Of a stretch of 40,729 nt of DNA, positions 1 through 40,729 are shown piece after piece. This DNA comes from Pseudorhodobacter antarcticus. GTDB taxonomy: Bacteria > Pseudomonadota > Alphaproteobacteria > Rhodobacterales > Rhodobacteraceae. A model generated the notes under the pieces. The model was not told the DNA's origin. It worked only from the letters and a program-made list of their open reading frames with translations, and searched no databases. Positions within the stretch are counted from its first letter, which is position 1. Each line of letters begins with the position of its first letter. The DNA lies in the NCBI RefSeq assembly GCF_900110135.1, contig NZ_FOCO01000028.1, positions 1 through 40,729 of the forward strand. The letters run 5' to 3'. Both the position numbers and the translations under genes were made by a program.

Positions 1-260
1 TCCAAGTCGATCAGGTGCAGGAGGCTCTCGACAAACCCCGTCGTCTGCCGCAGCGCCATGCCGAACAGTACTTTCATCGTCAGACATGTCTGGATCGCAG
101 CGTCACTGTAGTCGGGCTGTCGGCCACGTTTTCCGGTCGGCGCAGCCTCCCAGGTCATGGTGGGATCGAACCAAATCGTCAGCGAGCCACGACGCTTGAG
201 CGCTTCGTTATAGGCGGACCAGTTCCTGGTCTTGTAGGCGAGGGGTGTCGGTTTACTCAT
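1..260 (-). CDS. IS5 family transposase, N-terminal fragment (cut by window edge)
   Basis: About 86 N-terminal residues are visible, from the ATG at 260 to the window edge, so the downstream part is missing because of the window and not necessarily because of decay. The translation starts MSKPTPLAYKTRNWSAYNEA and continues with KRRGSLTIWFDP, GKRGRQPDYSDAAIQTCL and LRQTTGFVESLL. This is the typical opening of IS903/IS5-type DDE transposases, in which a GKRG(R/A)xxxYSD..I segment precedes the catalytic core. The catalytic DDE residues lie outside the window. The enzyme would cut and rejoin the IS ends. The strand opposite this gene carries only a non-coding shadow frame. Confidence 0.85.
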   Translation of the reverse strand, partial: MSKPTPLAYKTRNWSAYNEALKRRGSLTIWFDPTMTWEAAPTGKRGRQPDYSDAAIQTCLTMKVLFGMALRQTTGFVESLLHLIDL

Positions 261-323
261 ACCACACAGCTACCATGCTGGATTCACAAGATGAATCCCT
301 CATGGGATTTGTGCAACAGAGCC
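1..323 (-). mobile_element. IS5 family (IS903-group-like) insertion sequence, partial
   Basis: The right part of an insertion sequence that continues beyond the window start. Read on the minus strand it begins at 323 with GGCTCTGTTGCACAAATC. From memory of IS903 ends (GGCTTTGTTGAATAAATC) this agrees at about 15 of 18 positions. The transposase start follows about 60 bp inside. The element interrupts the YfcC-like carrier gene immediately at 323/324. The expected target duplication (9 bp in the IS903 group) would be 324-332, but the other copy lies outside the window. Confidence 0.85.
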
Positions 324-1069
324 GCCTTGCGGTCAAACACCAGAGAGCGTGACGGGTCCGCCTTGACCGTTGCTGCATAGCGCATGACATAGGCGGTGGT
401 GGCCGCAAAACTGACCACCAACAATCCAATCCGCAACGCCAGCCCATCGGTAAACGGCACCCCCGCCGCATTGGACGCAATCACCGTGGAAAACGCGTTG
501 ACGGTGGACCCCAACACACCGATCCCCGCCCCCAGCAAAATAATTGCCACAGCCGTCAGTGCGTCATATCCCGCCGCGATCATCACGGGGGTCAGCAGCA
601 CATAAAACGCCAGCGTTTCCTCGGCCATGCCTTCGGTGGTGCCGCCCAAAGCGAACAGCCCCATCAGGATCGGGATCATCCATTTCTCCTGCCCTTTCAG
701 CCGCGTCATGGCGCGTTTGATGCCTGCGTCAATCGCCCCCGTGGCCGTGACCACACCAATAAACCCACCAATCATCAACACGAACAGCGCCACATCAATG
801 GCGTTGGCAGTATAGCCAACCGGATCATAAAACCCGGCAATCGGGGCCAAAATCACATCAAACACGCCCTGCGGGTTGGCGTCCGTTAGGGCATAGGTGC
901 CCGCCACGGGCACATCGCGGCCCACCACCTCGGACGCGACCCGCTGATACAGGCCCGCCGGAATAACCCAAGTCAGCCCCGCGATGATGATGATCAAAGC
1001 GAACAGAATGGTATACGCCGTAGGAAAATGGAAACGGCTGGTGGCGGCGGGTTTGGTAGAAGCGGGCAT
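324..1069 (-). pseudogene. YfcC-family carrier (C4-dicarboxylate / amino-acid antiporter-like), truncated by IS
   Basis: The N-terminal ~248 residues of a multi-spanning inner-membrane carrier of the YfcC / C4-dicarboxylate anaerobic carrier-like family. Visible features are a first membrane segment (FPTAYTILFALIIIIAGLTW...P), an extracytoplasmic loop with the GVFDVILAPIAGF stretch, and the family-like GGTTEGMAEETLAFY and LLGAGIGVLGSTVNAFS segments. Complete family members are about 470-510 residues, so roughly half is lost. The reading frame runs into the insertion sequence at 323/324, adds a few foreign codons and stops near 284. The start at 1069 has AAGGAC 8 nt upstream and is preferred over an upstream in-frame TTG at 1090. 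The substrate is unknown. The fragment is unlikely to work as a transporter. Confidence 0.8.
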
Positions 1070-1168
1070 GGCAGCTGTCCTTTTTATCAACAGGTAAGGG
1101 CGCGGATGGGCAAAGCGTAAATCAGATTTGGTGGGGCTGGATTAACCCAAGTTAGGCCCACCCCCATT

Positions 1169-1540
1169 TCAGGTCGCGATTGGGGCCAGGGGGTTTTGCT
1201 GATGCGACAGGCGCAGCCAGTTTTCATCGTCCAGCAGATAAGTTGATGTGCAAAGCGCCTCATAAATCGGGTCATCGCTGCGCTCGGCAGATACGCGGTA
1301 GGCCAGCACGGCGATATGGCCTTGGCGCTGCAAATACCGCTCGGTCATCACCACAGATCGCCAGCGTTGTGCGACATCCTTTTCCCGAAACACCATGTCG
1401 CCCTGAAGGATTCCGGCGGGATAGGGCAGCACAAAGACCGCCCCCTTGGCGGACATACGACGGGCGGCGTCTGCGCCTTCGGTCCAAAAGCGTTCTTCCA
1501 GATCCCAGAGTTTTGCCCAGAATTTTGCAGCGTCCGTCAT
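1169..1540 (-). CDS. NTF2/SnoaL-like small cytosolic protein
   Basis: A 123-residue protein without signal peptide or membrane segment. It has the layout of the SnoaL / DUF4440-type NTF2 fold: an N-terminal helix (FWAKLWDLEERFWTEG), then strands with GAVFVLPYPAGILQG, a helix, the strand pair QGHIAVLAYRVSAER, and a C-terminal strand with the WLRLSHQQNPL ending common in 'DUF4440 domain' proteins. Such proteins bind small ligands or act as unassigned enzymes, and no catalytic residues can be named here. The gene lies downstream of the N-ATPase operon on the same strand but probably has its own promoter: an FNR-like box (1599-1612) sits about 60 bp before its ATG. The ribosome-binding site is weak (GCGGGGC). 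Confidence 0.6.
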   Translation of the reverse strand: MTDAAKFWAKLWDLEERFWTEGADAARRMSAKGAVFVLPYPAGILQGDMVFREKDVAQRWRSVVMTERYLQRQGHIAVLAYRVSAERSDDPIYEALCTSTYLLDDENWLRLSHQQNPLAPIAT

Positions 1541-1598
1541 GTTTTGCCCCGCTTGATAGCATTGGGGTGCAATGTGACAAAAAGCGGCGGGCTGTGGG

Positions 1599-1612
1599 CT
1601 GATGCAGATCAG
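1599..1612 (-). promoter_or_regulatory. FNR/Crp-type box upstream of the NTF2-like gene
   Basis: On the minus strand the site reads CTGATCTGCATCAG, an inverted repeat CTGAT-N4-ATCAG close to the FNR consensus TTGAT-N4-ATCAA. The same 14-mer occurs at 18221-18234. A spacer of 22 nt leads to CACATT (1576-1571). That spacing is what a class II activator site centred at -41.5 would give, although the -10 match is weak (3 of 6). The inferred transcription start near 1564 would leave a leader of about 24 nt. Confidence 0.6.
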
Positions 1613-1645
1613 CGCGGCTTACTGGGCGCGTTGAGCGGCCCCCGT

Positions 1646-2458
1646 TTAGGCCACACCTGTGCCCAACTCAATAATCTCGGCTGTGATCGCCTCTTGCCGG
1701 ACCCGTTGCAAGGTGGCTTGGAAGTGCTTGAGTTCGCGGGCGATCTGGCTGCCTGCGGCAGTCATCGCTTCAATCCGCGCCTCATTCTCGGCGGCAAAGG
1801 CGTTCAGGGCGGCTTTGCACACCAGCGCATGGACATAATCCGCGCCCAAAGCGTCGATCAAGGCCGCAGTGGGCAGTTGCGTCAAAGGGCGCTCATGGGT
1901 GGTTTTCGGCAGGTCCGACAGATCGAGCGGGAACAAAGCCGCGCGCTGCACCACGCCCCGCCCCGATTGCCAGCCGGTGAACACCACATCCAACCGGTCA
2001 ATCTGGCCCACGCTCACCGCTGCGAAAATCGCCTTGGTGATCTGGTCGGCCAGCTTTGGGATACCGCGGGTGTGCGACGGCATTGCGGCGTGCCAGCCCG
2101 GAAGGGTCCCCCGCGCCGTGGCAACCGACAGCCCCCGCGTGCCGATTAGGAAAAACGCCGCCGCCGGGTCTTGGGCCACGCTGTCCAGAACCCGCTCACT
2201 GAACGCGCCCGCAAAGCCTTGTTCGGCGCAAAACAGCAAAATCCCGGTTTTGCCCTGCATGGGGGGCGCAGGGTGTGTGGGGCCAAGAACGCTGGCCATC
2301 GCCGCAGCAACGGTTGCTGCATACGCCTCTACCGCGCCCAATTGGGTGCGCGCCATGCGCGCCCGCGCGGCCGCAATGCCTTTCATGGCGTTCACCACTG
2401 ACCCCAAGGCGCTGATACTCTCCACCCGCGCGGTGATATCGGCTAAGCGTTCGGTCAT
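1646..2458 (-). CDS. atpG: N-ATPase subunit gamma
   Basis: A 270-residue divergent gamma subunit, the central stalk that turns inside the alpha/beta hexamer and couples c-ring rotation to nucleotide catalysis. The N-terminal coiled-coil helix ([29 protein letters not shown]) and the C-terminal helix ([20 protein letters not shown], then [12 protein letters not shown]) show the characteristic arrangement, with the QEAIT.EI.E motif conserved at the end. It is the last gene of the operon, and its start overlaps the atpA stop by 4 nt (ATGA at 2455-2458). Terminal gamma and the absence of epsilon after it match the atpDCQRBEFAG order of N-ATPases. Sequence drift from the housekeeping gamma subunit is normal for this family. 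Confidence 0.9.
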
Positions 2459-3939
2459 GGTTTGGCTGTCTTGGCTTCAGGGGTCAGTGATGCCGCAAGC
2501 TGCCGCATCGCCGTCAGAACAGCAGCCTGATCCTCGGTGTCTAATCCGTCCAAGACCGCAGGCAAGGCCGCGCGAAACACTTTTACCGCCGCGACGGGCA
2601 ACGCGTCCAGCAATCCCAATTGCACCGCCAGCATCAGCGCCACCTCATCCCCCAGCCTAAGCGGCGCGTGTTGCGCCTGCTGCAACGCCGCACGGATGCG
2701 CGCGCCGCGCGTCAGTTGCGCCTTGACCCGCCCATCGGGCATGCCGCCAAAGCGGGTGAAGACCTCCAGCTCTAAAAACTGTGCATAATCCAGCCGAAGG
2801 GTGCCAGCGGCCTTGCGCAGGCTGGGCGCTTGGGTTTTGCCCCCGACCCGGCTGACCGACAACCCCACATCCACCGCAGGCTTTTGCCCCTGATGAAACA
2901 GGGCCGCGTCCAGCACGATCTGCCCATCGGTGATGGAAATCAGATTGGTTGGGATATAAGCTGACAGGTTGCCCTGATCGGTTTCGGCAATCGGCAAGGC
3001 GGTCAGTGACCCAGCCCCCCGCGCCTGCGACAGCTTTGCCGCGCGTTCCAACAGCCGGGCATGGATATAGAAAACATCGCCCGGATAGGCCTCTCGCCCC
3101 GGCGATTGCCGCGTCAGCAGCGCAATTTCGCGGTGCGTGGCGGCGTGTTTGGACAGATCATCAATCACGATCAGCGCGTGCTGGCCCTTGTCGCGGAAAT
3201 ATTCGGCCATCGTCATGCCCGCATAGGGCGCGATCCATTGCAAACCGGGCGCCGATGCCGCCCCCGCCACTATAACGATGCAGCGCGCAAAATTGCCGTG
3301 GATTTGCAACGCCTCCACCGCATGCCGCACGCTGGAGGTTTTTTGCCCCACCGCAACATAGACGCAAATCATATCGCTGTGGGCTTGCGCAATAAGCGCG
3401 TCAATCGCCAGCGTCGTCTTGCCGGTGGAATGGTCGCCCACAATCAACTCCCGCTGCCCCCGGCCAAGGGCGAACAGCGTGTCCACCACGACCACGCCGG
3501 TTTGCACAGGCTCCGTCACTAGATCGCGGTCAATGATCGACGGGGCGGGGCGTTCAATCGGCCAATGCGCCGCCGCGTCAACCCCGCCTTTGCCATCTAG
3601 TGGGCGGCCCAGCGGATCCACAATCCGGCCCAGCAACCCCTCGCCGACCGGAACATTGACCACCTCACCGGTGCCAAACACCGCATCCTCCGCCTGCACC
3701 GCCACGGCGGAATCGAGCATGACGCAGCCGATCAAATTGGGGTCCAGAACCCGCGCAAAGCCGAATTGCCCACCCGCAAAGCGCAGCACCTCATCCAGCC
3801 GCACATCGCGCAGGCCTGAAATCATCGCCACACCGTCACCGATTTCCTCCACCCTGCCCCGGTGTTCAGCGCGGGGGGCAAGGGCTATTCCCTCCACCGC
3901 CGCGGTCGCAGATGCCAGCCAATCAGCGTCATGCGGCAT
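2455..3939 (-). CDS. atpA: N-ATPase subunit alpha
   Basis: A 494-residue alpha subunit of the F1 head. The Walker A loop GDHSTGKT (residues about 168-175), the Walker-B-like [13 protein letters not shown], the [13 protein letters not shown] segment and the arginine-finger motif SVSRVGG (R about 364) are all present. The protein should therefore bind nucleotide and complete the beta catalytic sites. The N-terminal part carries the beta-barrel domain with [16 protein letters not shown]. It overlaps atpF by 11 nt (3929-3939) and atpG by 4 nt, which indicates coupled translation. Length is close to the usual 500-515. A second, housekeeping ATP synthase is expected elsewhere in the genome, since N-ATPases are supplementary. 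Confidence 0.95.
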
Positions 3940-4660
3940 GGTCTATGCCCTGCAAAATCGTGGTCAAATCAGCGCGCCAAGAATTGTGCAAAACAAAATG
4001 CGGCGAATGAAGTTCGAACCCCGCGATCAGGTCAGGATCGGCGCGAAAATTCAGCTTGGCCTTTTGCCCCAGCGCCGCCTGAACCGCTTTGGTGATGGCC
4101 GCTTGCTGCGGCGGGGTTGGCACCAAGGGGCTGACCACATCCACATCTGCCACCCGCAGCAATGCTTTACTGGCATCCGGCAAGGCCGCAATCGCGCCGA
4201 CCAACGCCTCCAGAAACACCGCCTGAATCGCCGCCCGGTTCAGCCGCCCCAGCAGTTTTTCCGCAATGCTGACCCCAAGCTGCGCCGCATCCTTGGACAG
4301 CGCCGCGCGGTTTTTGGCCTCTGCCTGCGTTGTCGCAACCTCTGCGGCCCGGGCCAACGCATCCGCCTGCGCCACACTTTCCGCCAGCGATTTTTTCGCC
4401 GCGGCGTCCCCCGCCAAAACCGCTTGGGCCAAAGCCGCCGCACGCTCCGCCGCAATGCCGTCCCGCGCCTTCGCCACCTCTGCCAAACCCGCATCCGCCT
4501 TAGTTTTGGCAAGCCCCGCGTCGTCCAGAAAATCCTGCGCCGCCTTTTGGCGCGCCGCAATCGCCGCCGCCACGGGCCGCCAAAACACCCGGCTTAACAG
4601 CCAGATCAGGATCGACACGTTGATGGCTTGCAGCCCCAACGCCCATGGGTCAATCGTCAT
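3929..4660 (-). CDS. atpF: N-ATPase subunit b with delta-like C-terminal extension
   Basis: A 243-residue peripheral-stalk subunit, longer than an ordinary b subunit (about 156-190). Residues about 5-28 form a single membrane anchor ([22 protein letters not shown]), followed by a long Ala/Lys/Glu/Gln-rich coiled coil (30-140). The last ~90 residues do not look like b. They include [17 protein letters not shown] and [13 protein letters not shown]...WRADLTTIL, which resembles the C-terminal domain of the delta/OSCP subunit (D..LIGG..v......D.S....L..L). No separate delta gene exists in this operon, so the extension may supply the stalk-to-head contact. It starts 4 nt after the atpE stop. Confidence 0.9.
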
Positions 4661-4664
4661 GGTG

Positions 4665-4910
4665 TCACGCCAACAACGGGTTGGCGAACAGCAACAGCAG
4701 CGCGATCACGAGGCAATAAATCGCCGTCGTCTCAATCATCGCGAGGCCCACAAACAGGGTGCGCGAAATGGTGTTGGCGGCCTCGGGTTGACGCGCAATC
4801 GCGTCCATCGCGGCGGCCACTGCGCGCCCTTCGGCCAAAGCGGGGCCGAGGGCTCCGAACGACACAGCAAAGGCGGCGCAAAAAATGCTGGCAAGTCCAA
4901 GATAATCCAT
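4665..4910 (-). CDS. atpE: N-ATPase subunit c (rotor ring)
   Basis: An 81-residue hairpin of two membrane helices joined by the polar loop ARQPEA (39-44). The ion-binding carboxylate is Glu60 in AMIETTAIYCLVIAL. Relative to the Ilyobacter Na+ ring (Q32, V63, E65, S66, T67, Y70) the equivalents are Glu27, Met58, Glu60, Thr61, Thr62 and Tyr65. The Na+-ring-like E-T-T..Y pattern is kept, and a second acid (Glu27) replaces the usual Gln on helix 1. N-ATPases were proposed to pump Na+, but at least one N-type ring with two acids has been reported as proton-binding, so the coupling ion is open. It overlaps the atpB stop by 1 nt. Confidence 0.95.
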   Translation of the reverse strand: MDYLGLASIFCAAFAVSFGALGPALAEGRAVAAAMDAIARQPEAANTISRTLFVGLAMIETTAIYCLVIALLLLFANPLLA

Positions 4911-5593
4911 CAGGTTTCCTTTTGGGTGGGGGTTTGGCCGTCCTCAACGGTGGCGGCGATAAAAACCATCGCGAGGACGGCGAAAATATAGGCCTGCACC
5001 AGCCCCGTCAGCAGATCGAGCGCCATCAGCGGGATCGGCACCAGCAGGCCCGCAAGCGAGGCGACGATGCCGATGACAAAAACCCCGCTCATGACATTGC
5101 CGAACAAACGAACAAACATGGAAAACACGCGGGTCACACTTTCCAGCATGTTCAAGGGGATCATCACTGGGTTCGGCGCGGCAAAGGATTTGAGGTAGCC
5201 AAGCACGCCTGTGCCGCGCACCCCGAACCAGATCACGGATAAAAACACCAGCACGGCAAGAGCCGCGTCGGTTTCCAGCTTTGCGGTCGGCGGCTCCACC
5301 CCCGGCACCAAGGACGCCCAATTGGCAAATAGGATGAACACAAAAAGCGTGCCGATAAAGCCGCGATAAGGCGCGGGGTCCGCGCCCGTTGTCTCGCGGA
5401 TTTGGGTGTCGAGCGTGGTCACAATCAGCTCCACCGCCGCTTGCCGCCGAGTGGGGTGCAGCGACAGCCCGCGCGTCAGGGCGTAAGCGCCAAGCACCAA
5501 CAGCGCCATGATGGCCCAAGTGGTGACAATGGCGGTGCTGATCGGCACCGGCCCGATATAGAACAAGACGGTCGATTCCAGCGGTGAATTCAT
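4910..5593 (-). CDS. atpB: N-ATPase subunit a
   Basis: A 227-residue stator subunit that forms the two ion half-channels facing the c-ring. The essential arginine is Arg162 in FVRLFGNVMSG, followed by the QAYIFAVLAMVFIAA helix typical of subunit a. Membrane segments lie near 18-40, 76-97, 108-128, 160-186 and 195-215. The start at 5593 is chosen because its ATG overlaps the atpR stop by 4 nt. A longer in-frame reading upstream (to 5728) would overlap atpR by 139 bp and gives an implausible arginine/glycine-rich leader. The C-terminus ends with a short hydrophilic tail (EDGQTPTQKET). Confidence 0.92.
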   Translation of the reverse strand: MNSPLESTVLFYIGPVPISTAIVTTWAIMALLVLGAYALTRGLSLHPTRRQAAVELIVTTLDTQIRETTGADPAPYRGFIGTLFVFILFANWASLVPGVEPPTAKLETDAALAVLVFLSVIWFGVRGTGVLGYLKSFAAPNPVMIPLNMLESVTRVFSMFVRLFGNVMSGVFVIGIVASLAGLLVPIPLMALDLLTGLVQAYIFAVLAMVFIAATVEDGQTPTQKET

Positions 5594-5862
5594 ACCTTGG
5601 CCCCGCGCAACAGCAACGCCTTGGCCGCCAGCACGCCCGCCAATGCCGCAATCAACGCCGCCGCGCCAAATTGCACAGCGAGGTAAAACCCTGCAACCAG
5701 CAGCCCCAACCGCACCACGCCCAAGCAAAGCGCCAACAGCGCCGACCCGCCGTTCACAATCAGATCGGCGCTTATGCGCAGGGTGCGGAAATAGACGAAC
5801 CCAAGCGCCAGTCCGGCCAAAGCCGAAGTGGCAATCGTGGCAAAAAGCGGCATGTTATTCAT
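5590..5862 (-). CDS. atpR: N-ATPase accessory membrane protein AtpR
   Basis: A 90-residue hydrophobic protein with three predicted membrane segments (about 4-22, 35-55, 60-85). AtpR is found only in N-ATPase operons, where it is thought to help c-ring assembly or ion access together with AtpQ. The FRTLR and GGSALLALCLGVVRLGLL segments carry arginines inside or next to helices, as described for the family. The start at 5862 is set by the 4-nt ATGA overlap with the atpQ stop. A longer frame open to 6072 only runs through atpQ out of register. Confidence 0.85.
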   Translation of the reverse strand: MNNMPLFATIATSALAGLALGFVYFRTLRISADLIVNGGSALLALCLGVVRLGLLVAGFYLAVQFGAAALIAALAGVLAAKALLLRGAKV

Positions 5863-6136
5863 TTGGCATTCATCCATTTCCAAGCGGTCCAACCGCCAAG
5901 GCAAACCCCCAGCACCAACAAGGGCACAGTCCAAAACAACCCACTGTCCAGTCGCGCATCCAGCCAACGGCCGAAAAACAGCCCCCCCAGCATCGGGACC
6001 ACGAAAATCCACCCGAGCACGCCGATTTGCGCCAAACGACGGCCCACCGACATATCCCCTTCGCGCAGCCACCGTGCATTGCGATCCCGGCGCAAGCGGG
6101 CCTGTTCGATAAGCGGATCATTCTCCGGCCCGTCCG

Positions 6137-6140
<4 letters not shown>
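5859..6140 (-). CDS. atpQ: N-ATPase accessory membrane protein AtpQ (AtpI-like)
   Basis: A 93-residue protein with a charged N-terminal cytoplasmic part (residues 1-30, rich in Arg/Asp/Glu) and two membrane helices (IGVLGWIFVVPMLGGLFFGRWLD, then FWTVPLLVLGVCLGGWTAW). This is the layout of AtpI/AtpQ assembly factors, with the GGLFFGRWLD turn of the family. AtpQ occupies the second-to-third position of the N-ATPase operon, as here between atpC and atpR. It begins at 6140, overlapping the atpC stop by 4 nt. An in-frame extension to 6398 lies inside atpC and is not used. Confidence 0.85.
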
Positions 6141-7995
<1,855 letters not shown>

Positions 7996-8054
7996 TCAGG
8001 TAGAAGAAGGTGCTGCTTTTGACGCGACCCTAACGGCCGCGATGGCCCGTCGCA

Positions 8055-8068
8055 TTGATCTGCGTCAG
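8055..8068 (-). promoter_or_regulatory. FNR/Crp-type box upstream of the N-ATPase operon
   Basis: The plus strand reads TTGATCTGCGTCAG, which matches TTGAT-N4-ATCAA at 8 of the 10 consensus bases. Towards atpD a spacer of exactly 22 nt leads to TAGGGT (8032-8027), a weak -10, so the geometry fits a class II activator at -41.5 and a start near 8020. The opposite direction (cupin gene) has no usable -10 at this spacing and a 150-bp gap. The site is therefore assigned to atpD. Confidence 0.55.
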
Positions 8069-8219
8069 TTTTAGGGCCACAGGCACCGCATCAGCGGCAA
8101 TTTGCCCCATAAAGCCCAAAAAATCCCCCACGCTAACCCCAATCAGTGCGAGGGGCGCAGCAAAGGGCCAGAAAGGAAGCGTTGGCCATATCAGGCGACG
8201 CTGCATTCGGGGGACCACC

Positions 8220-8639
8220 ATGAACGGATATGTCGCGAATATTGAAGGTCTGACCGAGGAGAACACCGATTTTCGCCACGTGCTTTACTCCGGCGTGCAT
8301 CTGCAACTGGTTTTGATGTCGGTCCTGCCCGGCGAAGAGTTGGGCGGCGAAATCCACAGCGATACCGATCAGTTCTTTAGGATTGAGGCTGGCAAAGGCA
8401 TGATTGTGATCGACGGCGTGACCCACAAGGTCAAATCAGGCGATTGCGCCGTGATCCCGGCAGGCGCGCACCACAACCTGATTTGCACCGGGCATGAGGC
8501 GCTGAAGGTCTACACCCTTTATGGCCCGCCGCATCACCGCGACCAACTGGTGCAGGATACCAAGGCCGATGCTGACGTGTCGGATGAGGCGTTTGATGGC
8601 GAGACGACAGAACATGTCACAGACCCGGTTCGGGTTTAG
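8220..8639 (+). CDS. Cupin-domain protein
   Basis: A 139-residue single-domain cupin. Motif 1 is G(X)5HXD-like (EELGGEIHSDTDQFFRIEAGKG, about 40-61) and motif 2 is GDCAVIPAGAHHNLICTG (about 78-95). The His/Asp and His-His positions could hold a metal ion. Small cupins of this type (once annotated as mannose-6-phosphate isomerase-like) are often of unknown activity. The C-terminal tail after YTLYGPPHHRDQLVQDTK is acidic, and this HHRDG/Q...T ending is common in the subgroup. The start at 8220 follows GGGGGA. An upstream open frame to 8055 overlaps the atpD control region and is rejected. It is transcribed away from the N-ATPase operon. Confidence 0.8.
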   Translation: MNGYVANIEGLTEENTDFRHVLYSGVHLQLVLMSVLPGEELGGEIHSDTDQFFRIEAGKGMIVIDGVTHKVKSGDCAVIPAGAHHNLICTGHEALKVYTLYGPPHHRDQLVQDTKADADVSDEAFDGETTEHVTDPVRV

Positions 8640-8838
8640 AGGGCTGCCTGTCGGTCAATCAAGGATACTCCTGTATCGGCGTTGGCCCCGGCTTGCAAAA
8701 TCCGGGCTCATCGCGGCTGGTTTCATCACCGGCTTGACACAATCCTTCATCATCTGACTAGGATTTGAACGGGGTTTGTGGCAACGTCAATCGGGATGTT
8801 TTGCGCATCTGCCAAAAAGGAGCGTTTTTGACGCGGCC

Positions 8839-9309
8839 CTATCTATACTGAGCCGCAGCAATAAATTCCGAAAAGGCTTCGCACCAGACCAGCACAGTCG
8901 TGTAATCTTCGATATTTACGCCGCTGGGGATATCGAGAGAGAACCCTTTGAACGTTTTTACCGCACCGATCCCTTGGCTTTGATCCTTAATTGGCAAAAA
9001 ATCATCCTCATGCTCGACGAATTTGGGTACGAGGTAGACCATGAAATCGGGGCCCGGTGACAACTCTCCTTCATGGACGATCTGCGTTTGCGTGAGGCTG
9101 ATCGTGCCTTTGCCCCAGTGCAGGAAATCATGCCCACGCAAATCCTGCGCCAGTTCTGCCGTGTAGACTGCATTCTCGGCCATAGCCTCCAGCGTTGCGG
9201 CGTCCGGCGAAGGGGGCGCGGTCAGGATCGGCAGGAGATACACGCCGAGCCCGAATCCCACCGCGAGGGCAGCGGCATGGGAGACAGTTCCAAATAAAAT
9301 ACGTCGCAT
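8839..9309 (-). CDS. DM13-domain membrane-anchored protein
   Basis: A 156-residue protein with one N-terminal membrane segment or uncleaved signal (MRRILFGTVSHAAALAVGFG...YLLP, about 8-30) and a periplasmic DM13 domain (about 55-150). The domain is recognised by GKGTISL, the SPGPDFMVYLVPKF core, KTFKGFSLDIP and the terminal YTTVLVWCEAFSEFIAAAQYR. It includes the single conserved cysteine in the VWCEAF motif. DM13 domains are widespread, and a redox or electron-transfer role linked to that cysteine has been suggested from domain co-occurrence. The start at 9309 has AAGGAA 5 nt before it. An upstream in-frame extension to 9366 lacks support. It is convergent with the cupin gene. Confidence 0.8.
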   Translation of the reverse strand: MRRILFGTVSHAAALAVGFGLGVYLLPILTAPPSPDAATLEAMAENAVYTAELAQDLRGHDFLHWGKGTISLTQTQIVHEGELSPGPDFMVYLVPKFVEHEDDFLPIKDQSQGIGAVKTFKGFSLDIPSGVNIEDYTTVLVWCEAFSEFIAAAQYR

Positions 9310-9552
9310 GACAGTTCCTTTGACGAGCGTGTTTGGATCCTCGTGAATACTACACGTCCCACGCAAATCCGTCTATCACTCCGACGCTGGCTGGGGACTT
9401 GTTCCCGCGCCACGATGATGGGCGTGGTGTCGGTCGCCCTCCAGCGGCTTGTCATCGCCCACTATCCACATACCTGCCGTGCTCTTACATCACGGACTTT
9501 TCTGCGTCTGCGTAGACCGCTCCAAAAACCACCGTTTGTGATCGCCCCACGC

Positions 9553-10230
9553 TCACCCCGTCACCAGCCCATCCCCCACCACAATTCTGCGGCGGCACAG
9601 GTCTGCGATCTTCTCATCATGGGTGGAGATCAAAAACGTCGTCCCCTCCTCGCGGTTGATCTGTGCGATCAGGTCCATCACCTGCATCGCTGATACCCGG
9701 TCAAGGTTGCCCGTGGGTTCATCCGCCAGCACCAGTTCCGGCCCGTTCATCAAGGCCCGCGCCACCGCAACCCGCTGCTTTTGTCCGCCCGACAGTTTGA
9801 CGGACGGGAAATTGATCCGCTCCTCCAGCCCCATCCGCACCAGCAAATCACGGCCTCGCGCCCGCGCACTTGGCGTCTCGCGCCCCTCGCGGACAGCGGT
9901 GGGAAAAATTACATTTTCCAAGGCCGTAAAATCGGGCAGCAGGTTGTGGAATTGGAACACAAAGCCAATGTGCAGGTTGCGAAACGCGGTCAGTTCCGAA
10001 TCCTGCGCCGCAATAAGGTCTTGGCCCAGCATGGTATACCCCCCTGATGACGGCTTCATCAACGTCCCCAGAATGGTCAGTAACGTGCTTTTGCCCGACC
10101 CGGACGGCCCTAACAGCGCCGCCATTTCCCCCGCCTCCAGCGTCAGCGACAGCCCCCGCAAAACGCGGGTGGCTGCATCGCCCACGCCAAAGGTCTTGAC
10201 CAGATCGCGCACCTCCAACAAAGCGCTCAT
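9553..10230 (-). CDS. ABC exporter ATP-binding subunit (MacB/LolD/DevA-like)
   Basis: A 225-residue nucleotide-binding subunit. Walker A is GPSGSGKST (41-49), the Q-loop is FVFQFHNLLPDFTALENV (the FxNLLPxxTALENV signature of the LolD/MacB/FtsE group), the ABC signature is LSGGQ (146-150), Walker B is LVLADEPTG and the H-loop is STHDE. It forms the third gene of a HlyD-permease-ATPase operon and overlaps the permease stop by 4 nt. Partnered with an FtsX-type permease and a membrane-fusion protein, it likely powers export through a periplasmic adaptor (MacAB/DevBCA type), by mechanotransmission and not by classical transmembrane channelling. The substrate cannot be read from sequence. It may cooperate with an outer-membrane TolC encoded elsewhere. 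Confidence 0.92.
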   Translation of the reverse strand: MSALLEVRDLVKTFGVGDAATRVLRGLSLTLEAGEMAALLGPSGSGKSTLLTILGTLMKPSSGGYTMLGQDLIAAQDSELTAFRNLHIGFVFQFHNLLPDFTALENVIFPTAVREGRETPSARARGRDLLVRMGLEERINFPSVKLSGGQKQRVAVARALMNGPELVLADEPTGNLDRVSAMQVMDLIAQINREEGTTFLISTHDEKIADLCRRRIVVGDGLVTG

Positions 10231-11432
10231 TGACCAATCGCCGTGACGGGATCAACGCGGGCGGCGGCGCGGGCGGGCAAAATCGACGCCGCAATCGCGC
10301 CGATCACCGTCAGCGCAATGGCCAACCCATACGACCCTTGCGTGATGTCCAGCGGCAAGGTGCCCGCCCGAAACGCATCGCGTGTGGGGAACGGCAACAA
10401 GGCCGAATACCCCAACGCCGCCCCCGAAAGTCCGCCCATCAGCCCGATCAGCGCGCCTTGGGTGACGAACACAAAGATCACAAATCCCCGCCCAGCCCCC
10501 ATCGCGCGCATGATCCCAATCTCGGGCCGCCGCCGATAGGTGGACAGCAGAAGTGCCGAGGCAACCCCGATCACAATGGTGATCAAGGCGAATGTTTTCA
10601 GGAAATACCCGGTCTGCGCCTGCGCATCCAATGCCTCCATCAACTGCGCGGCCCCGTCCGTCCATGGCACGGCGTCCAAGCCCGTCAACGCGCGGATGCG
10701 CAGCGCGGTTGTATCGGCCGCGTTCAAATCGCGCAGCTTAATCTCTATCCGCGTGACACCTTGGGGCAGCGCAAACAGGGTGCGCGCGGTGGACAGGCTG
10801 ACAAAAACGCTGCTTTCGTCCATGCGCCCGTTCCCGGTTGCGTAAATTCCACTCAGCGTCAGCACCGAGGCCACCCCGCCAGACGATTGCAACCGCACCG
10901 TTTGCCCCAAGCGCAGCGCCAGATCATCGGCCAGCTTTTGCCCCAGCACCACCAACCCCGCCCCCAGCCGCGCGGTGCCTTGCACCATATACCCGTCCAA
11001 ATCCAGAATGGCGGATTCCAGCCCCGGCTCCACCCCCGTCACGCCCACTTGCGACACCTGCGCGCCCCGCGTCATAAACCCCGCTCCGGTGATCTGCGGC
11101 GACACCGCATTTACACCCGCCACCCCTGCGATCAGCGGCACAAAGGTTTCCGCATCGGCCAGACTGGCCGTGCGCACACGCGCCTTTTCCACGACCGCCA
11201 GAACATGACCTTCGGGAGAGATTAAAATGGCAGGGTCCACCGCCTCTGCCTCAATCGTGATATGGGATAAATCGCCAACGGTGCGGGCCAGAATAAACTC
11301 TGCAAGCCCACCAATCAGCGCGGACATGAAGATGAAAATGAACACCCCCACCGCCACGCCCAAGACCAATAAAGCTGTCTGCGCCTTGCTGGCGGTCAAA
11401 TAGCGGGTGGCGATTTTTAACGCATACAGCAT
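10227..11432 (-). CDS. ABC exporter permease (FtsX/MacB/DevC-like)
   Basis: A 401-residue permease with the four-helix FtsX/MacB topology. There is one N-terminal helix (about 18-42, LLVLGVAVGVFIFIFMSALIGG), a large periplasmic domain (about 45-270) and three C-terminal helices (about 275-297, 320-350, 365-390). The C-terminal RRRPEIGIMRAMGAGRGFVIFVF is the hallmark coupling segment of the family, and DPVTAI near the end is also typical. It sits between the adaptor and ATPase genes: it shares one base with the adaptor stop (TGATG) and overlaps the ATPase by 4 nt. The complex should sit in the inner membrane and push substrate from the periplasm through the adaptor. Confidence 0.9.
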   Translation of the reverse strand: MLYALKIATRYLTASKAQTALLVLGVAVGVFIFIFMSALIGGLAEFILARTVGDLSHITIEAEAVDPAILISPEGHVLAVVEKARVRTASLADAETFVPLIAGVAGVNAVSPQITGAGFMTRGAQVSQVGVTGVEPGLESAILDLDGYMVQGTARLGAGLVVLGQKLADDLALRLGQTVRLQSSGGVASVLTLSGIYATGNGRMDESSVFVSLSTARTLFALPQGVTRIEIKLRDLNAADTTALRIRALTGLDAVPWTDGAAQLMEALDAQAQTGYFLKTFALITIVIGVASALLLSTYRRRPEIGIMRAMGAGRGFVIFVFVTQGALIGLMGGLSGAALGYSALLPFPTRDAFRAGTLPLDITQGSYGLAIALTVIGAIAASILPARAAARVDPVTAIGQ

Positions 11433-12622
11433 CAGGGCACCATAACCCTGACCGCTTGCCCCGCCTCAATGCCCGTGCCATCGACGATCATCGCGTCGCC
11501 CACGGCAAGCCCTTTGGTTACAATCAAACGTGCCGCGGGCCAATCAACCACCTCCACCGGCTGAAACCGCGCGGTGCCGTCCTTGACCAGAAAAACGCCC
11601 TCCTCCGCATCCTTGGTCACCAGTGCCGTGCGCGGCAGGGTCAGGGCGGCATCTTGTTGATCCACCACAATATTTGCGGTCACGGTTAGGCCAATCGGGG
11701 CCTCAACGCCTTCATCAAACATCAGCTTCAACGCCAGCCCGCCCGTCGCCACATCCACCCGCGATGATACAAAACCAACGCGTCCCGGGCGCGCCTCCCC
11801 CTCCCCCGCCAGTTGCAAAACCGCCAGTTGCCCGCGCGAGATCTGGGTGGCATAGCCTTCGTCCACGTCCGTCTCCACCAGCAGATCCGTCAAATCGGCC
11901 AGCGTCATTAGCACCAGAGAAGGATCCACGCTTTGCCCCGGATCAACCGCCAGCAGCAAAACATCCCCCGCAATCGGCGCGCGCAGGGTATAGTTTTCCA
12001 GCGCAATCCGTGCCTGATCCACCAAAGCCGTTGTCCGCGCCACCTCTTGCCCAGCCGATTGCACCGCGCGGGCCTGCGCATCAAGCACGCTGCGCGCAAT
12101 GTTGCGACCCAGCGCCACAGACCGCGCGTAAGTTTCAACCGCGCCAACTTGCGCCACCAACGCCGCATCCAACCCCGCCACCGCTTGGCGCATGCTGGCG
12201 TTCGCGGCCTGCGCATTGATCTGCGCCAACACCTGCCCCGCCGTCACCACGTCACCCTCAGCCACCAAAAGCGCGTCCAGCCTGCCGCTGACCAAGGGCC
12301 GCACCGCCACCGACTGCGCGGAGGCAATCCGTCCGTTCACCGCCAGAATTCGCGTGACGGGCGCAAGCGTGGCCACTTCAACGGCAACCACAAGCGGCTG
12401 TGTGACCCAAGGTTGAAAATACCCCGCGACCGACAGACCAACCGCCAAAATCCCCGCCCCGAACCAAAGCCAACAACGCTGGCGCGGCACAGGCGCTTTT
12501 GTGGCCGAAACCACTGGCCGCAACGCGGGAACCTGCGGCGGCACCGCAGTTTTGGCCGCATCCTTTGGCACGGGGTCCAACTTGTCGGCCACATCCTTTT
12601 TGTCTGATGCCATCTTGACCAT
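11432..12622 (-). CDS. HlyD/MacA-type periplasmic adaptor subunit
   Basis: A 396-residue membrane-fusion protein. It has a cytoplasmic Lys/Pro-rich leader (1-55), one membrane helix (about 58-78, CWLWFGAGILAVGLSVAGYF), a lipoyl half-domain (VNGRIASAQSVAVRPLVSGRLDALLVAEGDVVTAGQVLAQ), a helical hairpin (about 130-200), the second lipoyl half (ENYTLRAPIAGDVLLL) and beta-barrel and membrane-proximal domains. Starts at 12622 (MVKMASDKK) and 12613 are both possible, with no clear ribosome-binding site. A longer frame reaches 12673 but would end 4 bp from the FNR box at 12677-12690. It is first in an operon with the permease and ATPase, and divergent from cbpA. Confidence 0.85.
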   Translation of the reverse strand: MVKMASDKKDVADKLDPVPKDAAKTAVPPQVPALRPVVSATKAPVPRQRCWLWFGAGILAVGLSVAGYFQPWVTQPLVVAVEVATLAPVTRILAVNGRIASAQSVAVRPLVSGRLDALLVAEGDVVTAGQVLAQINAQAANASMRQAVAGLDAALVAQVGAVETYARSVALGRNIARSVLDAQARAVQSAGQEVARTTALVDQARIALENYTLRAPIAGDVLLLAVDPGQSVDPSLVLMTLADLTDLLVETDVDEGYATQISRGQLAVLQLAGEGEARPGRVGFVSSRVDVATGGLALKLMFDEGVEAPIGLTVTANIVVDQQDAALTLPRTALVTKDAEEGVFLVKDGTARFQPVEVVDWPAARLIVTKGLAVGDAMIVDGTGIEAGQAVRVMVP

Positions 12623-12676
12623 AATCCATAATGAGCTGCCAACCCCGTTGCCTACCACAAAGCCCCCCATCAAGGG

Positions 12677-12690
12677 TTGATATGGATCAA
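12677..12690. promoter_or_regulatory. Consensus FNR-type box between the exporter operon and cbpA
   Basis: TTGATATGGATCAA is a perfect match to the FNR consensus TTGAT-N4-ATCAA. Toward the exporter a 22-nt spacer leads to TAGGCA (12654-12649), comparable to the TAGGGT found in the N-ATPase promoter, and would give a short leader before 12622. Toward cbpA the site is 90 bp from the start and the 22-nt position (CCAATT) is a poor -10. Which gene it serves is open. It could serve both. Confidence 0.65.
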
Positions 12691-12780
12691 CGACAGCGCC
12701 CCGCGCCGCGTGCCAATTGGTGCGAATTGTCCCGGCGGCGCAGTGCCCCTCGCGCAGCCAAGGACATTGAAGGAGGCCGG

Positions 12781-13713
12781 ATGCCCGATGATCCCTACAA
12801 GACCCTTGGCCTGACCAAGCAAGCCACGGCAGACGACATCAAGAAAGCCTACCGCAAGCTGGTGCGCACCAGCCACCCCGATTTGCACCCCGATGATCCG
12901 GCTGCCGAGGCGCGGTTCAAGGCCATCGCCTCCGCGCATGACCTGCTCAAAGACCCCGCCACCCGCGCGCGGTTTGACGCGGGCGAGATTGACGCCGCTG
13001 GCACCGAACGCCCGCAGCGCCAGTATTATCGCGATTTCGCCGATGCGCCGGATAACGCTTACCAGCAAAGTCGCGGCTATGGGGCCAACCCCGATCCCGC
13101 TGATATCTTTGCCGAAATTCTGCGCAAACGGGGCCGCCAACAAGGCGCGCAAGGCCAAGGCTTCGCGGCCCCCGGCCAAGACATGCGCTTCACGCTAGAG
13201 GTTGGCTTTCTGGAGGCGGCCCTTGGCGATGAGGCCCGGATCACCCTGCCCGATGGCCAAACCCTTGGCGTCAAAATCCCGCAAGGCACGGCAGATGGCC
13301 AAACCCTGCGCCTGCGCGGTAAGGGCGGCCCCGGATATGGCGGGGGGCCTGCGGGCGATGCGCTTATCACTGTAACCCTTCGCCCCCACCCGCTGTTTCG
13401 CCGCAATGGGGATGACATTGAGGTGACGCTGCCCATCACGATTGCCGAGGCTGTCCTGGGTGGCAAGGTCACCGCCCCCACCATCGACGGCCCCGTGGGG
13501 CTAACCATCCCGGCGGGCGCCAGCTCTGGCCGCATCTTGCGCCTGCGCGGGCGTGGTGTGGGGCGCGCGGGCAGCACGGCCAAGGGCGACCAAAGGGTGG
13601 AGTTGCGGATTGTGTTGTCCCCCGAACAAGATACTGCCTTGCATGACTTTCTGGCCAAACACCAAGGCACGTTCGACCCCCGCAAAGATCTGCTGAAAGG
13701 GGCCACCCCATGA
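12781..13713 (+). CDS. cbpA: CbpA-type DnaJ-like co-chaperone
   Basis: A 310-residue J-domain protein. The J domain fills residues 1-65 with the HPD motif at 32-34 (TSHPDLHPDD), which stimulates the ATPase of DnaK. A Gly/Gln-rich linker follows (about 75-135, including RGRQQGAQGQGF). Two DnaJ C-terminal substrate-binding repeats then run to the end (EVGFLEAALGDEARI...LPDG, PHPLFRRNGDDIEVTLPITIAEAVLGG, LRLRGRGV). The four-cysteine zinc finger of true DnaJ is absent, which identifies the CbpA class. Start at 12781 is preceded by a near-perfect AAGGAGG 5 nt upstream. The following gene encodes the cognate modulator and overlaps by 4 nt. Confidence 0.92.
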   Translation: MPDDPYKTLGLTKQATADDIKKAYRKLVRTSHPDLHPDDPAAEARFKAIASAHDLLKDPATRARFDAGEIDAAGTERPQRQYYRDFADAPDNAYQQSRGYGANPDPADIFAEILRKRGRQQGAQGQGFAAPGQDMRFTLEVGFLEAALGDEARITLPDGQTLGVKIPQGTADGQTLRLRGKGGPGYGGGPAGDALITVTLRPHPLFRRNGDDIEVTLPITIAEAVLGGKVTAPTIDGPVGLTIPAGASSGRILRLRGRGVGRAGSTAKGDQRVELRIVLSPEQDTALHDFLAKHQGTFDPRKDLLKGATP

Positions 13714-14039
13714 CCAACAGCTTTTCCGAAGATCAAGTGATCGCCACCATCACCCGCCTGACCCGCCCGCAGCTGACAGGCTTCATTCAGGCCGAATTCA
13801 TCCGCCCGCACCAAACCGCCGCCGGATACACGTTCCAGCGCATCGATATCGCGCGCATCGAATTGCTGTGCGACCTGTCCCACGACCTTGATCTGGATGA
13901 AACGGCCCTTGGCGTGGTCATATCCTTGCTGGACCAGCTTCATAGCGCGCGTCAGGAACGTGCCGCCTTGACCCGTGCGCTGGCCGCTTTGCCACCCGAT
14001 CTTCATGCCCAGATCATTGCCGCGATGATGCCGCCTTAA
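13710..14039 (+). CDS. cbpM: CbpM-like chaperone modulator
   Basis: A 109-residue all-helical protein of the CbpM / MerR-like family. In enterobacteria CbpM binds the J domain of CbpA and inhibits it. Expected features are present: an N-terminal helical part (EDQVIATITRLTRPQLTGFIQAEFIRP), the IDIARIELLCDLSHDLDLDETALGVVISLLDQL central block (typical RI.LL.DL..dL.......V.LLdqL) and a C-terminal helix (LHAQIIAAMM). Identification rests on this block and on genetic linkage: its ATG overlaps the cbpA stop by 4 nt. The plus-strand pair ends a few bases from the convergent phospholipase-D-like gene, with no obvious terminator between. Confidence 0.85.
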   Translation: MTNSFSEDQVIATITRLTRPQLTGFIQAEFIRPHQTAAGYTFQRIDIARIELLCDLSHDLDLDETALGVVISLLDQLHSARQERAALTRALAALPPDLHAQIIAAMMPP

Positions 14040-14046
14040 GCGTCCG

Positions 14047-15588
14047 TTACAGCAACCATTCAACAGGCAACCACCCCACAACCATCACCACCACGCGTTT
14101 GAACAGGGTTGACCCCGGCTCCTGTGTCAAAACCTTACCGTTGGCTTGGTCAATCCAAACCAACCGCAAGTCTTTCCGCTTCACCTGCCACGCCACGCCT
14201 GACAACCCAAGGTCAAACGCAGCGTGCAATGCTTCCGCCATCACGGCGCTTTCAATCAACAGCCCCATTTCGGTGTTCAAAGTGGTGGATCGCGGGTCAA
14301 AATTGAACGAGCCCACGAAAATCCGTGCCCCGTCTACCGCAAATGTCTTCGCATGCAAACTGGCTCCGGACGATCCGAACGGTCCCTTTTTCACGCGCGG
14401 TGTCTGCGTGTCCTTGCGGGCGTGCAGTTCAAACAAGTCCACCCCAGCGCGCAGCAATGCGCGGCGGCGCTTGGCGTATCCGGCATGGACTGGCACCACA
14501 TCCGTCGCCTCCAGTGAATTGGTCAGCATCCGCACGGCAACACCGCGCTTAGTCAGCATTGCAAACGCCCGCACACCCGCCGCCCCCGGCACGAGGTAGG
14601 GCGAAACACCATCAAACCGCACGCCAATCTCCCCCACCGCCTGCATCAGCTTGGTCGCCAGCAAGTCCTCGCGCCGCACCGCCCCTTGGCCTTTGATCGG
14701 GTCATCGCTGACCAACAGGGCACGAGTCCACTCCAACCCCAAATCCCCCTTGGCCATGTTTGCAATAACGTCAGACCGTTCCAAAACCTTTTGGAAATCG
14801 GTAAATTGCGGGTTGGATTGGAAGCGCGCCAGACCATCGCCAATCGGATCGCCGCCATTTGTGGGCCGGATAATTTGGTCCACGCCAAGCACCGAAGGGG
14901 CCGCCCAATAGCGGTCAAAATCCGCCGCAACATGCGCCACAATCGCCCCCACCGCCAAAATATCCAGATCAACGAAAAGTGCGGCCTCGCCGATTTTGAA
15001 ATACGCATCCCCCACATTGCGCCCGCCTAAAATGGTGACGAGCCCATCCACGGTAAAAGACTTGTTATGCATCCGGCGGTTCAGGCGAAAGAAGTCGAAC
15101 GCATAAGACAGCGCTTTGAACCGGCGCAGGTTGAACGGGTTGTAAAGCCGGACCTGCACATTGGGATGGGCGTGCAGCGCCGCCAATTCGCGGTCCAGCC
15201 CCCAAACACCATTGTCATCCAGCAACAGGCGAATCCTGACCCCACGATCCGCCGCCCGCAGCAGCGCGTCCAGCAGCAAATACCCGGTCAAATCGCCGCG
15301 CCAAATGTAATATTGTGCATCAATCGACGCCACCGCCGCATCCGCCAGCATTATTCGCGCGGCAAAGGCATCATCGCCATCTTGAAGCGCCAACACTCCC
15401 GTTTTGCCCGTCTGGCCCACCGCCTTCGAGGCCAAGGCCAGCGCCAATCGCCCTGATGTCGCAGGCGGCAAAGCGGTGCTGTTGGCGCGCTCCTCGCCTT
15501 TTGGCACTGCAAACGCCCAGCGCGCCAGCATAACGGCAATGCTAACCACCACTCCAAACCCCAAAAAAATCTTGATTAAAATCAACAT
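14047..15588 (-). CDS. Phospholipase D-like / cardiolipin-synthase-like membrane protein
   Basis: A 513-residue protein with one N-terminal membrane helix (about 3-27) and two PLD catalytic motifs: HNKSFTVDG (H174, K176, D181) with GGRN, and HAKTFAVDG (H412, K414, D419) with GSFNFDPRS. The two HxK(x)4D half-sites imply a single active site that forms a phosphohistidine intermediate. The enzyme would act at the periplasmic face on phospholipids, as cardiolipin synthase or phospholipase; substrate choice cannot be decided. The start at 15588 gives a TAATG overlap with the stop of the upstream EEP gene, and a 16-codon upstream extension is discarded. The nearby EEP hydrolase is a common partner of such PLD proteins. 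Confidence 0.88.
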   Translation of the reverse strand: MLILIKIFLGFGVVVSIAVMLARWAFAVPKGEERANSTALPPATSGRLALALASKAVGQTGKTGVLALQDGDDAFAARIMLADAAVASIDAQYYIWRGDLTGYLLLDALLRAADRGVRIRLLLDDNGVWGLDRELAALHAHPNVQVRLYNPFNLRRFKALSYAFDFFRLNRRMHNKSFTVDGLVTILGGRNVGDAYFKIGEAALFVDLDILAVGAIVAHVAADFDRYWAAPSVLGVDQIIRPTNGGDPIGDGLARFQSNPQFTDFQKVLERSDVIANMAKGDLGLEWTRALLVSDDPIKGQGAVRREDLLATKLMQAVGEIGVRFDGVSPYLVPGAAGVRAFAMLTKRGVAVRMLTNSLEATDVVPVHAGYAKRRRALLRAGVDLFELHARKDTQTPRVKKGPFGSSGASLHAKTFAVDGARIFVGSFNFDPRSTTLNTEMGLLIESAVMAEALHAAFDLGLSGVAWQVKRKDLRLVWIDQANGKVLTQEPGSTLFKRVVVMVVGWLPVEWLL

Positions 15589-16301
15589 TATGCGTCTGCT
15601 TCCCAGCTTGGAGCCAGAACCCGAAACCGCGCCCAAACGGGCCGATGATCAGAGGCAATAATCGCGTCCGGCCCGCTCATCACGGCGCTGCCCGTCAATT
15701 CAAGATCACGGCTGTAGGCCAACCTGTCCAGATGCAAAAACGGCCGCCCCGCCGGAAAGCTGGGGCCGGGGCTGTGCAGCTGCAACCAATCGGGCAGCGT
15801 CTCCCATCCGCGCCCATCACGCCACTCGTTGTAATCGCCCGCGATGATTGTGGGGCGGTGCTCCAACTCCGCCAGCCGCGCCGCGATAAAGGCAATCTGG
15901 CGGCGGCGGTTGCCCCGCAACAGGCCCAGATGCACGCCCACCACCCGCAGCGCCGCACCGCGCAGGGTCAAATCCACCACAACCACCCCGCGCGGCTCCA
16001 AAGCGGGCAAATCATGGCGGTGGATAGCATCCACCCGGATGCCGGGACGCTTGAGCATGGCAATTCCGTGCCAGCCAAGGCCAACCCCCGTGGGTGTCAG
16101 ATCAATCACCTCAAACGGCCCAATCCGGCCCTGAAGGATGGGCAAGGCGGTGGGGCGCGGGTGGCGGCGAAAATCGGCTTCCTGCAACACGACGATATCG
16201 GCGTCAAACCCTGCGATGGCATCAATTGTGCGGGCTGGGCGGCGGCGAAAATCGCGGCCAAGGCCGGCGCGGATGTTCCAGCTGGCCACCGTCATGTCCA
16301 T
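15588..16301 (-). CDS. Endonuclease/exonuclease/phosphatase (EEP) family hydrolase
   Basis: A 237-residue metal-dependent phosphohydrolase. Motifs in order: SWNIRAG (N9), VLQEAD (E41), RVVGVHLGLL, the metal/catalytic GDYNEW (Asp/Asn pair), the LDRLAYSRDL segment and terminal SDHRPVWARF with the catalytic Asp-His. No signal peptide is obvious, so it may be cytoplasmic. The family includes nucleases, sphingomyelinases and inositol phosphatases. The translational coupling to the PLD-like gene (TAATG) suggests joint action in lipid or nucleic-acid turnover. Start at 16301 (MDMTVASWNI) is preferred over the ATG at 16334, because EEP proteins begin within a few residues of the SWNIR strand. Ribosome-binding site is weak. 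Confidence 0.85.
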   Translation of the reverse strand: MDMTVASWNIRAGLGRDFRRRPARTIDAIAGFDADIVVLQEADFRRHPRPTALPILQGRIGPFEVIDLTPTGVGLGWHGIAMLKRPGIRVDAIHRHDLPALEPRGVVVVDLTLRGAALRVVGVHLGLLRGNRRRQIAFIAARLAELEHRPTIIAGDYNEWRDGRGWETLPDWLQLHSPGPSFPAGRPFLHLDRLAYSRDLELTGSAVMSGPDAIIASDHRPVWARFRVLAPSWEADA

Positions 16302-16455
16302 CGTTCCCACAATCTCTTTCCTCTCGTGGCGCAACGCAAAGGGCTTTCTCGCCCTTATCCTATACGCCCTCCGACCAGAAATTGCGACAGATCATAGCGG
16401 CACAAAGGTTGCGTTTTGGTCGGGACCAACCAGGCCCCCGCCAAGAAGGCGCAGA

Positions 16456-16923
16456 TTACTGAACGGCGACATTGTTGAAACCGGCCAAGCCATGCGCATC
16501 CACATCCGCCTTGGTGATGCGCAATCCAATCATCTGAACGCCCATTTTGGCGATGCCGTTCGTCAGAAGCATCCGATTGGTGTTGGGCATGACAAAATTG
16601 AAATACTCAATCCGGCCTTCCGGGTCCTGCACCGAAAAGGTGACTTTGCCGACCTCAAAATTATCGGCGCTCAACACTGTCCAACCGGTATAAGGGCCGG
16701 GGGCCGCCCCACCGCCCTGCCCCTCAGCGGCATTCACCGCCGCGATTTGGGCCTCGGTCATCGGGACTGGCAGGATCATATAGGTGACCTCTTTCACCAC
16801 TTGATCGCCAGCAGCGGTCATACCCACGACTGTTTTGGTCGTTGCAGTTTGGGCTGCAAGAAGGCCTGCGCTGCCGATCGGGCAGAACGTGGCGGCAAGG
16901 GTGGTTTTTAAAATCGAACGCAT
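16456..16923 (-). CDS. Secreted protein of unknown function
   Basis: A 155-residue protein. The start at 16923 is backed by AAGGAG 8 nt upstream. It has a signal peptide (MRSILKTTLAATFCPIGSAGLLAAQ, cleavage near residue 24). The mature part has no motif I recognise: a Thr/Val-rich start, a Gly/Ala/Pro linker (EGQGGGAAPGP), then an apparent beta-rich domain (GWTVLSADNFEVGKVTFSVQDPEGRIEYFNFVMPN). A single Cys occurs inside the signal. It lies just downstream of the CsbD-like pair on the same strand, about 85 bp apart. No function is proposed. Confidence 0.7.
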   Translation of the reverse strand: MRSILKTTLAATFCPIGSAGLLAAQTATTKTVVGMTAAGDQVVKEVTYMILPVPMTEAQIAAVNAAEGQGGGAAPGPYTGWTVLSADNFEVGKVTFSVQDPEGRIEYFNFVMPNTNRMLLTNGIAKMGVQMIGLRITKADVDAHGLAGFNNVAVQ

Positions 16924-17008
16924 AGGGGGACTCCTTGGCTTCAAGGGGTTACCGGGGGCAAACACGGCGTTGCCCGGGCAGGTCTCATCTTGGGCGGGCA
17001 TTCCCCCC

Positions 17009-17164
17009 CTAATTGCTGTCAATCGTCACGCCATGATCACCTATCTGGATGACGATGCCGCTTTGGCGCGCTTGATAGTAAAGATAGCCCAAACCAGCGG
17101 CCACAACAGCAAGCACCGCGACCAGACCACCAACACGCTTTGGGTCATCGGCGTGCGCTTTCAC
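17009..17164 (-). CDS. 51-residue single-span membrane protein, GTG start
   Basis: A small gene in the tail of csbD. The GTG at 17164-17162 overlaps the csbD-like stop by 4 nt (GTGA), the frame is open for 52 codons and ends in TAG. The product begins VKAHADDPKRVGGL, has one hydrophobic helix (about 13-31: GLVAVLAVVAAGLGYLYY) and ends in a polar tail (QARQSGIVIQIGDHGVTIDSN). That is a short periplasmic or cytoplasmic strand-like end. The coupled overlap, the sensible hydrophobic/positive-inside layout and the absence of a competing gene support it. Homologues are likely under-annotated because of length. The other frame here reads out of register. Confidence 0.6.
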   Translation of the reverse strand: MKAHADDPKRVGGLVAVLAVVAAGLGYLYYQARQSGIVIQIGDHGVTIDSN

Positions 17165-17334
17165 TTGCCACGGAGCGTGTCCTTGATGCCGCCGATGGCG
17201 TTTTGCACCTTGCCCTCAATCGTATCGGCCCGCCCCTCCGCCGCCAACTTGGCATCGCCGACAGCTTTGCCAACCGCCGTCTTAACCTTGCCTTCGACCA
17301 CCTTTGCAGCGCCAATCACACGATCTTTGCCCAT
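17161..17334 (-). CDS. CsbD-family stress-response protein
   Basis: A 57-residue hydrophilic protein with the CsbD repeat pattern: MGKDRVIGAAKVVEGKVKTA, then VGKAVGDAKLAAEGRADTIEG and KVQNAIGGIKDTLRGK. CsbD proteins accumulate in general stress responses in many bacteria and have no assigned activity. It is charged and Ala/Gly/Lys-rich with no membrane span. The start has a weak AGGA sequence about 9 nt before it. It is the first of two overlapping small genes and lies downstream of the Crp/Fnr-like regulator, on the same strand but about 105 bp away. Confidence 0.88.
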   Translation of the reverse strand: MGKDRVIGAAKVVEGKVKTAVGKAVGDAKLAAEGRADTIEGKVQNAIGGIKDTLRGK

Positions 17335-17373
17335 GTCGATATTCCTGTTGAAAAGACTTAAGCCGCCCCATTG

Positions 17374-17401
17374 GCTATACCCAATATCTAGCCGGTATCA
17401 A
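17374..17401 (-). promoter_or_regulatory. Possible promoter of the CsbD-like gene
   Basis: On the minus strand TTGATA (17401-17396), a 16-nt spacer and TATAGC (17379-17374) lie about 40 bp before the CsbD start. The match to sigma70 hexamers is moderate and the location between the regulator stop and the start fits. No EcfG (GGAAC/CGTT) element was seen. It is the only candidate in this 104-bp gap. Confidence 0.3.
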
Positions 17402-17438
17402 AACCGAGGGTGCTGACGCAGGTTAGCCCCCATCCGCG

Positions 17439-18203
17439 CTATTTCAACAGCGGGCCAATCTCATCCAGATAGGAGCGATCAAACTGCGCGAATTCGATCA
17501 ATTTGGCATAATTGTCAAAGGTGACATGCCCATCGCGAAACGTCAGCAGCCCCTTTTCGCGCAACTGGCGCAGCACCCGGTTAACGTGAACCGCACTTAG
17601 CCCAACAGCATCCGCCAGCATGTATTGCGACAGCGGGCAAGCATAGCCCGCCTTGCTGCCCATCCCCACAAGGGTCAGGCGCGTGCCCAGTTCCAGCAAG
17701 AAATGCGCCAAACGCTCGCCCGCATCGCGCCGTCCCACACCGACCAAATGCTCCACCACAATCGCCTCATCGCGCGACGCGGCCCACAGCACCGCAGCGG
17801 CCAGACGGGGGGTCTTTGCAAAAGCATCCAACAGGTCTGCCGCATGAACCTCTGTCACCTCAATATCAGTGACAGGCACGATGCTGTGGTCAGAGACGCG
17901 CAAAAGCACGCTGCGCAGGCCCAGAAAATCACCGGGGATTTGAAAATCAACCACTTGGCGCTGACCATCCGACAGCAGCTTGTAAGAGCAGGCCCAGCCG
18001 GAACATAGGATATAAGCTGCCTGATCCGACTGCCCTTGATCGACCAAATCCCGCCCGGCCACAAAGGTGCGGCGGCGCTGATGCAGACCGTTCAAAACCG
18101 TCACCTCAGACTGCGATAACGCCACGAAAACACCAAGCTTTCGAGACAGGGGAGAGTTTTCCAAATGCACGTCCATTTTTAAGGCCATCCAGGACTTTAT
18201 CAT
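17439..18203 (-). CDS. Crp/Fnr-family transcriptional regulator (no Fe-S cysteines)
   Basis: A 254-residue regulator. Residues about 25-130 form a cyclic-nucleotide-binding-type beta roll (GRDLVDQGQSDQAAYILCSGWACSYKLL, then GQRQVVDFQIPGDFLGL). A dimer helix follows (EAIVVEHLVGVGRRDAGERLAHFLLEL), then a Crp-type winged helix (about 190-222, LSQYMLADAVGLSAVHVNRVLRQLREKGLL). The N-terminal cysteine cluster of FNR is missing, so it should not sense oxygen through a 4Fe-4S centre. The recognition helix also departs from FNR (no Glu/Ser pair). Starts at 18203, 18188 (MALK) and 18176 (MDVHLE) are possible; the first has an AAGG sequence but lies only 17 nt from the FNR box. It may control the small divergent gene. 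Confidence 0.88.
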   Translation of the reverse strand: MIKSWMALKMDVHLENSPLSRKLGVFVALSQSEVTVLNGLHQRRRTFVAGRDLVDQGQSDQAAYILCSGWACSYKLLSDGQRQVVDFQIPGDFLGLRSVLLRVSDHSIVPVTDIEVTEVHAADLLDAFAKTPRLAAAVLWAASRDEAIVVEHLVGVGRRDAGERLAHFLLELGTRLTLVGMGSKAGYACPLSQYMLADAVGLSAVHVNRVLRQLREKGLLTFRDGHVTFDNYAKLIEFAQFDRSYLDEIGPLLK

Positions 18204-18220
18204 GGAAACGCCCTTAAGGG

Positions 18221-18234
18221 CTGATCTGCATCAG
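18221..18234. promoter_or_regulatory. FNR/Crp-type box between the regulator and the divergent small gene
   Basis: CTGATCTGCATCAG on the plus strand, identical to the box at 1599-1612 read on the minus strand. A 19-nt spacer on the plus side leads to GATACT (18254-18259), and an equal 19-nt spacer on the minus side leads to GATAAA (18201-18196). The layout could therefore activate both directions. The minus-side -10 would fall inside the annotated 5' end of the regulator gene, unless its true start is at 18176. A perfect 12-bp palindrome GCCCTTAAGGGC (18210-18221) abuts the box. Confidence 0.6.
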
Positions 18235-18341
18235 CCCGGCGCTGTTTTTTGCCGATACTCTTCTTCCATCCCCTGTGGGATCTTCTGCGGGATGTTCTGC
18301 GGGACCTCTTATTCAGGGCAATTACCGTTGAAAGGCCCACC

Positions 18342-18578
18342 ATGACCAATGCCAATAACAATGCCGGCGTGGCCGCGCTAACAATCTGCGAAGCGCTGCT
18401 GCTGGCGCTGAATGATGCCAAAATCCTGCCTGAAAAGGAAATTCTGGGTGTGCTGCACGACGCCGCAGCCACGCATGAAAACGCGGCTGATGCCGGCGAC
18501 AACACTGAAATGCACAAAGCTGTGGCCACCCTTATCAACGGCATCATCGCAGGGGGCAACTCGGTGCGCAGGCCATAG
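18342..18578 (+). CDS. 78-residue protein of unknown function
   Basis: A small soluble-looking protein beginning MTNANNNAGVAAL, with a helix of hydrophobic repeat LTICEALLLALNDA, the acidic DAAATHENAADAGDN region and a C-terminal helical segment (ATLINGIIAGG). No signal peptide is evident. A frame open to 18249 exists, but the ATG at 18342 is preceded by GAAAGG and begins after the promoter signals, so it is favoured. Its position directly opposite the Crp/Fnr-like regulator, with a shared FNR-type box at class-II-like spacing, suggests it is a target gene. I do not recognise the family with certainty. It resembles small helical proteins found near fnr/fixK-type regulators in alphaproteobacteria. 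Confidence 0.55.
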   Translation: MTNANNNAGVAALTICEALLLALNDAKILPEKEILGVLHDAAATHENAADAGDNTEMHKAVATLINGIIAGGNSVRRP

Positions 18579-18870
18579 CGGCACCGCGTCGGGCGTAAAC
18601 CGTGCTGCAATCACAGCGCTCTTCGCTACGGGATATTGGTTTGGATCACCGCAAGAAAAGCAAAGTGCCCCCATAGGCGCGCCGTGATATAGGAAAGCCC
18701 GCGCCAAGCTATGATGGTTTTTTCAGGCTCGTTGGCGTTCGGACGCAGATCGTGGCACATGCAGTCTTTGTCTTAATATGCGCTTTGTTCAGCTTGGGTC
18801 TTGGCCACAAAATCAAATAGGCCTTTCGCGCCCAACAGAAGGTGTCGAGGTGATGATGGGATGGGAAACG
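18579..18870. other. 292-bp intergenic stretch with no gene seen
   Basis: Lies between the 78-residue protein and the stop of the histidine kinase. No frame with plausible codon use or a recognisable product, no clear terminator, no repeat. Two short hydrophobic frames here are shadows. Confidence 0.6.
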
Positions 18871-20178
18871 TTACCCGCCCGGCAAGTCGAACACCGCCTC
18901 AAACCGGCCCTGCGGCGCAAGCAGGGTCAGGCGGCCTTGCGCGCCGTCTGCTATGGCCTGCACGATGGACAGACCAAGGCCGCTGCCAGCGACGTTGCTT
19001 TGCCCACGTTCAAAACGCTGGGTCAGACGGGCAAGGGTTTTGGGGGACAGCGGGGGGGCCGCGTTGACCACCCGAAGGCTGCTATTGGTGAGGTCCACCT
19101 GCACGCGCCCCGTGCCATGGCGCAGCGCGTTTTCTATCAGATTGCGGGCGACGATAGCAAAGGCGTCGGGGTCCATATCCGACATCACAGGGCCTGATGG
19201 CAGCCTGTTGTCAATTCGGCCCTTATCCGGGGTGCGGTTCAACTCTGACAGCACAAGGTCTAGGATACGGCTCAAATCTGACAGATGGTCGTGGCGCAAG
19301 CGGCCACCTTCGGCGCGGGCCAGTTGCATCAGTTTTTCAGACAGGCGCGTCAGCCGTTTCAGCGCGATTTCAACCTCGCCCGCCCTTTGGCCCGCCTTTG
19401 GGTCGGTCGTTTCGGCGATCAGGCGTTGGGTTTGGGCAAGGGCGGCGGCCAGCGGCGTGCGCAACTCATGGGCGGCATTTGCGGTAAAGCTGCGCTCGGC
19501 GGTCAGGGTGCGGTCAAGGCGTTGCATCAATGCGTTGACCGCACCCGCCACGGGTTTGATTTCGTCCGGCAAATCGCCCGACCCAAGCGGAGAAAGATCG
19601 CGCGCGCCCCGGCTGGCAAGGGCCGTGCCAAACTGGCGCACGGGGCGAAGGCTGCGCCCGACAATCCAGAACACGCCCAAAAACCCCAACGGCAAGATCA
19701 CGATCAACGGCAGGGCAAGCCCGATCAGCATCTCGCGCGCCGCCTCCGCCCGGTGGGTCAGAGGTTCGGCAATCGCGATAGTCAGCGTACCTTGCAAGGC
19801 CGCGTCATAATACAAGCGGTGCGTGGCGGTTTGGCGGAACCCCATGCCGTCAAAGGCCGGGAAGTTCGCGACCTCGGCCGCATGCGAGCGCAGCAAAACC
19901 CGGCCCTGATCGTCGCGCACGATATAGGTGAAAAACTCCTTATGGTCGCGCAGGGTGGCGATGCGCTGGTCGATACCGTCCTCCTCACGCCCCAGAATGT
20001 CCAGCACGGCCAGCGGCAACAGGCGTTGCGCGGTTTCTTCCAGCGCGGAATCGAACACTTCGGCCATCTCGGCCTTCAGCAGCGTCATCGTGGCCCAAGC
20101 GGTCGCCAACCACAGCAGCACCAACCCCGCCCCAAGCGCCAGCGCCAGCCTGCTTTGCAAGGATGACGGCACCCTCAT
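18871..20178 (-). CDS. QseC/PmrB-like sensor histidine kinase
   Basis: A 435-residue inner-membrane sensor. Transmembrane helices lie at about 10-33 and 150-172 and flank a periplasmic domain of about 115 residues of the 2CSK_N (two-component sensor kinase N-terminal) type found in QseC. A HAMP-like linker follows. The dimerisation/phosphoacceptor box FTANAAHELRTPL has His237. The ATPase part includes the N-box NLIENALRHG (about 346-355) and the G-box GSGLGLSIVQAI (about 398-409). The start overlaps the response-regulator stop by 4 nt. The signal is unknown, but the divergent operon suggests it senses something the flavin-reductase system handles, such as a metal ion or redox state. Confidence 0.92.
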   Translation of the reverse strand: MRVPSSLQSRLALALGAGLVLLWLATAWATMTLLKAEMAEVFDSALEETAQRLLPLAVLDILGREEDGIDQRIATLRDHKEFFTYIVRDDQGRVLLRSHAAEVANFPAFDGMGFRQTATHRLYYDAALQGTLTIAIAEPLTHRAEAAREMLIGLALPLIVILPLGFLGVFWIVGRSLRPVRQFGTALASRGARDLSPLGSGDLPDEIKPVAGAVNALMQRLDRTLTAERSFTANAAHELRTPLAAALAQTQRLIAETTDPKAGQRAGEVEIALKRLTRLSEKLMQLARAEGGRLRHDHLSDLSRILDLVLSELNRTPDKGRIDNRLPSGPVMSDMDPDAFAIVARNLIENALRHGTGRVQVDLTNSSLRVVNAAPPLSPKTLARLTQRFERGQSNVAGSGLGLSIVQAIADGAQGRLTLLAPQGRFEAVFDLPGG

Positions 20179-20834
20179 GCCGCACCCAAACGGTAGCCAA
20201 GACCGCGCAAAGTCTCAATCCGGTCGCGGCCCAGCTTTTTGCGCAGGCGGCTGATGTGGACCTCCACGGTGTTGCTTTCCACCTCACTCTCGAAGGAATA
20301 AAGTCGGTCTTCCAGTTGTGATTTCGAAAGGATTTGGCCGGGACGCTGGACAAACCCTTCAAACAACACCCATTCACGGGCGGTTAAGGCCACCGTTTTG
20401 CCACCCCGCAAAACATGGCGTGCGGCCAGATCGACGGTAAGATCGCCAAGCGTGACCAAGGGGTTCGGATTGCCAGAATAACGCCGCGCAACTGCCCCCA
20501 ACCGCGCTGAAAGTTCAGCCAGATCAAAGGGTTTCACCATGTAATCATCGGCCCCCGCATTCAGCCCCTCAATCCGGTCGCTGATTTGGTCCAGCGCCGT
20601 CAGGATGATCACCGGCACCGTGTTGCCAGCCACACGCAGGTCGCGCAAAAAAGGCAACCCGCGCCCATCGGGCAGCATCAGGTCCAGCAAGATCAAATCA
20701 TAACTTGCGACTGCCAGATAATCCCCTGCGCCGTCCAATCGCGTGGCCCAATCAATCGAATGGCCATCAGCGGCGATCTGGTCACGCACCGCCGCCCCCA
20801 ACACAGTGTCATCCTCAATCAGCAGCACGCGCAT
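20175..20834 (-). CDS. OmpR/PhoB-family response regulator
   Basis: A 219-residue regulator. Receiver domain residues: acidic pocket Glu7/Asp8/Asp9 (LLIEDD), phosphoacceptor Asp51 (LILLDLMLPDG), Thr79 and Lys101 (MVKPF). The C-terminal winged helix includes VALTAREWVLFEGFVQRPGQILSK and VEVHISRLRKKLG, typical of QseB/PmrA. The start at 20834 is chosen because the receiver begins MRVLLIEDD. An upstream open frame to 20897 would cross the promoter. It is encoded before the kinase gene. Four CCTGAMG half-sites in the divergent region fit this protein as an autoregulator and regulator of the PepSY operon. Confidence 0.93.
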   Translation of the reverse strand: MRVLLIEDDTVLGAAVRDQIAADGHSIDWATRLDGAGDYLAVASYDLILLDLMLPDGRGLPFLRDLRVAGNTVPVIILTALDQISDRIEGLNAGADDYMVKPFDLAELSARLGAVARRYSGNPNPLVTLGDLTVDLAARHVLRGGKTVALTAREWVLFEGFVQRPGQILSKSQLEDRLYSFESEVESNTVEVHISRLRKKLGRDRIETLRGLGYRLGAA

Positions 20835-20862
20835 GGTTTGCCCCACCCTTATATCTTGCCCC

Positions 20863-20942
20863 GTTATAGCAGCAAACCTGAAGCGGACCTGAAGCACAAA
20901 TCCGCCCCGCTTCAGGCAGGCGTCAGGTTCAAAGGCGATAAG
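20863..20942. promoter_or_regulatory. Symmetric divergent promoter with four CCTGA[A/C]G half-sites
   Basis: Two direct repeats of CCTGAAG with an 11-bp period are at 20877-20894 (ACCTGAAGC at 20876 and 20887). Their mirror image, CCTGAAG and CCTGACG on the minus strand also 11 bp apart, occupies 20910-20927. The centre is near 20902. Minus-strand -10 TATAAC (20868-20863) and plus-strand -10 GATAAG (20937-20942) each lie exactly 7 bp beyond the outer repeat. The 11-bp tandem period is characteristic of OmpR-family response regulators. The arrangement implies regulation of both operons by the divergent response regulator. Confidence 0.7.
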
Positions 20943-20975
20943 GCCTCATCAACACAGCTTGCAGGAGGTGAAGCA

Positions 20976-21344
20976 ATGCAAAACTATATCGGGATCAGCG
21001 CACTTTTGATTGGTCTGGGCATGGCGGGAATGGCTTTGGCGGATGACGATGATTGCCGCGTGCCAATGGCCAACTGGCAACCGCGCGAGGCGGTGCAGAA
21101 GATGGCGGAGGCACAAGGCTGGACCGTGCGGCGGATCAAAACCGACGATGGGTGTTATGAAATCATAGGCCGCGATGCATCTGGCCGCGAGATTGAGGCG
21201 AAGGTGGACCCCGCCACGCTGGCCATCGTTGAGTTTGAGTATGACGACGATGATGATCGTGGGCGCAAGGCCGCCCCTTCAAGCAGCACCACCCCGCCCG
21301 CCAATGGGCTGTTCACCCCCGGCACAAAGCCCGTGGTAAAATAA
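20976..21344 (+). CDS. Small secreted PepSY-domain protein
   Basis: A 122-residue protein with a signal peptide (cleavage after ALA, residue about 22). The mature sequence begins DDDDC and has a PepSY-like alpha-beta-beta unit: ANWQPREAVQKMAEAQGWTVRRIKTDDGCYEIIGRDASGREIEAKVDPATLAIVE. An Asp run (EYDDDDDRG, about 88-96) and a Ser/Thr/Pro-rich tail follow. The two cysteines (about 27 and 60) could form a disulfide. PepSY domains bind or regulate peptidases and reductases. The start has GGAGG 7 nt upstream. It is the first gene of the operon, so is probably the first sensed or regulatory component. Confidence 0.82.
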   Translation: MQNYIGISALLIGLGMAGMALADDDDCRVPMANWQPREAVQKMAEAQGWTVRRIKTDDGCYEIIGRDASGREIEAKVDPATLAIVEFEYDDDDDRGRKAAPSSSTTPPANGLFTPGTKPVVK

Positions 21345-21383
21345 ACAACCCCGCCGCTTTGCCCAAACCTAACGGAGAAACAG

Positions 21384-21848
21384 ATGAATATCCCCCTGAC
21401 TGCACTTGCCCTAACCACCGCTTTGGCCAGCCCGGCACTGGCGCGGCCCGTCACGATGACCACCAATATGGCGCAGTATGGCGGCGATGGGGCCTATCTT
21501 GCGCTGTACGTCACCGATGCCCAAGGGGCCTATCAGGGCAGCCTGTGGATGGCGGGCGACAAGTCGAAATACTACGAACACCTTAGCGATTGGTATCGCG
21601 CCACGGCGGGCGATGCGGCCCAGATTGACGGAATAACCGGGGCAAGCGTTGGCGCAGGCCAGCAGTTGACCATCACGCTGGATCTGGCGGATGCGCTGTT
21701 TGATGCGGGCTATTCCCTGCATATCGACGCGGGCGTGGAGGATATGCGCAACTCCCCGTCCGAAATTGTGGTGCCGCTGACATCCTCCGGCGCGGGGCAA
21801 CCCGTTCAGGGTGCCCGCTATGTCCGCGATTTCACCTATGATTTGTAA
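21384..21848 (+). CDS. DUF2271 periplasmic protein with a flavinylation motif
   Basis: A 154-residue DUF2271 protein. The signal peptide is MNIPLTALALTTALASPALA, with cleavage near residue 20. The mature domain contains GAYLALYVTDAQGAYQGSLWM, the YYEHLSDWYRATAG helix and the DGITGAS motif at residues 82-88. That matches the D-x-x-(S/T)-G-A-(S/T) sequence ApbE modifies, with Ser88 (or Thr85) as the candidate FMN acceptor. The C-terminus (ARYVRDFTYDL) is typical of DUF2271. The start at 21384 has GGAGA 8 nt upstream. The gene lies between the PepSY protein and the reductase fusion. A covalently bound FMN here would be a periplasmic electron carrier. Confidence 0.87.
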   Translation: MNIPLTALALTTALASPALARPVTMTTNMAQYGGDGAYLALYVTDAQGAYQGSLWMAGDKSKYYEHLSDWYRATAGDAAQIDGITGASVGAGQQLTITLDLADALFDAGYSLHIDAGVEDMRNSPSEIVVPLTSSGAGQPVQGARYVRDFTYDL

Positions 21849-21866
21849 GTACGGAAAGGCCCTGTC

Positions 21867-24080
21867 ATGCTGCGCCAACTGCACAAATTCCCCGGACTGA
21901 TCGCGGCCTTGCTGATCGTCACCATGGCGCTAAGCGGGGCTGTGCTGAGTGTTTTGCCCGCATGGGAGGCGGCGATGGCCCCCGCGCTGGACCAAACGCT
22001 GACCGTTGCAACCTTGGCGGAGCGGGTCAGCGCCACCTTTCCGGGGGTGGAGCAAATTCGCCGCAGCCCCGCAGGCCAGATCACTGCATTTTACTTTGAG
22101 GCAGGCCGCCCGGGTGCCGTGGTGATCGACCCCGCGACCGGAAAGGGCATAGCCGATCACGCCCCGTCCGGGCTTGCGCGTTGGGTGACCAACCTGCACC
22201 GCTCGCTGTTTTTGGGCGATGTGGGGCGTTGGACGGCGGCGGCAGGGGCGGCGGCGCTTTTGGTGCTGTCGCTCTCGGGCGTGATGCTGATGCGGCGGCG
22301 GGTTGGCGGCTGGCGGCAGATGTTTTCCCGGCTGCGCGGCCCGGTGGCAGGGCGTTTGCATACGCAGATTGCGCGGCTGTCAGTGGCGGGCTTCGTGCTG
22401 TCATCGGTAACAGCCCTGTTGATGACCGCAAGCACCTTCGATGTGTTGCCAAATGGCACGGCACCTGCATTCCCCGCGCAGGTCAGCGGCCGGATCGGTG
22501 CCACGCCCGGCACCATGCCCTTGTTGCAAGATACACCCGTGCAGGGTTTGCGAGAATTAACCTTCCCCTATGCGGGCGATCCTACGGATGTGTTCGCGTT
22601 GAAAACCAATAGGGGTGAAGGGTTTATCGACCAAGGCACGGGTGCCACCTTGCTTTGGGCGGATGCCGGTTTTTGGCAAAGGTTCAATGAAGTGGTCTTC
22701 ATGCTGCACACCGGCCAAGGCATGGCTTGGTTGGGCTTGATCCTGGGGCTGATGGCGCTGGGGGTGCCGGTTATGGCTGTGACGGGGGTCGCCATATGGC
22801 TGAAAAGCTACCGAGCCCGGCCCCGAATGATCGGCAATGCAGCGGCGGCTCAGGCCGATACGATTTTGCTGGTGGGCAGTGAGGGCGGCAGCACTTGGGG
22901 TTTTGCGGCCACCCTGCACGCCGCATTGCGGCTGGCCGGGCATAAGGTGCATGCGGCCCCGATGACGCAGTTAGATCTGGGCCGCTACAACCGCGCCGCA
23001 CGGGTGATCGTGCTGACCGCCACCTATGGCGATGGGGTCGCGCCCGCCTCAGCCAAGGGGTTTTTGGACCGGCTGGCCGCCCTGCCCCATGCCCCCACTA
23101 TCCCGCTGGCGGTGTTGGGATTTGGCGACCGTCAGTTCCCGCAGTTTTGCGCCTATGCAGGCGATGTGGCGCGTGTGGCGCGTGTGGCACAGGCGAAGGG
23201 CTGGCCCAACCTGTTGCCCATGGCGACGATAGACCGCCAATCGCCGCAAGAATTTGCCCGCTGGGGCCGCGATCTTGGCAATGCTTTGCGGCACGCGCTG
23301 GACCTGGCGCACAGCCCGGCAATTCCGCGCAGCCATCCCCTTACGCTGATCTCGCGCCGCGAGTATGGCACGGATATGCAAACCCCTGCCGCCATTCTGC
23401 GCTTTGCATGCCCACAATCGGCGCGGTTCGACTGGATAGCCGGGCGCGGTTTCGGGCGATTTGGCCCCGGGGATTTGCTGGGGATATTGCCCACAGGCTC
23501 CCCCCTGCCAAGGTTTTATTCGCTCGCCTGCGCCACGCACGACGGGTTTATCGAAGTCTGCATCAGCCGGGTGCCGGGGGGCCTGTGTTCGGGCCAATTG
23601 CTGGACTTGGCCCCCGGCGATACGGTCCAAGCCTTCGTGCGCCCCAACCCCGATTTCAAACCCACAAAGGGCCGCAAACCCGTGATCCTCATCGGGGCAG
23701 GCACCGGGATTGGCCCCTTGGCAGGCTTTGCCCGCGCCAACACAGCCAGGCGCCCGCTGCATCTGTATTTTGGCACGCGCCACCCGGACCATGATCTTTT
23801 CTATGGCGAGGAGCTGGCAGCGTGGCAGAACGCGGGCAAACTTGCCTCCGTGACCACCGCCTTTTCGCGCACCAACACCCGCGCCTATGTGCAAGATGCG
23901 TTGCACGCCGATGCCGCCCACATCGCCCAGCTTATCAGTGAGGGCGCGCAGATCATGGTCTGCGGGGGGCGCGATATGGCCGCAGGGGTGGCCACCGTCT
24001 TGGCCGAGGTGCTGGCCCCGACGAAATGGACACCCGCCTTGTTGAAAGCCGAGGGGCGTTATGTTGAAGACACCTATTGA
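21867..24080 (+). CDS. PepSY-TM / flavodoxin / ferredoxin-reductase fusion (transmembrane flavin reductase)
   Basis: A 737-residue fusion. N-terminal PepSY-TM unit with membrane segments about 10-32, 126-144, 168-188 and 285-312. Histidines in LHRSLF (about 111), LHTQ (165) and MLHTGQG (281) are candidate haem ligands. A flavodoxin-like domain follows (about 330-470; GSEGGSTWGFA FMN loop, TATYGDGVAP). Last comes a FAD/NAD(P)H-binding part (about 495-737) with RFYSLA, the nicotinamide loop GAGTGIGPLAGF, FGTRHPDHDLFYGEEL and a C-terminal RYVEDTY. This is a cytosol-to-periplasm electron route of the sulfite-reductase-flavoprotein type. It overlaps apbE by 20 nt. Near 23163-23195 a short GTGGCGCGT repeat gives VARVARVAQA. 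Confidence 0.9.
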   Translation: MLRQLHKFPGLIAALLIVTMALSGAVLSVLPAWEAAMAPALDQTLTVATLAERVSATFPGVEQIRRSPAGQITAFYFEAGRPGAVVIDPATGKGIADHAPSGLARWVTNLHRSLFLGDVGRWTAAAGAAALLVLSLSGVMLMRRRVGGWRQMFSRLRGPVAGRLHTQIARLSVAGFVLSSVTALLMTASTFDVLPNGTAPAFPAQVSGRIGATPGTMPLLQDTPVQGLRELTFPYAGDPTDVFALKTNRGEGFIDQGTGATLLWADAGFWQRFNEVVFMLHTGQGMAWLGLILGLMALGVPVMAVTGVAIWLKSYRARPRMIGNAAAAQADTILLVGSEGGSTWGFAATLHAALRLAGHKVHAAPMTQLDLGRYNRAARVIVLTATYGDGVAPASAKGFLDRLAALPHAPTIPLAVLGFGDRQFPQFCAYAGDVARVARVAQAKGWPNLLPMATIDRQSPQEFARWGRDLGNALRHALDLAHSPAIPRSHPLTLISRREYGTDMQTPAAILRFACPQSARFDWIAGRGFGRFGPGDLLGILPTGSPLPRFYSLACATHDGFIEVCISRVPGGLCSGQLLDLAPGDTVQAFVRPNPDFKPTKGRKPVILIGAGTGIGPLAGFARANTARRPLHLYFGTRHPDHDLFYGEELAAWQNAGKLASVTTAFSRTNTRAYVQDALHADAAHIAQLISEGAQIMVCGGRDMAAGVATVLAEVLAPTKWTPALLKAEGRYVEDTY

Positions 24081-24999
24081 CCCGACCCGCTACATTTTGG
24101 GCGGCCCGACGATGGGCACACACTGGACGGCACTGTTTCATGCAAATCCAGCGGTTGATCTGGACCCCATTCACGCGGCGCTGGCCCGATGTGTTGACGT
24201 GGTTGACCGCCAAATGTCGACGTGGAAACCGGACAGCGACCTGATGCGGATAAACCGCGCGCCGGTAGGCCTATGGCAGGACGTACCCGCCGAATTGCTA
24301 GCGGTTTTGACCGAGGGTCTCGACATTGGCCGCAGGTCCGGCGGGGCCTTTGATATTGCCATGGGGGATCTGGTGACGGCTTGGAGCTTTGGTCCTGACC
24401 CTGCGGATAGCCGCGCGATCCGGGCCGCTTTGGGCCAAGGGCGACCCAGCGCGCATGAGGTTTTGGAGCTTGACCCCGCCGCCCGCAAACTTCGCAAACT
24501 GGCCCCAGTGGCGCTGGACCTTTCGGGCATCGCCAAAGGCTTTGCGGTGGATTTGATGACCGACACGCTGCGCCGCTTTGGCATCGAAAGTGGGCTGCTG
24601 GGTTTGGACGGTGAGATGCGCGGCTTTGGCCTGCGCCCGGATGGAACGGGATGGAGCGTGGCTGTGGAACGCCCCGATTATGACGCCCGCACCCCCCTGT
24701 CGATGATCGCGCTGCAAGATAGCGCCGTGGCCACCTCCGGCGATTATCGCCATTGGGTGGAGGTTGGCCCCCGGCGGCTGTCGCATACAATGGACCCCGC
24801 GCGCGGCGGGCCGCTGGGCCATACGCTCGCATCAGTGACGGTGCTGGCGAATACCTGCATGGCGGCGGATGCCTGGGCCACGGCGCTGATGGTGGCGGGG
24901 GTGGAAAAGGGCACCAGTTTGGCGCAGCAAAACGGCCTCGCTGCATTGTTTTTGCAGCGGAAAGGTGCTGCGGTGCTGCAAACGCGCGTAGGGTGGTGA
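24061..24999 (+). CDS. apbE: FAD:protein FMN transferase (ApbE)
   Basis: A 312-residue ApbE-family enzyme that transfers FMN from FAD to Thr/Ser of target proteins. Seen motifs: MGTHWTALF near the N-terminus, MSTWKPDSDLMRIN, GGAFDIAMGDLV, DLSGIAKGFAVD (about 155-166), the SHTMDPARGGP loop and DAWATALMV near the end, with a conserved Asp/Thr pair for Mg2+ binding. No signal peptide or lipobox is apparent, unusual for a periplasm-directed ApbE. Either a different start outside the fusion gene is used, or flavinylation happens before export. Its start lies inside the end of the reductase gene (20-nt overlap). Its probable target is the DUF2271 protein. Confidence 0.9.
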   Translation: MLKTPIDPTRYILGGPTMGTHWTALFHANPAVDLDPIHAALARCVDVVDRQMSTWKPDSDLMRINRAPVGLWQDVPAELLAVLTEGLDIGRRSGGAFDIAMGDLVTAWSFGPDPADSRAIRAALGQGRPSAHEVLELDPAARKLRKLAPVALDLSGIAKGFAVDLMTDTLRRFGIESGLLGLDGEMRGFGLRPDGTGWSVAVERPDYDARTPLSMIALQDSAVATSGDYRHWVEVGPRRLSHTMDPARGGPLGHTLASVTVLANTCMAADAWATALMVAGVEKGTSLAQQNGLAALFLQRKGAAVLQTRVGW

Positions 25000-25007
25000 T
25001 CGCCACG

Positions 25008-26921
25008 CTATGCCGTGCTTTTGGGATTCGCTTCCGGCCCCATATCAGCAGGCGAAATCCGCAAGGCCCGCAGGGCGTTCAGGATCACGGCTACGTCGAT
25101 CACCTCTTGGAACACAGCGCCTTGCACCGGGGTCAGATAGCCAAAGGCCGCTGCGATCATGCCCAGCACAGAAAGGCCAATCCCCGCGACGACACTTTGC
25201 AGCGCGATGCGGCGCGAGGCCTGCGCAATGGCAATCCCGATGCCTAACCGGTCGATCCGGTCCACCAACAGCACCACATCGGCGGCCTCGGCACTGGCGG
25301 CAGCCCCCCGCGCGCCCATCGCCACACCCACGTCGGCGGCGGCAAGCGCTGGCGCGTCATTCACGCCGTCCCCCACCATCATCACCGGGGCGGCGCTGCG
25401 TTCCCCCACCACCAGCTGCACCTTGCCATCCGGGGTTAGCCCCGCGTGGATGCCGTCAAGGCCCAAACCCGTCGTCACGCGGGCGGCCACATCGGCCCGG
25501 TCGCCCGTTGCCAGCAATATCCGGGTGATGCCCAGTCCGCGCAGCCCCCCCAGCATGGCCCCGGCCCCGTCGCGCAGCGGATCGGCCATCACCAGATGCC
25601 CCGCCATGTGGCCCTCCACGGCCACAGCCACAAGAACCGCCCCCACGGGGAATGCCGGGCTGGCGGCGGATTGCCCCACAGAGAGCCCCACCGACCGCGC
25701 CACGAAATCATCGCCACCAACAATGATGCGCCGCCCGTCAACCGTTCCCGTGACCCCTTCGCCAGCGACTTCCACAACCCCAGTCGGAATAGGCAAATCC
25801 AAATCGCGCAATTTGGCAGCGGCAACAATGGCCTGCGCCACGGGATGTTTCGACGCCTGATCAAGGGCAGCGACAAAGCGCAGAATATCATCCTCCGTAA
25901 AACCGGGCTGGCAGGCGATAGAGGTGATTTGCGGGCGGCCATCGGTCAGCGTGCCGGTTTTGTCCAAAATCAGGGTGCGAATACGCGCCATTGCCTCCAG
26001 CGGCCCAGCCCCTTTGATCAACACACCGAAATGTGCTGCGCGCGACAAGCCCGCGACCAAGGCCACCGGCACGGCCAAAATCAGCGGGCAAGGTGTGGCA
26101 ACCACCAGCACGGCCACCGCGCGGATCGGGTCGCCCGTGGCCCACCAAGCCGCCCCGGCAATGCCCACCGTTACTGCCAGAAACCCAAGGGACCAACGAT
26201 CCGCGAGCCGCGACATCGGCGCTTTGGACTGTTGCGCCGCCTCCACCAGCCGCAAAATCCCGGCATAGGTGCTGTTGCGGGCCAGATGCGTCGCGGTCAA
26301 ATCAAAGGGCGCGCCTGCGTTGGTCGAGCCGCTCATCACCGGCGATCCCTTGGTCATGCGCGCGGACAGCGATTCCCCCGTTAGCGCGGATGTGTCCACA
26401 AAGGCCGTATATGATGCGATGATCCCATCCACGGGCACCATATCGCCCTGACGGATCAGCAAAAGATCGCCGGGGGTTACCGCGTCCAGCGCCACCTCCT
26501 CCAATTGTCCATTGCTGTGCCGGGTGGCGCTGCGCGGCACACGCGCCAGCAGGCTGTGCATCTCGCGCCGCGCCCGGCCTTCGGCAAAGGTTTCCAGCAA
26601 GGTGCCGCCCGCATACATGACCGCCACAACCGCCGCCGCAAGCACCTCGTCAAAGGCCAGCGCCGCTGTCATAGACAAGGCCGCGACGATATCCAGCCCC
26701 ACCTCACCCCGCCAGAGGCTGCGCAGAATCTCAATGATCAGTGCCGCCAGTACAGGCACAACGCCTACAAACCAGACCAAGCTGGCCTTGTCGCCCATGC
26801 CGATCATGTAAAGGCCCAGCCCAACGAGTAGCCCCAGCAATGCAAGCCCAAAGAGCGCGATTTTGAACCGATCAGTGCTGGAGTGTTCCACGCTTGGTGA
26901 CTTTCTTATCGGTGGCTTCAC
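25008..26921 (-). CDS. Heavy-metal P1B-type ATPase with TPC motif
   Basis: A 637-residue metal pump. No N-terminal metal-binding domain is seen; residues 1-20 are polar and the first membrane helices begin near 22. The actuator TGES is at 181-184. The metal-site helix carries TPCPLIL (276-282) instead of CPC. DKTGTLT holds the phosphorylated Asp320, the HP motif is SKHPVAQ (358-364), and GDGVNDAP is at 517-524. A TPC motif marks the P1B-5 type, linked to Ni/Fe export in Sinorhizobium, but the hemerythrin tail of that type is absent. It begins with GTG at 26921, with no better start downstream. Convergent with apbE, whose stop is 8 bp away. Confidence 0.88.
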   Translation of the reverse strand: MKPPIRKSPSVEHSSTDRFKIALFGLALLGLLVGLGLYMIGMGDKASLVWFVGVVPVLAALIIEILRSLWRGEVGLDIVAALSMTAALAFDEVLAAAVVAVMYAGGTLLETFAEGRARREMHSLLARVPRSATRHSNGQLEEVALDAVTPGDLLLIRQGDMVPVDGIIASYTAFVDTSALTGESLSARMTKGSPVMSGSTNAGAPFDLTATHLARNSTYAGILRLVEAAQQSKAPMSRLADRWSLGFLAVTVGIAGAAWWATGDPIRAVAVLVVATPCPLILAVPVALVAGLSRAAHFGVLIKGAGPLEAMARIRTLILDKTGTLTDGRPQITSIACQPGFTEDDILRFVAALDQASKHPVAQAIVAAAKLRDLDLPIPTGVVEVAGEGVTGTVDGRRIIVGGDDFVARSVGLSVGQSAASPAFPVGAVLVAVAVEGHMAGHLVMADPLRDGAGAMLGGLRGLGITRILLATGDRADVAARVTTGLGLDGIHAGLTPDGKVQLVVGERSAAPVMMVGDGVNDAPALAAADVGVAMGARGAAASAEAADVVLLVDRIDRLGIGIAIAQASRRIALQSVVAGIGLSVLGMIAAAFGYLTPVQGAVFQEVIDVAVILNALRALRISPADMGPEANPKSTA

Positions 26922-27108
26922 AAACGGGGCTTTTCACCAAATGTGAATTTGAACTGACACTACGCTAAGCCCCGATTTATGGATATCCGGTTTCGCGGCC
27001 GCGATCCATCGGCACAGCGACGAAAGGCAAACACGGCTTGCCGCATACATTTTCTTTTGACCATCCCTGCCCAATCTTGTCCGCCCGCGCCACGACATCA
27101 CTGCCATC

Positions 27109-28212
27109 TCATTTCCCACGCGCCGCTTGCCGTGTCCAAAACCCCACCAACAGTGTTGTCATCGTCATCGTCATCGTCATCGGGCCAAGGATAAAGCCCG
27201 GCGCGCCGAACAGGATCAGGCCGCCGATGATTGATATGAACGCAGGTATTGTGTGCAGGCGCAGGCGGTTGCCGACGAATGTGGGGCGCAGCACGTTGTC
27301 GATGCCGCCAACCACGATACCGCCCCAAATGGACAGAATAAGGGCGCGGATCCAACTGCCATCCAGCAGCAGCAAAAGCGCGGCCGGTATCCAGACCACA
27401 AAGGCCCCCAGCACCGGCACGATGGACAACAACCCCATCACAAGCCCCCACAGCAACGGTGTCGGCAGCCCAAGTGCCCAGAACATCAGGCCCCCCAAGG
27501 TGCCTTGGATCGTGGCCACCGCAAGCGTGCCGTAAACGGTTGCATGGACGGTATCGACCACCCTGCGCAGCAAATGGTCGGCATCTTGGGGGGCCAGCGG
27601 CAGCCACGCCTTGATCAGGGTCACGGCGGCCGCCCTGTCGCGCAGGAAGTAGAACAGCAGGTAAAAGGTGATCAACACCTCTGCCGCCTGTAACAGTGAC
27701 CCTCTGACAAACATTGCCCCGGTGTTGCTAAGCCATGTCGCAACCGTTGCCATCATCGACGGCAAATCAAGGTGTTGGTCGATCCAACTGCCCAAGGGCG
27801 CAGGGGTGGGATAACTGTCGAGCAGGTTTTTCAACTCGCCCCCCTCCACCCTCGACTGAAGCGACGCGATACCGGATGCAGCTTCGGTGATAAGGCGTTC
27901 GACCACGAAAATGGCAGGAACCACCACGACAATGGCAATGATGGCGGTTGAGATAAGGGCAGCGACGTTGCGATGCTTGAACCCCTTTTCGACCCGCGCA
28001 TGGAAGGGTGCGAATAAGATCGCCAGCGTCAGCGCCCAAGTGATCGCGCCCAGAAATGGTCGGGCGATAAGAAGACAAAGTGCGATGCCCACCAAGCTCG
28101 CGGTTGCCAGTGCAAACAGGCCAAGGCGGCCGTTGCGGGGTGGTTTTGCCGCTGGTTTCAATTGGACCAGCCCATCGGCCAGATAGGCGACATTTGCCCC
28201 GTCAAAGTCCAT
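27109..28212 (-). CDS. AI-2E family transporter (PerM-like)
   Basis: A 367-residue membrane protein of the AI-2 exporter / PerM superfamily. It has about eight hydrophobic segments. Recognisable parts are the LLFYFLRD motif near the middle, GLMFWALGLPTPLLWGLVMGLLSIVPVLGAFVVWIPAALLLL and GGIDNVLRPTFVGNRLRLHTIPAFISIIGGLILFGAPGFILGPM, which is the strongly conserved C-terminal part. Substrate is not predictable; family members act in quorum signal export, Na+/H+ antiport or osmotic roles. The last codons before the GFW tail are an MT-rich stretch from the tandem repeat at 27159-27182. Start ATG at 28212 follows GGGGAGAGG. Confidence 0.88.
   Translation of the reverse strand: MDFDGANVAYLADGLVQLKPAAKPPRNGRLGLFALATASLVGIALCLLIARPFLGAITWALTLAILFAPFHARVEKGFKHRNVAALISTAIIAIVVVVPAIFVVERLITEAASGIASLQSRVEGGELKNLLDSYPTPAPLGSWIDQHLDLPSMMATVATWLSNTGAMFVRGSLLQAAEVLITFYLLFYFLRDRAAAVTLIKAWLPLAPQDADHLLRRVVDTVHATVYGTLAVATIQGTLGGLMFWALGLPTPLLWGLVMGLLSIVPVLGAFVVWIPAALLLLLDGSWIRALILSIWGGIVVGGIDNVLRPTFVGNRLRLHTIPAFISIIGGLILFGAPGFILGPMTMTMTMTTLLVGFWTRQAARGK
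27159..27182. repeat. Hexanucleotide tandem repeat inside the AI-2E-family gene
   Basis: GTCATC repeated about four times near the 3' end of the AI-2E-type gene, encoding a run of Met-Thr pairs (MTMTMTMTT) on the minus strand. Each unit is six bases, so slippage would add or remove two residues without a frameshift. The segment follows the conserved GPM turn, so variation could alter a cytoplasmic or last-helix region. Confidence 0.75.
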
Positions 28213-28251
28213 CCTCTCCCCGCGGTGCCCGGCCGCGCCTTATGTCTGAGG

Positions 28252-29508
28252 TCAAACAATCCCCAAACCCTTGGTATCACGCCGCAGCAGCAAATTCGCG
28301 GGCAGCACAAAGGCGGCCAGCGTTCCGATACCCAGCAATGTCAGGCCTAAAACGAAGAACCATCCGGCCACCGGGACCAGCCAGGCAAGACCCGCAACAA
28401 AGGCACCAAGGCAAGCAACTGCGAATTTCAGGGGCAAGCCGTCAGGCCCTTGTTTTCCGATGGCATGCCAGAGGCCGACACCCAAGACGTAGCTTCCAAG
28501 CGCATAGCCCGCAAAGATCGCCACACCCGTGATGATCAGCATCACGGGCAACAAGAACACCCCGATGATCGTCAGCATCAGCACGAACCCTGACCCCGCC
28601 AGCGCCGACGTCACCACAAACCCAGACCAGATCGCGCGTCCCGGATGGGCCAGCGCCAATCTGCGCCAGTTTTGCACCGCATTTGGGGCGACCGCGATGA
28701 CCAAGAGGGCTATCAGCCCCGAAATCACCACGCCCGCCAGAAAGCCACCAACGATCGGCCAGACCGGAACCTCCGGGGTCGGCATCCGCTTTGCCCACGC
28801 GGCCTCGCTGTGCGCCTTCATAGGCTCAATTGTGACCCGGTCCGCCGTGGCGACGGATGCGGGCACAGTGATGTCTTCCGGGTCTTCGGCAAAAATCCGC
28901 AGCTTGCCATCCACCCGCGCGCCTTCGCCGAAGATGATCGTCTCGGCGGCCAAGATCACATCCCCCGCAATCACCCCGTTCAGGGTAACATCGCCGCCCG
29001 TGATCAGCGCATAGCCTCCCACATCTGACACCTGCACCTCTGCCCCCGCCGCGCGCAGGTTGCCCGCCACCGGGCCCAAGCTGATCTCATACCCCGTGAC
29101 ACTCGCGTTACCGCCAATCGGGGCGCTGACATCAACGCTATAGCCCGCAGCCAGAAGATCACCGCCAATCGCTGCATCAACCCTTACCCGCCGCCCGGCC
29201 AGATAAGCAGAACCCGCAATGGGTGCTGCCACCCCGACCTTGTTGGCCGCCATGAACAGGTCCGTCACGCCAGGCGTGTCGAAAACGGGTGCATCTCCGG
29301 CTTCATATCGGTCTTGCCCGATGCTGAGGTTGGTATTTTCCGCAAACGCCGGGGCGGCGAGCAGAAACAGCAGGGCAAGCAGCGGAAGAAACAGTGCCAA
29401 AATTACGGAAGGATTTGCCCCATGGCCGGGCTGAACCCTTTGAGAACAGGCCATCGCAGATGCATTGCTCTGCGCCGTCTGCGCCCCGCGCCGCGTGCCC
29501 CCCTTCAT
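28252..29508 (-). CDS. Bactofilin-like / polymer-forming beta-helix membrane protein
   Basis: A 418-residue protein. Residues about 34-55 are a strong signal or membrane segment (VILALFLPLLALLFLLAAPAFA). The region about 60-225 is a repetitive beta-solenoid of six- or seven-residue turns (AAPIAGSAYLAGRRVRVDAAIGG, DVTLNGVIAGDVILAAETI) like bactofilin or polymer-forming cytoskeletal proteins, and faces the periplasm. Residues about 245-405 hold about four or five membrane helices (GGFLAGVVISGLIALLVIAV, then IIGVFLLPVMLIITGVAIFAG). The start at 29508 is set by a 4-nt ATGA overlap with the alcohol dehydrogenase stop. A downstream ATG at 29454 is also possible. The family is sometimes annotated DUF8173 or 'polymer-forming cytoskeletal protein'. 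Function unknown. Confidence 0.75.
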   Translation of the reverse strand: MKGGTRRGAQTAQSNASAMACSQRVQPGHGANPSVILALFLPLLALLFLLAAPAFAENTNLSIGQDRYEAGDAPVFDTPGVTDLFMAANKVGVAAPIAGSAYLAGRRVRVDAAIGGDLLAAGYSVDVSAPIGGNASVTGYEISLGPVAGNLRAAGAEVQVSDVGGYALITGGDVTLNGVIAGDVILAAETIIFGEGARVDGKLRIFAEDPEDITVPASVATADRVTIEPMKAHSEAAWAKRMPTPEVPVWPIVGGFLAGVVISGLIALLVIAVAPNAVQNWRRLALAHPGRAIWSGFVVTSALAGSGFVLMLTIIGVFLLPVMLIITGVAIFAGYALGSYVLGVGLWHAIGKQGPDGLPLKFAVACLGAFVAGLAWLVPVAGWFFVLGLTLLGIGTLAAFVLPANLLLRRDTKGLGIV

Positions 29509-30590
29509 GTGCTTGACGCCGTGATGATCACCTTCAGCGCCTTGGTCTTGGCGGCATTTCCAAAAGTCTCATAGGCTTTTTCGCCCTCGGCCAGCGTGAA
29601 GTGGTGGGTGATCAGCAGCGCCGGGTCGATTTTCTTGGCCGCCACGGTTTTGAACAGCATGGGGATGGTTGCCGTGTCGACCAACCGCGTGGTGATCGCG
29701 ATGTTGCGGTCCCAAAGGGTTTCCAGATGCAGGCTGGCGGGTTTACCATGCACGCCAATGTTCGCGATAACGCCCCCTGCCGCGATCAACTCTTGGCACA
29801 GCTCGAACGTGGCCGGGATGCCAACCGCCTCAATCGCCGTGTCAACACCTGCATCCCCCGTCAGCTTCATCACCGCCGCGAGCGCTTTGCCATCGCTGGA
29901 ATTGATGGTGTCGGTCGCGCCAAACTTCTTCGCAATCGCCAGCCGGTTGTCATCAAGGTCGATCATGATGATCTTGCCCGGCGAATAGAACTGCGCCGTC
30001 AACAGCGCTGCAAGGCCGATGGGCCCCGCGCCCACAATGGCCACCGTGCTGCCCGGCTGCACCTTGCCGTTCAGCGTGCCACATTCCAGCCCCGTGGGCA
30101 GAATATCACTCAGCATCACCAGCGCCTCCTCGTCCGAGCCTTTGGGGATGTGATAGAGGCTCATGTCCGCATGCGGCGCGCGGACGTATTCGGCTTGGCA
30201 GCCGTCAATGGAATTGCCCAAGATCCAGCCGCCAGTGGTGCAATGGGAATACATCTGCTTGCGGCAAAACTCGCATGTGCCACATGCACTTACACAAGAA
30301 ATCAGCACAGGATCACCCGGTTTGAACGCGGTGACGGCGGCGCCAACGCTGTCGATCACGCCAACGCCCTCATGGCCCAGTATTCGGCCCGGTTTTGCCG
30401 TCGCCACATCGCCTTTCAGGATGTGCAGATCGGTGCCGCAAATCGTGGTATGCGTCACCCGCACAATGGCATCGCCGGGGGCTTGGATCACAGGTTTGGG
30501 GCAATCGCGCAGCGCGATCTTGCCGGGTGCGGCATAGACCATCGCTTGCATCATGGTGGTTTTGGGGGTGGGTTGCACTGTGGTAGACAT
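29505..30590 (-). CDS. Zinc-dependent alcohol dehydrogenase (MDR family)
   Basis: A 361-residue medium-chain dehydrogenase. Catalytic zinc ligands: C51 in TICGTDLH and H73 in GHEGVG. Structural zinc: C103, C106, C109 and C117 in CGTCEFCRKQMYSHC. The NAD(P)-binding fold includes VAIVGAGPIGLAALL. The sequence resembles secondary alcohol or threonine-dehydrogenase-like isopropanol dehydrogenases; exact substrate unknown. Start at 30590 is supported by AAGGAGAG 7 nt upstream. It is transcribed ahead of, and coupled with, the bactofilin-like gene. The order dehydrogenase-plus-PHA-synthase and stress proteins recalls 'hypoxia island' groupings in other proteobacteria, an inference from memory. Confidence 0.92.
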   Translation of the reverse strand: MSTTVQPTPKTTMMQAMVYAAPGKIALRDCPKPVIQAPGDAIVRVTHTTICGTDLHILKGDVATAKPGRILGHEGVGVIDSVGAAVTAFKPGDPVLISCVSACGTCEFCRKQMYSHCTTGGWILGNSIDGCQAEYVRAPHADMSLYHIPKGSDEEALVMLSDILPTGLECGTLNGKVQPGSTVAIVGAGPIGLAALLTAQFYSPGKIIMIDLDDNRLAIAKKFGATDTINSSDGKALAAVMKLTGDAGVDTAIEAVGIPATFELCQELIAAGGVIANIGVHGKPASLHLETLWDRNIAITTRLVDTATIPMLFKTVAAKKIDPALLITHHFTLAEGEKAYETFGNAAKTKALKVIITASST

Positions 30591-30811
30591 GGCGGCTCTC
30601 CTTTTGGGTGGTCTGCACGGTGTCGATCAGACTGAGGGAAGGGCCGGCCCTTGCATGGGTCCGCATCGCCATTGCACCAAGCTTGATAACACGCTTGCCT
30701 CCACTTTCGCCCATCCAGAAGATCGGCGCACTGATCCAGATTTATGAGGTGCGTAAATTTGGGGCTTTGGGTTTGTCCCGACCGACAGAGGGTCACAAGA
30801 CGGCCTCGCCG

Positions 30812-31402
30812 TTATGTCCCGCCGGTCACGGTCAGGCCAAGCAGTCGCCAGACCTGCATGCCGCCACGGTAGTAAAAGATGCGGTCCGCAGGATATCCCG
30901 CCCCAATCATATTGCGGATCGCGGTGGGCGACTGGCCGCACCAAACCCCATTGCAAAACAGCGCGACCGGTTTGGCCGCGGTACAATCCCAGCCATCAAA
31001 GTCGGGTTCGCACCCCAGTTGAACCAGCTCATCCACCACATAAGTATAGGGGATGTTGATCGCGCCGGGAATCGTGCCGCCCGCAAACCAGTCGGGCGTG
31101 CGGCTGTCTATCACCACGGCGTCTGGGTTTTTAAGCAGCTCAATCAACTCCAACTCACCAATCGTGGTGACGCCTTGCGCCGCGCTGTGCGGTTGGATGC
31201 AAAAATCCGGGCAGGCGCGAGAGGTCAGCGCCCATTCGCCAGCAAGCTCATGCGTGGGGTCTTGAATTCTGCCAATTTTGACCTGGCCGCTGTCGGTTTC
31301 AATGGTGGTCGTGGGCATGTCCTTGGTAATCCCAACCACAGTTTGGGCCATTGCAGGCCCCACGGCCAATATCAGGGCGATTGTCAGGGGAATGGTTTTC
31401 AT
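30812..31402 (-). CDS. Periplasmic rhodanese-like protein
   Basis: A 196-residue protein with a clear signal peptide (MKTIPLTIALILAVGPAMA, cleavage near 19). The rhodanese fold follows: ELIELLKNPDAVVIDSRTPDWFAGGTIPGAINIPYT (about 86-119), then the active-site loop FCNGVWCGQSP with Cys150 (and Cys155), and YYRGGMQVWRLLGL. A preceding cysteine pair (CPDFC) lies at about 64-68. Single-domain exported rhodaneses handle sulfane sulfur or redox thiols. The start has AAAGGAC 7 nt upstream. A 221-bp gap separates it from the alcohol dehydrogenase gene, so transcription may be separate. Confidence 0.87.
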   Translation of the reverse strand: MKTIPLTIALILAVGPAMAQTVVGITKDMPTTTIETDSGQVKIGRIQDPTHELAGEWALTSRACPDFCIQPHSAAQGVTTIGELELIELLKNPDAVVIDSRTPDWFAGGTIPGAINIPYTYVVDELVQLGCEPDFDGWDCTAAKPVALFCNGVWCGQSPTAIRNMIGAGYPADRIFYYRGGMQVWRLLGLTVTGGT

Positions 31403-31498
31403 GGTTTTGTCCTTTTGCTATGTCTAGGGTTCGGTTATCAACTTTGCCGCAAAGGGGGCGTTACCGACACTTCGCCAGTTTTGGGGCCGCAAACGTCG

Positions 31499-31900
31499 TT
31501 AACCCACGGACGGTTTCGCAATATGACGCAGGGCGACCACCGAAATGACGGCCCAAACGCCCGTGCGCAGGATCATCGCGCCAACGGTGCGCATCTCAAA
31601 CGCGCCGCCTTGAAGCATATGAAACCCGAAAACAACTCCGACCAGCGCCGTGCTGGCAAGAATACCCAATGAGACCCAGACGGCAGGGCGATGGCGCAAA
31701 AACAACCCAATCCCGGCAAGAATATAGACAAAACCGGCCAGAAAGTTAAACCAAAGCACAAAGCCCACGGCATTGCCAACGGCCGCTTGGGCCTGCGCGT
31801 CACCGAACAAGGCGCGCCCCCCTGAAAAGACGGTCAGCGCGCCTAATATCAGCGCCACAAAGGCGGCTATCGTTAAACTTGTGTTCCTATGGGATGTCAT
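31499..31900 (-). CDS. Four-helix membrane protein, unknown function
   Basis: A 133-residue hydrophobic protein with four predicted membrane helices: about 9-27 (LTIAAFVALILGALTVFSGG), 43-65 (VGFVLWFNFLAGFVYILAGIGLFL), 70-91 (PAVWVSLGILASTALVGVVFG) and 104-124 (AMILRTGVWAVISVVAL). The layout is reminiscent of DoxX-like or small 4-TM proteins, with no diagnostic motif. It lies between the rhodanese and PHA synthase genes, all on the same strand, with a 36-nt gap to the PHA synthase, and may be cotranscribed with phaC. The start at 31900 has GAGAGAC 9 nt upstream. Confidence 0.75.
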   Translation of the reverse strand: MTSHRNTSLTIAAFVALILGALTVFSGGRALFGDAQAQAAVGNAVGFVLWFNFLAGFVYILAGIGLFLRHRPAVWVSLGILASTALVGVVFGFHMLQGGAFEMRTVGAMILRTGVWAVISVVALRHIAKPSVG

Positions 31901-31936
31901 TTTCAGTCTCTCTTTCCTTCACTCGGCGCGACATCT

Positions 31937-33853
31937 TTAGTTTTGCATGACATAGCTGCCGGGGGCATCGTCGCGTTGGCCAAAACCCACCTGTCCGGCT
32001 CCCATATGCGGCGGCGCGATATCATCCCCCGAACGGGCCCCAAGCCAAGTGACCCATGCCTCCCACCACGATCCGTCATTGGCAACCGTCTCAGCCGCCC
32101 ATGTTTCCGGCCCGATGTAGCGGTCCATCGCGCCCTTGGTCTTGATCTGGTAAGACCTGTGCAGGTGGCCCGGCTCGGATACGATGCCCGCATTATGGCC
32201 GCCGCTGGTCAGAACAAAGGTCACTTCGGTATCGGTCAGGGCTTGGATCTTGAACACCGAAGGCCAAGGGGCAACGTGGTCTTTTTGCGTTCCAACCGCA
32301 AAGATCGGCACCCGGATGTCGGACAGCGCGATAGGGCGAGCATTCACCGTGAACCGCCCTTCGGCCAGATCATTGTTAAGGTAAAGCTTGCGCAGATATT
32401 CCGAATGCATGGCATAAGGCATGCGCGTTGCATCGGCATTCCACGCCATAAGGTCACTCATGGGCCTACTTTCGCCCATCAGATAATTCCGGATGATCCG
32501 CGACCAAACCAAATCGTTAGAGCTGAGCATTTGAAACGCCCCCGCCATCTGGGTCGTATCCAGATAGCCCTGTTTCCACATGACACTGTCCAGAAAGGCA
32601 AGCTGGCTTTCGTCAATGAAAAGCTGCAATTCGCCCGGTTCGGTGAAATCAACCTGACTGGCCAGCAGGCTGACGGAGGCCAGCCGGTCATCCCCATCCC
32701 GCGCCATCGCCGCCGCCGCAATAGACAAAAGCGTGCCGCCAAGGCAATAGCCCGCCGCATGGATTTTGCGGTCCGGCACAATGCCCCCAACTGCGGCCAG
32801 CGCCGCCATGATGCCAAGGCGGCGGTAATCGTCCAGCGTCAGGTCGCGGTCATCTTCATCCGGGATCTTCCACGACATCATAAAGACGGTATGACCCTGC
32901 CCAACCAGATAGCGCACCAGCGAGTTGTGCTGTGACAGATCAAGGATATAATATTTCTTGATCCAAGCGGGAACAATCAAGATCGGCTCCGCGCGCACCT
33001 TATCTGTCAAGGGCGCGTATTGGATCAGTTCGATCAGGCGATTGCGGTAAACGACCTTGCCTTTTGTCACGCCAACGTCCTTGCCCGGCACAAACGCCTC
33101 AACGCCCTTTGGCCCTACTCCGGCCATTCTGCCCTGCGCATCCGCCACCACGTTTTGCATACCTTGGATCAGGTTCATCCCCTGCGTTTCGCGCATGCGG
33201 GCCAGCACTTCCGGGTTGGTCCACAGAAAATTCGAAGGCGAAACCATGTCCAGCATCTGGCGGGTCAGAAACTGCAATTCCCGCTCGTGTTGGGCGGTAA
33301 CGCCGGGAACCCCTGTCACCAGATTGTGCCACCACTGCTGTTGCAGCAAAAAGCCCTGATAGATCATATTGTAGGGCTTGGTCTGCCAAGCATCGCCGCT
33401 GAAACGATTGTCTTGCGGCAAAGGCACAATGCAAGGCGCGGTCTGATCGGACTTTGTGGCGCAATTCAGGGCGAAACGGCTTTGGCGTTGGATTTTGTTG
33501 GCAGCACTTTCAAGCAGTTGCAACTGCTTGCCGGGGGCTGACACAATGTGGGTTGCCCAATCAAACCATGCCCCCATCAGGGCAGCTGGCGAAAGCCCAT
33601 TCGTGAAACGGGAAATTGCGCTTTGCACCGTGTGATCCAGCGCCTCGGGCAAGGGTGTGGCCCGTTCTGCCCGATACGCGGGCGGCGTTTCCTGCACTAT
33701 AACATCGGGCTGCAACGCGGGGCTTTGCGCAAAACCACCGGGTGTGGACGCACGACGCTCGTTTGAGGCTTGGGTGGCTGGCCCATCAATGGAACTGACC
33801 TGCTTTTGGGGATCATGCAGTGGCACACCAAAAGAGCTTTTGTTTTTGGCCAT
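31937..33853 (-). CDS. phaC: Class I poly(3-hydroxyalkanoate) synthase
   Basis: A 638-residue PHA synthase that polymerises (R)-3-hydroxyacyl-CoA into storage granules. The modified lipase box is GYCLGG with catalytic Cys370; the rest of the triad is Asp525 (GTQKDHVAPW) and His553 (SGGHNAGIV). Other hallmarks are PILIVPAWIKKYYILDLSQHNSLVRYLVGQGHTVFMMSWKIPD and the conserved WWHNL near 174-178. An N-terminal extension of about 90 residues is Ser/Pro/Thr-rich. Length is at the upper end of the class I range. Start at 33853 is preceded by AAAGGATT at a proper distance. It diverges from the TetR regulator gene; a second PHA synthase elsewhere is common in Rhodobacteraceae. Confidence 0.93.
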   Translation of the reverse strand: MAKNKSSFGVPLHDPQKQVSSIDGPATQASNERRASTPGGFAQSPALQPDVIVQETPPAYRAERATPLPEALDHTVQSAISRFTNGLSPAALMGAWFDWATHIVSAPGKQLQLLESAANKIQRQSRFALNCATKSDQTAPCIVPLPQDNRFSGDAWQTKPYNMIYQGFLLQQQWWHNLVTGVPGVTAQHERELQFLTRQMLDMVSPSNFLWTNPEVLARMRETQGMNLIQGMQNVVADAQGRMAGVGPKGVEAFVPGKDVGVTKGKVVYRNRLIELIQYAPLTDKVRAEPILIVPAWIKKYYILDLSQHNSLVRYLVGQGHTVFMMSWKIPDEDDRDLTLDDYRRLGIMAALAAVGGIVPDRKIHAAGYCLGGTLLSIAAAAMARDGDDRLASVSLLASQVDFTEPGELQLFIDESQLAFLDSVMWKQGYLDTTQMAGAFQMLSSNDLVWSRIIRNYLMGESRPMSDLMAWNADATRMPYAMHSEYLRKLYLNNDLAEGRFTVNARPIALSDIRVPIFAVGTQKDHVAPWPSVFKIQALTDTEVTFVLTSGGHNAGIVSEPGHLHRSYQIKTKGAMDRYIGPETWAAETVANDGSWWEAWVTWLGARSGDDIAPPHMGAGQVGFGQRDDAPGSYVMQN

Positions 33854-33978
33854 TTGTCATAATCCTTTTATTGCCTGTTATGGGCCTGCACCTTTGAAAG
33901 CATCCGCCAAAGGGCCCTTTGAACTGGCCCCAGGCCCGCGCCTCAATCAAACGCTTGCAGCAGGCTCGTCGCTTACAT

Positions 33979-34002
33979 AAGATAGTAATCAGTTACTATC
34001 TT
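33979..34002. promoter_or_regulatory. Perfect inverted repeat, probable TetR operator
   Basis: Arms AAGATAGTAA and TTACTATCTT, 10 bp each and fully complementary, around a TCAG spacer. The location is between phaC and the TetR-type gene, 114 bp before the latter's start. Palindromes of this size, AT-rich with central TAGTAA/TTACTA, are typical of TetR-family operators. The T-rich sequence after the right arm could look like a terminator, but no plus-strand gene lies upstream. Confidence 0.7.
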
Positions 34003-34115
34003 TTTTTCAAGCCTTCCATCCCTGATGGACGGAATTTGATATAAAACAACCTTGTGAGGCTTATCATGCAATCTGGCAAACTTTACACCGCAGCGCAGCA
34101 CATGGATGCTTTCTC

Positions 34116-34772
34116 ATGACCATGACCCGCGCCAAAAATCTGCCTGCCGAGGAACGCCGCAACGTCACGGTTGAGGCAGTGATAACTTTGGCCGCTACGA
34201 TGAACCCCGGTGATATCACCACGGCGGCCATCGCCAAACACATGCATCTGACACAAGGCGCGCTGTTCCGGCATTTCCCCAACAAAGAGGCGATCTGGCA
34301 CGCGGTGATGCAATGGGTGGCGACCCATCTTATGGCCCGTATCGACAAATCTGCTGCAAAGATCAAAGCGCCGCTGGAGGCGATGGCGGCGATGTTTCAG
34401 GCCCATGTCGCCTTTGTGGCCGAACACCCCGGCGCCCCGCGCATGCTGTTCGGCGAACTTCAGGGCGCGGATATGACGCCCGCAAAACGGCTGGCGCGGG
34501 CGATGATGGTGCAATACGCCGCGCGCTTGAACGACCTTATCCTTGCCGCCAAAGCGCGGGGTGATCTGCCCCAAGATCTGGACGTGGAGGCCGCGACCGT
34601 TTTGTTCATTGGCACCATTCAGGGGCTAGTGATGCAGGCGCTGATTTCGGGCGATATGGCGCAGATGGTGACCATGGCGCCGCGCGTCTTTCATATTTAC
34701 CGACTTGGCATTGAAAACGCTGCGTCTGACATACGGAATCAGACAAGCGGAGAAATTCGCCATGTCTCGTAA
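34116..34772 (+). CDS. TetR-family transcriptional regulator
   Basis: A 218-residue regulator. The N-terminal helix-turn-helix (about 16-62) includes ITTAAIAKHMHLTQGALFRHFPNKEAIWHAVM, very typical of TetR proteins (the RHFPNKE motif after the recognition helix). The C-terminal all-helical region is a ligand-binding/dimerisation domain. In similar operons the regulator represses the exporter downstream (YhiI/RbbA/YhhJ-type), releasing on binding a drug or toxic compound. It begins at 34116 with tandem ATG codons (MTMTR) and a weak GGA ribosome-binding site; its 3' end overlaps the adaptor gene by 11 nt. Confidence 0.92.
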   Translation: MTMTRAKNLPAEERRNVTVEAVITLAATMNPGDITTAAIAKHMHLTQGALFRHFPNKEAIWHAVMQWVATHLMARIDKSAAKIKAPLEAMAAMFQAHVAFVAEHPGAPRMLFGELQGADMTPAKRLARAMMVQYAARLNDLILAAKARGDLPQDLDVEAATVLFIGTIQGLVMQALISGDMAQMVTMAPRVFHIYRLGIENAASDIRNQTSGEIRHVS

Positions 34773-35781
34773 AACCTCTCTAGCCCTTGTCTTGGTCGTT
34801 CTGGCGGCCTTTCTGGGCTATGGCGCATGGCGTGTCTTGCTGGCGCCAAGCGATTTGCCACCCGAAGGCTTCGCGCGGGGCAATGGCCGGATAGAGGCAG
34901 ACTTGGTGGATATCTCCACGCGTCTGGCGGGGCGTGTCGCCGAAATCACCGTGCGCGAAGGCGATCTGGTGCAGCCGGGCGATGTTTTGGCGGTGATGGA
35001 CACCACCGAACTGGCCGCGCAGAAAATGCGGGCCGAGGCGGCGGTGGCCAGTGCGCAGGCCGCCGTAACCGTGGCGCAAGCCGGCATCGCGCAGGCCGCG
35101 GCGCGCCTTGCGCTGTCACAAAGCAATCTGGCGCGGGCGGAAACGCTGGGCGCGCGTGGTGTTATCACGGTTGAGGATTTGGACATCACCCGCACCCAAG
35201 GCCAGCTTGACGCGGCGGGGCTGACGGCCGCACAGGCAACCGTTATTGCCAAAGAACGCGCGGTTGATGCCGAAGCGGCCGTGCTGCGCGAAATTGAAGC
35301 CCGCATTAACGACAGCACCCTGCACGCCCCCCAAGCCGGGCGGGTTCTTTACCGCCTTGCACAACCCGGCGAGGTGCTGGGCGGCGGCGGCAAGGTGCTG
35401 ACGCTGGTCAGCCTTGGCGATATTTATATGGAGTTTTTCCTGCCTGCGACTGCGGCTCCAAGGGTTCTTTTGGGGGATGAGGCGCGGATTATTGTCGATG
35501 TGATGCCCGGCATCGCCGTGCCTGCCACGGTTAGTTTCATAGCCCCGCAAGCGCAATTCACCCCCAAACAGGTGGAAACCGTGGCGGAACGCGAAAGCCT
35601 GATGTTCCGTATCCGCGTTCGCATCCCGCAAGAACTGGTAGCAGGCCACTTGGCGCAGGTTAAAACCGGGGTGCGCGGTGTGGCGTGGGTTCGTCTGGCC
35701 TGGCCGGACGGCACTGTGCTTGACTGGCCTGCGGGGCTGACGCCGCCGCTTGTATCAGCCCTTCCCGGCACGGACAAATGA
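34762..35781 (+). CDS. HlyD-family adaptor (YhiI-like)
   Basis: A 339-residue membrane-fusion protein with an N-terminal membrane helix or signal anchor (about 4-25, SLALVLVVLAAFLGYGAW). The family motif VREGDLVQPGDVLAVMDTTEL, a helical hairpin (about 80-180), the lipoyl half APQAGRVLYRLAQPGEVL and a beta-barrel part (PGIAVPATVSFIAPQAQF, KTGVRGVAWVRL) follow. It corresponds to E. coli YhiI. The start at 34762 gives an 11-nt overlap with the TetR gene, while a longer frame opens at 34705. Its stop overlaps the ATPase start by 4 nt. Confidence 0.9.
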   Translation: MSRKTSLALVLVVLAAFLGYGAWRVLLAPSDLPPEGFARGNGRIEADLVDISTRLAGRVAEITVREGDLVQPGDVLAVMDTTELAAQKMRAEAAVASAQAAVTVAQAGIAQAAARLALSQSNLARAETLGARGVITVEDLDITRTQGQLDAAGLTAAQATVIAKERAVDAEAAVLREIEARINDSTLHAPQAGRVLYRLAQPGEVLGGGGKVLTLVSLGDIYMEFFLPATAAPRVLLGDEARIIVDVMPGIAVPATVSFIAPQAQFTPKQVETVAERESLMFRIRVRIPQELVAGHLAQVKTGVRGVAWVRLAWPDGTVLDWPAGLTPPLVSALPGTDK

Positions 35782-38525
35782 CCGCCCCCGTTGCAAAGCT
35801 AACCGGGGTAAGCCACCGCTACGGCAAAGTGCAGGCCTTGCAAGATGTCACGCTGGAATTGCCCGCAGGCCAGATGATCGGGTTGATTGGGCCGGACGGT
35901 GTGGGCAAGTCCACGCTGATGGGGCTTATCGCCGGGGCCAAAAAGATGCAGGCGGGCCAAGTTGCGGCTTTGGGGGGCGATATGGCCAGTGCGCGCCACC
36001 GCGCGGATGCAGGGCGGCGCATTGCCTTCATGCCGCAGGGCTTGGGCAAAAACCTGTATCACGACCTAAGCCTGCGCGAAAATCTGGATTTCTTCGGCAA
36101 ACTTTATGGCTTGTCCCACACTGATCGTGATGCACGCATTTCCCGGCTAACCCGCGCCACGGGCCTTACCGCCTTCATGGACCGGCCTGCGGGCAAGCTG
36201 TCGGGTGGGATGAAGCAAAAGCTGGGGCTTTGCGCCGCCCTAATCCACGACCCGGATTTCCTGCTGCTGGATGAGCCAACGACTGGGGTTGACCCATTAT
36301 CGCGCCGCCAATTCTGGGATCTGATCGACACAATCCGCGCGGGCCGCCCGGAGATGAGCGTGCTGGTGTCCACCGCCTATATGGAGGAGGCCGCGCGCTT
36401 TGGCTATCTCGTGGCGATGAATGCGGGGCAGGTTTTGGCGACGGGCAGCCCTGCTGACCTGATCGAGCGCACCAAAACCGCAACGGTTGAGGCCGCCTAT
36501 GTGGCCCTGCTGGGTGGCGATGCGGCGGAAGCAATCGCCTCCGAACCCGCCCCCACCGCCAATACCAAAGCCGGCCCGCCCGCCATCCGCGCCGAAAACC
36601 TGACCAAGCGCTTCGGCAATTTTACCGCTGTCGACTCAGTCAGCTTTGAGATCAAGCGCGGTGAGATTTTCGGCTTTCTCGGCTCCAACGGCTGCGGCAA
36701 GACCACCACGATGAAAATGCTGACCGGCCTTACCTCCGCCACAACGGGTGAGGCGTGGATTTTCGGCCAGCCGGTCGATGCGCAAAACCTTGATGCGCGG
36801 CGCAGGGTCGGTTTTATGTCGCAAACCTTTTCACTTTACGGCGAGCTTACGGTGCGCGAAAATCTGATGTTGCACGCACGGCTTTTCCACCTTGGCAGTG
36901 TGCTGACTGCCACGCGAATGGCCGAACTGGTCCCGCGTTTTGGGCTTGGCCCCTACCTCGATCAAGGTGCCGCCTCCCTGCCCCTCGGCGTGCGCCAACG
37001 TCTGTCGCTGGCGGTTGCGGTGATCCAAGCGCCGGATATCTTGATTTTGGATGAGCCGACATCTGGCGTCGACCCGCAAGCGCGCGATGCGTTTTGGGTG
37101 ATGCTGCTGGAACTGGCGCGCCGCGACGGGGTAACCATCTTCATCTCAACCCATTTCATGGACGAAGGCATGCGCTGCGACCGCATTTCCTTGATGCATG
37201 CGGGCAAAGTACTGGTATCAGACGCCCCCAAGGCGCTGATCGCGACGCGCGGAGTGGCAACGTTGGAAGACGCTTTCATTGCTTACATGCTTGACGCCCA
37301 GCCCCCTGAGGCCCCCGTGGATGACGGGCTGTTGACCAGCGACACCGCGCAAAACCACACCAAACCCACGTCAGGTTTCAGCCTTAGCAGGCTTTTGGCC
37401 TATACCACCCGCGAGACGATGCAGGTAAAGCGCGACCCGGTGCGGCTGGTGTTTTCCTTTGTCGGCTCCGCGCTTTTGTTGCTAATTATGTCGTTTGGCA
37501 TCTCGCAAGAGGTGCGGGGCATTCCCTTTGCCGTCTATGATCTGGACCAAAGCCCCGAAAGCCGCGCCTATCTTTCAGCGTTTCAGGATACGCCGTGGTT
37601 TTCCGAACGCCCCCCGATCACCGACCCTGACGGGCTGGAACGCCGGATGGAAAACGGCGAACTGGCGCTGGCGCTGCAAATTCCGCCGGGCTTTGGCCGC
37701 GCCCTGCGGCGCGGTGAGCTGGCCGAGATTGCCGGCTTGATTGACGGATCAGACACCAACCGTGCCGGCACAGTGGAAAGCTACGTCAAAAACGCGCACG
37801 CCGATGTGCTGGCATTGGCGGGGCAATCGGCGCTGGCGCTGGCCGATCTGGCAACCATGCACAAGGCCGATGCAGCTCCGCCCGCGCAACTGATCCCGCG
37901 GTTTCAGTATAACCCCGCGATGGAAAGCCTGCCTGCCATCGGGCCGTCTATCCCGCCGCTTTTGCTGCTGCTATTTCCTGCGATTTTAATGGCGGTCAGC
38001 GTCGCGCGCGAAAAGGAAATTGGCACGATCACCAATTTCTACGTCACCCCCACAAACCCCGCCGAATTTCTGATCGGCAAGCAACTGGTCTACATCGGCA
38101 TCACGCTGCTGAACTTTGTGATCCTGACGGTGTTGGTGGTCACCGTGCTGGGTGTGCCGCTAAAGGGTGATACGGCGGCACTGGTGCTGGGCGCGCTGCT
38201 TTATGACGTGGCGGCAACGGGTTACGGTTTATTGGTGTCGATGCTAACCGCCACGCAGGTCACGGCGGTGTTTGCGGCGGCGATCCTGTCCGTCATGCCG
38301 ACACTGCAATTTTCCGGCATGATTACGCCAGTTTCATCGTTAGACGGCGCCGCGCGGATCATGGGCACGTTCTGGCCCACCACCTGGTATATGGGCATCA
38401 GCGTTGGCACCTTTACCAAGGGGTTGGGCCTGTCCGAACTGTCGGGCCACCTGCTGCGCTTGGCCGCCTTTGGTCCTATCCTGACGGGGCTGGCGGTGCT
38501 ATTGCTGCGCAAGCAGGAGCGGTAA
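35778..38525 (+). CDS. rbbA: RbbA-like ABC transporter: two ATP-binding domains fused to permease
   Basis: A 915-residue protein. NBD1 (about 5-240) has Walker A GPDGVGKST (39-47) and LSGGMKQKL. NBD2 (about 270-500) has GSNGCGKTTT, LPLGVRQRLSL as a degenerate signature, and ILILDEPTSGVDPQ. A six-helix ABC-2-type membrane domain (about 540-915) has an extracytoplasmic loop between its first and second helices. E. coli RbbA (YhiH) has the same three-part plan and about the same length, including the LPLG second signature. The enzyme likely exports a toxic compound with the adaptor and the second permease. Its start overlaps the adaptor stop by 4 nt and the next gene begins 4 nt after its stop. 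Confidence 0.92.
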   Translation: MTAPVAKLTGVSHRYGKVQALQDVTLELPAGQMIGLIGPDGVGKSTLMGLIAGAKKMQAGQVAALGGDMASARHRADAGRRIAFMPQGLGKNLYHDLSLRENLDFFGKLYGLSHTDRDARISRLTRATGLTAFMDRPAGKLSGGMKQKLGLCAALIHDPDFLLLDEPTTGVDPLSRRQFWDLIDTIRAGRPEMSVLVSTAYMEEAARFGYLVAMNAGQVLATGSPADLIERTKTATVEAAYVALLGGDAAEAIASEPAPTANTKAGPPAIRAENLTKRFGNFTAVDSVSFEIKRGEIFGFLGSNGCGKTTTMKMLTGLTSATTGEAWIFGQPVDAQNLDARRRVGFMSQTFSLYGELTVRENLMLHARLFHLGSVLTATRMAELVPRFGLGPYLDQGAASLPLGVRQRLSLAVAVIQAPDILILDEPTSGVDPQARDAFWVMLLELARRDGVTIFISTHFMDEGMRCDRISLMHAGKVLVSDAPKALIATRGVATLEDAFIAYMLDAQPPEAPVDDGLLTSDTAQNHTKPTSGFSLSRLLAYTTRETMQVKRDPVRLVFSFVGSALLLLIMSFGISQEVRGIPFAVYDLDQSPESRAYLSAFQDTPWFSERPPITDPDGLERRMENGELALALQIPPGFGRALRRGELAEIAGLIDGSDTNRAGTVESYVKNAHADVLALAGQSALALADLATMHKADAAPPAQLIPRFQYNPAMESLPAIGPSIPPLLLLLFPAILMAVSVAREKEIGTITNFYVTPTNPAEFLIGKQLVYIGITLLNFVILTVLVVTVLGVPLKGDTAALVLGALLYDVAATGYGLLVSMLTATQVTAVFAAAILSVMPTLQFSGMITPVSSLDGAARIMGTFWPTTWYMGISVGTFTKGLGLSELSGHLLRLAAFGPILTGLAVLLLRKQER

Positions 38526-38528
38526 GCA

Positions 38529-39653
38529 ATGCGGCAACTCTCAAACATCTTTTGGCTTGCGGGCAAGGAATTGAAAAGTGTGCTGGGTGATCCGGTCATG
38601 GTGATCTTGATCCTGTGGTCCTTCGTCGTGGCCGTGATGCTAGAGGCAAGCGGCGCGGGCGATACTGTTCGCAATGCAGCCATAGCCATTCTAGACGAAG
38701 ACAACTCCACCCTCACCCGCGCGCTGACAGATGCGCTTGGCCCACCATGGTTCCAACCGCCGGTGATGATTGCGCCCGACCGCGTCAGGCCCGAGATGGA
38801 CGCCGGAAGCATCATGTTCGTCCTTAGCTTCCCGCCGAGATTTGAGGCCGATGTGATCGCGGGCCTGATGCCAAGCGCCCAGTTGGAGGTCGACGCAACC
38901 GCCGTTAACCAAGCCCAGCTTGGCACCGATTATATCGCCAATATCCTGCAATCAGAAACCTGCGCCTTTTTGTCAGACAGCCCTGCCGCGCCAGAACCTG
39001 CCCTGCGGCTGGAACTGCGCCGCGCCTCCAACCCCAATGGCAACCCGGTCTGGTTCAAGGCGATGTCGTCGCTGCTGAACCAGCTATCGCTGCTGACCAT
39101 CGCGCTGACGGGTGCCGCGATGCTGCGCGAACGCGAGCAGGGCACGATTGAACACCTCATGGTAATGCCGCTGACCCCGCTAGAGATTGCGCTGTCGAAG
39201 GTTCTGGCCAATGTCGTGGTGGTGCTGGCGGCGTTCACCCTGTCACTGTTCTTGGTCGTGCAGCAATTGTTGCAAGTTCCGATTGCCGGATCAGTGCCGC
39301 TATTGCTGGCGGGGACGGCCATCTATTTGGCCGCCGCCGCCGCCATCGGGATGTTTCTGGGCACGGTTGCGCGCAGCATGGCGCAGTTTGCCTTGTTGGT
39401 TATCATGGTGGTGATCCCGATCATCATGCTGTCGGGCGGCATGGGCGCGGTCGAAAGCCAGCCCGACATTGTGCAACGCCTGACGATGGCCCTGCCCTCG
39501 CGGCACTTTCTGGCCTTTGCCAAAGCCGTTGCTTTTCGCGGGGCCGGCCTGGATGCCGTCTGGGTGCAGCTGTCCCTTATGGCCGGACTTGGCATCGCCT
39601 TTTTCGCCGCAAGCCTTTTGCTGTTCCGCCGTTCCATGAGCGTGTCAGGATGA
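38529..39653 (+). CDS. yhhJ: ABC-2-type permease (YhhJ-like)
   Basis: A 374-residue membrane subunit. The first helix (about 20-40, VMVILILWSFVVAVMLE) is followed by a large periplasmic domain (about 45-175), then a cluster of five helices. REREQGTIEHLMVMPLTPLEIALSKVLANVV is the conserved turn that contacts the ATPase, as in E. coli YhhJ. It should pair with RbbA-like TMD as a heterodimer to move the substrate. The start lies 4 nt after the rbbA stop; its end overlaps the downstream lipoprotein hydrolase by 4 nt. Confidence 0.9.
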   Translation: MRQLSNIFWLAGKELKSVLGDPVMVILILWSFVVAVMLEASGAGDTVRNAAIAILDEDNSTLTRALTDALGPPWFQPPVMIAPDRVRPEMDAGSIMFVLSFPPRFEADVIAGLMPSAQLEVDATAVNQAQLGTDYIANILQSETCAFLSDSPAAPEPALRLELRRASNPNGNPVWFKAMSSLLNQLSLLTIALTGAAMLREREQGTIEHLMVMPLTPLEIALSKVLANVVVVLAAFTLSLFLVVQQLLQVPIAGSVPLLLAGTAIYLAAAAAIGMFLGTVARSMAQFALLVIMVVIPIIMLSGGMGAVESQPDIVQRLTMALPSRHFLAFAKAVAFRGAGLDAVWVQLSLMAGLGIAFFAASLLLFRRSMSVSG

Positions 39654-40384
39654 TAAACGGATACGCCAAAAACATCGACGCGCGCTTTTGGGTGTGGCGG
39701 CTGGTCCTTTTGGTGTTCATCGCAACGGCTGGCTGTGCGGCGCGGCCCGGTCCGCAAGCGCTGTTGTCGGTTCCCACAGCTGAAACGGCACTTCGGCAGG
39801 TGACCATAAATGTCGCCTCGACCCGCGCCAGGGATGCTGTAACCGGCGCCTATACCGATGCCCGCGCGCCCACGCTGAACTACGAATCCTTCACCGTTTC
39901 CATCCCGCCAACCCATAAGGCGACCAAGATCGAGCTGCCAAAAGCCAATTCAGACCCGATGACCAGTTTTGCTGTAACCGACCGAAAGCTGTTGCCCGAT
40001 CTTCGCTTTTCAGCGGTTCAGGGCCAAGGCAAACGTGACGTGCTGATCTTTGTTCACGGCTACAATTACAACTTTGCCGAGTCGTTGTTTCGCTTGGCAC
40101 AGGTCGCCGCCGATGGCGAGTTGACGGAAATGCCTATCCTTTTCGCATGGCCCTCCGCTGCCTCTGTGGTTGGCTATATCGCCGATAAGGATGCGGTAAC
40201 CTATTCGCGCGATGATCTGGTCAAGGTGTTGATGGATGTAGCCGCCGACCCGAAGGTGGGTAAAATCACCCTGTTTGGGCATTCCATGGGCGGCTGGCTG
40301 GTCGCCGAGGCGTTGCGCCAGCTGCGGCTAACAGGGCAAGACAGGGTGATCGCGCGTTTGGATAATGTGGTGCTGGCGGGGTAA
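39650..40384 (+). pseudogene. DUF900-type alpha/beta hydrolase lipoprotein, 3' end cut by IS
   Basis: A 244-residue remnant of an esterase/lipase-superfamily (DUF900) protein. The N-terminus has a membrane segment ending TAGC (Cys29), a likely lipobox. RDVLIFVHGYNYNFAESLFRLAQ (oxyanion loop), MPILFAWPSAASVVGY and GHSMGGWLV with nucleophile Ser212 follow. The family normally continues after VVLA with PDxD and a catalytic Asp and His. Here the frame stops three codons after the IS junction, near VVLAG, so the Asp/His part is missing. The stop codon is supplied at or next to the junction. Start overlaps the yhhJ stop by 4 nt (ATGA). Confidence 0.75.
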
Positions 40385-40729
40385 TCCCCCCTATTTTTAG
40401 TGGGGTGCGATCGTAGAATTCACGCGGCCATTTTCAGTTTCATTGCGGGTGTTATGCCGCCGATGCCCATGTTGGGGCGGTCGTTGTTGTAAGTCCACAG
40501 CCATTGCGTGGCGTAATCTTGGGCCTCCTCGATGCTTTCGATGATGTATTGGTCCAGCCATTCATGCCTTACGGTGCGGTTGTAGCGTTCGATATAGGCG
40601 TTCTGCTGCGGCTGGCCGGGTTGGATGTGCTGGATGGTAACCCCACGTTTCACAGCCCATTTCATCCGTTGCCCGACAGACGATGCGTGCATCGCCGAGA
40701 GGGAGCTTTTCACTGATGTATTCGGGGCC
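40381..40729 (-). mobile_element. IS3-family insertion sequence, partial (3' end region)
   Basis: An IS3-like element that runs out of the window to the right. The inner end lies near 40381 (exact base uncertain), just after the host reading frame breaks off; the terminal region contains TAATCCCCCCTATTTTTAG. The minus-strand frame is the C-terminal part of the OrfB integrase. It is a different family from the left IS, so the two do not make a composite transposon. The host gene interrupted is the DUF900 hydrolase. Confidence 0.75.
40420..40729 (-). pseudogene. IS3-family transposase OrfB, C-terminal part, frameshifted by a 37-bp insert
   Basis: The visible C-terminus has the family's rve-integrase end: IQHIQPGQPQQNAYIERYN, RTVRHEWLDQYIIESIEEAQ, TYNNDRPNMGIGG and PAMKL. 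The catalytic Glu lies in QNAYIERYNRT. Upstream, the frame GPEYISEKL, which should lead directly into MKWAVKRGVT, lies in another register: 37 bases (about 40675-40711) separate the L codon from the M codon. In homologues only 13 residues separate GPEYIS from the (I/F)QPG segment, which fits exactly if these bases are removed. The insert holds the inverted repeat CGATGC-GT-GCATCG (40681-40694). The copy is probably inactive. Confidence 0.65.

Follow-up and report, generated by a model that had tools for sequence, protein, structure and literature searches.

A PepSY-like operon with a signal-less ApbE and a near-exclusive putative operator in Pseudorhodobacter antarcticus

How could a protein bound for the periplasm acquire its flavin when the transferase encoded beside it carries no export signal? 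This question is raised by a four-gene operon in the window (the whole stretch of 40,729 nucleotides analyzed here), which should move electrons from the cell interior to a flavin protein beyond the inner membrane. In a 2015 paper, the source of periplasmic flavin is described as not known (PMC4767422), and in Listeria a subunit of an ECF transporter has been reported to supply it (PMC9973259). The features of the locus are as follows.

18871..20178, minus strand: sensor histidine kinase (2CSK_N, HAMP, HisKA and HATPase_c; Pfam)
20175..20834, minus strand: OmpR-type response regulator (Pfam)
20878..20926: putative operator, two tandem half-site pairs face to face, CTGA-N7-CTGA-N19-TCAG-N7-TCAG
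20976..21344, plus strand: exported PepSY_2 protein, 122 aa (Pfam PF13670, 98.2 bits)
21384..21848, plus strand: DUF2271 protein of 154 aa that carries a non-Tat signal peptide and is predicted to bear FMN at Ser88 (Pfam PF10029, 118.6 bits)
21627..21647, plus strand: flavinylation motif DGITGAS, residues 82-88 of DUF2271
21867..24080, plus strand: fusion of PepSY_TM (four TM, four His), flavodoxin and FNR-like FAD/NADPH parts, 737 aa (Pfam)
24061..24999, plus strand: ApbE flavin transferase without signal peptide, 312 aa (Pfam PF02424, 253 bits)
25008..26921, minus strand: heavy-metal P1B-type ATPase (TPC motif), convergent to the operon

A PepSY-like operon and its relatives

The genes for PepSY_2, DUF2271, the PepSY_TM-flavodoxin-FNR fusion and ApbE follow each other on the plus strand with gaps of 39 and 18 nt and then a 20-nt overlap. 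A sequence-only reading of this DNA had proposed a single operon with every part needed for electron transfer, a divergent two-component system and a symmetric operator, and these stand, the chain of parts comprising a diflavin reductase, four invariant histidines for two predicted haems, a flavinylation target and ApbE; its assumptions of NqrC-type flavinylation and of a survey-only status for DUF2271 find no support in the form given there. Gene order, named beforehand as one of the checks, was conserved in both family and class relatives. Among the best 80 of 480 named relatives, neighborhoods contained PepSY_TM in 80, a downstream ApbE in 79, PepSY_2 in 79, the regulator in 78 and the kinase in 76 cases, a set picked by DUF2271 similarity to the window group, thus biased towards this type, and sharing nine loci with the first locus set. 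All 51 family matches of PepSY_2 had, as judged by a simple rule, a signal-like N-terminus. Alignments comprised the window plus 47 of 101 listed sequences (A1), 24 of 59 (A2), and 16 and 19 sequences (A3 and A4). The window gave no match to Rfam at the gathering threshold and no tRNA.

The operon belongs to a kind already described by Meheust et al. 2021, whose survey of "PepSY-like" flavinylated systems names 3220 clusters of this type and 1077 PepSY-like genes with a NAD-binding domain (PMC8238504). Such systems are recognized by PepSY_TM (PF03929/PF16357) in a flavinylation cluster, found here as PF03929 at 112.8 bits beside ApbE and DUF2271, and by at least one gene of a target family (ApbE, FMN_bind, DUF2271 or DUF3570) with a signal peptide, which here is DUF2271. 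Like the PepSY-like systems and Caulobacter CCNA_03155-03159, as far as the sources seen describe them, the locus combines a PepSY_TM protein, a DUF2271 protein with [ST]GA[ST] and ApbE. Unlike them, it lacks DUF4198 and a TonB receptor in the operon, has flavodoxin and FNR fused to PepSY_TM as well as an exported PepSY_2, and is accompanied by a two-component system and operator in place of the Fur control reported for Caulobacter. DUF4198, a frequent but not defining partner, was not detected in the operon by Pfam; all four genes tested from other-class DUF2271 clusters encoded it. In the literature seen, nothing on a combination of PepSY, QseBC and cytochrome b561 was found beyond Salmonella PreA/PreB.

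The fusion protein matched PepSY_TM at 112.8, Flavodoxin_1 at 41.8 and NAD_binding_1 at 48.4 bits, and Pfam FAD_binding_1 was not detected. Its membrane half has four TM windows, and H6, H111, H165 and H281 are kept in all 59 of the 65 rows that are ungapped there, the FoxB-type pattern of four conserved histidines in four TM helices from which haem is predicted. FoxB of P. aeruginosa (7abw) was the sole meaningful PDB sequence match for this half (profile E 3.4e-9), and its histidines align with the first, second and fourth of the invariant ones; FoxB, however, has 382 residues and no fused reductase, whereas the fusion adds a cytosolic diflavin half. The latter resembles CysJ and NADPH-cytochrome P450 reductase by profile and fold, and an NADPH-type SR-x-YVQ stretch occurs in 56 of 66 sequences. 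In contrast to those enzymes, electrons here should reach membrane haems and not a soluble partner, and FAD_binding_1 goes undetected.

A signal-less ApbE and an exported target

DGITGAS, the motif named in the sequence-only reading, occupies residues 82-88 of DUF2271 and includes Thr85 and Ser88. That reading had left both as candidate FMN sites; under the published rule, FMN is attached to the final residue of the motif (PMC12052999), so Ser88 is the predicted site and Thr85 is dropped. The pattern [ST]GA[ST] was present in 54 of 55 family matches (L057 has TGGS) and in 80/80 named relatives, but strictly in only 28 of 59 other-class matches, where SGPT, TGPT, SSAT and similar occur, so that the target motif, also in view of L057, is looser than assumed. 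In this lineage the first position of the motif, Asp in the window, is not conserved (62 N, 16 D and 2 S among the best 80 of 480 relatives). The AF2 model of DUF2271 (pLDDT 90.6) had no Foldseek match in the PDB at E <=0.001.

By the simple rule, used in place of SignalP, a non-Tat export signal was found on 51/55 family and 80/80 named DUF2271 proteins; the N-terminus in the window is signal-like by eye. Tat export of a folded FMN-DUF2271 was rejected, RR being absent from the n-region of 54 family and 80 named sequences (for one family row, no start was identified). The same rule detected no signal on the locus-linked ApbE in the family (0/53) or among named relatives (0/79), whereas 19 of the 20 unlinked copies examined in that family had one (20/20 were Tat or lipoprotein by eye; 20 of about 44 listed copies were examined). 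The rule misses some real signals, since 4/55 DUF2271 and 1/20 unlinked ApbE were called negative. The 53 family rows include 51 ApbEs directly 3' of the fusion gene, the exceptions being L075 and L080, and a partial match, L083. For the window, a mis-called start was rejected because the reading frame of apbE is closed by a stop codon at 24043, five codons 5' of the ATG, and the enzyme retains the motifs TSGDY, SHTMDP and ADAWATAL. Among linked ApbEs of other classes, 5 of 39 passed the rule, four of them as single ApbE-DUF2271 polypeptides. L107 passes the rule in what looks like a false positive.

DUF2271-linked ApbEs formed one branch (95/90) in a tree of 24 operon-type (mainly every third), 30 other-class, 4 fused and 20 unlinked rows, from which L075, L080 and L083 were left out. 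FMN_bind was found in 1 of 15 single-ApbE genomes versus 29 of 37 multi-ApbE genomes (Fisher p 2.2e-6), counted over the 53 genomes with DUF2271 minus G124, which fell below the cut-off, and with ApbE matches in G119 and G202 that are partly fragments. The signal-less branch is the sole ApbE in 12 near-complete genomes. The present genome has one ApbE and one DUF2271, and FMN_bind, DUF3570 and NqrB/RnfD proteins were not found in it, which leaves DUF2271 as its sole target from a known family.

These observations bear on where, and whether, DUF2271 is flavinylated. The sequence-only reading had likened the process to that of NqrC. ApbEs of the NqrC type, however, are described as residing in the periplasm, and no signal peptide was found on this one; NqrC/RnfG/NosR-type systems combine FMN_bind, not found in this genome, with a periplasmic ApbE. 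Because the ApbE is signal-less and its target has an export signal, the simplest reading suggests that flavin is attached in the cytosol and that Sec export follows; the TGAS loop might just as well receive flavin when folded. A 7-residue tag suffices for ApbE (PMC12052999, in part). In the same 2025 review, ApbE serving exported proteins is placed in the periplasm, its localization there is called essential, and a cytosolic ApbE is said to have failed to complement an apbE mutant in an early study, which speaks against cytosolic attachment. The periplasmic placement and the clear export signal on DUF2271 would fit an ApbE that enters the periplasm without a classical signal, by piggy-back or leakage, and acts there as for NqrC. 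We consider such a route unlikely given the absence of signals on linked ApbEs in contrast to unlinked ones, the frame that opens five codons before the ATG, and the restriction of most rule-passing linked ApbEs of other classes to single polypeptides with DUF2271. A cytosolic ApbE without signal peptide is described in Klebsiella, as here, but its target is a soluble fumarate reductase, whereas the target here has an export signal (PMC12052999, in part).

That DUF2271 is not flavinylated at all, with ApbE acting as a FAD hydrolase or on another, unrecognized target, would agree with the Asn that mostly replaces the motif Asp (62/80), with the 31 of 59 other-class matches lacking strict [ST]GA[ST], and with the mismatch of compartments. 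We regard this as quite improbable: [ST]GA[ST] is nearly invariant in family and named relatives, the Asp was nearly dispensable in a tested fumarate reductase (PMC12052999, in part), and the families searched offer no other target in this genome. Moreover, DUF2271 flavinylation is not a survey link only, as had been supposed, for in the 2021 study one DUF2271 acquired flavin from its ApbE, as seen on a gel that included a Thr-to-Ala control, and co-expression of signal-truncated DUF2271 with ApbE in E. coli yielded the flavinylated protein (PMC8238504). The ApbE tested there is itself called "signal peptide-truncated", which means that a signal may be present on some partners of DUF2271.

On balance, we hold it somewhat more likely than not that a separate clade of signal-less ApbE, spread with DUF2271 operons through Proteobacteria, flavinylates the precursor in the cytosol before Sec, and that the two-component switch of this lineage serves almost nothing else. 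If so, covalently flavinylated chains would cross the Sec pore, on which nothing was found in the literature seen, and the periplasm would gain flavin as a protein adduct instead of via FAD export. A signal-less branch with an exported target, as sole ApbE in those 12 genomes, makes another flavin route testable.

The operator and the two-component system

The exact operator is separated by 43 nt from the start codon of the regulator gene and by 49 nt from that of the PepSY_2 gene. The 3.79-Mb genome has no second site, even when inner gaps of 8-24 are allowed, and a reversed control pattern gave 0. With an inner gap of N19 or N20, 15-16 of 16 positions were matched in all but one (L032) of 46 regions upstream of the regulator, while none of 4,600 dinucleotide shuffles exceeded 14 and 0.07% reached 14. 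These regions, the window included, came from 55 (54 loci and the window) after leaving out eight loci without a regulator match >200 bits and L071, which had no recognized start; 77 of 80 regions were used for the named relatives. Exact paired sites in the genomes of 46 relatives (42 taken from the 51 further family genomes whose DUF2271 exceeds the cut-off, and four others carrying the locus) numbered 70, in 41 genomes, with 69 at this locus; five genomes had no exact site and the reversed pattern had none in any. The nine family genomes left out were mostly fragmented or less complete. On these counts, a chance inverted repeat was rejected.

Position and conservation suggest that the regulator binds the paired tandem operator, and since 69 of 70 exact sites lie at the locus and this genome has one, the switch looks dedicated to it. 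A shared OmpR-family site serving many genes would instead recall BqsR, which in the source seen also uses tandem half sites of 11-bp period (TTAAG-N6-TTAAG) and has hundreds of near matches in its genome. With the exact paired pattern, to which our genome-wide counts apply, so concentrated at one locus and the reversed control at 0, we hold this to be rather unlikely. A near-exclusive operator would be a clean reporter for triggers of periplasmic electron export.

The label "QseBC-like" in the sequence-only reading holds loosely, but filing the pair as QseBC was rejected because both NCBIfam equivalog cut-offs were missed (QseB 185.8 bits versus 345, QseC 168.2 versus 475). QseC was the best match of the kinase, whose HAMP domain scored 24 bits, just under the cut-off of 25; that of the regulator was PmrA (213.5 versus 330). 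An ExxE stretch at kinase residues 37-40, after TM1, is conserved (E37 in 51/53 and E40 in 47/53 aligned), part of which may, we presume, be common to QseC-type kinases. BqsRS/CarRS of P. aeruginosa, whose kinase is Fe2+-responsive, shares ExxE in the periplasmic domain of that kinase and the 11-bp-period tandem half sites, and BqsR is presumably an OmpR-family regulator as here; its half site is TTAAG versus CTGA, and the likeness is one of sequence features.

Electron path and purpose

We consider probable a model of PepSY-like electron export under two-component control, with a cytosolic ApbE, flavinylation before Sec, dedicated regulators and a metal acceptor. NADPH would reduce FAD and FMN in the cytosolic CysJ/P450-reductase-like half of the fusion, two predicted haems on the four PepSY_TM histidines would take the electrons through the membrane and on to the Ser88-bound FMN of exported DUF2271, and this would reduce an acceptor in the periplasm, for which ferric iron or another chelated metal is the likeliest candidate. 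Cytosolic ApbE, with cytosolic FAD, would flavinylate the DUF2271 precursor, Sec would export the FMN-bearing chain, and the divergent kinase and regulator, answering a presumed signal, would act on the locus via the paired tandem operator. Beyond the earlier note, the analysis adds the near-exclusive operator, the signal-less ApbE with exported DUF2271, and DUF2271 as the only known-family target.

The P1B ATPase of the window was rejected as a member of the operon, being convergent here. It has a TPC motif, which may mark it as a P1B-5 (Fe2+/Ni2+) ATPase, a link that was not found in PMC4932525. In relatives, the ATPase adjoins the 3' end of apbE in the same orientation in 18/54 and 30/79 loci, and on the opposite strand in 0.

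The co-oriented ATPase of relatives, the two-component control, the Ferric_reduct protein of L036 and the cytochrome b561 of six loci would fit a role in periplasmic repair or detoxification (oxidized proteins, metal or cationic stress) and not in feeding iron uptake. The operon also has no TonB receptor or DUF4198, which makes an iron role by analogy weaker. We hold such a role to be less likely than not, as no repair enzyme such as MsrP is encoded in the operon and the nearest systems that have been studied are repressed by iron and linked to it. Reduction of iron(III) or another metal is the likeliest purpose; transposon mutants of the related Caulobacter locus have lower fitness in EDTA.

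The operon and its relatives

Domain content, gene order and operator conservation confirmed what the sequence-only reading had proposed for this region: a flavin electron-transfer operon with divergent regulation and an operator. The kind of system is already known; its regulation and partner set are what is new. The features concerned are the following (operon domains from Pfam):

20976-24999, plus strand: operon of four genes, encoding PepSY_2 (exported), DUF2271, a PepSY_TM-flavodoxin-FNR fusion and ApbE
ATG at 20834, divergent from the operon: response regulator, with its kinase
20878-20926: operator
25008-26921, convergent with apbE: P1B ATPase

The first three genes of the operon are separated by 39 and 18 nt, and the last two, the fusion gene and apbE, share 20 nt. 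A genome-wide search of Pseudorhodobacter antarcticus (3.79 Mb, 115 contigs, 99.99% complete) retrieved a single copy each of DUF2271 and ApbE; proteins of the FMN_bind, DUF3570 and NqrB/RnfD families were not found.

The fusion protein has four hydrophobic segments, and its loop charges (+7 at 143-168, +4 at 313-330 and -4 at 190-285) would place the diflavin half in the cytosol. This half resembles P450 reductase and CysJ in sequence and fold (model pLDDT 86.5), and 56 of 66 fusion sequences contain an SR-x-YVQ stretch, which we take to be linked with NADPH. Of 65 aligned rows, 59 have no gap at histidines 6, 111, 165 and 281, and every one of these 59 keeps all four. A profile comparison of the membrane half with solved structures gave one meaningful match, FoxB (7abw), with an E value of 3.4e-9 that holds for the whole chain, individual stretches being weak. 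His 6, 111 and 281 align with histidines of FoxB, for which two haem sites with conserved His are described (PMC11334425).

DUF2271 was detected in 53 of 248 genomes of the family (E up to 0.001). Best hits across 54 family neighbourhoods comprised PepSY_TM in 54, ApbE in 51, PepSY_2 in 40, and regulator and kinase together in 47. Within up to 7 kb, the named set (the best 80 of 480 relatives, nine overlapping with the first, family set) contained PepSY_TM in 80 loci, PepSY_2 and a downstream ApbE in 79 each, the regulator in 78 and the kinase in 76. This set includes Aliiroseovarius (the closest), Roseovarius, Paracoccus, Thioclava, Stappia, Aurantimonas, Hoeflea, Rhizobium terricola, Sneathiella and Iodidimonas. 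Carriers of the locus include the laboratory strains Paracoccus versutus DSM 582 (L212) and Roseovarius sp. 217 (L240). Extra genes between PepSY_2 and DUF2271 are common among family relatives, namely a cytochrome b561 gene (six loci), a second PepSY_2 or, in locus L036, a Ferric_reduct oxidoreductase gene; the operon of the window represents a short version of this layout. Outside the family, regulator, kinase and PepSY_2 were present in 5 of 59 loci (L097, L098, L101, L143 and L144), the classic order of DUF2271, ApbE and PepSY_TM match was counted in 21 of the 59, and DUF4198 was confirmed in all four tested genes of other-class DUF2271 clusters. Related operons thus arranged in other ways occur in other classes of the same phylum: loci L143 and L144 combine PepSY_2 with the regulator and kinase but gave no ApbE match within the analysed stretch, and L141 and L142 have the fused PepSY_TM protein and ApbE, with no regulator, kinase or PepSY_2 match found at the locus.

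Predicted location of ApbE and of its target

The predicted location of ApbE clashes with that of its exported target, a conflict that has been little noticed so far and is testable. Signal-like N-termini were called by one simple rule for all proteins, based on the start codon, a hydrophobic 11-mer, charge and small residues after the 11-mer. None of the ApbE copies linked to DUF2271 was positive (0/53 in the family, 51 of them directly 3' of the fusion gene, and 0/79 in the named set), whereas DUF2271 was positive in 51/55 family and 80/80 named-set sequences, and PepSY_2 in 51/51. No DUF2271 n-region contained RR (0/54 family, 0/80 named set). In the window, an in-frame stop lies five codons 5' of the apbE ATG, and the conserved core starts at 14 residues past the start. 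Among 20 unlinked ApbE copies fetched from the same genomes, 19 were signal-like and the twentieth was clearly Tat by eye. In other classes, 5 of 39 DUF2271-linked ApbE were rule-positive; four are single ApbE-DUF2271 polypeptides, whose two parts move together, and the fifth (L107) looks like a false positive.

In a tree rooted at the midpoint for drawing only, DUF2271-linked ApbE formed one branch (54 rows, support 95/90), within which the operon type made up a subgroup (24 rows, 97/97). Neither the four fusions nor any of the 20 unlinked copies with a signal fell within this branch. These fusions (L096, L105, L139 and L140) have signal-like N-termini, form a separate branch, lack the strict [ST]GA[ST] motif and may be other than self-flavinylating proteins.

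We also compared 52 genomes, P. antarcticus among them, of which 15 have a single ApbE. FMN_bind was found in one of these 15 (G028, 86% complete) versus 29 of the 37 with more ApbE matches (Fisher p 2.2e-6, with genomes counted as independent despite relatedness), and in none of the 12 single-ApbE genomes at least 95% complete, one of which (G060) has a partial ApbE match. The remaining 8 of the 37 have several ApbE without FMN_bind, and four of them (G138, G132, G182 and G097) carry two DUF2271 loci. Since FMN_bind is nearly absent where ApbE is single and frequent where it is multiple, DUF2271 seems to be the sole target of the operon ApbE; the additional ApbE, signal-bearing in the 20 copies examined, seem to accompany FMN_bind proteins.

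The DUF2271 motif, which is reported to be conserved in 282 flavinylation-associated DUF2271s (PMC8238504), matched strict [ST]GA[ST] in 54 of 55 family hits (the exception, L057, reads TGGS) and 80/80 named-set sequences, but in only 28/59 other-class hits, where SGPT, TGPT, SSAT and similar variants occupy its position. The 31 other-class hits off the strict motif (within L086-L145) are often SGPT or TGPT, and some lie next to ApbE; either Pro is tolerated by ApbE or some DUF2271 members are not flavinylated.

In the simplest model, ApbE would attach FMN to DUF2271 in the cytosol, and the FMN-bearing protein would then be exported through Sec. On the one hand, this route appears feasible, given that co-expression of signal-truncated DUF2271 and ApbE in E. 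coli yielded flavinylated DUF2271 (PMC8238504), and that a seven-residue tag is accepted by ApbE (PMC12052999), which thus needs no particular folded domain. On the other hand, the ApbE of the former study is termed 'signal peptide-truncated' (PMC8238504), and an apbE mutant was not complemented by cytosolic ApbE (PMC12052999). Among the papers listed by our literature searches, none dealt with a cytosolic ApbE modifying an exported protein, and this arrangement was not mentioned in the passages searched of two flavinylation papers, from 2021 and 2024, and of the 2025 review (PMC12052999).

Operator conservation

The operator follows the design CTGA-N7-CTGA-N19/20-TCAG-N7-TCAG, that is, two tandem half-site pairs facing each other. 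It scored 15-16 of 16 in 45 of 46 regions 5' of the regulator, the window included (the sole lower one, L032, scored 13), and none of 4,600 shuffled controls exceeded 14. Scores of at least 15 were obtained for 76/77 named-set regions (67/68 among those without first-set overlap), and 78 of the 80 named loci, 1.09 Mb in total, hold at least one exact site, with 0.0002 expected from base composition. Across the genomes of 46 locus-bearing relatives, exact sites occurred in 41, with zero in G111, G006, G169, G206 and G012; of 70 sites (summed rows), 69 are at the locus and one is elsewhere (G177:C1:299302), and a reversed control pattern gave zero sites. We infer that the divergent regulator is the probable binder; BqsR has pentamer half sites with the same 11-bp period (PMC4682146).

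Multiple sites were present in 82 of 195 scanned sequences, and the window has one only. In the multi-site loci inspected, the further operator sits upstream of DUF2271-proximal genes (in L167, it begins 95 bp 5' of the DUF2271 start), so many relatives seem to run two or three promoters on the same regulator, of which the window retains one. Examples of such second operators, among others in the 82 multi-site loci, are L167:6906 and L168:6904.

Possible purpose and neighbouring genes

A related locus in Caulobacter is described as iron-responsive and Fur-linked (PMC3751524, PMC8238504), with transposon mutants less fit in EDTA (PMC12004947), and iron limitation raises DUF2271/DUF4198 genes in Alteromonas (PMC7190382). 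By analogy, these iron links make ferric or chelated-metal reduction our first guess at the purpose of the operon. The kinase carries ExxE past TM1 (E37 in 51/53, E40 in 47/53), a motif that occurs in iron-sensing kinases (PMC12666569) and is too short for proof. A metal- or envelope-stress role also seems plausible, given the two-component control of the operon, its lack of TonB and DUF4198, and the same-strand P1B ATPase directly 3' of apbE in 18/54 and 30/79 relatives. The opposite orientation was found in none of them (0/54 and 0/79), and the convergent P1B ATPase of the window is probably an inversion or local rearrangement in its lineage.

Six FNR-box-like sites (TTGAT-N4-ATCAA, at most one mismatch, two exact) were found in the window against 0.82 expected, at 12677, 15572, 34036 and other positions, none within the operon. 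Among the genes near these sites are those for a Crp-type regulator, PhaC, an alcohol dehydrogenase and subunits of the ATP synthase type, and sites and genes together perhaps form a low-oxygen island.
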